A stretch of DNA of 41,673 nt from Nitrospirota bacterium (GTDB taxonomy: Bacteria > Nitrospirota > Thermodesulfovibrionia > Thermodesulfovibrionales > UBA6898), in assembly GCA_003252075.1 (NCBI GenBank), contig QKDO01000127.1, positions 1 to 41,673 of the forward strand, in the 5' to 3' direction. The translations under genes and the position numbers were made by a program. Shown here in pieces: positions 1 to 41,673 of this stretch. The notes beneath the pieces were generated by a model. It was not told where the DNA came from and ran no database searches. It was given only the letters and a program-made list of their open reading frames with translations. Position 1 is the stretch's first letter. Each line of letters opens with the position of its first letter.

Positions 1-1
1 G

Positions 2-265
2 CCGGAGGGAATCGAACTCTTCATGAAGGAATTTCCCAATGTCGTTACCGTTGATATCTGTATGACGGATTGCGAGGAAAGGATAAAGCAGCTTGGGCAG
101 ATGAAGCAGGCCAAGCCGGAAGTGTCCATTATTCTGCTGACTACGCATCATTACCATGATGACGTTGAAGTACCCTATGTCGATGCCCATGTAATAAAAT
201 CTTCTGACCTGTCAGAGCTGAAACACATGATAAGGGCGGCAACATTGTCGGGGAACAATGCATAA
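2..265 (+). CDS. Response regulator receiver domain protein (5'-truncated)
   Basis: The reading frame is open from the left edge of the window, so the N-terminus is missing and the ATG at 23 is probably internal. The remaining residues follow the second half of a CheY-like receiver: a hydrophobic strand ending in an Asp (VVTVDI, the likely phospho-acceptor), a helix, a strand followed by LLTT (the conserved Thr/Ser switch position), and a strand ending in IK (the conserved Lys) before the last helix. It ends right after the receiver fold, so it is a stand-alone regulator or one with the receiver at the C-terminus. The usual proline after the switch Lys is Ser here. The target cannot be told. 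Confidence 0.6.
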   Translation, partial: PEGIELFMKEFPNVVTVDICMTDCEERIKQLGQMKQAKPEVSIILLTTHHYHDDVEVPYVDAHVIKSSDLSELKHMIRAATLSGNNA

Positions 266-526
266 GCTCGTGTCATTGCATTAGAGAATTGTCATGAGCT
301 TTTTCGCCGGGGTACGACGCTGTTCTCCTTGTATATTATGGTTGCGCTTTTTGTTGTTCATGAAGAGCGTGGGGGTCTTTTCTGTGATTACGGGGATGGT
401 GAGTTTCTTGCCAGGATCACGGCGGCACGAAGCAAGTTCCCCTGCAGCAGATAGCTTCGGCTGAAGATCGACAGCTCTGCTGAAGGCCCCCTGAAGAAGT
501 GATATGCCGTTATGAAGGAGAATGCC

Positions 527-1051
527 ATGAGGATACCGAAAAAGGCTGTTAGTCATGCAGTATGTCTTTCCGTAATGCTGATCTGTCTTTCCTGCACCCC
601 CGGGATCCGTCTCCGGACACAAGAAGTTCGTGATACGGAAGCGGCCGGAACATACACGACTATCTTCTATGGCTGTACCTATTTTGATGACCTTGAATCC
701 GTAGCTTTCCTTGACCGAGACGGCGATCGCTATACCATGGCGCCGTATGCCCCGGATTTCAGATACTGGGTGGTAAAGGGAATGGCTGCTAAGGAAGCCT
801 TCGCTAAAGCTGAAGAATTTCTTCATTGTAGCGCGGATTTTCAGGGATCTCAGTTACGCGAGATCATCACACCCGGCGGAGAGAGGGTCGGCTATGAAAT
901 ACGACCCAGCTATTATTCGTTTGTTTATGGTGCCGGCGATCTGATCTCTGTTGATTATTGGCTGAAAGGTGATACGATAGTCGTCCAGATAAGCCTGACC
1001 CCGTGGGCGGAAAACTTGCTTTTCGGCGGAAGCAGCACGATCGAAGAGTAA
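527..1051 (+). CDS. Putative exported lipoprotein, unknown function
   Basis: I do not recognise the family. The ATG at 527 is preferred over the one at 512 because AAGGAG at 515-520 lies a normal distance before it. The protein of about 174 residues begins with a basic stretch (MRIPKK), then a hydrophobic segment that ends in CLSC, which resembles a lipobox although the -3 position is not the usual Leu. The mature part is mixed alpha/beta-like with many aromatic residues (YYSFVYG) and no recognisable catalytic motif. An open frame also exists on the opposite strand (281-826), but it has no signal or ribosome site and is taken as a shadow. The gene stands alone. Confidence 0.5.
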   Translation: MRIPKKAVSHAVCLSVMLICLSCTPGIRLRTQEVRDTEAAGTYTTIFYGCTYFDDLESVAFLDRDGDRYTMAPYAPDFRYWVVKGMAAKEAFAKAEEFLHCSADFQGSQLREIITPGGERVGYEIRPSYYSFVYGAGDLISVDYWLKGDTIVVQISLTPWAENLLFGGSSTIEE

Positions 1052-1698
1052 CGACAGCTTTTTCCCTATCCGCCGGGTGCTGCAGGAACGGCATGTATTA
1101 CGTGGATGAGTCCTAGCCTGTTTCTTCACACGTACGATGAGAAGAGTTACCTGCGCAGCGCAGGGAGAATGATGTGTACCTTCTCGGAGAAAAAGCTACG
1201 TACGTTCTCTTCATAATCCGCTACGGTCGTTTGCTTCGCTCCGGTGAACTGAGTCACGGGTCTTACGTTCACAGCACAATGTCGGTTAATATTTATTAGG
1301 TAACGTTCGGCAGGAATCCCCACCCCGATAAAGAGAGCGAGTCCCAGGGATTCACCGCTCTTACTTAACTACGCTGCAAGCTGCCCGGGCTGGGAGCACT
1401 TCAGAACTGGCGAATTTAAACCAGGGGAACAGATAAGATACGAAATAGACTCAGAACGTATCGGAAGGTTTACTGGTCCGCGATGAGCGGAAGGGGTCCT
1501 CTTTTGGGAATGATCTCTGGGTGAGGCTTCGATCCTGATGGGAGTTTGGCGCAGTAATGACTGACGCCAAATCTTTTTGAATAAACGGTATTGCAAAGAT
1601 CATCCGGTAGCTCATAAATAAAGTGAAGTCAAAAACTTCCGACACCAGATCTTTTTTCCTGACAGTGCCTTCTAAATGGGAGTCGGTGTATTCCATAG
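1052..1698. other. Gene-poor stretch between the lipoprotein gene and recD2
   Basis: This 647-base stretch holds no gene I can support. A minus-strand open frame of 81 codons (1451-1696) starts just beyond the recD2 stop; its first 45 residues look protein-like, but the tail does not. It could be a decayed small gene that followed recD2. No tRNA, hairpin with a T-run or insertion-sequence end was seen. Confidence 0.4.
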
Positions 1699-3852
1699 TT
1701 AAGACTTTACAAGGATGAGGCGATTTTTTAGCATCGTGTAGCGCTGCTGGGGTTTGTTGTTCCGGATGGCAATGGCGAGGGCTTTTTTTGTGCCGATGAG
1801 GATGACAAGCTTCTTTCCCCGCGTTATCGCCGTATAGAGGAGGTTCCGCTGGAGCAGCAGATAATGCTGTGTCAGGACCGGCATGATGACCACAGGATAT
1901 TCACTTCCCTGTGACTTGTGCACCGAAACCGCATAGGCCAGCATGATCTCATCCAGATCGGTGAAATCATAGCCCACCATCTTGCCGTCAAAGTCAACAT
2001 TGACTTCGTGCTCTTCCCGATTGATCAAAGCAATCCTGCCGATGTCCCCATTATAGACATCCTTGTCATAATTGTTCCGAATCTGCATCACCTTGTCACC
2101 GGTGCGGAAAACCTTTGTCCCTCTGATCAGCTCATCGCCGGAAGGGTTCAGGTGTTTCTGAAGTTCAGCGTTCAGATTAGATGCACCGACAATGCCCCGG
2201 TGCATCGGCGTGAGCACCTGGATATCGTTCAGCGGGTCTAAGCCGAATCTGTTGGGGACTTTTTCACTGCAGAGGTTCAGGATCGCATCGAGCACCTTCT
2301 CCGGTTCTTCCTGTTGGATGAAATAGAAGTCCTGCTGACCTCCCTTCCCTGCCTGCGTGATCGGTAGTTCACCGCTGTTTATCCTGTGGGCATTGACGAT
2401 AATAAGGCTTTCCCGTGACTGCCGGAATATCTCGTTCAGCCGGACGCAGGGTACCTGCCCGGAATCGATGATGTCTCTGAGCACATTGCCCGCACCCACA
2501 GATGGGAGCTGGTCAACGTCGCCGACGAAGATAAGCGTAGCCTCCTTTGGTGCTGCCTGAAGCAGGTGGTACATGAGAATCACATCCACCATGGATGTCT
2601 CGTCGATCACGATCAGGTCTGCCTCAAGCAGGTTTTCCTCGTTTTTTCGAAATCCCCCGTTGTTCTTCGGACTGAATTCAAGAAGGCGGTGAATGGTCTT
2701 TGCTTCATGCCCGGTCGCTTCTGCCATTCGCTTCGCTGCCCTGCCTGTCGGGGCCGCGAGGAGGACCCGCATACCGGCGCCCCGGTGCAGTCTGAGAATC
2801 GCCCGGATGATCGTTGTCTTGCCGGTTCCCGGTCCGCCGGTGATGACCAGGACCTTGGCATCGAGGGACTCGCGAACTGCCCGTGCCTGGTTCTGCGCAA
2901 GGGTTATGCCGAGGTCTTCCTGGACCGCAGCGATCGCCCCATCCCTGTCTTCAAGGAAGAGTCTGCGCTGCTCCGTACGTATCGCGGTGAGGCTCTCAGC
3001 GACCCCCTTTTCCGCGATATGGAACTCCGTAAGGTAGACGGCCTCATCCTCTCTGAAGAGCCGGTTCGCTTTGCACAGTGCCGAGACTGCGGTGGCGACC
3101 GGAGCAGGGCCGATATCAAGGATTTTGAGGCATTCATCAATGAGTTCGTCGTAAGGGTAATAGACATGTCCCTCACCGGCCAGCTGCTGCAGCACATACA
3201 GAACACCGGCTTCTGCCCGCATAGGCGCATCTTTCGGCATGCCGAGCTTTGCCGCGATGGTGTCTGCTGTCCTGAATCCGACGCCGGAGATATCGGTCGC
3301 AAGCCGGAAGGGGTTTTCCTTGACCACGGCAATGGACTCCCTTCCGTACTGCCGGTAGATCTTGGCTGCATAGGCCGAGCTTACATCATGACTCTGAAGG
3401 AAGAGCATCACGCCACGGACTTCCTTCTGCTCCTGCCAGGCAGACCTGATCATCCCGATCCTCTTTTCCCCGATGCCCTCAACTTCTGACAGGCGGTGCG
3501 TCTGCTTCTCGATCACCTCAAGCGTATCCGTGCCGAATTTCTCGACGAGGCGTTTTGCCATGACCGGGCCAATGCCTTTTATCAGCCCCGAACCCAGATA
3601 GCGTTCAATTCCGTGCAGCGTGGCAGGAACGACGGTCTCACAGGACGTGAACTTGAACTGCTCGCCGTACTTCGGATGCCGGTCCCATGTACCGGTAAGT
3701 CTGAGGATCTCGCCGGGTGATACCGTCAGGAGATTGCCAAGTACTGTAACAAGGCTCTTATGGCCTTTCACCTTTATCTTTGCGATGGTGAAGTGGTTTT
3801 CGTCGCTGCGGAAGGTGATGCGTTCGAGCTGTCCTTGGATCTCCGTCTGCAT
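1699..3852 (-). CDS. recD2: RecD2-type (YrrC-like) ATP-dependent 5'-3' DNA helicase
   Basis: The 717 residues are typical of RecD2, the stand-alone RecD-like helicase found in organisms that use it outside RecBCD. The N-terminal OB-like part (1-90) is followed by helix-hairpin-helix segments (GSGLIKGIGP near 88-96, VEGIGEKR near 124-131, ISGVGFRTAD near 188-197), then the SF1B motor with Walker A GGPGTGKTT (339-347), Walker B LIVIDETSMVD (about 413-423), and a C-terminal UvrD-like motif VHKSQGSEYP. Its role by family knowledge is DNA repair and replication-fork processing in the cytoplasm. A -10-like TAGAAT ends five bases before the ATG, with no ribosome site, so translation may be leaderless. 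It is not part of an operon with recB or recC. Confidence 0.95.
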   Translation of the reverse strand: MQTEIQGQLERITFRSDENHFTIAKIKVKGHKSLVTVLGNLLTVSPGEILRLTGTWDRHPKYGEQFKFTSCETVVPATLHGIERYLGSGLIKGIGPVMAKRLVEKFGTDTLEVIEKQTHRLSEVEGIGEKRIGMIRSAWQEQKEVRGVMLFLQSHDVSSAYAAKIYRQYGRESIAVVKENPFRLATDISGVGFRTADTIAAKLGMPKDAPMRAEAGVLYVLQQLAGEGHVYYPYDELIDECLKILDIGPAPVATAVSALCKANRLFREDEAVYLTEFHIAEKGVAESLTAIRTEQRRLFLEDRDGAIAAVQEDLGITLAQNQARAVRESLDAKVLVITGGPGTGKTTIIRAILRLHRGAGMRVLLAAPTGRAAKRMAEATGHEAKTIHRLLEFSPKNNGGFRKNEENLLEADLIVIDETSMVDVILMYHLLQAAPKEATLIFVGDVDQLPSVGAGNVLRDIIDSGQVPCVRLNEIFRQSRESLIIVNAHRINSGELPITQAGKGGQQDFYFIQQEEPEKVLDAILNLCSEKVPNRFGLDPLNDIQVLTPMHRGIVGASNLNAELQKHLNPSGDELIRGTKVFRTGDKVMQIRNNYDKDVYNGDIGRIALINREEHEVNVDFDGKMVGYDFTDLDEIMLAYAVSVHKSQGSEYPVVIMPVLTQHYLLLQRNLLYTAITRGKKLVILIGTKKALAIAIRNNKPQQRYTMLKNRLILVKS

Positions 3853-3857
3853 GGTCT

Positions 3858-3863
3858 ATTCTA
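3858..3863 (-). promoter_or_regulatory. Candidate -10 element of recD2 (leaderless geometry)
   Basis: On the minus strand TAGAAT is followed by AGACC and then the ATG of recD2. Transcription starting about six or seven bases after the hexamer would begin at or next to the start codon. No Shine-Dalgarno sequence is present. The same spacing recurs at five other genes in the window. Confidence 0.45.
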
Positions 3864-4096
3864 CATGAACAGGAAGGAGATGAACATGAAGGTCGTAGTC
3901 CCGCAGGCAGGTCACGCAGGAAGCAGCAGTTCCAGCTGAAGGCAAAGAGAAAAATGAAGGGTGCTCCATGAAACTTTCTCACAAAAACAGACGATCTAAG
4001 CTGTTGGAGAAAGCAGCGGCTTTCTCTTCGAACTGCCTTCCTCTCGTGCCGCTATAGGGTCTTTCCTTCCCTTCCGCTTCCGCAGAGGCACGACCA

Positions 4097-5103
4097 TTAC
4101 CGGATTGGATACATCCTGTTGAACCAGCGAAGGGGGCTACCACCGCCGATCGACCGCAGAACATTGTGCGCAGGCAGGACGAGGTCAGTGCATATGAGAC
4201 TCCGGGTTTTCTTTTCAGGGACCCGCTGCACCCTCTCCCTGCGTATCTCCCAGCGCCGCTCCATCGCCTCGATCTCGACCTTTTGACTTGCAATGCTCTT
4301 CGGCGAGCTCTCGTGCCACCGAGTCCTTGCCGTCGGGAGAGGTCTTCATAAAGGGTGTAAACCCCGGCTTGTCCTGCAGGCTGATATCCAGCGTCGTTAG
4401 CCTCTGAAGATGCGAGTACCTCTGCGCGTCGGGTTTACCCTGAACACATCGATTTTTGAAACCTTCTGACTTACCACGTAGGAAATGGTTTCTGTAGCGT
4501 TAAACCAGACCCGTGCAGGGCCGTTGATCGTTGTCACATATGAACGTATCGCTTGCGCATCCGCGCCTCCTGCCTGCCTGACGGTCCATTCCATATCGAG
4601 GATGGCAATCCTGTCTTCGCCGCGCACTGCCACAGTTCAGTGCCATTCCTCGTGAAGGTAGTCGCAAGCGGCTCACGACCCACGAAAATGCCACTGGAAA
4701 AAAATTCCGGATTCGTGGTCGCCGAGGCAAAGGGATTGGGTGCATTTCCTATCACCTCCCTCTTTACTCTGTCGATAAGATATACGTTGCTCGCACCGCG
4801 GCCGCTTGTGGTGAGCATTCTTCCGTGCGGTGACGGCACGACGCGGGCATCAATGCAGCCGTAAGAAGAGCGGCTTATGGATCATCGACACAAAGGCCGG
4901 CATCAGCCCGCCGGTCACGAGCAGGAACGGAGGCCTGGTATCCTCGAAAAACTGGTAAGGTTTAAGGTCGTTTCCACGGTGTTGCTGCCCGGGTCGATCA
5001 ATGTGACGGATTTGTTTGTCTTCCTAACCAGGATGAGATGCAAGGCATCGGGGACATGCGCCGTGCTTGCCGCGGCATAGTGCAAGGGTAGTAAAGCCGG
5101 CAT
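4097..5103 (-). pseudogene. Decayed YVTN-type beta-propeller protein gene
   Basis: No single frame spans this region, but beta-propeller repeat text can be followed by hopping frames. In minus-strand order: NKSVTLIDPGSNTVETTLNL (about 5015), then SNVYLIDRVKREVIGN (about 4770), then RIAILDMEW and a stretch ending SKIDVFRVNP (about 4440-4620), then LTTLDISLQDKPGFTPFMK and TSPDGKD (about 4340-4400), and finally a segment ending in a TAA at 4097-4099. The 'vyliD...' and 'SPDGk' patterns are typical of 40-residue YVTN/SMP-30-like blades. At least three frameshifts are needed, so the gene is dead unless the sequence has errors. It lies just downstream of a multiheme cytochrome gene on the same strand; such proteins often sit together in exported redox gene clusters, so it was probably once co-expressed. 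Confidence 0.65.
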
Positions 5104-5281
5104 CCCTTGTCATGACCTTGATTGTTAAGGCTCGGTAATATCTGAGTGTTTCCTCCTGTCTTACAGTTCCTTGACCTTCGGCCGGATGCCGCCTGCCCGT
5201 CTTTGAGAAGCTCTCTGAGGCGTGGCATACGTGATGCCAAAGGATATTGCGAAACAGGACTTGACCCGCACATACTGAACG

Positions 5282-6076
5282 CTACTGAACCGGTTTTGTG
5301 TGACACCTCTGGCAATCGTTGAGCGGGAAAGCGACCGAAGTGTGGCAGACGCCACAGTACTCACCGCTGGATATCTGCAGCATCGAGAATTTGATCGCGC
5401 CTTTTTTCGTGATCGGAAATATCTCGGGATGGCAGACCTCGCATCCGTTCCAGACGGCGTGCTTCTTATGGGAGAAGAGGACATCGGACATCCACGCAAC
5501 CCCTGATTCTATCGAGACATCCTTATCCATTTTCATGGGAGTCCTTTTAATGGATATGCCTTCAAGAAAATCGGCGGGCTTGATGAGTCCCTTGGTCTCT
5601 GCTTCCTCCCAGTCTATGCTGTTCCCAAGAGCGTTCTTGGGCAATCTGTTAATAAATGTATTGAATTCGTATTCCTTTTTAACTTCCTTTCCAAGAGAGT
5701 GGCACCGTTCACATCTTTCGGCTTCCTCCGGCAAAACGCTGCCGGAACACGAACCAAATATCTTTCTTCCCTCAAAGACCCTGTTTCCGTTATGACAGGA
5801 CCCGCAATGAAAGCCTCTCATGTTCGTAGCAGCACTAATCTTCGTCGCTCCCGCTTCCATCGCAAACCCCACGTCGACGTGGCAAAGCCTGCAGGTAAAC
5901 TTCGCCCGGTGAAGCCAATGGTCGAAGACGACGGGAACAAGCCCTGACCGAGAAGAATAATTGTTAATGACTACCCTGCCGTATCTGTCAGGTGAAACTA
6001 CGGTCATCGCCGACACTGCCCCTGCAGAAAAGAGGAGAATAAAGAAGAACGTAAACAACTGGCTGAAGGGATGCAT
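5282..6076 (-). CDS. Exported six-heme c-type cytochrome (c3/c7-like CxxCH protein)
   Basis: The protein has 264 residues, a signal peptide (hydrophobic 8-22, cut likely after VSA at 23) and six CxxCH haem-binding motifs at about residues 62, 91, 122, 212, 241 and 255. Extra His residues (for example FDHWLH and FSHKKH) are likely distal haem ligands. The two sets of three motifs suggest duplicated c7-like modules. By family knowledge it is a periplasmic or outer-surface electron carrier in anaerobic respiration or metal reduction; its partner is not shown. The start follows GGAG seven bases upstream and lies three bases after the stop of the small exported protein gene, so the two form an operon. 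A wrecked paralogue lies just upstream. Confidence 0.85.
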   Translation of the reverse strand: MHPFSQLFTFFFILLFSAGAVSAMTVVSPDRYGRVVINNYSSRSGLVPVVFDHWLHRAKFTCRLCHVDVGFAMEAGATKISAATNMRGFHCGSCHNGNRVFEGRKIFGSCSGSVLPEEAERCERCHSLGKEVKKEYEFNTFINRLPKNALGNSIDWEEAETKGLIKPADFLEGISIKRTPMKMDKDVSIESGVAWMSDVLFSHKKHAVWNGCEVCHPEIFPITKKGAIKFSMLQISSGEYCGVCHTSVAFPLNDCQRCHTKPVQ

Positions 6077-6079
6077 CGA

Positions 6080-6409
6080 TTACTCCTTTTCCTTTGATTC
6101 GAGAGCAAAGAAGAAAAGGTCTCGGCAGCGCTGGAGCCTCTTCAGAAAAACTTTCCGCTGAGTCTCATCGAGCTTTTCTATGAGCGGTTTCAGTTTATCG
6201 CATCTCGCTATAAGATTTCTCAATTCATCCGGAGAGAATATCACTGCATCCTGTGTCTTCGAACAGACATCATCAAATTCATTCTTCCAGTCATCCTGTG
6301 CATGGACAACGCCGCACCACGAGAATGTTTGTTTCTCTATATCCTGTGTGCCGGAAAACAGGATCGTAGCGGTGGCAATGCTGATGAGGCAAACTCTCAG
6401 TTTCGTCAT
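6080..6409 (-). CDS. Small exported protein co-encoded with the multiheme cytochrome
   Basis: I know of no functional name. The ATG at 6409 is chosen over a TTG at 6433 because it gives a normal signal peptide (MTKLRV..., cleavage after VVHA) and has AAGGA just upstream. The mature part of about 75 residues begins DDWKNEFDDVCSK and is helical and charged, with three Cys residues and no CxxCH motif. The pattern DELRNLIARCDKLKPLIEKL suggests a helical hairpin. The stop is separated from the cytochrome start by three bases, so it is most likely a periplasmic partner or chaperone of that cytochrome; this is inferred from position only. Confidence 0.7.
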   Translation of the reverse strand: MTKLRVCLISIATATILFSGTQDIEKQTFSWCGVVHAQDDWKNEFDDVCSKTQDAVIFSPDELRNLIARCDKLKPLIEKLDETQRKVFLKRLQRCRDLFFFALESKEKE

Positions 6410-6425
6410 TTTATCCTTTTTTTCT

Positions 6426-6990
6426 TCAATCAATGTAACGGTTTCGCAGACATCTCTCGATTAACAGGACGGCTGCCGATGTGTGACAGACTCGGCAACA
6501 TTTCCCCTCATATATCTCTGCCATGGAGTACTTTGTCGAGTCCATTTTACCCACAAATATTTCAGAGTGGTAACAGCTCGCAACCGTTCCGTATCGCATG
6601 CTTCTTATGGGAGAATATGATGTCTGGTATCCTCTCGAGTTTTGTCCCGGGCAAAATCCTTCTGTGCAATGAGCTACCGCCGTATTATCAGGATTCTCCG
6701 GAAAATCCAGAAGCATTATTTCTCCATCAACTTCAGCCATTTCCCCGTCTATGCCGTTTCCGAACCGCTTTGCCGCAGAAGGCCGTTTCCCTCTTATGGC
6801 ACGTACCGCACTAGTAACCATTCATATTATCCGAAGTCTTGATTCCGGTTGTGCCAGCTTTTTCAGAACAGCCGCTAAGCACTGACTGCCGTATTTATAC
6901 GGTAAGGTCCCATTTTTACTCCGGCTTGGGCAGCCGTCATACCGGCAAAGACAAGAACGATTAATGCGATAAAAGAGTCCTTTTATGGAC
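6426..6990 (-). pseudogene. Relic of a second multiheme cytochrome paralogous to the 5282-6076 gene
   Basis: Pieces of a cytochrome resembling the intact neighbour appear in different minus-strand frames. In order they are a signal peptide (SFIALIVLVFAGMTAAQA, about 6920-6978), a CGTCHK haem motif directly after an in-frame stop (about 6800), a block aligning to the intact protein's GNSIDWEEAETKG (here GNGIDGEMAEVDG, about 6745), a block IPDIIFSHKKHAIRNGCE matching FSHKKHAVWNGCE in another frame (about 6590-6640), and a final CRVCHTSAA (about 6485). The next haem motif has become RCLRN. It is clearly derived from the same family and is non-functional. It lies upstream of the small exported protein gene and was probably the first gene of the old operon. 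Confidence 0.75.
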
Positions 6991-7129
6991 TTCTTCCCCC
7001 ACTTTCCTTATTGATCGAATGCACGCTTCCCTGTTGCACAACGGCATGACCGTATTACGAAGCGTCTCTTCATATAAAATATTTTAGCGGGTAAACGACA
7101 AAAAGTTCAATGGCCTATCTCACGTGAGA

Positions 7130-7640
7130 GGCGGCGATAGAGAAGTAACCGGACTGAATGATAAAGAGGGCACGGTTATGGATGCTTTTGTCGGGGCGCA
7201 GACTTCTTTTATCGTGAAAGTTACTGCGTATTTCACGATGAAAACAAGCGGATAGACCTTTCCGTCGAGTTCTCGAAATACAGGACAGTGGAGACGCTGT
7301 ACTCTTTCCAGGGATTACTACGCGAAGATTGAAGGTAGGCCGGACAGTTGTTGAGGAATATTCTCTGAACTCCTACATCGCAGATTCCTTTTTTATGTGT
7401 TCAACTATTCAATTGCTGTCGATATCCACTGACAAGGCCGTGGGTATTGACGGTTGCGACGTCAAGAAGACAGTTCTGAGCAAAACGGTGTCTGCTTCCG
7501 AATGGAATTTACGTCGGTGCAGCCAGGGTTACACGAGTTATGTAACGGGAGTACTTGAGAAAAATGAGGTAATGACGAAAGCGTTTTGTTGGTGGGCCTT
7601 ATAGGTGTTAACACCAGGTTTGAATTTCAGCAGAAGCATG
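7130..7640 (+). pseudogene. Degraded coding stretch, family not recognised
   Basis: The plus strand gives protein-like text split over frames: a first part VMDAFVGAQTSFIVKVTAYF (about 7178), then ENKRIDLSVEFSKYRTVETL (about 7240-7300) in another frame, then SFQGYYAKIEG only if a base is removed near 7315, then VVEEYSLNSYIADSFF (about 7346 on), and near 7600 a piece GLIGVNTRFEFQQKHGKM. The 91-codon open frame at 7329-7604 is only one part of this. It resembles a decayed exported or regulatory protein, but I cannot name it. The preceding stretch 6991-7129 shows nothing. Confidence 0.3.
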
Positions 7641-7693
7641 GTAAAATGCAGGAAACATAATGGAATAAAAGCAGAAAAAGAGGGTTAACTGAT

Positions 7694-8170
7694 ATGGCTA
7701 ATGTCAAAGGAACAGCTTTTGTAACCATTCGCGCAGAGCTGAAAAAAAAAGGTTCTCAGTCCGAAGAACGAATGCGCGCTTTGTTTTCCGAAAAAGGGTG
7801 GAATATTTTTCAAAGCATCATGCCGGTTTCCTGGATTCCCATTGATATCGGAGGTCGCATTGTGGAAGCGGCAGCAAAGGCGCTCTTCCCTGGAGATCCT
7901 AAGGGTATATGGAAGATGGCTAAGATCTGCGGTAAAGATAACATTAAAGGGATTTATCGGCCGCTTATACGCATCCTTTCCGTGCCGTACATAGGGAGTA
8001 AGGCAGCCGGCCTTTGGAAAATTTATTATGACCAGGGTGAAAACAAGGTATTGGAAGTCAATGAAAACGGAAAATATATTGTATATGGTGTTACGGGAAA
8101 TCCTACAATTCCAGCTTCCTTGCGCGAATTTATCGGAGGCTTTGTCGCCGGGATGTTCGAACTGACCTGA
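7694..8170 (+). CDS. DUF2378 / TIGR02265-like family protein
   Basis: The protein has 158 residues. The opening VKGTAFVTIRAEL, the central pattern of an aromatic-rich helix followed by PVSWIPID, and the tail with GLWKIYYDQGE resemble the small DUF2378 (TIGR02265) family, which is most abundant in myxobacteria and has no established function; some members are related to ligand-sensing HNOB/V4R-like folds. There is no signal peptide or membrane segment. AGAGGG lies upstream of the ATG. It is a single gene between two degraded regions and does not clearly share an operon with the downstream biosynthetic genes. Confidence 0.6.
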   Translation: MANVKGTAFVTIRAELKKKGSQSEERMRALFSEKGWNIFQSIMPVSWIPIDIGGRIVEAAAKALFPGDPKGIWKMAKICGKDNIKGIYRPLIRILSVPYIGSKAAGLWKIYYDQGENKVLEVNENGKYIVYGVTGNPTIPASLREFIGGFVAGMFELT

Positions 8171-8790
8171 GCGAGAAATGTGAGTTCTCAGATCATAGAT
8201 ATAGATCCCGAGCGTTGGAAATGGCGGATTAATTGGAATTAATCGCCTTCCTGCCTTCAGAACAAATTCCCTTTCGGCATACAGGCCAAACCAAGACTTC
8301 TTCTCTTCGCCTATGCTTTAACGCCAGTCATCAAATATGGGCGAAATATCGTTTGCAAACGCTAACGAAGACGTCAGCATCTCCCTCCTATCTTCTCGAT
8401 GCAGCCATTCCCGGTTTTTGAGGGTCTCCTTTTGGCGGACAGTTTGATACGCCAATGATCTCTGTATTTCCAACCGGACAGTGCCCATCCCCGGGCCAGT
8501 GCAAGCACAGTTTCAGCCGCATCCCTCTTTTATTGGGTGGAGTACCATCCATAGTCATGCTACATCTCGGAGGACTTTTCGGGATATGCTGGATAACGTT
8601 TTCACGTTTCGTGTAATCGTCTCTTGGGACACTTGCGGCATATGTACCTGAAAGCGAAATGACTTCAACCTATCAGGATCTATCCCTGCTTTGCGTGACG
8701 ACAGGGGAAATCGGGTGTAATATTCATGGAGCGTTCCCGCATTCTCCTCGGGTGTGATTATCGTGTATGATAAGGGTGCAAGGTTGAGCG
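8171..8790. other. Degraded intergenic stretch upstream of the radical SAM/PKS genes
   Basis: No intact gene is visible in these 620 bases. The minus strand holds two separate protein-like runs in different frames, one near 8553-8760 (ITPEENAGTLHEYYTRF...) and one near 8370-8545 (AAETVLALARGWALSGW...). They may be remains of one or two old genes. No promoter for the downstream gene stands out beyond a TATGAT at 8765-8770. Confidence 0.3.
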
Positions 8791-10218
8791 ATGAATGTCC
8801 TTATCATAAACACGAATCGTAACCATTTCCCCATGCCGGTCATCCCGATAGGTGCCTGTATGGTTGCTGAATCTGCCAGTCGCGCAGGACACGCTGTGCA
8901 GTTCATGGACTTGGCATTTTACAAAGACCCTTTGCAGGAGATACTAACCGCGCTAGGGAAAAATAAGCCGGATGTCGTGGGGCTTTCGGTAAGAAATATT
9001 GATAATAACGACATCCAATCCCCGGTTTTTTTTGTTAAAGGCGTTGCTGGTATCGTTGATGTTATCCGTTCGGTGACGTCTGCGCCTATTGTCATGGGGG
9101 GTGCTGCAGTCTCTGTGATGCCAGAGGAACTGCTCCGTTACACGGGCGCGTCCGTGGCGGTGCTCGGCGACGGCGAAGCCGTTTTCCCCCGGCTTCTTGC
9201 GGAATTATCCCGGGGGCGACCGCCCGCTACAGTTCCGGGGGCCGCATGGCTCGAACAGGGTGAATTCAGGGTCAATGCCTGCCTCTCATCGGAAAACGGA
9301 TTCTCCTGTGCCTCGCCTGACTTTTCGCGCTGGATTCATCTGAAGGCATATCTCTCGCGCCTGTCTACAATTCCGGTCCAGACCAAGCTGGGATGTAAGT
9401 TTGCCTGTGTTTACTGCACATACCGAAAAATAGAAGGCAGCAGGTACCGGCTGAGCCATCCCGATGATGCCGCTGAGAACATCTGCAGGCTGGCTTCGCA
9501 CGGTCTCCGCCGTATCGAATTTGTCGATAATGTATTTAACAGTCCCTATGAGCATGCCCTGGAGATCTGCGAAAGTATCGCCCGGATTCAACCGGATGTG
9601 TCGCTCCAGAGTCTTGAATTGAATCCCCTTTTTATTGACGATGCGCTTCTTTCGGGGATGGAACGGGCGGGTTTTTCCGGCATAGGCATTACCGTGGAAA
9701 GCGCATCGGACAGCGTACTGGAAGGGCTGAAAAAAGGGTTTACTGCTGCGCACGTGTATAAGGCTGCAGAAGTGATCCGCCGCCATGCGCTCCCCTGCGT
9801 CTGGATATTTATGATGGGAGGCCCAAACGAAACAGAGGAGACGGTTATGGAAACGATACGGTTTGCGGAGACCGCTATCCGGCCGCAGGATGTTGCGTTT
9901 TTCGGAATCGGTATACGTATATATCCCGGGACGGACCTGGAAGTGATCGCAAGGGAGCAGAGGCTTCTCGCGCTCCCGCAGAGCGGGATGCTTGAGCCGG
10001 TCTTTTATGTTTCCCCGGCCGTTTCCTACGACTGGATGCTGAAACAGGTGCAGACGGCCATGAACGGACACATGAACTTTATGAATTCCGCATCACTGAG
10101 TCTGCCGGTACTTTTGCCTATCCAGCGCGTGGCGTACAAACTGGGGGTGACTTCTCCTCTCTGGAAGTATACCCGTGTCATACGACGGGGGCTGAGATCA
10201 CTCGGTATGGATGCATGA
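8791..10218 (+). CDS. B12-binding-domain radical SAM protein
   Basis: The N-terminal 180 residues form a Rossmann-like cobalamin-binding module (MNVLIINTNR, VVGLSVRN, VMGGAAVSV, VLGDGEAVFP), followed by a radical SAM barrel with Cys202-xxx-Cys206-xx-Cys209 (CKFACVYC) and FMMGGPNETEETV. The DxHxxG lower-ligand motif of classical B12 proteins is absent (DLAFYKD at that place), so cobalamin would bind without a His ligand, as in many B12 radical SAM methylases. The reaction is unknown: methyl transfer or another radical step on a lipid or polyketide is plausible. Its stop overlaps the start of the type III polyketide synthase gene by four bases (ATGA), so the two are translationally coupled and probably act on the same product. 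Confidence 0.85.
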   Translation: MNVLIINTNRNHFPMPVIPIGACMVAESASRAGHAVQFMDLAFYKDPLQEILTALGKNKPDVVGLSVRNIDNNDIQSPVFFVKGVAGIVDVIRSVTSAPIVMGGAAVSVMPEELLRYTGASVAVLGDGEAVFPRLLAELSRGRPPATVPGAAWLEQGEFRVNACLSSENGFSCASPDFSRWIHLKAYLSRLSTIPVQTKLGCKFACVYCTYRKIEGSRYRLSHPDDAAENICRLASHGLRRIEFVDNVFNSPYEHALEICESIARIQPDVSLQSLELNPLFIDDALLSGMERAGFSGIGITVESASDSVLEGLKKGFTAAHVYKAAEVIRRHALPCVWIFMMGGPNETEETVMETIRFAETAIRPQDVAFFGIGIRIYPGTDLEVIAREQRLLALPQSGMLEPVFYVSPAVSYDWMLKQVQTAMNGHMNFMNSASLSLPVLLPIQRVAYKLGVTSPLWKYTRVIRRGLRSLGMDA

Positions 10219-11294
10219 ACATGCGGGACGGCGAAGAGATTGCGGACAATGCGCATATCGCGGCGGTAGCGGTGGCAACCCCCCCTCTCAGCCTTCCGCA
10301 GGCTGAGGCCGGAAGATATTTGACCGAACGCTACTCCCGTGCGCTGACCTCCCGGAATCTCTCACTCATGCAGGACCTCTTCTCCAATACGGCTATTCGC
10401 CGGCGTAGCTTCGCTTTTGAAAGAGCGGATGACCTCTTTACGGAAGACCTCGACGGACGAATCCGGCGGTTTACCCGCTGGGCGGTCGACCTTTCGGCAG
10501 AGGCGATAGAGAAGGCACTGGTGCAGGCCGGAACAGCGTGTAGTGATGTCTCGGGGCTTGTGGTAAACACCTGTACCGGGTACATCTGTCCTGGTATATC
10601 GACCTACCTTATAGAGAGGCTTGGACTCGACCGCGCCGTTCGGGTCTATGATCTTGTGGGGAGCGGGTGCGGGGGAGCGCTTCCGAACCTGGAGGTTGCT
10701 GAATCCCTGCTGGCGCGTACACCGCACCGGGTGGTGGTGAGCGCCTCTGTAGAGGTCTGCACTGCCACGTTTCAGATGGGAAATGATCTGAGCCTGCTTG
10801 TCTCCAACGCCCTCTTCGCTGACGGCGCAGCAGCAGCGGTTCTCTGGCGGGGCAAGCAGGGGCTTCAGCTCATCGCTTCGTCGAGCCGGTATGCGCCTGA
10901 GGACCGGGATGCCATTCGGTATGTACATAAGGACGGTCAACTGCATAATCAGCTCTCAACGAGACTTCCGCATCTTGTCAAGAAAGCGGTGGCGCAGGTA
11001 CTGAGGGACCTTCTCGAACCGCGGGACCTGCGTGTCGCTGATATCAGGCACTGGGCACTGCATACGGGCGGTGAGAAGATCATCAACTGCATCCGTGATG
11101 AGATAGGTTTGTCAGAGGAGCAACTGCTCCCGACACGCGCCATATTGTCCGCCTATGGTAACATGTCTTCGCCCACAGTCTGGTTCGTATTGAACAATAT
11201 TTTGGATAATGGCATGGACCATGGCGATTTCTGCGTCATGGTGGCATTCGGCGCAGGCCTCTCCGCACACGCTGTTCTTCTCAAAAAAGCATAA
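10215..11294 (+). CDS. Type III polyketide synthase (chalcone/stilbene synthase-like)
   Basis: The 359-residue protein carries the type III PKS triad: Cys152 in VGSGCGGALPN, His283 in WALHTGG and Asn316 in GNMSSPTVWFVL. The GNMSSP block is diagnostic for chalcone/stilbene and alkylresorcinol/alkylpyrone synthases and separates it from FabH. By family knowledge it extends an acyl-CoA or acyl-ACP starter with malonyl units and cyclises the chain; the starter cannot be read from the sequence. It overlaps the preceding B12 radical SAM gene by four bases, and a GT39-like glycosyltransferase follows 68 bases later. Together they suggest a small pathway for a modified, perhaps membrane-bound, phenolic lipid or pyrone. 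A second ATG at 10221 is an alternative start. Confidence 0.85.
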   Translation: MNMRDGEEIADNAHIAAVAVATPPLSLPQAEAGRYLTERYSRALTSRNLSLMQDLFSNTAIRRRSFAFERADDLFTEDLDGRIRRFTRWAVDLSAEAIEKALVQAGTACSDVSGLVVNTCTGYICPGISTYLIERLGLDRAVRVYDLVGSGCGGALPNLEVAESLLARTPHRVVVSASVEVCTATFQMGNDLSLLVSNALFADGAAAAVLWRGKQGLQLIASSSRYAPEDRDAIRYVHKDGQLHNQLSTRLPHLVKKAVAQVLRDLLEPRDLRVADIRHWALHTGGEKIINCIRDEIGLSEEQLLPTRAILSAYGNMSSPTVWFVLNNILDNGMDHGDFCVMVAFGAGLSAHAVLLKKA

Positions 11295-11362
11295 CTGACG
11301 GGTCACAAAAGGGGAGGTCTATCAAAAATACGCTGCTATCGGTATGATGGTACATTATAGCA

Positions 11363-13078
11363 TTGAAAGGACTCTTCCTGAAAATATCCCTGTTCAAATC
11401 GCGGCGGGCAGACACCGTATCACTACCACACAAAAAGGCGCAGACCGTGCTGCACAGTCTGCTGATATGCTGCATCACGCTGGCAATATACATGCCGCTC
11501 ATTGGCGATAACCCATGGAACGGCAATGAGCCTACCCGTGTTGCCGTTGCCCAGGATATGCTTCGGACCGGCAACTGGATCGTGCCCGTGCTGCACGGCA
11601 AACAGTACCTGACAAAACCGCCGTTGATGAACTGGCTTATCGCAGCGAGCGGCATGATCTTCGGCAGGATCACGGAATGGGCATCGCGATTGCCTTCCGT
11701 GCTGGCCATGATGGCAACCGGTCTGGTCGTTTATTTCATGACGCGGGCGTGGCTCGATCAGGACAGTAGATTTTTTGCCGCGCTTGCCGCCATCAGCATG
11801 ACCGGCCTGGTGAAAAAGGGCATGTCCGCAGAGATCGATGCCCTGTTCATCCTGTTTGTTACAGTCATCCTGCTGATCTGGCTGAATGGATATACAAAAG
11901 GATGGCGGCCGGTCGTTTTGTGGGGGATATCGCTGTTCCTGGTCGGAGTTGCATTTCTTACCAAAGGGCCGCATGCTGCCGTATTTTTTTATGTCACCGT
12001 GGCTGTCTATCTGCTTTTGCGGAAGCGGTTTTCTTATTTCTTTTCCGGAGCCCATGTTGTCGGTATTCTTGTAGCTGCCGCCGTCCTGCTTATATACCTG
12101 AGCGCCGTTCTGCGGGAGATACCGTTCAGCGCCTACTTGGGCATGTGGAAGACGCAGATCGTATCCCGGGGAGAAAGCAGCCATGCCACAGGCTTTCTGC
12201 AACACCTTATCACGTATCCCCTTGACGCTGCAATGTCCTTCATGCCATGGGCGCTTCTTGTCCTGCCGGTTCTTCTGAATCGTGATCTTCGGCAGCATGC
12301 GCGCACGGTACTGGATAATGAGCTGGTTGTCTTTTCCCTGGTCATGATTACGGCGAACTTCCCCCTGTACTGGCTTCTCCCCAACGCCTACGTACGCTAC
12401 GTTCTTCCTGCAGGACCGTTCATTGCCATAGTCCTTGCTCCGCTTGCGGCATCCTATGTTTCTCTGTTCAGGGATCGGCCGCGGGAAAACGGTTTCGTGA
12501 TGAAGGGGATGAGGGGTGCGGCCATGCTGGTATGCTGTGCAGCGCCTGCCATCGTCGGAGTCGCTTTGGCGAGAGGTATGCAGCTTTCCTTTCCCCTTGT
12601 GGTAGCGGTTATTCTGATCGTTCTGAGCTCCGGCGCTATTGTCCTGAGGCCTGCAGTCATCACCCCCCGACACCTCGTCATCCTTATTGCTCTCTGGGTT
12701 GGGTTATTCAGTCTTCTTTTTGCGGACATGAACATACAGAACATGGTCATGCGGGGGGAATCGCCGCGGCGGGCGGCCAGGTATATAGAACGTCGCATAC
12801 CTCCCGGCATCGAGAAAGTATATGAAATAGGCGGCCGGCGGATACTGGGAGTGACCTGTTATCTCGACCGTGAGGTCGTTGCAGCGGATGACTTTAGGCA
12901 GCTGGAGGATATTCGTCCGGAGGAGCAGGTCTATTTCCTGTTTGATACCGACTTTCTAAAAGAACTAAACCATGAGCAGCAGGCCTCTTATGACAGGATG
13001 CAGTGGGAGAAACTGAGCTCAAGTACCTTTGAGCGGGGCGATAATGAGATCGTGCTGGGACGGCTGAAGCGCCGATGA
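11363..13078 (+). CDS. GT39/ArnT-like integral membrane glycosyltransferase
   Basis: The 571-residue protein has about a dozen hydrophobic segments. After the first segment it has PLIGDNPWNGNEPTRVAVAQ, corresponding to the acidic first loop (D/E near the N-terminus) of ArnT/PMT-type (GT39, GT-C fold) enzymes, which transfer sugars from polyprenyl-phosphate donors at the outer face of the inner membrane. A soluble C-terminal domain follows from about residue 460. The start is a TTG without a clear ribosome site and should be treated as provisional. Its acceptor may be lipid A or the product of the adjacent polyketide synthase; position supports the latter only weakly. Confidence 0.75.
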   Translation: MKGLFLKISLFKSRRADTVSLPHKKAQTVLHSLLICCITLAIYMPLIGDNPWNGNEPTRVAVAQDMLRTGNWIVPVLHGKQYLTKPPLMNWLIAASGMIFGRITEWASRLPSVLAMMATGLVVYFMTRAWLDQDSRFFAALAAISMTGLVKKGMSAEIDALFILFVTVILLIWLNGYTKGWRPVVLWGISLFLVGVAFLTKGPHAAVFFYVTVAVYLLLRKRFSYFFSGAHVVGILVAAAVLLIYLSAVLREIPFSAYLGMWKTQIVSRGESSHATGFLQHLITYPLDAAMSFMPWALLVLPVLLNRDLRQHARTVLDNELVVFSLVMITANFPLYWLLPNAYVRYVLPAGPFIAIVLAPLAASYVSLFRDRPRENGFVMKGMRGAAMLVCCAAPAIVGVALARGMQLSFPLVVAVILIVLSSGAIVLRPAVITPRHLVILIALWVGLFSLLFADMNIQNMVMRGESPRRAARYIERRIPPGIEKVYEIGGRRILGVTCYLDREVVAADDFRQLEDIRPEEQVYFLFDTDFLKELNHEQQASYDRMQWEKLSSSTFERGDNEIVLGRLKRR

Positions 13079-13120
13079 CCAGAAGTCGATCGATGGCGCC
13101 AGACCGGTCGATGCCGCATA

Positions 13121-13837
13121 TCATATGCTGATAAGGCCCTCCACGCGGTCACGCATGAGGTCGGACCAGATATTTTCAGCCGGCAGGTCAAAGAGGTACT
13201 TTGCGTCTGCCGGCATAACCTTCCACTGGCCACGTGCGACTTCCGCAGCAAGCTGCCCCGGGCCCCATCCGGCATATCCGGCATAGACGCGGAAGCGGTC
13301 ATCTGCATCGTGCTTTTCAATCAGCCCCTCGAGGACGGGCCTGCTCGCTGTTATATATACATTGCCGAATATCCGCTCTGCGCCGGCAATACTGATCCGC
13401 AGCCGCATCAAGCAGATCATCTCCTGCATGGCCACCGGGCCGCCCTGATAGACGAACTGTTCTTTCCCCAGTTTTTCCTCCCTGTCCGGGAAGAGGTGCG
13501 AGAGCTTGAACTCCGACGGCCGGTTGATCACGATACCTGCAGAGCCCCGGGCATCGTGCCGGATCATGAGAATGACGGCCTGCCGGAAGCGAGGATCAGT
13601 CATCATGCGGTCCGCAACGAGGAACGTCCCTGCGGAAACCTGCTGATCGGAACCGGTCCGCCCGAGCGAGATGCGATGCTGGTGCTGTTTATGCGACAGT
13701 CCGCCGGATGATATTTGGACAACAACTAAGGTGAGTAGAAGTATAACCAACAGGAAGGGGATGCGGGACAGGCAGGATATGATTTTCGATCTGCCTGCAG
13801 ATGTTGTCATCTTGGGCATTGCGCGCAACATCTTCAT
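13121..13837 (-). CDS. YqgE/AlgH (UPF0301) family protein with an N-terminal membrane segment
   Basis: The UPF0301 domain starts about residue 66 (AGTFLVADRMMTDPRFRQAVILM) and includes SAGIVINRPSEFKL, YQGGPV and YAGYAGWGPGQL, all typical of the family. Usual members are about 180-190 residues and soluble; this one is 238 residues and carries an extra N-terminus with a strongly hydrophobic run (about 27-44), which predicts membrane anchoring. Function in the family is poorly defined (possible regulator). A -10-like TACAAT ends five bases before the first ATG, implying a leaderless message and supporting that start. Confidence 0.9.
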   Translation of the reverse strand: MKMLRAMPKMTTSAGRSKIISCLSRIPFLLVILLLTLVVVQISSGGLSHKQHQHRISLGRTGSDQQVSAGTFLVADRMMTDPRFRQAVILMIRHDARGSAGIVINRPSEFKLSHLFPDREEKLGKEQFVYQGGPVAMQEMICLMRLRISIAGAERIFGNVYITASRPVLEGLIEKHDADDRFRVYAGYAGWGPGQLAAEVARGQWKVMPADAKYLFDLPAENIWSDLMRDRVEGLISI

Positions 13838-13842
13838 GGCCT

Positions 13843-13848
13843 ATTGTA
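13843..13848 (-). promoter_or_regulatory. Candidate -10 element of the algH-like gene
   Basis: On the minus strand TACAAT is followed by AGGCC and the ATG at 13837. The spacing is the same as at recD2 and predicts transcription starting at the start codon. There is no Shine-Dalgarno sequence. Confidence 0.45.
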
Positions 13849-13912
13849 GCACTATGTGAAGAATGTTCTCACGGATGGCGTGGCAGGCGCCCATTTTTCG
13901 GGAATAGGGCTA

Positions 13913-14656
13913 TCAGCATGGGCAGAGTTTCTGCTCACATAATCCTATCCGGTACGAGACAAGCTGTTCAACCTCCGCAGCGAAAGGGTGCCGGACGATC
14001 TCGGCCGGTGTGCCGGCCTGGATTACGCGCCCTGATGAATAGACGATCATGCGGTCTGCTATCCCGCATGCCTCGTTCAGGTCGTGGGTTATGAGGACTA
14101 CCGGTATGGAGAGTTCCTGCTGGACTTCCTTGACAAGTTGCTGCATCTCTGCACGCACCGGCGCATCGAGCGCCGAGAAGGGTTCGTCGAGGAGCAGCGC
14201 CTTAGGATGCCGCATCAGTGCACGCGCTAAGGCAACGCGCTGCTGCTGTCCTCCCGAAATCTGGGAAGGAAATCTGCCTTCCAGTCCGGAAAGGTGGAAG
14301 CGACGAACCAGCATCCTTGCTTCACCGTCCAGGAGTTTTCTGTTCTTGCCGTGGCCTCCGAAACGGATGTTCTCCATCACGGTCATATGGGGGAAAAGTG
14401 CGAGATCCTGGAACACATAGCCAAGCGAACGCTCCTGCGGAGATAAATCCGTGCCGGAGGGTCGTTCGAACAAGACCCTGTTGTCGAGCGTAATCAGACC
14501 TCTATCAGGCACCATCACTCCGGCGATCATGCGGAAAGTCATGGATTTGCCTGCCCCGGAGAAGCCAAAGAGCACTGCAAGCTCGTTGCCCACTTCCCAG
14601 GAGACATCGAGGGTAAATCCCGGCAGAACCTTTGAGATGGAGACCTGAAGCGTCAT
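13913..14656 (-). CDS. modC: Molybdate ABC transporter ATP-binding protein ModC (short form)
   Basis: The 247-residue ATPase has Walker A GFSGAGKS (about 33-40), Q-loop [14 protein letters not shown], signature SGGQQQR, Walker [13 protein letters not shown] and switch His in LITHDLNEA. The ATG at 14656 overlaps the modB stop by four bases; a longer frame upstream is only a shadow of modB. Classical ModC proteins have about 100 extra C-terminal residues forming a TOBE/MOP molybdate-sensing domain, which is missing here, so transport is probably not trans-inhibited through this subunit. It is the last gene of the nifB-hesA-modABC series. Confidence 0.9.
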
Positions 14657-15327
14657 ATGACGGCCTTTTTTCCGTAGATGTTGGCGATATACAGGAATGC
14701 GCCGGAGATCACGGTAAAGACTGCGACGAGGATATGCGCGCTGCTCCATTCCCCGCTTCCCGCTAGGGTATAAATGGCCAGCGGCATGGTGTCGGTCCTG
14801 CCCGGAATATTACCAGCCAGCATGAGCGTAGCGCCGAACTCACCCATTGCACGGGCGAACGACAACACGGTTCCCGCGATGATCCCTTTCTTCGCCAGAG
14901 GCAGGATCACCTTCACTGCCGTTGTGAAGCGAGAATGGCCGAGCGTGTATGCAGCCACAATAATGTTGCGATCGACCGACTCGATGGCTGCCCGGGCCGT
15001 TTTGATCATGAGGGGAAGGGCTACTACGAAGGATGCGATTACCGCGGCCTGCCAAGTGAACATCACGGACCAACCGGTTGCCTCGAAGACCGGCCTGCCG
15101 AAAAGACCGTTCCTGCCGAAGAGGAGGATGAGATAGTATCCCGTTACCGTGGGCGGCAGCACCAGCGGAAGGGTGAAGAGCATGTCCACTGCCTCTTTGC
15201 CCCGGAAGTCTTTCATGGCGAGCAGGTATGCAACAGCGAGACCTGCGACAAAGACGAGTAAGGTGGCTGCTGAAGCGACCTGCAGCGAAAGCCGCAGAGA
15301 GAACCATGCTGAACCGTCCATGATCAC
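14653..15327 (-). CDS. modB: Molybdate ABC transporter permease ModB
   Basis: The protein has 224 residues with five to six membrane segments and the binding-protein-dependent permease (EAA) loop near AYTLGHSRFTTAVKVILPLAKKGIIAG. The pattern FTLPLVLPPTVTGYYLILLFGRNG is characteristic of ModB/CysT-type permeases. It starts with GTG (15327) overlapping the modA stop by four bases, with an ATG two codons later as an alternative, and overlaps modC by four bases, so modABC are translationally coupled. It moves molybdate across the inner membrane for FeMo-cofactor synthesis. Confidence 0.93.
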   Translation of the reverse strand: MIMDGSAWFSLRLSLQVASAATLLVFVAGLAVAYLLAMKDFRGKEAVDMLFTLPLVLPPTVTGYYLILLFGRNGLFGRPVFEATGWSVMFTWQAAVIASFVVALPLMIKTARAAIESVDRNIIVAAYTLGHSRFTTAVKVILPLAKKGIIAGTVLSFARAMGEFGATLMLAGNIPGRTDTMPLAIYTLAGSGEWSSAHILVAVFTVISGAFLYIANIYGKKAVI

Positions 15328-16088
15328 GGTGTCACCCTGAAACCATACCGGGAAAGTATTTTTTTGCCGTCCTTCGAGGTCACGAGAGCGATAAAATCCC
15401 TCGCCGCTGTCTCAGCCTGGGTGCTCCTGACAACTGCGATAGCATAGACAACGGGGGCATGGACAGATTCCGGAGCTGCGGCCACAACCCGCAGTTCTGC
15501 CCTGCGAAGCGCTGCATCCGTGAGGAAGACGATGCCGGCATCGACCTCTCCGCGTGCAACGTAGTCTGCGACCTGCCGGACATGTTCGCAATAGATCAGT
15601 CTGTCCCTGACCGCTTCCCAAAGGTTGAGGCTCTTAAGCGTTTCGGCTGCATAGGAGCCTGCAGGGACAGTCGCGGGGTTGCCGGTGGCGATACGGCGAA
15701 CCCCGCTATTTTTCAGACTGGTAAACGACGAGATGCTGTCATGACTCTCCATTGCGGTGACCAGCACTATGGCGTTCCCGGCAAAGTTCCTGCGCGTTCC
15801 AGTGACTATGTCACCCTTTTGTTCGAGGCTCTCAATTTCCCTCGGGGATGCGGATGCAAAGACGTCGGTCGGCGCTCCGCTCGCTATTTGGCTCCGGAGC
15901 ACGCCTGAAGCGGCAAAATTGTTAGCGACCTTCATGCCCGGATGCCGGGCTTCAAACAATGTGGCGAACTCCTCGAACGGTGCCTTGAGGCTTGCCGCGG
16001 CAGAGACCGTGAGCTGCCCGGCAGCCGAGACAGCCGGCGCTGCAATTGCGATGACCATGAAAAGAAACCTGAATGCGGCGAGCGACAT
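15324..16088 (-). CDS. modA: Molybdate-binding periplasmic protein ModA
   Basis: The ATG at 16088 is fixed by a strong AGGAGGT seven bases upstream and gives a normal signal peptide ending near VSAAG. The mature protein opens LTVSAAASLKAPFEEFA, the ModA hallmark whose Ser residues bind the oxyanion, and continues with NFAASGVLRSQIASGAPTDVFASAS, GNAIVLV and ARGEVDAGIVF. Family knowledge: it captures molybdate (or tungstate) for ModBC. It starts 16 bases after the hesA-like gene in a run of co-directional genes headed by nifB, so its supply of Mo is probably induced with nitrogen fixation. Confidence 0.93.
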   Translation of the reverse strand: MSLAAFRFLFMVIAIAAPAVSAAGQLTVSAAASLKAPFEEFATLFEARHPGMKVANNFAASGVLRSQIASGAPTDVFASASPREIESLEQKGDIVTGTRRNFAGNAIVLVTAMESHDSISSFTSLKNSGVRRIATGNPATVPAGSYAAETLKSLNLWEAVRDRLIYCEHVRQVADYVARGEVDAGIVFLTDAALRRAELRVVAAAPESVHAPVVYAIAVVRSTQAETAARDFIALVTSKDGKKILSRYGFRVTP

Positions 16089-16104
16089 AATTGGCACCTC
16101 CTGT

Positions 16105-16902
16105 TCAGTTCTTTCTGCCGGCCGGGATGCCGCCGTCGGCCACACGCGATCTGTGCATTTTCCCGCCACAGACCGGGCAGTCGGGATCGAAACGGATCTT
16201 TACGTTCCGGAAAACCATATCATAGGCGTTGAAGACAAGCATTCTTTCGCCGAGCGGTCTTCCGTAACCAGTCAATACCTTGATGGCCTCCAGCGCCATC
16301 ATGCAGCCGAGCATACCGGACACCGCCCCGAAGACCGGAAACCCGAGTTCTTCCCATGCAGGATCATGCTCGGGAAATACGCAGTCGAGACAGGGTGTGG
16401 CACCAGGCATGACAGTGAAAAGGTACCCGTCCATGCCGTTCATGGCGGCCTCGACCATGGGTATCTCCTGCCTTATGCATGCCTCGTTGAGGATGCGGCG
16501 CTCGGGGAAGTTCGGACGCGCCGAGAGTGCTATGTCTGTGCGGTCGAGCAGCATGCCGGTATTTCCCGACGTTATCCTTTCGTTGAATATCTCTACTGCC
16601 ACATCAGGGTTCAACATCCTGATGCGGTCTTTCGCCTGTTCGACCCTCGGTTTTCCGATGTGGTCGTCGCGCATGAGCGTCTGACGGTTCATGTTCGACA
16701 GGGTAAGGTCGCCTGCGTGGGCGAGGCGCAATCCGCCGATGCCGGCCACAGCGAGATAGGTGGCTGCGGCGCCGCCGAGTCCGCCCACCCCGGCAATTAC
16801 TGCAGTAGATGCCCGCAACCGCTTCTGCTGCTGCAGGCCGTATCCTTCATGCATCAGCTGTCGCCGATAGCGTTCACGCTCCCGGTCGCTTAGTGTGATC
16901 AT
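16105..16902 (-). CDS. ThiF/MoeB/HesA-family E1-like adenylyltransferase
   Basis: The 265-residue protein has the ATP-binding loop GVGGLGG (38-44), the conserved SNMNRQTLM block, and two CxxC pairs (Cys171/Cys174 and Cys242/Cys245) for structural zinc. SARPNFPERRILN takes the place of the usual DNFxxR motif. Family members adenylate the C-terminus of small sulfur-carrier proteins (MoaD, ThiS). HesA-like versions are common in nif clusters and are thought to help metal or sulfur delivery for cofactor synthesis, though the exact role is unsettled. It lies between nifB and modA. No small ubiquitin-like partner is present nearby. Confidence 0.85.
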   Translation of the reverse strand: MITLSDRERERYRRQLMHEGYGLQQQKRLRASTAVIAGVGGLGGAAATYLAVAGIGGLRLAHAGDLTLSNMNRQTLMRDDHIGKPRVEQAKDRIRMLNPDVAVEIFNERITSGNTGMLLDRTDIALSARPNFPERRILNEACIRQEIPMVEAAMNGMDGYLFTVMPGATPCLDCVFPEHDPAWEELGFPVFGAVSGMLGCMMALEAIKVLTGYGRPLGERMLVFNAYDMVFRNVKIRFDPDCPVCGGKMHRSRVADGGIPAGRKN

Positions 16903-16946
16903 ATGACGCTCCGTTTTCTTCTGCGGACGCTGTTTCTTCGTGCGTC

Positions 16947-17837
16947 TCAGAGCATTTCACAGTATTCTTCCCCGATCCGCGCGTTCAGCACTTCCAGTTC
17001 CATGTCCCTGTCCTCCCCGAGCGTGCCGTAGGCATCGGCCCGGCACTGGCGGCAGTGGGTCATCTGTTCGATATGGGTCGCGCACCCGCCGCGCAGCTTG
17101 GCCACCGCCTCGGTCGACGGCCGCTGCAGTCCTGCAAATTCAGCCTGCGGGATGAGGGGGATGATGTTCATGATGTCGGCCCCTTTTGTTCCGGCCGACC
17201 ATGCAATGAGCGGAATCTCCGCGTCATTGACCCCGGGGATGAAGACCGTGTTCACTTTCACCATGAACCCTGCATCGATAGCGTTGGTTAGTCCCCGCTG
17301 CTGGTTGAGGACCAGTTGCGTGGCCGCCTCCCTTCCCGTGAGCTTCCTGCCGCGGTATACGACCCAGGCATAGATCCGCTCGGCCAGGGCTGGCGTGATC
17401 GCATTGATGGTGATCGTTATGCTCCTGACGCCCACCTGCATGAGGTCAGCTATGCGGTCCGGCAGGCAGAGACCATTGGTCGATACGCAGAGCGTAAGAT
17501 CAGGAAACTCCCGGTGGATAGCCGCCATGGTCTCGAAGGTCGCTTCATTGGCCAGCGGGTCTCCGGGGCCGGCTATGCCTACGACCGTGAGTTTGTCATT
17601 CCTGCCGGTCAACGCCCGGACCCGCTCAAGCGCTTCGCCGGGCGAAAGGACGCGGCTGGTAATGCCGGGCCGCGATTCGTTCGCGCAGTCGAACTTCCGG
17701 ATGCAGTAGCGGCACTGGATATTGCACGCCGGCGCTACCGGGATATGCACGCGGCCGAAACGGTGGTGGGCCTCCTTCGAAAAACAGGGATGGGAAAGCT
17801 TGATGTCCCGTGTGGTCTGCTGTCTCGCCGTAATCAT
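16947..17837 (-). CDS. nifB: NifB, radical SAM FeMo-cofactor core synthase (short form)
   Basis: The ATG at 17837 follows AGGAGGT by five bases and gives 296 residues. The N-terminus is typical of NifB: LSHPCFSKEAHHRFGRVH, then the radical SAM cysteines Cys38, Cys42 and Cys45 (CNIQCRYC), Cys51 in RKFDC and NESRPG. The C-terminal CATHIEQMTHCRQCRADA supplies further cluster ligands. It joins two 4Fe-4S units with a carbide to make NifB-co, the precursor handed to NifEN. It ends without the NifX-like domain found in many proteobacterial NifB proteins, as in short NifB of archaea and anaerobes. A sigma-54 promoter lies just upstream, and the hesA-like and modABC genes follow on the same strand. 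Confidence 0.96.
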   Translation of the reverse strand: MITARQQTTRDIKLSHPCFSKEAHHRFGRVHIPVAPACNIQCRYCIRKFDCANESRPGITSRVLSPGEALERVRALTGRNDKLTVVGIAGPGDPLANEATFETMAAIHREFPDLTLCVSTNGLCLPDRIADLMQVGVRSITITINAITPALAERIYAWVVYRGRKLTGREAATQLVLNQQRGLTNAIDAGFMVKVNTVFIPGVNDAEIPLIAWSAGTKGADIMNIIPLIPQAEFAGLQRPSTEAVAKLRGGCATHIEQMTHCRQCRADAYGTLGEDRDMELEVLNARIGEEYCEML

Positions 17838-17861
17838 GATGCACCTCCTGCCCATAATACA

Positions 17862-17877
17862 AGCAATATCCCTGCCA
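17862..17877 (-). promoter_or_regulatory. Sigma-54 promoter of nifB-hesA-modABC
   Basis: The minus strand reads TGGCAGGGATATTGCT, matching the -24/-12 consensus TGGCACG-N4-TTGCW with one mismatch. Transcription would begin near 17851, leaving a short leader that contains the nifB ribosome site. A possible activator site with one mismatch lies about 75 bases upstream. Confidence 0.8.
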
Positions 17878-17938
17878 AGGCCGAAAGCGAGACCTGCCTG
17901 CAGTTTCGGCTCGGGCGGCCGATCATGAATTACAAAGA

Positions 17939-17954
17939 TGTAACAAAAGAGACG
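17939..17954 (-). promoter_or_regulatory. Possible NifA upstream site for nifB (one mismatch)
   Basis: The plus strand reads TGT-N10-ACG, one base off the NifA site TGT-N10-ACA. It sits about 90-100 bases upstream of the predicted nifB transcription start, the usual distance for such sites. It partly lies just below the nifV stop codon. Confidence 0.35.
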
Positions 17955-17962
17955 ATGACGTA

Positions 17963-19210
17963 TTATTCGGGCAGAACGGTGAACAGTGCGGCCGCAATGT
18001 CAGGATATCGTGCGACGAAACGCAGTTCATCATCGGTCAGCGGCTTCTGGGTATGGAGGTTTGCATACTGGACAAGCTGCAGTATGGTCCGTGCCTCGGA
18101 ATCGTCATGAAAATGGATGCCGAGTTTATCAGAGACATGACGAAAGCCCTTGATGCCGCCGTATTCACCGGTGGTGATCACCCTTCCGGTCTCGATCAGT
18201 TCGGGCTTTCCCCTGCCGACGTCCCCGACGTCGTACAGTTCATAGCTCCTGCGGTCCTTGAGTGCGCCGTCTGCGTGTATGCCGGACTCATGAGCGAATG
18301 CGTTGGCGCCCACACCGGGCTGGTGCAGGGGGATCGGAATATTGAAGGCATAGGAAGCATAGCGCGCTATTTTCCATGCGACGCTGAGGTCGACCCGTTC
18401 GTCCAGCGTAACCCTCTGTCTGAGGGCAGGTGAGAATTTCAGGGCGAGGATCGTGGAGACCAGGTCACAGTTTCCTGCCCGCTCGCCATAGCCGTTTACC
18501 GTCGTGTTGATGTAGCAGCCGGCACCGCTGTCTGCTGCGCCCTGTGCGCCGGCGATCGAGACGGCCTCGGCCATGCCGAGGTCGTTGTGGCAGTGCATCT
18601 CTATTGGCAGGCCGTTGTCCCGCGCAAGCGTCCTGATACGATCGCAAATCGTGAGGGGGTCCTCGGTTCCCAGCGTGTCACAGTAGCGGAACCGGTCTGC
18701 CCCGGCTTCCTTGCCGGCAGCGATGAACTCCCTGAGCCGTCCGAGGTCCGTACGCGATGCGTCTTCGGCATTGATACCGACGGACAATGCGCCGCGGTCA
18801 CGGGCGAGACCGACCGCCTTCTTCATCAGGCCGAGCTGAGACTCCCAGGTCTTTGTGCCGCGGAACTTGGCCTTCAGCATCACCTCGGAGGTGGACATCG
18901 AGAGGTTCAGATGGCGGAGTTCCGGGCAGTTGCTGAACGTACGATCGACGTCCTCCGGTATCGCGCGGCACCATCCCTGCAGCCGTAGGCGCTTGATCGC
19001 GCCGGATGCGGCGAGCCTGAGGTTCGCATTAATGTAATTTACTTCATGCCGGAGCGTGGGGAACCCGATCTCGCTCTGGAAGATGCCCATCTCGTCGAGA
19101 TAGAGGTTGAGCATCGTCTTGGCGAGCTTCGGTAGGAGGATGCGAGAGGTCTGCACCCCGTCCCTGTTGGTCACGTCTATGAGATATACCTTGTTCCTGA
19201 CCTTTTTCAT
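17963..19210 (-). CDS. nifV: Homocitrate synthase NifV
   Basis: The start at 19210 yields 415 residues beginning MKKVRNKVYLIDVTNRDGVQ, where the metal and substrate residues of the HMGL/isopropylmalate-synthase TIM barrel occur (D-x-T-x-R-D-G). Further barrel motifs are EMHCHNDLGMA (metal-binding His pair), NTTVNGYGERAGN and ESGIHADG. It condenses acetyl-CoA with 2-oxoglutarate to homocitrate, the organic ligand of FeMo-co; the nif context favours this over isopropylmalate synthase. It has its own sigma-54 promoter and an exact NifA-type site, so it is a separate transcription unit between the main nif operon and nifB. The ribosome site is weak. Confidence 0.92.
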   Translation of the reverse strand: MKKVRNKVYLIDVTNRDGVQTSRILLPKLAKTMLNLYLDEMGIFQSEIGFPTLRHEVNYINANLRLAASGAIKRLRLQGWCRAIPEDVDRTFSNCPELRHLNLSMSTSEVMLKAKFRGTKTWESQLGLMKKAVGLARDRGALSVGINAEDASRTDLGRLREFIAAGKEAGADRFRYCDTLGTEDPLTICDRIRTLARDNGLPIEMHCHNDLGMAEAVSIAGAQGAADSGAGCYINTTVNGYGERAGNCDLVSTILALKFSPALRQRVTLDERVDLSVAWKIARYASYAFNIPIPLHQPGVGANAFAHESGIHADGALKDRRSYELYDVGDVGRGKPELIETGRVITTGEYGGIKGFRHVSDKLGIHFHDDSEARTILQLVQYANLHTQKPLTDDELRFVARYPDIAAALFTVLPE

Positions 19211-19240
19211 TGATATTTCTGACCGTCCATCAGTTTTGAA

Positions 19241-19256
19241 TGCAAAAGCATTGCCA
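19241..19256 (-). promoter_or_regulatory. Sigma-54 promoter of nifV
   Basis: The minus strand reads TGGCAATGCTTTTGCA, keeping the invariant GG and GC and the ten bases between them, with two mismatches in the less conserved positions of TGGCACG-N4-TTGCA. The predicted transcription start is about 19230, roughly 20 bases before the ATG. Confidence 0.8.
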
Positions 19257-19317
19257 AGGTCTAAACCGGGACGTATGCGGCGGCAGCACGTCCTGACTGT
19301 ACGGAAATGAAGCACAA

Positions 19318-19333
19318 TGTCAGAGGCGATACA
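19318..19333 (-). promoter_or_regulatory. NifA-type upstream activator site of nifV
   Basis: TGTCAGAGGCGATACA is an exact TGT-N10-ACA palindrome. It lies about 88-103 bases upstream of the predicted nifV start, within the usual range for NifA binding. It is the only exact copy found upstream of the three nif promoters. Confidence 0.65.
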
Positions 19334-19529
19334 TTATTGTAGGATCATCGGTTCCGGCGTGCCACCAGACGTGTAGGCAGGGAAGCGGCGCAGTATGACC
19401 GGGCCCTGCGAAGTGCCGTGGCATCGCAGAATCGACATCAACGGGCTGACGGCAGCAGGGTCGTTTAATATCCGGTGACCGCGGTACTTGTGCTGCCGGT
19501 CACGTGGTGAGAAGGTGCTTCCGGTCTTG

Positions 19530-19558
19530 CCGACAAGGACCGGCCCGGTCCTTGTCGG
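19530..19558 (-). terminator. Strong stem-loop after fdxB
   Basis: Two perfect 14-base arms (CCGACAAGGACCGG and its complement) flank a single centre base, 25 bases beyond the fdxB stop. There is no T-run on the minus strand, so it may act as a 3'-end stabiliser or a factor-assisted terminator of the main nif operon rather than a simple intrinsic one. Confidence 0.5.
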
Positions 19559-19582
19559 GTGCCGCCTTCTGGCGTGCAACTG

Positions 19583-19858
19583 CTAAAGCTCTATATGCGT
19601 ATGGCAGCGCTTGGTGCAGGTGCGGGAGCAGGCTTCGCAGCCGATGCAGTTGTCCCGGTTCGCCACGGACATGACCTTGTTGCCCATGTCGTCGCCGTAT
19701 TCGTCTTCTCCCTCAAAGGGTTTTTCGATGAGTTCCAAGACTTCCCTGCTGCATACCTTGTAGCACCGGCCGCAGCCGATGCACTTGTTCACATCGATCG
19801 CCTCTATAAAGCGCGGGGTCCATTCCTGTCCCCCGCGTGTCATTCCCGTTGTCGCCAT
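19583..19858 (-). CDS. fdxB: Nif-specific 2[4Fe-4S] ferredoxin (FdxB/ferredoxin III type)
   Basis: The ATG at 19858 follows AAGGAGG and gives 91 residues. The protein has two cluster motifs, CIGCGRCYKVC and CIGCEACSRTC, separated by an insertion containing EGEDEYGDD, the arrangement of nif-associated ferredoxin III. The N-terminus (GQEWTPRFIEAID) also matches that group. By family knowledge it carries electrons to nitrogenase or to cofactor assembly (NifB). It is the last gene of the nifHDK-EN-X-I1-I2 unit and is preceded by a 10-bp stem-loop. Confidence 0.9.
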   Translation of the reverse strand: MATTGMTRGGQEWTPRFIEAIDVNKCIGCGRCYKVCSREVLELIEKPFEGEDEYGDDMGNKVMSVANRDNCIGCEACSRTCTKRCHTHIEL

Positions 19859-19894
19859 AATTTCCTCCTTCATAGCAGATAGAGAGAGGAAGAG

Positions 19895-19919
19895 GCAAAG
19901 GAAAAGGTGTTTCCTTTGC
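19895..19919 (-). repeat. Stem-loop between nifI2 and fdxB
   Basis: Perfect 10-base arms GCAAAGGAAA and TTTCCTTTGC enclose a 5-base loop. It lies in the 101-base gap between nifI2 and fdxB. It could act as an RNA processing or partial termination site that sets the level of fdxB relative to the upstream genes. Confidence 0.5.
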
Positions 19920-19959
19920 GGCTGCTTTTCTTTACCCCTTCCTGTGCCTGCGTCTCGTT

Positions 19960-20379
19960 CTAAACGATCGCTTCTCCGCCGGTCTCTGACGTCCGCACCC
20001 GGATCGCCTCGTCCACCGGACTGACGAATATCTTGCCGTCCCCGGTCTTGCCGGTCCGGTTCACTTTTACGATCGACTTGACGATCTTCGTGACCAGGTC
20101 GTCCGGCACCACCATGGTGAGCATCCTCTTCGGCACGAAGAGCGCCACTTTCGGAAGCGTGTGCTCCAGGGCATAGGTCGAGGGTGTGGGCGTCAGTTTC
20201 ACGGAGGTGCAGAACTTCTCGGGCAGCTCCGGGTCGAGGTCGTTGTCGCAGACCATGCCCTTCTGCCTGCCGCGGCCGTCCACGCTCTGGATTGAGACCG
20301 AGGGATAACCCAGTTCCTCCAGCACCTTCTTGGTTTCGGGCAGTTTGTCTCTTCGTATGATAGCGGTGATCTCTTTCAT
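19960..20379 (-). CDS. nifI2: NifI2, PII-family nitrogenase regulator
   Basis: The 139-residue protein starts MKEITAIIRRDKLPETKKVLEEL, with a PII-like beta-alpha-beta fold, a long T-loop region (GRGRQKGMVCDNDLDPELPEKF) and the ligand-binding block TGKTGDGKIFVSPVDEAIRVRT. The Tyr of the GlnB/GlnK uridylylation site is absent, as in NifI proteins. With NifI1 it forms a complex that binds NifDK and blocks it when ammonium or low 2-oxoglutarate signals nitrogen sufficiency (known from methanogens). It follows nifI1 by 31 bases. Placement downstream of nifX differs from the usual position between nifH and nifD. Confidence 0.92.
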   Translation of the reverse strand: MKEITAIIRRDKLPETKKVLEELGYPSVSIQSVDGRGRQKGMVCDNDLDPELPEKFCTSVKLTPTPSTYALEHTLPKVALFVPKRMLTMVVPDDLVTKIVKSIVKVNRTGKTGDGKIFVSPVDEAIRVRTSETGGEAIV

Positions 20380-20410
20380 GTCATCTCCTTTCCGGCTGCA
20401 GGGCAGTACC

Positions 20411-20728
20411 TTACAGCACTGCCTCGCCGGTCCTTACGGTATAGGTCGTCTCGACCGGGCTGATGAATATCTTGCCGTCGCCCACGAAGCCTGTCCTGGA
20501 CTTCTCCATCATCAGGTCGGTCACCTTTTTCACGTCCTTGTCGTTGATGACCATCATGATGAGGGTCTTGGGAAGTTCGTCATAATGTACCGGCCCGACC
20601 TGGAGCCCCTTCTGCTTGCCGCGTCCGAAGACCGGCATCTTCGTCAGTGATGGGAAGCCCGCCCCCTCTAATGCCTGAACTACCTCCTGCTCCTTTTCCG
20701 GTCTGATAAATGCTCGTATCATCTTCAT
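20411..20728 (-). CDS. nifI1: NifI1, PII-family nitrogenase regulator
   Basis: The 105-residue PII-like protein begins MKMIRAFIRPEKEQEVVQAL, with FGRGKQKGLQVG in the T-loop position (shorter than in NifI2) and the TGFVGDGKIFISPVETTYTVRTGE block near the C-terminus. It has GAGGAGGAAGC as a ribosome site. It is the partner of NifI2 in fast post-translational shut-off of nitrogenase. Both genes are expressed in the structural operon, so regulator and target are made together. Confidence 0.92.
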   Translation of the reverse strand: MKMIRAFIRPEKEQEVVQALEGAGFPSLTKMPVFGRGKQKGLQVGPVHYDELPKTLIMMVINDKDVKKVTDLMMEKSRTGFVGDGKIFISPVETTYTVRTGEAVL

Positions 20729-20767
20729 GGTTGCTTCCTCCTCGTATCATGATCAGTTTTCGTATCC

Positions 20768-20799
20768 GTGTCAGCTCATCAAAGTGAATACGCTGACAC
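20768..20799 (-). repeat. Stem-loop between nifX and nifI1
   Basis: Perfect 8-base arms GTGTCAGC and GCTGACAC with a 16-base loop lie in the 83-base gap between nifX and nifI1. There is no T-run, so it is more likely an RNA processing or stability element than a terminator. Confidence 0.4.
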
Positions 20800-20811
20800 C
20801 GGGTATTGCCG

Positions 20812-21207
20812 TTAATCACTTGCCAGCGCCTTCTTCAGCCAGGGCGGCGGCGAATTCTTTATGGTCTCAGAAAGTTTCCGCATGGATTCCTCGATGCTTA
20901 CCGGCTCTTTCACCTTGACCGGCATGATACCCTTCCGGGCAAGACGGGCTGCGGACGGTCCGCCGATCTCTGTCAGATAGATGATCCTGCAGTCGGAGAT
21001 CTTCTCGACCTTGTCTTCGACCCGCTCGTCATGGATCTTGCCCATTCCCTTTGTCTCTTCTATTGCCCTGTCCCTTCCCTCAGAAAACCTCCGGGTCTCC
21101 AGAAGGGTATACCCGTTGGCGTCAAGCTCGTAGATGGCAAACATGCCGGCTCTCCCGAAATGTTCGTTTACACTGATGCCGTCCGTTGTTGCAAAAGCTA
21201 CTTTCAT
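20812..21207 (-). CDS. nifX: NifX, FeMo-cofactor precursor carrier
   Basis: The 131-residue protein opens MKVAFATTDGISVNEHFGRAGMFAIYEL, the NifX/NafY cofactor-binding fold signature including the HFG motif, and continues to ISDCRIIYLTEIGGPSAARLARKGIMPVKV, also typical. It is thought to bind NifB-co or the VK-cluster and shuttle it between NifB and NifEN. Its ATG overlaps the nifEN stop by four bases (ATGA), so expression is coupled to its partner. Confidence 0.93.
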   Translation of the reverse strand: MKVAFATTDGISVNEHFGRAGMFAIYELDANGYTLLETRRFSEGRDRAIEETKGMGKIHDERVEDKVEKISDCRIIYLTEIGGPSAARLARKGIMPVKVKEPVSIEESMRKLSETIKNSPPPWLKKALASD

Positions 21208-23810
21208 CGATGCACCTCCCTTGCCAAAAGATTTGCCATATCATGGATCATGGCCGTGGTCCCCCGGTAGCCTATGGTGATACGCTGAGGGTACCCAATA
21301 GTCCTGAATACCGGAAATCCCATTTCATACAGCAGCATGCCGTGACGGCCGGCAATGTCGAAGGCGTGCGAATTTGCCATAAGCAGATCGCATTCTGCGT
21401 CGACATCCATCAGTCCGCCGCGAACAATCCTTTCCGCAGCTATAGCACTGGCTGCCCCTGTCTCATGGGGAATCACCGCGCATCTGATCGAGGCGCCGGT
21501 CTCCGCAGCCCACCGGCCTGTCTGGATCGCATGGCTTTCGTCCAGTGCCAGACAGATTGACTTTTCGGAGGTGAAGAAGTGGACGTCCCGCAGGGAGTCC
21601 ACGAGTATCCGGCGCTGATGCTGGTGGGTCTCGGGTATCTCTTTGCCGCTTATAAGCGAAAGCATTTTCAGGAAGCTGTCCGTGTCCTGCAGTCCTGCGA
21701 CAGATTGGAGGACGCTGTACTCGACCCCGAAGCGGTCCTTTATGATTTTTGCAGCTCCCTCCATGCATGCGCCGATCGCGAAGGTGAAGGCTGCCCTGCC
21801 CATGGCGCTGATGGCTGACACGGACGCCCCGCCTTCCGCAAGCGCCGAGATCCCCTGTCTGCTGCCGTCGAGGGCCGACATGTCCGGCACGATGATGCAC
21901 CTGAGTCCGAACGACCCGATGATCTCCTTCAATTCAGTCATATCGGCCGGAGTCAGATGAGGGCCGGCAAGGATGTTCAGCAAAGCCGGGTCCGTACGTT
22001 CCGGTGCCGCGACGATCGACAGCAGTGCCTCGATTGCACCTGCATAGCCCTGTTCAAGCCCCCCTGCGTAGTCCAACGTTGCGACTGGCAGCATCGAGAT
22101 GCGCGGATGACGCTCCGACAGCACATGCGCGGTCGAGAGGATATCATCTCCCTTCACCGCGGTCAGGCCGGTCGATATGAGGCCTATTACATCGGGGCAG
22201 TTCTTATCTGCGAGAACGTTGACGGTCTTCATAAGACCTTCTTCGCTTCCCATGATCACGTCCTCGGCAAAAAGCTTGCTGCTGACCATGGCTATCGGCT
22301 CACGGAAGTGTTTGGTCAGAAGTACCTTGCCCAGGAAATTGCAGCCCTGTGCCCCGTGGATGACCGGGACCGCCCTGTGCACACCCTGGAATGCCATGGC
22401 AGCACCGAGTGCAGGCGAATGCTTCAGCGGATTGATGAGAACATCCTGTTTGACTGAAGGCGAAGGGCTGACAGCTGATTTCTTCATCCCTTTGCCCCTT
22501 GCCCTTTGCCCGTTGGCCTGACCGTAGAACCGTAAGCCGTTGCTGATCTGCCGGGCAAGATTGACGAGTCCGTCATAGCCGGCATAGGCATGATGCCGTT
22601 CCTGATTGACATCGACAAAGGGATATCCCTCTTTCACCGCAAGGTACTGGTTTCTTCCCCCTGCGACGAGGATATCGGCTCCGCGGTCCTTGAGAAGGCG
22701 CAGCAGATTCTTCGGTGTGACATCCTCCACAAGAGGGGCGCCGGGACCGAATATCTCCTTCATTTTCTCCTCATCTTCAACGGTGCTCTTCTTTGTGCCA
22801 ACCGCGACGACCTCAATACCGAGATCCTGCAACGCCGAGATGAACGACCAGCTCTTTACCCCGCCGGTATAGAGCACTGCCTTCTTCCCTCTAAGATGTT
22901 CGTATGGTCTGAGTTTGTCATACAGCTTCTGCTCTTCTACTGCAATGGCCTCTTCGATTTTGTCCTGAAGCCCTTTGTCTTTTGCCCCAAGCCCTTCGCC
23001 TATCTTTCTGAGCGCCCTGGCCATTTCGGTCTTTCCGAAGAAAGAGACCTCACAGTAGGGAATGCCATACCTTTGTTCCATTCCCTTTGCTATATTGATC
23101 AGGGCCCTGCCGCATACGACAACATTCAGCTTTGCTTCATGCGCCCAGGTTATCTCCTCAAACGTCGCATTTCCGGTGACGCGGGACAGGATGGTGACTC
23201 CTGCCCGCTGCAGTACAGGCTCGATGAACCAGAGGTCACCTGCGATGTTATATTCGCCGATCAGATTGATGTCGTTATCATTCTTATTCGGAGCTGCGCC
23301 TGTTCCGATGACCTGCTCAAGCAGCACGTCACCGGCACTTCGGTTGCCGAGGTTCTTCGGGCCTACAAAGCCCGGAGCATTTACCGGGATGACCCTTATG
23401 TGCAGTTCAGCAGCGGCCCTTCTGCAGACGGCCTCGATATCTTCTCCGATAAGGCCGCTGATGCAGGTTGCATATACAAATATCGCCTTTGGCTTCACCG
23501 AATCGGCTGTCTTCAGGATTGCCCGATACAGCTTTTCTTCCGATCCGTAGACGATATCCAGCTCATTCATGTCTGTGGTGAAGCCCATGGTGTGGAGGTC
23601 GCCCTTTTCCGACTGCGTGCCTCTGCCCTCCCAGGAATTACCGCAGCAGGCGATCGGTCCATGCACCAGATGGGCCGTGTCAGCAATGGGCTGGAGCACG
23701 ATCATTGCGCCGTCAAAAGCGCAGGACTCTCCGCCGCGTGAGCGGCAGACCTTGTCGCTTCTGTCCGGTCCGCAACCGTGCTCTGTCAATCTGTCCGCAT
23801 TGGTGATCAT
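21204..23810 (-). CDS. nifEN: NifE-NifN fusion, FeMo-cofactor assembly scaffold
   Basis: One uninterrupted frame of 868 residues contains complete NifE and NifN. The NifE half (1-430) has cluster cysteines at 30 (ESCAFDGA), 55/56 (HGPIACCGNSW) and 116 (ATCISGLIGEDIEAV) and ends as NifE does (HHAYAGYDGLVNLAR). The NifN half starts near 458 (INPLKHSPALGAAMAFQG) with Cys490 in HGAQGCNF and GLISTGLTAVKGDD. A linker of about 28 residues (430-457) is rich in Gly, Arg, Lys and Ser and is coded by G/A-rich near-repeats. The protein would form the alpha2beta2-like scaffold that matures NifB-co into FeMo-co. Separate nifE and nifN are usual; fused forms are known in a few V-nitrogenase systems (VnfEN of Anabaena variabilis). 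GAGAGG precedes the ATG. Confidence 0.95.
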   Translation of the reverse strand: MITNADRLTEHGCGPDRSDKVCRSRGGESCAFDGAMIVLQPIADTAHLVHGPIACCGNSWEGRGTQSEKGDLHTMGFTTDMNELDIVYGSEEKLYRAILKTADSVKPKAIFVYATCISGLIGEDIEAVCRRAAAELHIRVIPVNAPGFVGPKNLGNRSAGDVLLEQVIGTGAAPNKNDNDINLIGEYNIAGDLWFIEPVLQRAGVTILSRVTGNATFEEITWAHEAKLNVVVCGRALINIAKGMEQRYGIPYCEVSFFGKTEMARALRKIGEGLGAKDKGLQDKIEEAIAVEEQKLYDKLRPYEHLRGKKAVLYTGGVKSWSFISALQDLGIEVVAVGTKKSTVEDEEKMKEIFGPGAPLVEDVTPKNLLRLLKDRGADILVAGGRNQYLAVKEGYPFVDVNQERHHAYAGYDGLVNLARQISNGLRFYGQANGQRARGKGMKKSAVSPSPSVKQDVLINPLKHSPALGAAMAFQGVHRAVPVIHGAQGCNFLGKVLLTKHFREPIAMVSSKLFAEDVIMGSEEGLMKTVNVLADKNCPDVIGLISTGLTAVKGDDILSTAHVLSERHPRISMLPVATLDYAGGLEQGYAGAIEALLSIVAAPERTDPALLNILAGPHLTPADMTELKEIIGSFGLRCIIVPDMSALDGSRQGISALAEGGASVSAISAMGRAAFTFAIGACMEGAAKIIKDRFGVEYSVLQSVAGLQDTDSFLKMLSLISGKEIPETHQHQRRILVDSLRDVHFFTSEKSICLALDESHAIQTGRWAAETGASIRCAVIPHETGAASAIAAERIVRGGLMDVDAECDLLMANSHAFDIAGRHGMLLYEMGFPVFRTIGYPQRITIGYRGTTAMIHDMANLLAREVHR

Positions 23811-23853
23811 GTTCTACCTCTCTTGGTACCGTTCACGGATACTGGTCAGTAAA

Positions 23854-25362
23854 CTACCGGATTACATCAAAACTTGTCGTATCGACGGTCTTCCTGTCCA
23901 TCTCGTCGAGCACGGTATTCACCAGCATGGTCACCAGGTTGAGGGCTCCCTGATACCCGACGATCGGCTGGCGGTGCAGGTGATGCCGGTCAAAGAGCGG
24001 GAAGCCGATCCTGATCAGCGGGGTCCCGGTGTCGCGCATCAGGAACTTCGCATAGGAGTTGCCGATGAGAAGATCCACCGGCTCAGCGAACAGCAGTGAC
24101 CGCAGATGCCACATGTCCCTGTTGATATATACCCTGCCATTGACGCCAAAGGGGCTCGATGCCAGCAGCTCCTTGGCATCTGCCTCGAAATGCTTGTCGC
24201 CGTTGGTGCAGACAACATGCACCGGTTCTCCACCCATTTCCATGATGAGACTCATCATGCCGAGCAATTGATCGGGATCGCCAACGAGCGCGAACCGTTT
24301 GCCGTGCACGTAGGGGTGGGAGTCCACCATCGCGTCCACTACTCTGCCGCGCTCCGCCTCTATCTCCGCCGGGATCGGCTTGCCGGTAAGCTTGCTCAGC
24401 TCCTCAAGGAACCTGTCTGTGTTCCCGATGCCGATCGGCGAAAGCGTAAGAGTCTTCTGCCCCCAATCCTTCTGGATATACTCCATGGTCTTTACGGTCG
24501 AGTATTTCTGCAAAGCGACGGTTGCCAGTGCGTTTACCGAGTCCATGGCATCTGGGAGGGGCGTGCCGCCCGGGTAGAGCTTGTATTCGCCGGTATTCGG
24601 CGAGTCAAAGGTCTCGCTCACATCCGCAAGCAGCGTGTATTCGATGCCCATCAACGCCATAAGCCGTTTGATCTCATGGTAGTCACCCGTATAGGTATCG
24701 AACCCCGGAATAATATTGACCTTTCCGTTCGGCTCGCCACGTTTTCCTTCCGACAGCGCCTTCAGGATGCCTTTCAGCATATTGTCATAGCCCACGATAT
24801 GGGATCCGACAAAGCTTGGAGTATGCGCAAACGGCACTGGCATGTCCTGCGGGATGACGCCTTTTTCACGCGCGGTCTTGATATATGCGTTGAGATCGTC
24901 TCCAATGACCTCTGCCATACAGGTAGTCGAGACCGTGATCATCTTCGGCTTATACAAGGCATACGTATTCTCCAAGCCTTCGAGCATGTTGTTCAGCCCG
25001 CCGAATACTGCGGCATCTTCGGTCATGGACGTCGAGATCGCGGCAAAGGGCTCCTTGAAGTGCCTGCTCAGGTGGCTGCGGAAGTATGCAACGCAGCCCT
25101 GGGCACCCTGCACGAATGGCATGGAGCCGTCAAATCCCGAAGCGCAGAAGACTGCGCCTAAGGGCTGGCAGGCCTTTGCCGGGTTGATCTTGATGTTCTC
25201 CCGCTTGAAGTTAAGTTCCTTATACTCCTCGGTCTTGGTCCATTCCGCGATCTCCCTGACCTTTTCTTCGGGCCACGGTTTCTCGAACTCTTTCTTCCGC
25301 GCGAATTGCGCCTGGTAATCCGGCTGACTGAACAGTTCATTATGGTCTTTGATCTTTATCAT
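23854..25362 (-). CDS. nifK: NifK, nitrogenase MoFe protein beta chain
   Basis: The ATG at 25362 overlaps the nifD stop by four bases and follows GGAGGA, giving 502 residues. P-cluster ligands are visible in [33 protein letters not shown] and [13 protein letters not shown], and the conserved [14 protein letters not shown] follows. The NifD-NifK pair forms the alpha2beta2 MoFe protein that holds the P-cluster and FeMo-co. The absence of any delta-subunit gene and of Anf/Vnf-specific features supports a Mo enzyme. The long N-terminal extension of proteobacterial NifK is reduced. Confidence 0.97.
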
Positions 25363-26786
25363 TTCTTCCTCCGAATCAGGTCCCATGTGGGACTGTTGAC
25401 GGTCATATCCATATCCCGTGCAAAGACCGGGAACCCGTCGAACCCATGGTATGGACCGGAGTAGTCCCAGGAATGCATCTGGCGGAACGGAACGCCGAGT
25501 TTGTGGTAAGAGTACTTCTCCTTGATGCCCGAACCGACCATGTCCGGCTTCAGCCTGCGGGTGAACTCTTCCAGCTCATACAGGGTCGCGTCATCCATGA
25601 TCACCGCTCCTTCCTTCAGCTCCGGATAGGTACGTTTGTAGTCGTCGCCGTGGCCGAACTCGTAACCCGAGGCAACTACTTCCATGCCCAGGTCTTCATA
25701 GGCCCCGATGGTGTGGCGCGGGCGAAGACCGCCGACATAGAGCATCACTTTCTTGCCCTCGAGCCTGGGCCGGTACTGCTCCACAATCCCGTCCATTACG
25801 GGCGTATACTTCGCGATTACAGCCTCTGCATTTTTCTGGATCTTCTCGTCGAAACGGGCTGCAATCTTCCTGATGCTGTCATAGGTCTTCGTGGGTCCGA
25901 AGAAGTTGAACTCCATCCAGGGGATGCCGTATTCCTCTTCCATATGCCGGCAGATATAGTTCATCGACCGGTAGCAGTGGATCAGGTTCAGCTTTGCCTT
26001 GGTCGCGATAGCAATCTCGTTGATCGATGCATCGCCCGTGTACTGGGAGATCACGCGGAGGCCCATCTCTTCAAGGATCTTCCGCGATGCCCAGGCGTCA
26101 CCGCCTATGTTGTAGTCACCGATCAGGGCAACGTCATAGGGAGTCAAGGTGTCAAGTTCCCCTTTGCCAAGCACATAGTCCTTGATCGTATCGTTGGCAA
26201 TATGATGGCCAAGGGACTGGCTCACGCCGCGGAATCCTTCGCATCTGACCGGAACAATCGGGAACTTGAATTCCTTTTCCACCCGCTTCGATACCGCCTC
26301 GATATCATCGCCGATGAGGCCTACCGGGCATTCCGACAGTATGCCGATGCCCTTGGCAAGCGGGAAGAGATCCTTCAGCTCATGGAGTGCTGCGTCAAGG
26401 CCCTTGTCGCCGCCGTATACGATATTCTTCTCCTGAAAGTCTGTGGTGATATGCATGGTGCCGAAGGTATCAATGCCGGTCTGGCCGTTATAGTAGTTCC
26501 GGCGCGACCACCAGCTGTACTGGCCGCAGCCTATGGGGCCGTGGCTGACGGTGATCTGGTCCTTCACCGGTCCCCAGACTACGCCCTTTGCACCTGCATA
26601 GGCGCAGCCCCTGACTGTCATGACACCGGGACGCGACTTGATGTTCGACTTCACCTGGCAGGTGCTGCATTGTCCCGTGGGGTCGTTCGCCGCAAGGTGT
26701 TTCGCCCGGTCCTTCTTCGATTTTTCAGGATAGGCGTCCAGGACTTCCTCTATCATCTTTTGTGTATCTGTAATTGTCGTGCTCAT
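25359..26786 (-). CDS. nifD: NifD, nitrogenase MoFe protein alpha chain
   Basis: The 475 residues carry the P-cluster cysteines in [27 protein letters not shown] and [15 protein letters not shown], the FeMo-co cysteine in [11 protein letters not shown] and the FeMo-co histidine in [18 protein letters not shown]. The substrate-pocket block [19 protein letters not shown] (Gln and His near the cofactor) is intact. These residues identify a catalytically competent molybdenum nitrogenase. It lies 95 bases after nifH, with a possible stem-loop between them, and overlaps nifK by four bases. Confidence 0.98.
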
Positions 26787-26814
26787 TCGCTTCTCCTTCC
26801 ATGAGGTATTGGCG

Positions 26815-26858
26815 GTTGGGATTTGGGTTTTCGTTGATTAACTCTGCCCATCCCCAAT
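26815..26858 (-). repeat. Imperfect inverted repeat between nifH and nifD
   Basis: G/C-rich arms (GGATTGGGGATGGG and CCCAAATCCCAACC on the minus strand) can pair with one or two bulges around a loop of about 19 bases. In other diazotrophs stem-loops between nifH and nifD stabilise the nifH message, giving excess Fe protein; a similar role here is an inference. Confidence 0.35.
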
Positions 26859-26881
26859 CCACTCATCACGATACCCTATCG

Positions 26882-28218
<1,337 letters not shown>

Positions 28219-28256
28219 CTGCCGCACCTGTGCTATACTGGGCGTATGTGCGGCAG
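28219..28256. repeat. 9-bp inverted repeat bracketing the start of the yedK-like gene
   Basis: CTGCCGCAC (28219-28227) and GTGCGGCAG (28248-28256) are perfect complements around 20 bases that hold a -10-like TATACT (28234-28239) and the ATG. The right arm is coding (CGR). It could be an operator or an RNA hairpin that hides the start codon, or it may be coincidence. Confidence 0.35.
28234..28239 (+). promoter_or_regulatory. Candidate -10 element of the yedK-like gene
   Basis: TATACT is followed by GGGCGT and then ATG, the six-base spacing also seen at trxC, lexA and the phosphoribosyltransferase gene. No Shine-Dalgarno sequence is present, so the message is probably leaderless. A good -35 was not found. 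Confidence 0.5.
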
Positions 28257-28914
28257 GTTCGCAAGAAGCAGTACGCCCGATGTCATTATGCGCGAGTTCG
28301 GTGTAGAGAAAAGACTGATCAATCCCGAACCGAGCTATAATATTGCCCCCAGTCAGGATATCGCAGTCCTCAGCAGGCAGGGGGAAAAACAGCTCGTCAC
28401 CTGCAGGTGGGGGTTTATCCCGTCCTGGGCTAAGGATCCCACAACGGGCTACAAGATGATCAACGCGCGGTCAGAGACCGTGGCGGAGAAGCCGGCATTC
28501 CGGGAAGCATTCCTGAGGCGCCGGTGTCTGGTGATCGCGGACGGCTTCTTCGAGTGGCAGAAGGGCGGGAAGAAAAGAACACCCTATTACATTCACCTCA
28601 GATCCGGCAGGCCTTTCGGCTTCGCAGGCCTTTTCAACATCTGGACCACGCCCGAAGGCGAGAGAATCTGCACCTGCACCATCATCACGGCTGATGCAAA
28701 CGAGCTGCTTGAAAAGGTCCATGACCGTATGCCCGTGATCATCCCAAAGAACAAGGAAGACCTCTGGCTCGATCCCGGCATGCATGACCGGGATATTCTG
28801 CGCGGGCTGCTCGGGTCCTATCCTGCCGCGGAGATGGAAATGTATCCCGTATCCCCGCATGTCAACTCACCGAAATTTAACACTGCCGCCGCGATAGAGC
28901 CGGCAGCCGCATGA
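28246..28914 (+). CDS. yedK: SOS-response-associated peptidase / HMCES family (YedK-like)
   Basis: The 222-residue protein keeps all family residues: Met-Cys2 (which becomes the N-terminal nucleophile), NARSET (Asn73, Arg75), Glu103 in ADGFFEW, and His159 in VHDRMPVII. YedK/HMCES forms a stable thiazolidine link with abasic sites in single-stranded DNA and protects them from strand breaks. The start is certain because Cys must be residue 2. It is monocistronic, transcribed away from the nif operon, with no LexA-like box seen in its promoter. Confidence 0.95.
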   Translation: MCGRFARSSTPDVIMREFGVEKRLINPEPSYNIAPSQDIAVLSRQGEKQLVTCRWGFIPSWAKDPTTGYKMINARSETVAEKPAFREAFLRRRCLVIADGFFEWQKGGKKRTPYYIHLRSGRPFGFAGLFNIWTTPEGERICTCTIITADANELLEKVHDRMPVIIPKNKEDLWLDPGMHDRDILRGLLGSYPAAEMEMYPVSPHVNSPKFNTAAAIEPAAA

Positions 28915-29467
28915 CGTGGCAGACATTCGCATGTTGGATTTTACGTTTCAATGTCCTGATCCTTGATTGCCAGCCTCCCGGCAGTTGGCAGATGCGCACG
29001 TTCGCTTATATCCGTTCACGCTTTGTCGCACCGGCGCGTCCACATATTAATGTATTACACATGGCGTGCAGTCCTGATAACTCACGGCCACCCTTTTGCC
29101 ATGCAGACCCTTTCTGAAGCCGGCGAGTGCATCGGGCAAGCTCCTGTATCGCGTCAGGCATATCAACTTCTCGCGCCGTCAATGCATGGATAAGCTGGAT
29201 CGCGGACAACGCGCTACCAACCTTCTCTGTGGACTCGTGCCTGAGACAACTGTTTTTGCCGGTCTCGACCTGCTGCATACTTCATCGGTTACTCTGCCCC
29301 GGTGTAATTGTCCGGCAAGCTGCCGTATCTCCTTGATATCCCTATTTCTTGATGTATCATGTCCCGCTGAAATGTCGGTATATCGCTCAGCAACATAAGA
29401 AAAGAGGAACTTCCAGGCACCGATGGGAAGGGCCTGATACCATCAGGCGCGACACGGCGAACTGGGG
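28915..29467. other. Intergenic stretch after the yedK-like gene
   Basis: No gene is firmly supported in these 553 bases. The minus strand at 29006-29278 gives a protein-like run (KVGSALSAIQLIHALTAREV...), and a preceding segment in another frame (RDIKEIRQLAGQLHRGRVTD..., about 29270-29350) could belong to it, which would mean a small decayed gene. No terminator hairpin was recognised. Confidence 0.3.
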
Positions 29468-29473
29468 TACAAT
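29468..29473 (+). promoter_or_regulatory. Candidate -10 element of the phosphoribosyltransferase gene
   Basis: TACAAT is followed by AAGGGT and ATG. The six-base gap predicts a transcript beginning at the start codon. AAGGG is too close to the ATG to act as a ribosome site. Confidence 0.45.
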
Positions 29474-29479
29474 AAGGGT

Positions 29480-30160
29480 ATGGGGAGGCTTATCGAAGAC
29501 CCTGACCTCAGGGACAAACGCTTTGTATTTGAAGACCGTCAGGATGCAGGGAGGCGCCTGGCTTCCATTCTCGAACCCTATTGCGGCGCAAACGTGCTCC
29601 TGTTCGCGGTGCCGTCCGGGGGCGTTCCCATAGCGGCAGAAATAGCACGCGCACGCGCACTTCCCCTTGACCTTTTGATCGTAAGGAAGCTTCAGATCCC
29701 TCTTAACCCTGAAGCCGGCTTCGGCGCCATGAGCCTTAACGGTGACATTCTTCTGAATGATGAACTGGTGGCATCTCTTGGTCTTGAAAAGGATGCCATT
29801 ACAGCTGCTATCACTATCACAAAAAGAGTCCTTGATCAGCGGGAAAAACTTTTTCGCAAAGAGCGGCCGCTACCATCATGTCAGGGGAAGAAGGTTATCA
29901 TAACAGATGATGGTCTGGCCTCCGGTTACACCATGAGGGTCGCTGTACGCTGGGTCAGGGGCTTGAAGCCAGAAAGAATCATCGTGGCAGTGCCTACAGG
30001 GTCGGAAAGAACAGTAGAGGGCATGCGTGAGGAGGCGGATGAAATAGTCTGCCTCAATATCAGGAGCGGTTATCGCTTTGCTGTTGCCGAGGCATATCGG
30101 CACTGGCATGACCTGAGTGATGACGAGGTTCTGAACATCGTCGATGCAATTCCCGGGTGA
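29480..30160 (+). CDS. Type I phosphoribosyltransferase-family protein
   Basis: The 226-residue protein has the PRTase fold: VPSGGVPIAAEIAR, VRKLQIPLNPEAGFGAM and the PRPP-binding loop VIITDDGLASGYTM, in which two acidic residues precede the A-S-G-x-T turn. It resembles the stand-alone 'predicted phosphoribosyltransferase' group (COG1926), whose substrate is unknown. Normal purine/pyrimidine salvage enzymes are shorter and have other hood regions. It seems monocistronic; the next gene starts 134 bases later. Confidence 0.85.
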   Translation: MGRLIEDPDLRDKRFVFEDRQDAGRRLASILEPYCGANVLLFAVPSGGVPIAAEIARARALPLDLLIVRKLQIPLNPEAGFGAMSLNGDILLNDELVASLGLEKDAITAAITITKRVLDQREKLFRKERPLPSCQGKKVIITDDGLASGYTMRVAVRWVRGLKPERIIVAVPTGSERTVEGMREEADEIVCLNIRSGYRFAVAEAYRHWHDLSDDEVLNIVDAIPG

Positions 30161-30294
30161 ACTATTCTCTTTCTCTTGTTTTGCCCGCGTTCCTCTTTTT
30201 GCGTATTCACGCTTCTCCGTGCATCGACTTCTCTTCCCGCAGGTAATGTGCTATAAGGTAATCAGGGAGGAGACCGGTAAACCGGGCACGTTAT

Positions 30295-30735
30295 ATGCGG
30301 AAGAAAGAGGATCTTCTCTGGACATGGCTTATCCCGGATGCGGAGCAGAATCCTGACCGATCTGCATGGATCAGTCACGGCGGCAAGTGGATCATCTTCG
30401 ACAGCCTGATGAAGGTGCGCGAACTCGCGGAGCGACTCAGCCCCTTTCTGGAGAGTGGCGAGGTGGAAGGTGCGAAATACTGGAACAGGGACCCGAGCGC
30501 TCTCTGCGTCTATTCGCTTGACAGCGACAGGAAGCGGGTAGGCGCGCTCCTCGATAGCCTCGGTGCAGGCAGTGACCGGGTCTGGGAATACGACTATGCA
30601 TGGGATAAAAACATCCGTAGTCCTGTGACGTTCTGTTACTCATGGTTTTCAAAGCTCACGACGATCGTGAGAAGTTACGGTATCTCCGGGACGCTTCAGC
30701 TCATAGCAGAGGTTTTCCGGACGAGGAAGGGGTGA
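30295..30735 (+). CDS. Conserved-looking hypothetical protein (146 aa)
   Basis: I do not recognise the family. The protein is soluble, rich in Trp (WTWLIPDAEQNPDRSAWISHGGKW) and shows a regular alpha/beta alternation: FDSLMKVRELAERLSPFLESG, then ALCVYSLDSDRKRVGALLDSL. This looks like a two-layer ligand-binding or acyltransferase-associated small domain. An AGGGAGGAG lies about 20 bases before the ATG, a little far. Codon use matches the neighbours, which supports a real gene. It converges on the LOG-family gene. Confidence 0.6.
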   Translation: MRKKEDLLWTWLIPDAEQNPDRSAWISHGGKWIIFDSLMKVRELAERLSPFLESGEVEGAKYWNRDPSALCVYSLDSDRKRVGALLDSLGAGSDRVWEYDYAWDKNIRSPVTFCYSWFSKLTTIVRSYGISGTLQLIAEVFRTRKG

Positions 30736-30771
30736 CGCTGATAGGGGGCGCGACAATGAAGCAGAAGAATG

Positions 30772-31812
30772 TCAGTGGCTGTTGATCGCGTCGATGAGCC
30801 TTCGTAACAGACCGTAGTCCCACCGGTTGAAATCCAGAACGAGCCTTTGGAGACCGGCTATGTCGGGTTCGTCCGCTTCTTCCGGCAGATGTCCTGTGAG
30901 ATACATCTCACCCCCCGGAACAAGTATGTTGCTGAAATTGCTCCGCAAGTGACCGGCAAATTCCTGATCAAGAGGTGTTGCAAGACGAATGACCAGCCTG
31001 CCATCGACATATCTGAGGCTGTGGTACCTGTGGTAAAAAAGGTTTATTCTTGCTAGGGCCTCCGTAACGGAATTGACGCGCTCAAAGAGAAAGAAATCGG
31101 AATCACTGATATACTGCCCGGCAAGAAGCTCCTTCCTGAAAAACGTTATCCACCGCTCCCAGTATGTTCCGTCCGGCTCGTCGATCAGTATCAGGGGGAT
31201 GGGATCGTGCTTTCCGGTCTGCAGGAGGGTAAGAATCTCCATCGCCTCGTCGAGCGTGCCGAATCCCCCCGGAAAAAGTGCAATGGCATCCGCTTCTTTG
31301 ACAAAGGCGACCTTCCGGCTGAAGAAGTATTTGTAAAAGATGAGACGCGGGTTGCCGGCGAGGACAGGGTTCGGTTTCTGCTCAAAGGGAAGTCGGATAT
31401 TAACCCCGAAGGAATTCTCCGCTCCTGCTCCTTCGTTGACGGCAAGCATGATCCCTCCCCCTGCTCCGGTGATGACCATGTATCCCGCCTCGGCGAGTCC
31501 CTTCCCGAAGCTCTGGGCCATATGGTATACCTGCTCATGCGGCCCTGTTCTGGCAGAGCCGAAAACGGTGATCTTTTTGCGGTCCCGGTAGGGGCTGAAA
31601 ACCTTTGAGGTGAAGCGCATCTCTTTAAGGGAAGTGTTCATCAGTTTCAGGTCTGCCCTGTCCATGCGTTCGGTATTTTCGATGCCAGCCTTAAGCGCAG
31701 CAAGGATCATTTCGCGCACGATGTCCCGGTGGCTGACATCACCGGCAAGACTTATCAGCTCTTCAATGCGATCATCCAGAAGGCCGTTTGTTCTTGTAAA
31801 ATTAATGTCCAA
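30772..31812 (-). CDS. LOG family protein (TIGR00730-like Rossmann nucleotide-binding protein)
   Basis: The core contains ITVFGSARTG, VITGAGGGIMLAVNEGA and PGGFGTLDEAMEILTLLQTG; PGGxGTxxE (181-189) is the signature of LOG/lysine-decarboxylase-like proteins that release adenine bases from nucleoside monophosphates (cytokinin-type nucleotides in plants, nucleotide clean-up in bacteria). At 346 residues it is longer than the usual 180-230, with extra N-terminal (1-78) and C-terminal (about 260-346) parts. The start is a TTG with a weak GGAG upstream and is not certain. The C-terminal segment is unassigned. Confidence 0.85.
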   Translation of the reverse strand: MDINFTRTNGLLDDRIEELISLAGDVSHRDIVREMILAALKAGIENTERMDRADLKLMNTSLKEMRFTSKVFSPYRDRKKITVFGSARTGPHEQVYHMAQSFGKGLAEAGYMVITGAGGGIMLAVNEGAGAENSFGVNIRLPFEQKPNPVLAGNPRLIFYKYFFSRKVAFVKEADAIALFPGGFGTLDEAMEILTLLQTGKHDPIPLILIDEPDGTYWERWITFFRKELLAGQYISDSDFFLFERVNSVTEALARINLFYHRYHSLRYVDGRLVIRLATPLDQEFAGHLRSNFSNILVPGGEMYLTGHLPEEADEPDIAGLQRLVLDFNRWDYGLLRRLIDAINSH

Positions 31813-32302
31813 ATCAAAGGGCTCCGTTCCTGCGCGTCAGATTCAGCATGCGATCGTCCGAATAACGAGACTTCCCCACGTCTCATGGATCAACCCGAAA
31901 AGAAAAAATCTCATGCCGGATATTAGTATACCAAACGCAGGAATCCAGAGTATCATGAATCATCACCCTATCGTGTCTCAAGAGGCTTATCTGAAGCCTC
32001 GATAGTCGTGATGGGCCTGGTCAGGCGATGATGAAATGAAATGTCCCGCACGTTCTGCATTGCCTATTCCCGCCGACGAGGTGCGGGACAAAAAAGAAAA
32101 AGAGCGGCAATGATCATTTCCCTGCAGAAAGAAGCTGTTCTCAAAGAGGATACCATCAGGTTTTCTGGGTCAGGACAAGCAATATGTCCGAAATGCTCCC
32201 GGTCTCAAAACTCTACCCGATACTTCCCAAAGGGCTGACGGGACAGCCTTCCAGCGCATATCACGTGTCGGGCAGCGGTTCCTCTGTGGCTGCTATGATC
32301 CT
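31813..32302. other. Intergenic stretch between the LOG gene and the transglycosylase gene
   Basis: No gene is supported. A plus-strand frame at 32041-32238 has a single CPKC pair near its end but no ribosome site. The stretch contains one clear inverted repeat (32042-32090) followed by an A-rich run. Confidence 0.35.
32042..32090. repeat. 10-bp inverted repeat with 29-base spacer
   Basis: TGTCCCGCAC and GTGCGGGACA are perfect complements, followed on the plus strand by an A-rich tract (AAAAAGAAAAAG). It could be a bipartite binding site or an RNA hairpin; it lies in the gap upstream of the LOG gene and downstream of the transglycosylase gene, both on the minus strand. Confidence 0.35.
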
Positions 32303-32941
32303 TCAGTCCTCAACCGTGGCAAGGGCGAATTGCTGCTGGGAGAGCTGTGCCAGTTCGATCTTTCTCTGCACCCGGAAGACCCTCGTCGCATACCAGGAAG
32401 CCCCTCCAACATAGCGGACGAGCGCCTGCCTGAGGTCGTTCGTTTCTGACAGATATGTCGCAAGCACGTGGGCACCGGCGGCGATATTGGCTGATATCCT
32501 GTACAGATCATCTTTCTCCTCTATAATGCCTTTCCCTTTCAGTTCTTCCAGCCAGACACCCGGCATTATTCCCATAAGACCGATAGCACCCTTGTCGCTT
32601 TCTGCATGGGGATTAAAGTTGGACTCCACAAGGCAGATAGCAAGGATCAGGTCCCTATTGCCGGTCCTTGCTGCTGCATTGTAGACCTTCGTCAGGACCT
32701 GGTCCGGCATGTCAGAGTTCTCCTTCATCCATTGCAAAATAGCCTGCTTTGTCTTCTCCTTCATATCCCTGCTGTTGTCAAGGGAAGAGGAATACCCTGT
32801 ATTCGCCGGTATATCAGCCGTAAAGAACGCATAGGTCAGTGAAAGCCCGCCTATGGCAATAAGAATCGAAAGGCCGCAGAGTATCCGTAATGACTTTTTA
32901 TGCAGTATATTCAAATGGTTTTTTATCTTCTGTTTCAACAT
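32303..32941 (-). CDS. Membrane-anchored lytic transglycosylase (SLT domain)
   Basis: The ATG at 32941 has AGGAGG seven bases upstream and gives 212 residues. An N-terminal membrane anchor (about 19-40) is followed by an SLT fold with catalytic Glu106 in LVESNFNPHAES and the GAIGLMGIMP motif (the usual LMQ is LMG here), then NIAAGAHVLATYL and a variant of the AYNaG block (VRYVGGASWYA). It cuts peptidoglycan between MurNAc and GlcNAc in the periplasm. The C-terminal tail is short. A palindrome overlapping a plausible promoter lies about 155 bases upstream. Confidence 0.85.
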   Translation of the reverse strand: MLKQKIKNHLNILHKKSLRILCGLSILIAIGGLSLTYAFFTADIPANTGYSSSLDNSRDMKEKTKQAILQWMKENSDMPDQVLTKVYNAAARTGNRDLILAICLVESNFNPHAESDKGAIGLMGIMPGVWLEELKGKGIIEEKDDLYRISANIAAGAHVLATYLSETNDLRQALVRYVGGASWYATRVFRVQRKIELAQLSQQQFALATVED

Positions 32942-33095
32942 GAGAACCTCCTGAAAACCCAATCTTAAATACCTATGTTCGCTGTAACGCGTTAAGCGTA
33001 AGCTTTTATGAAAATCCCTATTTCGTAGAGTATTGCCTCGATTGCATGGAGAAAAATTGATACGCCTGGCCGCGCTAGGGAAGAATTATATGAAT

Positions 33096-33123
33096 TGGTG
33101 TATGGTTATTTAACCATATACCA
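33096..33123. promoter_or_regulatory. 13-bp near-perfect palindrome in the transglycosylase promoter
   Basis: TGGTGTATGGTTA and TAACCATATACCA pair with one mismatch around a two-base centre. On the minus strand a consensus -35 TTGACA lies at 33138-33133 and a poor -10 (TTAAAT, 19-base spacer) falls within the palindrome. It looks like an operator for a dimeric regulator, or a terminator-like hairpin between the divergent genes. Confidence 0.45.
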
Positions 33124-33248
33124 GGGATGTTTTGTCAACTTTTCCGTATGAAAAAAGAAGAAGTCAGGGAGAGAAATACAGAAATGCCGTTCACTTTTTG
33201 CGGCAAGCCCCATGCTTTTTCCAGGAACTGATTCTGTCAATTCCCTGA

Positions 33249-33254
33249 TATACT
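33249..33254 (+). promoter_or_regulatory. Candidate -10 element of trxC
   Basis: TATACT is followed by GAGACC and ATG, giving the six-base leaderless geometry. No ribosome site is present. Confidence 0.5.
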
Positions 33255-33260
33255 GAGACC

Positions 33261-33695
33261 ATGAGTGATACGCTGCACATCGTCTGTCCTGCCTGCGCGA
33301 GCGTGAACAGGCTGCCGGCCTCCAAATTGGAGGAAGGGCCGAAGTGCGGCAAGTGCAAGAGCCGGCTTTTTAATGGTGAGCCGGTGGAACTGACCAATGC
33401 GACCTTTGACCGGCACATCTCCCGGAGTGACATCCCGGTGGTCGTGGATTTCTGGGCTCCCTGGTGCGGACCGTGCAAAATGATGGCACCGGCCTTTGTC
33501 CGGGCCGCTGCACAACTGGAGCCGCAGGTGCGTTTTGCAAAGGTCAACACGGATCAGGAACGGGGGATCGCAGGCCGGTTCAACATCATGAGCATCCCCA
33601 CGCTTGCCATCTTCCAGGCAGGGCGGGAGGTCGCTCGCCAAGCAGGCGCGCTCGACATGAACCGTCTGGTTTCGTGGGTGCAGGCGCACATCTGA
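33261..33695 (+). CDS. trxC: Thioredoxin 2 (zinc-ribbon thioredoxin)
   Basis: The 144-residue protein has an N-terminal zinc ribbon with Cys9, Cys12, Cys29 and Cys32 (CPAC and CGKC) followed by a thioredoxin fold with the active site WCGPC (Cys69, Cys72) and the cis-Pro motif SIPT. This is the TrxC layout. It reduces protein disulfides in the cytoplasm, and the zinc site is thought to respond to oxidation. It is monocistronic and convergent with the following small gene. Confidence 0.95.
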   Translation: MSDTLHIVCPACASVNRLPASKLEEGPKCGKCKSRLFNGEPVELTNATFDRHISRSDIPVVVDFWAPWCGPCKMMAPAFVRAAAQLEPQVRFAKVNTDQERGIAGRFNIMSIPTLAIFQAGREVARQAGALDMNRLVSWVQAHI

Positions 33696-33729
33696 AAAGG
33701 TCAGGAATCCCGACGGGCGCAGAAGTCCT

Positions 33730-33987
33730 TCAGTTCCTTCCGGAAAGACTACCGGGGATGGTGAACCGTTCATCTATGATCCTTCTGAATCTCGGAAGAT
33801 AGATAAGGTCATAGACGGATTCCTTGTCCGGGAAAAGCGAAAGTGCTGCCTTTTTTGTCTGGTCCATCACGTCCAGGGATTCCCGGAGGGTGAGGGATGA
33901 CTGCATGAGCACTGCCTCGGCGAGGTCGACGATGAACCTGAGCCGCCTCATCTTCTTTTCTTCTTCCTTGATGAGATCTTCCCGCAT
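33730..33987 (-). CDS. Small conserved-looking hypothetical protein (85 aa)
   Basis: I cannot assign a function. The protein is mostly helical, with a charged N-terminus (EDLIKEEEKKMRRLRFIVDLAEAVL) and a second helix pair (LTLRESLDVMDQTKKAALSLFPDKESVYDLIY) ending in a basic stretch (LPRFRRIIDERF). There is no Cys or signal peptide. A TATACT lies 11 bases before the ATG, giving an expected leader of only four or five bases. It is followed by trxC on the other strand and preceded by the HNH gene. Confidence 0.6.
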   Translation of the reverse strand: MREDLIKEEEKKMRRLRFIVDLAEAVLMQSSLTLRESLDVMDQTKKAALSLFPDKESVYDLIYLPRFRRIIDERFTIPGSLSGRN

Positions 33988-34007
33988 ACTCTCCCATTAG
34001 TATACCC

Positions 34008-34334
34008 TTATTTGTCCGGTGGATGCAGATACTCTCCCAGCAGGCCCCTGCTGTGCTCATCTTCATGACAGTAAACGCAAAGATTCTCCCAGTTGGAGCC
34101 GTCAGGGGGATTGTTCCGGTGGTTGCCGTCCTTATGGTGGACCGTCAGCAGATGCCGGTCCTTCGGACCGAATTCCCTCCCGCATTTGGCGCAGATAAGC
34201 CCGTGCATTTTCAGGGAGCGGTCCCGGTAATCGCCTGATACCGTGCCTGCTTTCAACTCCCGCACAATATCGGCAACGGATTTTTCACTCACCGGACTTT
34301 GCGGCATCTTCTTTCTGAAACTGCGCTGTCTCAT
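34008..34334 (-). CDS. yajD: HNH nuclease-family protein (YajD-like)
   Basis: The 108-residue protein contains a zinc-bound HNH fold: Cys48/Cys51 (CAKC) and Cys86/Cys89 (CVYC) hold the metal; His66-His67 (VHHKDGNH), Asn81 (NWENL) and His90 form the active site. The VHHKDGNHRNN...NWENLCVYCHEDEH layout matches the small YajD-like group, whose substrate is not known. The preceding 40 residues are basic. It could be a DNA nuclease with a repair or housekeeping role; nothing suggests a toxin partner. Confidence 0.85.
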   Translation of the reverse strand: MRQRSFRKKMPQSPVSEKSVADIVRELKAGTVSGDYRDRSLKMHGLICAKCGREFGPKDRHLLTVHHKDGNHRNNPPDGSNWENLCVYCHEDEHSRGLLGEYLHPPDK

Positions 34335-34397
34335 CAGCAGTACCTTTTTCCCTTTATGATGCAGCTCCCTTTCCGGAGAACCGAACGTGACACAGCG

Positions 34398-35519
34398 TCA
34401 TTCGAATATAACAAACTTCCTGATCTTTTCGAGCCTCTTCCCCTTTATCCCCAGGTACTCCGGCCCCCTGATCTTCTGCTCCCGCCGCTTCTTCAATATG
34501 CACCGTGCCGTGTCCGGTCCTATTCCAGGCACCTTCAGCAATACCTCTTTGTCTGCCGCATTGATCCGTACCGGGTAGACCTCCGGATGGGCCTCAGCCC
34601 AGAGTTCCTTCGGGTCCTTGTTGAGTCTCAGGTTCCCGTTGCTGTCGAGGGGTATCTCACGGCTGTCGAATCCGTATTTTCTGAGCAGAAAATCAACTTG
34701 GTACAGGCGGTGTTCACGCATGAAACGGCCTTCGGGGCTGCTGAGAAAGCTTTGTTCGCCCGGGATATCCGGGCTACCCAGCCCCTTTTGATATGCCGAA
34801 AAATAGACCCGATGGAACCTGAGGCCTTGGTAAAGGCCGGACATGGACTGTATGATCTCTGCGTCTGTCTCATCAGCGGCACCGACTATGAACTGAGTCG
34901 TGCACTTCACGCGGCTATGCCGCATGCCCCTGCCGGTGAGTTTAGACATGAGCTTCAGCGGCCTGAGGATATCACGGTCATAGTCCTTTTTCCGGGAGAG
35001 AAGTTCGAAGTGGCTTCTGCCCGGCGTTTCTATGTTCAGGGAAACAGCGCTCGCCAGAGAGATGGCCTCCTCGATGGCAGCATCAGATGCCCCGGGGATC
35101 ACCTTCAGGTGAATGTAGCCCCGGAACTCATGCCTGCATCTGAGCAGGCGCGCAACAGCGTTGATCTTTTCCATGGTGCGGTCCGGGGTACTGATGACCG
35201 CTGAACTGAGGAAGAGGCCAAAGACCTTCTTTCTTCTGAGATACTCCATAAAGACCCTGGCCACTTCGTCAGGTGAAAGCGTGCAGCGCGGTACGTTTGT
35301 CCCTGAGCGGAGCGGACAGTATTTGCAGTCATTGGCGCAGGCATTGGAAAGGAGGGTCTTGAAAAGGACCGAATAACCTCCCTGCGGGAGTGCTACCGGA
35401 TAGAGCCATCTGCCGTCCGGTCCTCTTCTGCGGTGCTCATCCCTGCCGGTGCCGCATGCGCAGGCAAGGTCATACTGCGAGTCTTCGGACAGGACATGCA
35501 GTTTTTCGATCGTTTCCAT
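34398..35519 (-). CDS. Radical SAM protein with C-terminal HhH motif (putative DNA modification/repair type)
   Basis: The 373-residue protein has the radical SAM cysteines 61, 65 and 68 (CANDCKYC) and, at the C-terminus, a helix-hairpin-helix LKVPGIGPDTARCIL. This combination matches the TIGR03916 family, named for a presumed role in DNA modification or repair, with a companion TIGR03915 protein in many genomes that is not seen here. The first 40 residues hold three Cys residues. TATAAT lies 12 bases upstream of the ATG. It is placed between HNH and LexA genes, which fits a DNA-related role only by association. Confidence 0.85.
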   Translation of the reverse strand: METIEKLHVLSEDSQYDLACACGTGRDEHRRRGPDGRWLYPVALPQGGYSVLFKTLLSNACANDCKYCPLRSGTNVPRCTLSPDEVARVFMEYLRRKKVFGLFLSSAVISTPDRTMEKINAVARLLRCRHEFRGYIHLKVIPGASDAAIEEAISLASAVSLNIETPGRSHFELLSRKKDYDRDILRPLKLMSKLTGRGMRHSRVKCTTQFIVGAADETDAEIIQSMSGLYQGLRFHRVYFSAYQKGLGSPDIPGEQSFLSSPEGRFMREHRLYQVDFLLRKYGFDSREIPLDSNGNLRLNKDPKELWAEAHPEVYPVRINAADKEVLLKVPGIGPDTARCILKKRREQKIRGPEYLGIKGKRLEKIRKFVIFE

Positions 35520-35832
35520 AAGCCTTTCAGCATTATATCACAGCCAGGGGGCAGGAATCGGGCTGCGGGTGGGGCAGAGACGAAGGGCTGCAGCCATAGG
35601 GTATCTCCCGGGTTTTTCCTGTCCGGGATACGGCGCATTGCGTGATGAACGGAAAAAATTCTCATGTTTCCTGCCTCCTCCTGCCCATGGTGTTCTTTCA
35701 AGCTGCATTATGTACAATAGTCCACACAGACGCAGGGCGGCAGGACGGTTTAGCAATGCCCGATAGGCCGGTCCGGCATGCAGCCTGCAGGAAGAAAAAC
35801 CGATAAACGAAGGGCACAGGGTGGAAAGAATG

Positions 35833-36240
35833 ATGGACAATATCACTACCGGCGGAGACATTGCCGCTTACTGTACAAAATGCAGGCTAATCCTCGAGCA
35901 TGTGGTTGTGGCAATGGTGGGCGGGGCTGTCGCAAAGGTGAAATGCAAGACCTGCGGCAGTACCCACAGGCTCAGGGACGGCAGTTCCACGCGGACGGGA
36001 GGAGCGAAGAAGAAAGGCCCTTCTCCGAAGCCCCTGGTTCCGGCTGAAGCACTCTGGGAGGCTGCGCTCAGGTCGGCGCGCGGCCCGGAGCAGCCCTACG
36101 ACATGACATGTTCTTACCGCGCAGGTGATGTGATCATCCACAGTGTTTTCGGCAGGGGTATTCTGCAGAAGGTCTTTCCCGGGAAATGCTCGGTCCTTTT
36201 CAGGGACAAGGAGAGGCTGCTCGCAACCGCGAACAGATAG
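35833..36240 (+). CDS. Zinc-ribbon-like hypothetical protein
   Basis: The protein of about 135 residues starts at ATG 35833 (35830 is an alternative) with GGAAAG just upstream. An N-terminal metal-binding pair (YCTKC and CKTCGSTHRL) is followed by a basic linker (KKKGPSPKP) and a C-terminal segment YRAGDVIIHSVFGRGILQKVFPGKCSVLFRDKERLLA. The last part resembles the CarD/Tudor-like 'GDxVxHxxFGxGxV' motif found in UvrD-C and CarD proteins that contact RNA polymerase or other partners. It is a small two-domain adaptor of unknown role. It precedes lexA by 113 bases. Confidence 0.6.
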   Translation: MDNITTGGDIAAYCTKCRLILEHVVVAMVGGAVAKVKCKTCGSTHRLRDGSSTRTGGAKKKGPSPKPLVPAEALWEAALRSARGPEQPYDMTCSYRAGDVIIHSVFGRGILQKVFPGKCSVLFRDKERLLATANR

Positions 36241-36317
36241 CCGGCATACCTCCCGGAAGCGGCAATGCCGGTTTTGACGTAATGTCCGGTGGTTGCGGCA
36301 GTTCCAAACCCAGTCCC

Positions 36318-36347
36318 TTGACAGCGAACGAACGTTCGCTATATAAT
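36318..36347 (+). promoter_or_regulatory. Sigma-70-type promoter of lexA
   Basis: An exact TTGACA (36318-36323), an 18-base spacer and an exact TATAAT (36342-36347) are visible. The spacer contains the LexA-type box, so binding of LexA would block the polymerase. The start codon lies only six bases after the -10, which predicts a leaderless transcript. Confidence 0.85.
36325..36338. promoter_or_regulatory. LexA-type SOS box in the lexA promoter
   Basis: CGAACGAACGTTCG matches the Gram-positive-type box CGAAC-R-N-R-Y-GTTCG exactly. It sits between the -35 and -10 elements of lexA, the classic autoregulation position. The match is to the type seen in Bacillus rather than the Escherichia CTGT-N8-ACAG box. 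Confidence 0.85.
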
Positions 36348-36353
36348 CTGATC

Positions 36354-36947
36354 ATGAAGCGGACCGCAGCGGAAGAGAGGCTCAGGAGCAGGATAAAGAA
36401 TCTCTCCGCCTTCTATCACCGAAAGGGCCGTATGCCAAGCTTTTCGGAGATCGGCGAGATATTCGGCCTGAGTTCCAAAAGCTCGGTCCATAAGGTCGTC
36501 GGCAGGCTTGAGGGGATGGGTGCGGTCAGCAGGGACAGCAAGGGCAGGCTCATACCTGGTTCCATAAAGTCCCCGGTCAAGGTCCTCGGGACGGTCGAGG
36601 CCGGCTTCCCGAGCCCTGCCGAGGAGGAGCTTGCCGATACCCTGTCCCTTGACGACCTCCTTATCCAGAACAGGGAGGCCACATTCCTGCTGAAGGTCTC
36701 GGGAGATTCCATGTCAGGTGCAGGCATCCTCCCCGGAGACATGGTCATTGTCGACAAGGGCCAGACCCCGAAAAGCGGCGATATCGTCATCGCAGAGGTC
36801 GACGGCTCATGGACCATGAAGTACCTGAGGAAGCGCGGTGAGAACATCACCCTCATGCCTGCCAATCCCGACTATAAACCCATACGGCCGAAGAGCGAGC
36901 TCAAGATAGCCGGTGTTGTAACGGCAGTGGTGAGGAAATATAAATGA
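36354..36947 (+). CDS. lexA: LexA-like SOS repressor/autopeptidase
   Basis: The ATG at 36354, six bases after TATAAT, gives 197 residues. Residues 1-60 form a winged helix (PSFSEIGEIFGLSSKSSVHKVVGRLEGMG), followed by the cleavage site Ala83-Gly84 (VEAGFPSP) and the S24 peptidase core with Ser119 (VSGDSMSGAGILPGD) and Lys156 (WTMKYLRK). RecA-stimulated self-cleavage would lift repression. The N-terminus is more divergent than in typical LexA. A partial copy of its 3' end lies 0.8 kb downstream. The downstream direction includes dinB, a usual SOS gene. Confidence 0.92.
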   Translation: MKRTAAEERLRSRIKNLSAFYHRKGRMPSFSEIGEIFGLSSKSSVHKVVGRLEGMGAVSRDSKGRLIPGSIKSPVKVLGTVEAGFPSPAEEELADTLSLDDLLIQNREATFLLKVSGDSMSGAGILPGDMVIVDKGQTPKSGDIVIAEVDGSWTMKYLRKRGENITLMPANPDYKPIRPKSELKIAGVVTAVVRKYK

Positions 36948-36989
36948 CCGTTTTTACAGGATTTTCTGCTAAAATGAGATAGATTATGA
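36924..36989 (+). repeat. Direct repeat copy 1 (lexA 3' end and following spacer)
   Basis: It begins in the last codons of lexA (GCAGTGGTGAGGAAATATAA) and runs through GTTTTTACAGG and TTTTCTGCTAAA to the ATG of the 72-codon gene. Copy 2 at 37735-37798 matches it at roughly three-quarters of positions by eye, including the coding part. Confidence 0.7.
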
Positions 36990-37204
36990 TAAAGGATGCC
37001 GAAGCACTTCAGAGGCTTGAAGACTCGCTGATCAGGGGAAGGAAATTGTCGCATCCGCAGGCATTAAGACTTCTCGAAGCGATGTGGCAGGAAGGGGTTG
37101 CGCTTGGCGTCTTGCCTCCTAAAAACCCGCTTGAAGGAATAGAAGTCGACCTCCGGATAGCGCGGATCGTGAACTCATGTTCGAAGAAATCCTCGCAAGA
37201 GTAG
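36986..37204 (+). CDS. Small partner of the nucleotidyltransferase (72 aa)
   Basis: I do not recognise a named family. The protein is helical (EALQRLEDSLIRGRKLSHPQALRLLEAMWQEGVALGVLPP) without Cys or membrane segments. It overlaps the next gene by 28 bases, so the two are co-translated. Paired small helical proteins and minimal nucleotidyltransferases often form toxin-antitoxin or MNT/HEPN-like systems, but this one does not show the RxxxxH HEPN motif and no toxin role can be claimed. It starts right at the end of a repeated spacer that begins in lexA. Confidence 0.6.
   Translation: MIKDAEALQRLEDSLIRGRKLSHPQALRLLEAMWQEGVALGVLPPKNPLEGIEVDLRIARIVNSCSKKSSQE
37171..37182. promoter_or_regulatory. 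Possible second LexA-like box at the nucleotidyltransferase start
   Basis: GAAC-TCAT-GTTC fits the core GAAC-N4-GTTC and overlaps the ATG at 37177. The flanking bases fit the wider consensus less well than those of the lexA box. One chance match in a window of this size is not unlikely. Confidence 0.25.
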
Positions 37205-37644
37205 CTGCCGGGCTTGATCGCCATCGTATCCCGTACATGATCATTGGGGGACAGGCTGTGCTGCTTTACGGCGAACCCCGTCTGACGAGAGATATCGACA
37301 TCACTCTCGGAGTAAACATCGATCGGATAACCGAACTCCTTGCTGTTGTGAAAGAGCTTTCTTTGAAGCCCCTTCCTGAAGACGTCGAAGCCTTTGTGGC
37401 GCAGACGATGGTGCTGCCTGCTGTTGACGAAACAACCGGAATAAGAGTGGACTTTATTTTTTCATTCCTGCCCTATGAAAAAGAGGCGATAGGGAGAGCG
37501 AGAAAGGTGATGATGCTGAATCAGGACATCTGTTTTGCGTCTCCAGAGGATGTCATAAGTCATAAAATCTTTGCGGGAAGGCCACGGGACATGGAAGATG
37601 TAAGGACTATTCTCGTGAAGAATCCCGGTGTCGATATCTCCTAA
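37177..37644 (+). CDS. Nucleotidyltransferase-fold protein (AbiEii/MNT-like), C-terminus frameshifted
   Basis: The 155-residue protein has the pol-beta-type signature: IGGQAVLLYGEPRLTRDIDITL (Gly24-Gly25, Asp39 and Asp41 as metal ligands). It resembles small DUF6036/AbiEii-type nucleotidyltransferases. The frame stops at 37642-37644, but a coherent tail (IRSWLKEFDAASDEKKFVQT...) continues in another frame to a TAG at 37727-37729; removing one base near 37642 joins them, adding about 28 residues. Either a real frameshift or a sequence error has clipped the C-terminal helices. It overlaps the 72-codon partner gene. Confidence 0.7.
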   Translation: MFEEILARVAAGLDRHRIPYMIIGGQAVLLYGEPRLTRDIDITLGVNIDRITELLAVVKELSLKPLPEDVEAFVAQTMVLPAVDETTGIRVDFIFSFLPYEKEAIGRARKVMMLNQDICFASPEDVISHKIFAGRPRDMEDVRTILVKNPGVDIS

Positions 37645-37734
37645 TATACGGAGTTGGTTGAAGGAATTTGACGCTGCATCGGATGAAAAGAAGTTCGTGC
37701 AGACCTTCGATGAGATAGTGAAGGCGTAGCAAGG

Positions 37735-37798
37735 GCAGTGTTGAGAAAATATAAGTAACTGTTTTTAAATGGTTTTCTGCTAAAGCAAGAAACTATGA
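37735..37798 (+). repeat. Direct repeat copy 2 (ghost of a lexA 3' end)
   Basis: It begins GCAGTGTTGAGAAAATATAAGTAA, which translates to AVLRKYK-stop against AVVRKYK-stop in lexA, and continues through GTTTTTAAATGG and TTTTCTGCTAAAG to the start of the TcmP gene. The lexA-like tail has no gene in front of it. The two copies flank the nucleotidyltransferase pair. Confidence 0.7.
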
Positions 37799-38649
37799 CA
37801 ATGCTTGAGAAGTTGCCAATTTTGGAAGATGACGGCCTTATAACACCTGAAGTCGGCGTATGGGCTGAGCGTAAATATCGGCTTGTTTGGAATTATGCCA
37901 AAATGTTTGCAACGTCTACAAAAGCTAAGTGGGATGCTCGGGCATATATAGACCTTTATGCTGGAGCCGGACTATCTAGGATTGAAAATACAAAAACAAT
38001 TGTGCCTGCGTCTCCTTTGTTAGCTATGAACGTTCTTAATAAGTTCGACAAATATATTTTTTGCGAAAATGATGAAGAGAAGATGCAAGCTTTGAAGGCA
38101 AGAGTCAAACGAGATTATCCAGATAGCGCTGTAAGTTTTATTGAAACTGATGTAAACAAAAAAGTTGAAGAGATTATATCAAATATTCCGAGGCATTATA
38201 AGGGGTTTAAAGTTCTCACCTTTTGTTTCATCGATCCTTTCAACCTCAAAAATCTCAAATTTCAGACCATCAGAAAATTAGCGGAGAAGTACATTGATTT
38301 TCTAATTTTGATTCCCTCCGGGATGGATGCCAACAGAAATATTTCGTATTATATTGATGAATCAAATACGGCGGTTGAAGATTTCACTGGCGCATCGCAA
38401 TGGAGATGTGAATGGCGTCTGGCAGAAGCGAAATGGGAGAATTTCGGATTTTTCTTTGCTGATCTTTTTGGCAGACAAATGCGGACTTTAGCTTATTTTT
38501 ACGAGGGGTTGACTGATATGGTGCATGTAAGGTCAATCGAGAAAAACCTCCCTTTGTATCACCTCGCATTTTTCAGCCGGAATGAATTGGGCAGGAAGTT
38601 CTGGAAAGAAGCAAGGAAATACAGCGATGACCAGCTTGATTTGTTGTAA
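37795..38649 (+). CDS. tcmP: Three-Cys-motif partner protein (TcmP-like)
   Basis: The 284-residue protein matches the TcmP group (TIGR04474), named because its genes lie next to Gp37/Gp68 three-Cys-motif genes. Visible features are VWAERKYRLVWNYAKMF, YIDLYAGAGLSRIE and FIDPFNLKNLKFQTI, suggestive of a Rossmann-like (methyltransferase-type) fold, although the reaction is unknown. Its DNA is visibly AT-richer than the neighbouring genes, hinting at transfer. The ATG at 37795 directly follows the repeated spacer; a second ATG at 37801 is possible. The Gp37/Gp68 gene follows after 17 bases. Confidence 0.8.
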   Translation: MTMLEKLPILEDDGLITPEVGVWAERKYRLVWNYAKMFATSTKAKWDARAYIDLYAGAGLSRIENTKTIVPASPLLAMNVLNKFDKYIFCENDEEKMQALKARVKRDYPDSAVSFIETDVNKKVEEIISNIPRHYKGFKVLTFCFIDPFNLKNLKFQTIRKLAEKYIDFLILIPSGMDANRNISYYIDESNTAVEDFTGASQWRCEWRLAEAKWENFGFFFADLFGRQMRTLAYFYEGLTDMVHVRSIEKNLPLYHLAFFSRNELGRKFWKEARKYSDDQLDLL

Positions 38650-38666
38650 CTTTTTGAGGGGAAGGT

Positions 38667-39434
38667 ATGGCACAGCTTTCTAATATAGAGTGGACAGAAG
38701 TTACCTGGAATCCTGCAGTGGGTTGCAGCAAGATTTCCCCTGGTTGCGCGCACTGCTATGCCGAGGTTATGGCCCGGAGACTTCAGGCGATGAGAGTAAA
38801 AGGCTACGAGAACGGTTTCAAGCTTACCTTATTGCCTCATCGCCTTGAAGAACCGCTGAACAGAACCAAGCCGACTGTTTATTTTGTCAATTCCATGAGC
38901 GACTTGTTTCACAGGGATATCCCTGACGATTACATTCGGCAAGTTTTTGACGTGATTCAACGGTCGCCGCGGCATACCTTCCAAGTGCTTACCAAGCGGG
39001 CCGAGCGTATGGCAGAGTTTTTTAAAAACTATCAGCCGCCGCGTAATGCCTGGCTGGGAGTGACCGTTGAAGACAAAAAACACGGCCTTCCTCGTCTCAA
39101 CTGGCTTCGTCGGGTCCCCGCAACTGTTCGCTTCATTTCCGTCGAGCCCCTGCTGGAGGATTTAGGCAGGATGAATCTGGCCGGAATTCATTGGGTAATC
39201 GTCGGCGGCGAATCTGGCCCGAAAGCCAGACCGATGAGAGAGGAATGGGCATTGAAAGTGAAGCAGCAGTGCGAGGAACAGAACGTTGCCTTCTTTTTCA
39301 AACAGTGGGGTGGCTGGGGCGCTGACGGCAAGAAGCGGGCTAAAAAGCACAATGGCCGCTTGCTTGAGGGCAGGACGTGGGATGCCGTGCCTGCCGGATA
39401 TTCATATTGTTCGCTGGCAATTGAGAATGTGTAG
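38667..39434 (+). CDS. Phage Gp37/Gp68-family three-Cys-motif protein (DUF5131)
   Basis: The 255-residue protein opens SNIEWTEVTWNPAVGCSKISPGCAHCYAE, the diagnostic three-cysteine motif (Cys20, Cys27, Cys30), which resembles a radical SAM cluster loop with altered spacing. Other blocks are FVNSMSDLFH, FQVLTKRAERM, WLGVTVED, FISVEPLLED, WVIVGGESGPKARPM and FFFKQWGGW, all typical of the family. The function is not known; phage and mobile-element copies suggest nucleic-acid modification or repair. It is encoded with its TcmP partner. AGGGGAAGG precedes the ATG. Confidence 0.9.
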   Translation: MAQLSNIEWTEVTWNPAVGCSKISPGCAHCYAEVMARRLQAMRVKGYENGFKLTLLPHRLEEPLNRTKPTVYFVNSMSDLFHRDIPDDYIRQVFDVIQRSPRHTFQVLTKRAERMAEFFKNYQPPRNAWLGVTVEDKKHGLPRLNWLRRVPATVRFISVEPLLEDLGRMNLAGIHWVIVGGESGPKARPMREEWALKVKQQCEEQNVAFFFKQWGGWGADGKKRAKKHNGRLLEGRTWDAVPAGYSYCSLAIENV

Positions 39435-39491
39435 GAATCAACTTATGACAATTTCTTAGGTCTCCCCAAGGCAAAAAAACGCATTATCATC

Positions 39492-40805
39492 ATGACTACC
39501 CAACCCTTAACCATTCGTTCCTGGCCGCAGGCCATACTGCATGTCGATGCGGACGCCTTCTTTGCCTCCTGCGAGCAGGCCATACATCCTGAGCTCAGGG
39601 GCAGGCCGGTGATAACCGGGAAAGAGCGGGGCATCGTGGCAGCTGCAAGCTATGAAGCAAAGGCAAAGGGCGTCCAGAGAGGCACAAGGCTTTCTGATGT
39701 CAAAAAGGTCTGCCCTGATGCGGTCATCCTTCCATCAGATTACGAGACATACAGCCTCTTCTCGATGCGGATGTTCGGGATACTCCGGCGCTTTTCGCCT
39801 GATGTTGAGGAATATTCCATTGACGAGGCATTTGTGGACCTTACCGGCCTCAGGAGGAGCTTTCACGGACCGTATGGCATGATAGCCGAAAAGATCCAGT
39901 GCACGATAGAGAAAGAACTCGGCTTTACCGTATCGATCGGCGTGAGCCTCTCGAAGGTGCTGGCAAAGATAGGGTCAAAACATAAAAAGCCCCGCGGGCT
40001 TACTCTCATACCGGGCAGGGAGATCCATTGCTATCTTGAAGACCTTCCGGTGGAAAAGGTTTGGGGCATCGGGCCGAACACTGCGGCCTTCCTGAACAAG
40101 CACGGGGTACGAACAGCCCTTCAGTTTTCCCGGAAGGACGAGACGTTCATCAAAAGACATCTGTCAAAGCCCTACCAGGAGATATGGCATGAGCTCAACG
40201 GCAGGAGTGTGTATCCGGTTGTCACCGAGGCAAAGGACAGCTATCAGTCGATAAGCAAGACCAAGACCTTCACACCCCCTTCTGCGGACGCGGGCTTCAT
40301 CTTTGCCCAGCTGTCAAAGAATCTTGAGAACGCCTGTATCAAGGCGAGGAGATATCAGCTTGCTGCGACCCGGCTCATCGTATTTCTGAGGACGCAGGAG
40401 TTCAGGGATTCCGGCGTAGAGGTAAAGCTGAGCCTCCCGAGCGCCTACCCGATATATCTCATGGGGCCGCTGCGCGAAGCATGTGAGCAGGTCTACCGGA
40501 TGGACAGGCTGTACCGCCAGACGGGCGTAGTGCTTGCCGGGCTCGTACCTGATGACGGGACGCAGTATACGCTTTTCGATGATACGACAAAGATTGAGAA
40601 GATGGCCAGGATCTATGCGGCGGTGGACAGCCTTTCGGGAAAGTACGGCAAGCATACGGTACAGCTTGGATCGAGCCTTCCGACGAAGCTGCAGGCGCAG
40701 CATGAGGGCGACAGGGGGGATGTGCCGTTACGGAAGAGGGAGATGTTCAGAGGGGAGAACAAACGGCAGCGGCTCGGGCTTCCCCTGGTGCATATCAAGG
40801 TGTGA
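39492..40805 (+). CDS. dinB: Y-family DNA polymerase IV (DinB)
   Basis: The 437-residue protein has the catalytic acidic residues Asp19/Asp21 (HVDADAFFASCEQA) and Asp110-Glu111 (YSIDEAFVDLTG), the finger motif AAASYEAKAKGVQRG, the thumb helix-hairpin-helix (VWGIGPNTAAFLNKHG) and a little-finger domain. QYTLF near the C-terminus fits a beta-clamp-binding pentapeptide. It carries out error-prone bypass of DNA lesions. No LexA box was seen directly upstream, so induction may depend on transcription from lexA or another site. It is longer than E. coli DinB (351) because of the C-terminal tail. Confidence 0.93.
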   Translation: MTTQPLTIRSWPQAILHVDADAFFASCEQAIHPELRGRPVITGKERGIVAAASYEAKAKGVQRGTRLSDVKKVCPDAVILPSDYETYSLFSMRMFGILRRFSPDVEEYSIDEAFVDLTGLRRSFHGPYGMIAEKIQCTIEKELGFTVSIGVSLSKVLAKIGSKHKKPRGLTLIPGREIHCYLEDLPVEKVWGIGPNTAAFLNKHGVRTALQFSRKDETFIKRHLSKPYQEIWHELNGRSVYPVVTEAKDSYQSISKTKTFTPPSADAGFIFAQLSKNLENACIKARRYQLAATRLIVFLRTQEFRDSGVEVKLSLPSAYPIYLMGPLREACEQVYRMDRLYRQTGVVLAGLVPDDGTQYTLFDDTTKIEKMARIYAAVDSLSGKYGKHTVQLGSSLPTKLQAQHEGDRGDVPLRKREMFRGENKRQRLGLPLVHIKV

Positions 40806-40996
40806 GCGGTTCAGCGTGAATACGGAAAAGCGTAAACGCGCAAAGGCGAAAAAGCGGGGACGAAACGGCCTGAGACGCTGGTTGAGCGCAGGATCATTCG
40901 GCAACCAATATTGACAACGGGCCCCCAGGGTGCTATACGTGGGATAGGGTCATTTCACATGGCCACATCATCCTGTTGCTACACAAGGAGGCTGCT

Positions 40997-41509
40997 ATGA
41001 AGGCAGTAATCATCAGCGCGGACAATTTCGAAGACTCGGAACTCCTTGTCCCGTACTACCGGTTGCAGGAAGAGGGGATAGAGGTGGATGTTGCCTCGAT
41101 GAAGCCGGGCAGCATCAAAGGAAAGCACGGGTATGAGGTAAACGTGACGAAGGTGCTGAAGGATGTAAATGTTGCAGGTTATGACATCCTCATCCTTCCC
41201 GGGGGCAGGGCGCCGGAGGAAGTGCGAAAAGAGAAGACAGCGCTCGATCTGGCCCGCTCTTTTTTTGAAAAGAACAGGCCCGTTGCTGCGATCTGCCACG
41301 GCGGGCAGACCCTGATCAGCGCAGGCCTGGTAAAAGGCCGCAGGGTGACCTGCTACAAGTCCGTTGTGCCGGAGATGAAAGAGGCCGGGGCCCACTATGA
41401 GGACGCCGAGGTCGTGGTGGATAATAACCTCATAACTTCACGTCAACCCTCTGATCTGCCTGCCTTTATGCGGGAGATAATGAAAAAACTCAAGGGTAAA
41501 AAGAAGTAA
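40997..41509 (+). CDS. DJ-1/PfpI family protein
   Basis: The ATG at 40997 is preceded by AAGGAGG and gives 170 residues. It has Glu12 (FEDSELLVP), the nucleophile-elbow Cys100-His101 (AAICHGGQTLISAG), LILPGGRAPEEVR and SRQPSDLPAFMREIM. Family members include intracellular proteases, glyoxalases and deglycases; the Cys-His pair and length fit the PfpI/YhbO subgroup. It is probably stress-related. A hairpin and T-run after the stop suggest it is monocistronic. Confidence 0.92.
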   Translation: MKAVIISADNFEDSELLVPYYRLQEEGIEVDVASMKPGSIKGKHGYEVNVTKVLKDVNVAGYDILILPGGRAPEEVRKEKTALDLARSFFEKNRPVAAICHGGQTLISAGLVKGRRVTCYKSVVPEMKEAGAHYEDAEVVVDNNLITSRQPSDLPAFMREIMKKLKGKKK

Positions 41510-41537
41510 ATGCACAGAAGCGGTTAATGCGATAAAA

Positions 41538-41577
41538 AATGACCCTTAGGTCCATCAGGGCATTATCCCTTTTTTTC
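41538..41577 (+). terminator. Likely intrinsic terminator after the PfpI-like gene
   Basis: AATG-A-CCCT and AGGGCATT pair (with one bulged base) around a ten-base loop, and a run of seven or eight T residues follows at 41570-41577. It overlaps the stop codon of the convergent peptidase gene. Confidence 0.5.
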
Positions 41578-41673
41578 GAACCACTCTGCCGGGTCGACCT
41601 TGTAGAATTCTTTGAGTTCGGCGTAGAGATAAGGTGATTTCTTCTTCAGCTGGCGTGGTTTCTCAAAGAACGT
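41563..41673 (-). CDS. C-terminus of an MtfA/M90-like zinc peptidase (truncated by the window edge)
   Basis: The last 36 codons are visible: FFEKPRQLKKKSPYLYAELK, then EFYKVDPAEWFEKKG and a stop at 41563-41565. The pattern 'FFE-P--L----P-LYA-L--FY--DP--W' is the C-terminal signature of MtfA/YeeI-like M90 metallopeptidases. The HExxH part lies outside the window, so catalytic competence cannot be checked. It converges on the PfpI-like gene. Confidence 0.75.
   Translation of the reverse strand, partial: TFFEKPRQLKKKSPYLYAELKEFYKVDPAEWFEKKG

Follow-up and report, generated by a model that had tools for sequence, protein, structure and literature searches.

Does a reading frame that joins NifE to NifN within a molybdenum nitrogenase cluster encode a genuine single-chain scaffold, and how did the two genes come to be joined? 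The question was raised by a 41,673-nucleotide stretch of a Nitrospirota genome (hereafter the window), in which one frame runs through both subunits. Judged from its sequence, the product is very probably a single-chain NifEN, the scaffold on which a Nitrospirota diazotroph akin to Thermodesulfovibrionia assembles its FeMo-cofactor. Within this bacterial group nifE and nifN are normally fused, and the arrangement is already on record.

The fused gene and its Mo-nif neighborhood

The frame opens with an ATG at 23810 and closes with a stop at 21204-21206 on the minus strand. All 868 codons are uninterrupted, including those of the linker at 22446-22530, as the initial annotation had described. 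The plus strand over 21204-23810 is broken by stops, and the open frame is confined to the minus strand. The encoded chain is ordered NifE, a linker of about 30 residues, and NifN. The features of the cluster, with the evidence for each, are:

26882..27880, minus strand: nifH (TIGR01287; within the listed frame, the NifH model aligns from residue 54 onward)
25359..26786, minus strand: nifD, Mo type (TIGR01282, 787 bits; scores for VnfD and AnfD far short of their cut-offs)
23854..25386, minus strand: nifK (TIGR01286)
21204..23810, minus strand: nifEN fusion gene, 868 aa (translation; TIGR01283 and TIGR01285 both above cut-off)
22530..23810, minus strand: NifE half, residues 1-427 (TIGR01283; ligand alignment; tail comparison)
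22446..22530, minus strand: linker, residues 427-455 (low pLDDT; heptamer run; hypervariable among 56 relatives)
21204..22445, minus strand: NifN half, residues 456-868, with C490 (TIGR01285; C490 invariant)
20812..21207, minus strand: nifX, with a 4-base overlap at the nifEN stop (TIGR02663 above cut-off)
20411..20728, minus strand: P-II/NifI-like regulator (P-II models)
19960..20379, minus strand: second P-II/NifI-like regulator (P-II models)
19583..19873, minus strand: nif-specific ferredoxin III (TIGR02936 above cut-off)
17963..19315, minus strand: homocitrate synthase-like, nifV-like (TIGR02660, 249 bits, below the cut-off of 463)
16947..17855, minus strand: nifB, radical SAM domain only, without the NifX domain (TIGR01290, positions 5-285 of 441)

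Profile searches assigned each half to its own family. The NifE half scored 582 bits against TIGR01283 (cut-off 505; residues 9-425), and the NifN half scored 398 bits against TIGR01285 (cut-off 327; residues 456-863). Pfam recognized two nitrogenase component 1 domains in the fused protein. The bifunctional NifEN model NF011047 (PRK14477) matched across the whole length, at residues 27-865, with 936 bits against a cut-off of 1229. The protein is thus a fused NifEN by architecture, yet this model would not name it.

Cluster ligands, whose roles in NifEN have been described (PMC13031127), were located by pairwise alignment to A. vinelandii NifE with positions counted by hand. C30, C55, and C116 correspond to the O-cluster ligands C37, C62, and C124, while C22, C233, and Q403 correspond to the L-cluster ligands C25, C250, and Q419. 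The fused protein therefore carries the O-cluster and L-cluster residues sought in a NifEN scaffold. In the NifN half, C490 of the HGAQGC motif was taken as the putative counterpart of NifN C44. An alignment of 24 fused proteins revealed all seven of these residues to be invariant and C13 (C15 in A. vinelandii) to be nearly so, bearing out the earlier statement that the cluster cysteines of each half are intact.

The same annotation had described both scaffold subunits as complete. Both family models are indeed matched above cut-off, but for NifE the wording is slightly too strong. Comparison with separate NifE proteins showed that the C-terminal SPIW.QVR.PAPWE tail is absent from the Nitrospirota fusions, the window included. 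This tail ends most of the separate NifE proteins compared, as well as the fused NifEN of Pseudanabaena. The NifE half is not strictly complete because this conserved tail is missing.

Gene order on the minus strand is nifH-D-K-[EN]-X-nifI-nifI. Mo-type models score far higher for NifD and NifK than the V and Fe-only models do, and profile matches of the neighbors agree with the reported placement of the fused gene between nifK and nifX of a Mo-nif operon. A vanadium-type (VnfEN) identity was rejected on the same neighbors, which fall far short of the VnfD and VnfK cut-offs. Both P-II (NifI-like) genes, at 19960-20728, follow nifX rather than lying between nifH and nifD. Beside the nif genes, an ABC transporter set (binding protein, permease, and ATPase; 13913-16169) probably serves molybdate uptake and is accompanied by a ThiF/HesA-like gene at 16105-16902. 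On the plus strand, a gene for a B12-binding radical SAM protein adjoins one for a chalcone/stilbene synthase-like ketosynthase (8791-11294).

Linker variability and origin of the fusion

Among 56 fused proteins, the linker, measured between the counterparts of anchor residues 424 and 461, ranged from 24 to 52 residues (median 33.5). Mean column conservation fell to 0.30 within it, compared with 0.87 and 0.86 in its flanks. AlphaFold assigned pLDDT values below 50 to residues 432-459, which are predicted to be disordered.

Several linkers also carry repeats. That of the window contains a run of GGGCAAR heptamers at 22492-22518 (repeat region 22485-22518), with three matches against 0.01 expected from shuffled sequence. 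This pattern occurs a few more times in the genome, while the reversed control gave no occurrence. A palindromic repeat (TCATTGCGAGGCAC...) lies inside the linkers of three relatives (G039, G037, and G200; loci L030, L028, and L095). Genome G039 holds about 40 partial or full copies of it, and seven of nine other copies sampled there fall outside any open frame of at least 100 aa. In a further relative, G153 (locus L078, G153:C50), the linker bears a perfect 28-nt tandem duplication at approximately 5237-5292 of the reverse complement. The NifN half is out of frame with this duplication, and nifEN is thereby split.

Repeats and variability together are consistent with a former spacer that is held in frame under little other constraint. 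The route to fusion was probably loss of the nifE stop codon, which would have turned the spacer into coding sequence. We consider it rather likely that the linker is coding DNA of intergenic origin, almost unconstrained, and acts in frame as a landing site for genomic repeats, that changes in these repeats can split the gene again, and that the fusion arose independently of others.

The distribution of the fusion bears on this last point. The query found matches in 75 of the 198 genomes in our sample of the Nitrospirota phylum. Among genomes with nif genes, almost all those from the window's order and class have fused nifEN, as do some additional families, while members of other Nitrospirota families (f17, f21, f23, f25, and f28) have separate nifE and nifN. 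In a quick 72-row tree, on which change counts alone cannot separate gain from loss, the Nitrospirota fusions formed one fully supported group (54 fused and one split), and the Pseudanabaena fused NifEN nested among split cyanobacterial genes.

If all NifEN fusions instead descended from one ancient fusion, the separate genes would be later splits. Splitting does occur, as the frameshifting duplication in G153 illustrates, and counts of change leave room for such a history. However, trees in which all fused rows were forced into one clade were rejected (p-AU 0.0036; 0.0026 without locus L091; 25 rows), which favors independent fusions. The NifE tail agrees with this result, since the SPIW..PAPWE sequence is kept in the cyanobacterial fusion and gone from the Nitrospirota one. 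A single origin would also need several parallel splits, and we regard it as unlikely. The Nitrospirota fusion thus appears, from sequence comparison, to be independent of the cyanobacterial fusion. It probably had a single origin, no later than the base of the Nitrospirota nif lineage.

Two kinds of unusual locus were also encountered. L091 (G134:C29) represents a third type of fused NifEN, with a long branch and with a NifN half that begins much as in 9i0g. Its genome, assigned to Nitrospirota, is 74% complete, and the locus may reflect transfer or contamination. In L080/L018 (G008), a fused gene is interrupted by a stop codon within its NifN half, reflecting either a broken gene or a sequence error.

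Structure and integrity of the single chain

AlphaFold modeling of the single chain (mean pLDDT 78.9; pTM 0.60) predicted two folded halves joined by an unstructured linker. The best structural match of the fused protein was G. metallireducens NifEN (9i0g). In our reading, the NifE and NifN halves would fold as the usual NifD/NifK paralogues, with the permanent [4Fe-4S] O-cluster held at the interface between them. Two fused chains would pair to form the equivalent of the (EN)2 tetramer, an oligomer expected from the family. By the same family analogy, NifB would deliver the L-cluster (NifB-co), Mo and homocitrate would be inserted on the NifE half with NifH, and the finished M-cluster would pass to NifDK. 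The linker would act as a flexible tether, placed where the C-terminal tail of NifE has been lost. As both halves belong to one chain, their stoichiometry would be equal, with the tether fixing a 1:1 supply. Docking of NifB-co, NifX, or NifH may also be altered, as the initial annotation proposed.

A disordered linker might also be cleaved, or NifN might be started within it, such that one gene yields two proteins and the working subunits are separate. The window offers a candidate start, an ATG at residue 441 preceded by the purine-rich stretch GGGGCAAAGGGATG. This ATG is gone in the closest relative (94%), and among the 56 relatives only 20 have an in-frame ATG in the variable part, at differing positions. 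A conserved internal NifN start was accordingly rejected. As the deposited GmNifEN structure is moreover one chain of 919 aa, we consider two separate products very unlikely and favor the single-chain scaffold.

That the fusion is an artefact of assembly or sequencing, with the nifE stop removed by an indel, is scarcely conceivable. The window genome is in draft form, at 146 contigs, and the heptamer run in the linker is of a kind prone to miscounting. However, a search of related genomes, proposed earlier as a check, recovered the same uninterrupted fusion in a congeneric genome at 94% identity. It also recovered fused genes at more than 50 other loci in independently assembled genomes, where the linkers differ in length and sequence. 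This recurrence in independent relatives rules the artefact out. No separate nifE or nifN was found in a search of the window's genome, where the only other matches were NifD and NifK.

Relation to known NifEN systems

The initial annotation regarded NifE-NifN fusions as known for a few V-nitrogenase systems (VnfEN) and their presence in a Mo-nif operon as unusual. In the literature covered here, the first view finds no support and the second is contradicted. Fused nifE and nifN were reported for 29 assemblies from Cyanobacteria and Nitrospira (PMC8399215), and the fusion was described for A. variabilis, in its Mo nif2 cluster, and for Chroococcidiopsis (PMC4284476). For V-nitrogenase genes, the latter review lists a vnfDG fusion, with vnfE and vnfN separate. 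Both naturally fused proteins, from A. variabilis and G. metallireducens, function in A. vinelandii, with relatively low activity (PMC10865832). Within Nitrospirota, Thermodesulfovibrio TK110 (2025) has a nifE-nifN fusion in the order nifHDKENXIIB, and its nitrogenase activity was measured (PMC12501866). Given these published cases, cryo-EM structures of fused GmNifEN in the PDB (9I0G and 9I0H), and the fused-NifEN family curated by NCBI (NF011047), the protein in the window is not new in kind.

Our additions to the known fusion are modest: an origin apparently independent of cyanobacteria, the absence of the NifE tail, and a hypervariable, repeat-bearing linker. In biological terms, an apparently convergent fusion of a known pair is a minor addition. 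A single-chain NifEN is useful to groups transferring nitrogenase into yeast and plants because it requires fewer genes and fixes stoichiometry. For them, the more than 50 natural linkers, varied in both length and sequence, already provide evidence that nearly any tether will do.

Among known systems, Thermodesulfovibrio sp. TK110, from a related Nitrospirota lineage with measured diazotrophy, shares the fusion and the core gene order. TK110 is a thermophile, however, and the window has an extra ferredoxin gene and a nifV-like gene before nifB. G. metallireducens NifEN is likewise a single chain and the best match in both sequence and fold, although it is longer (919 aa) and about 39% identical in the fold alignment. 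The cyanobacterial fused proteins (A. variabilis nif2 and Pseudanabaena) also lie in Mo-nif clusters, with nifX adjoining in Pseudanabaena. They form a separate branch at about 42% identity, and the Pseudanabaena protein retains the NifE tail. Separate NifE and NifN, as in Azotobacter vinelandii (PDB 3PDI and 9ONK), share the cluster ligands and both domains with the fused protein, but they are encoded by two genes, and most of the separate NifE relatives compared carry a C-terminal tail that the NifE half in the window lacks.
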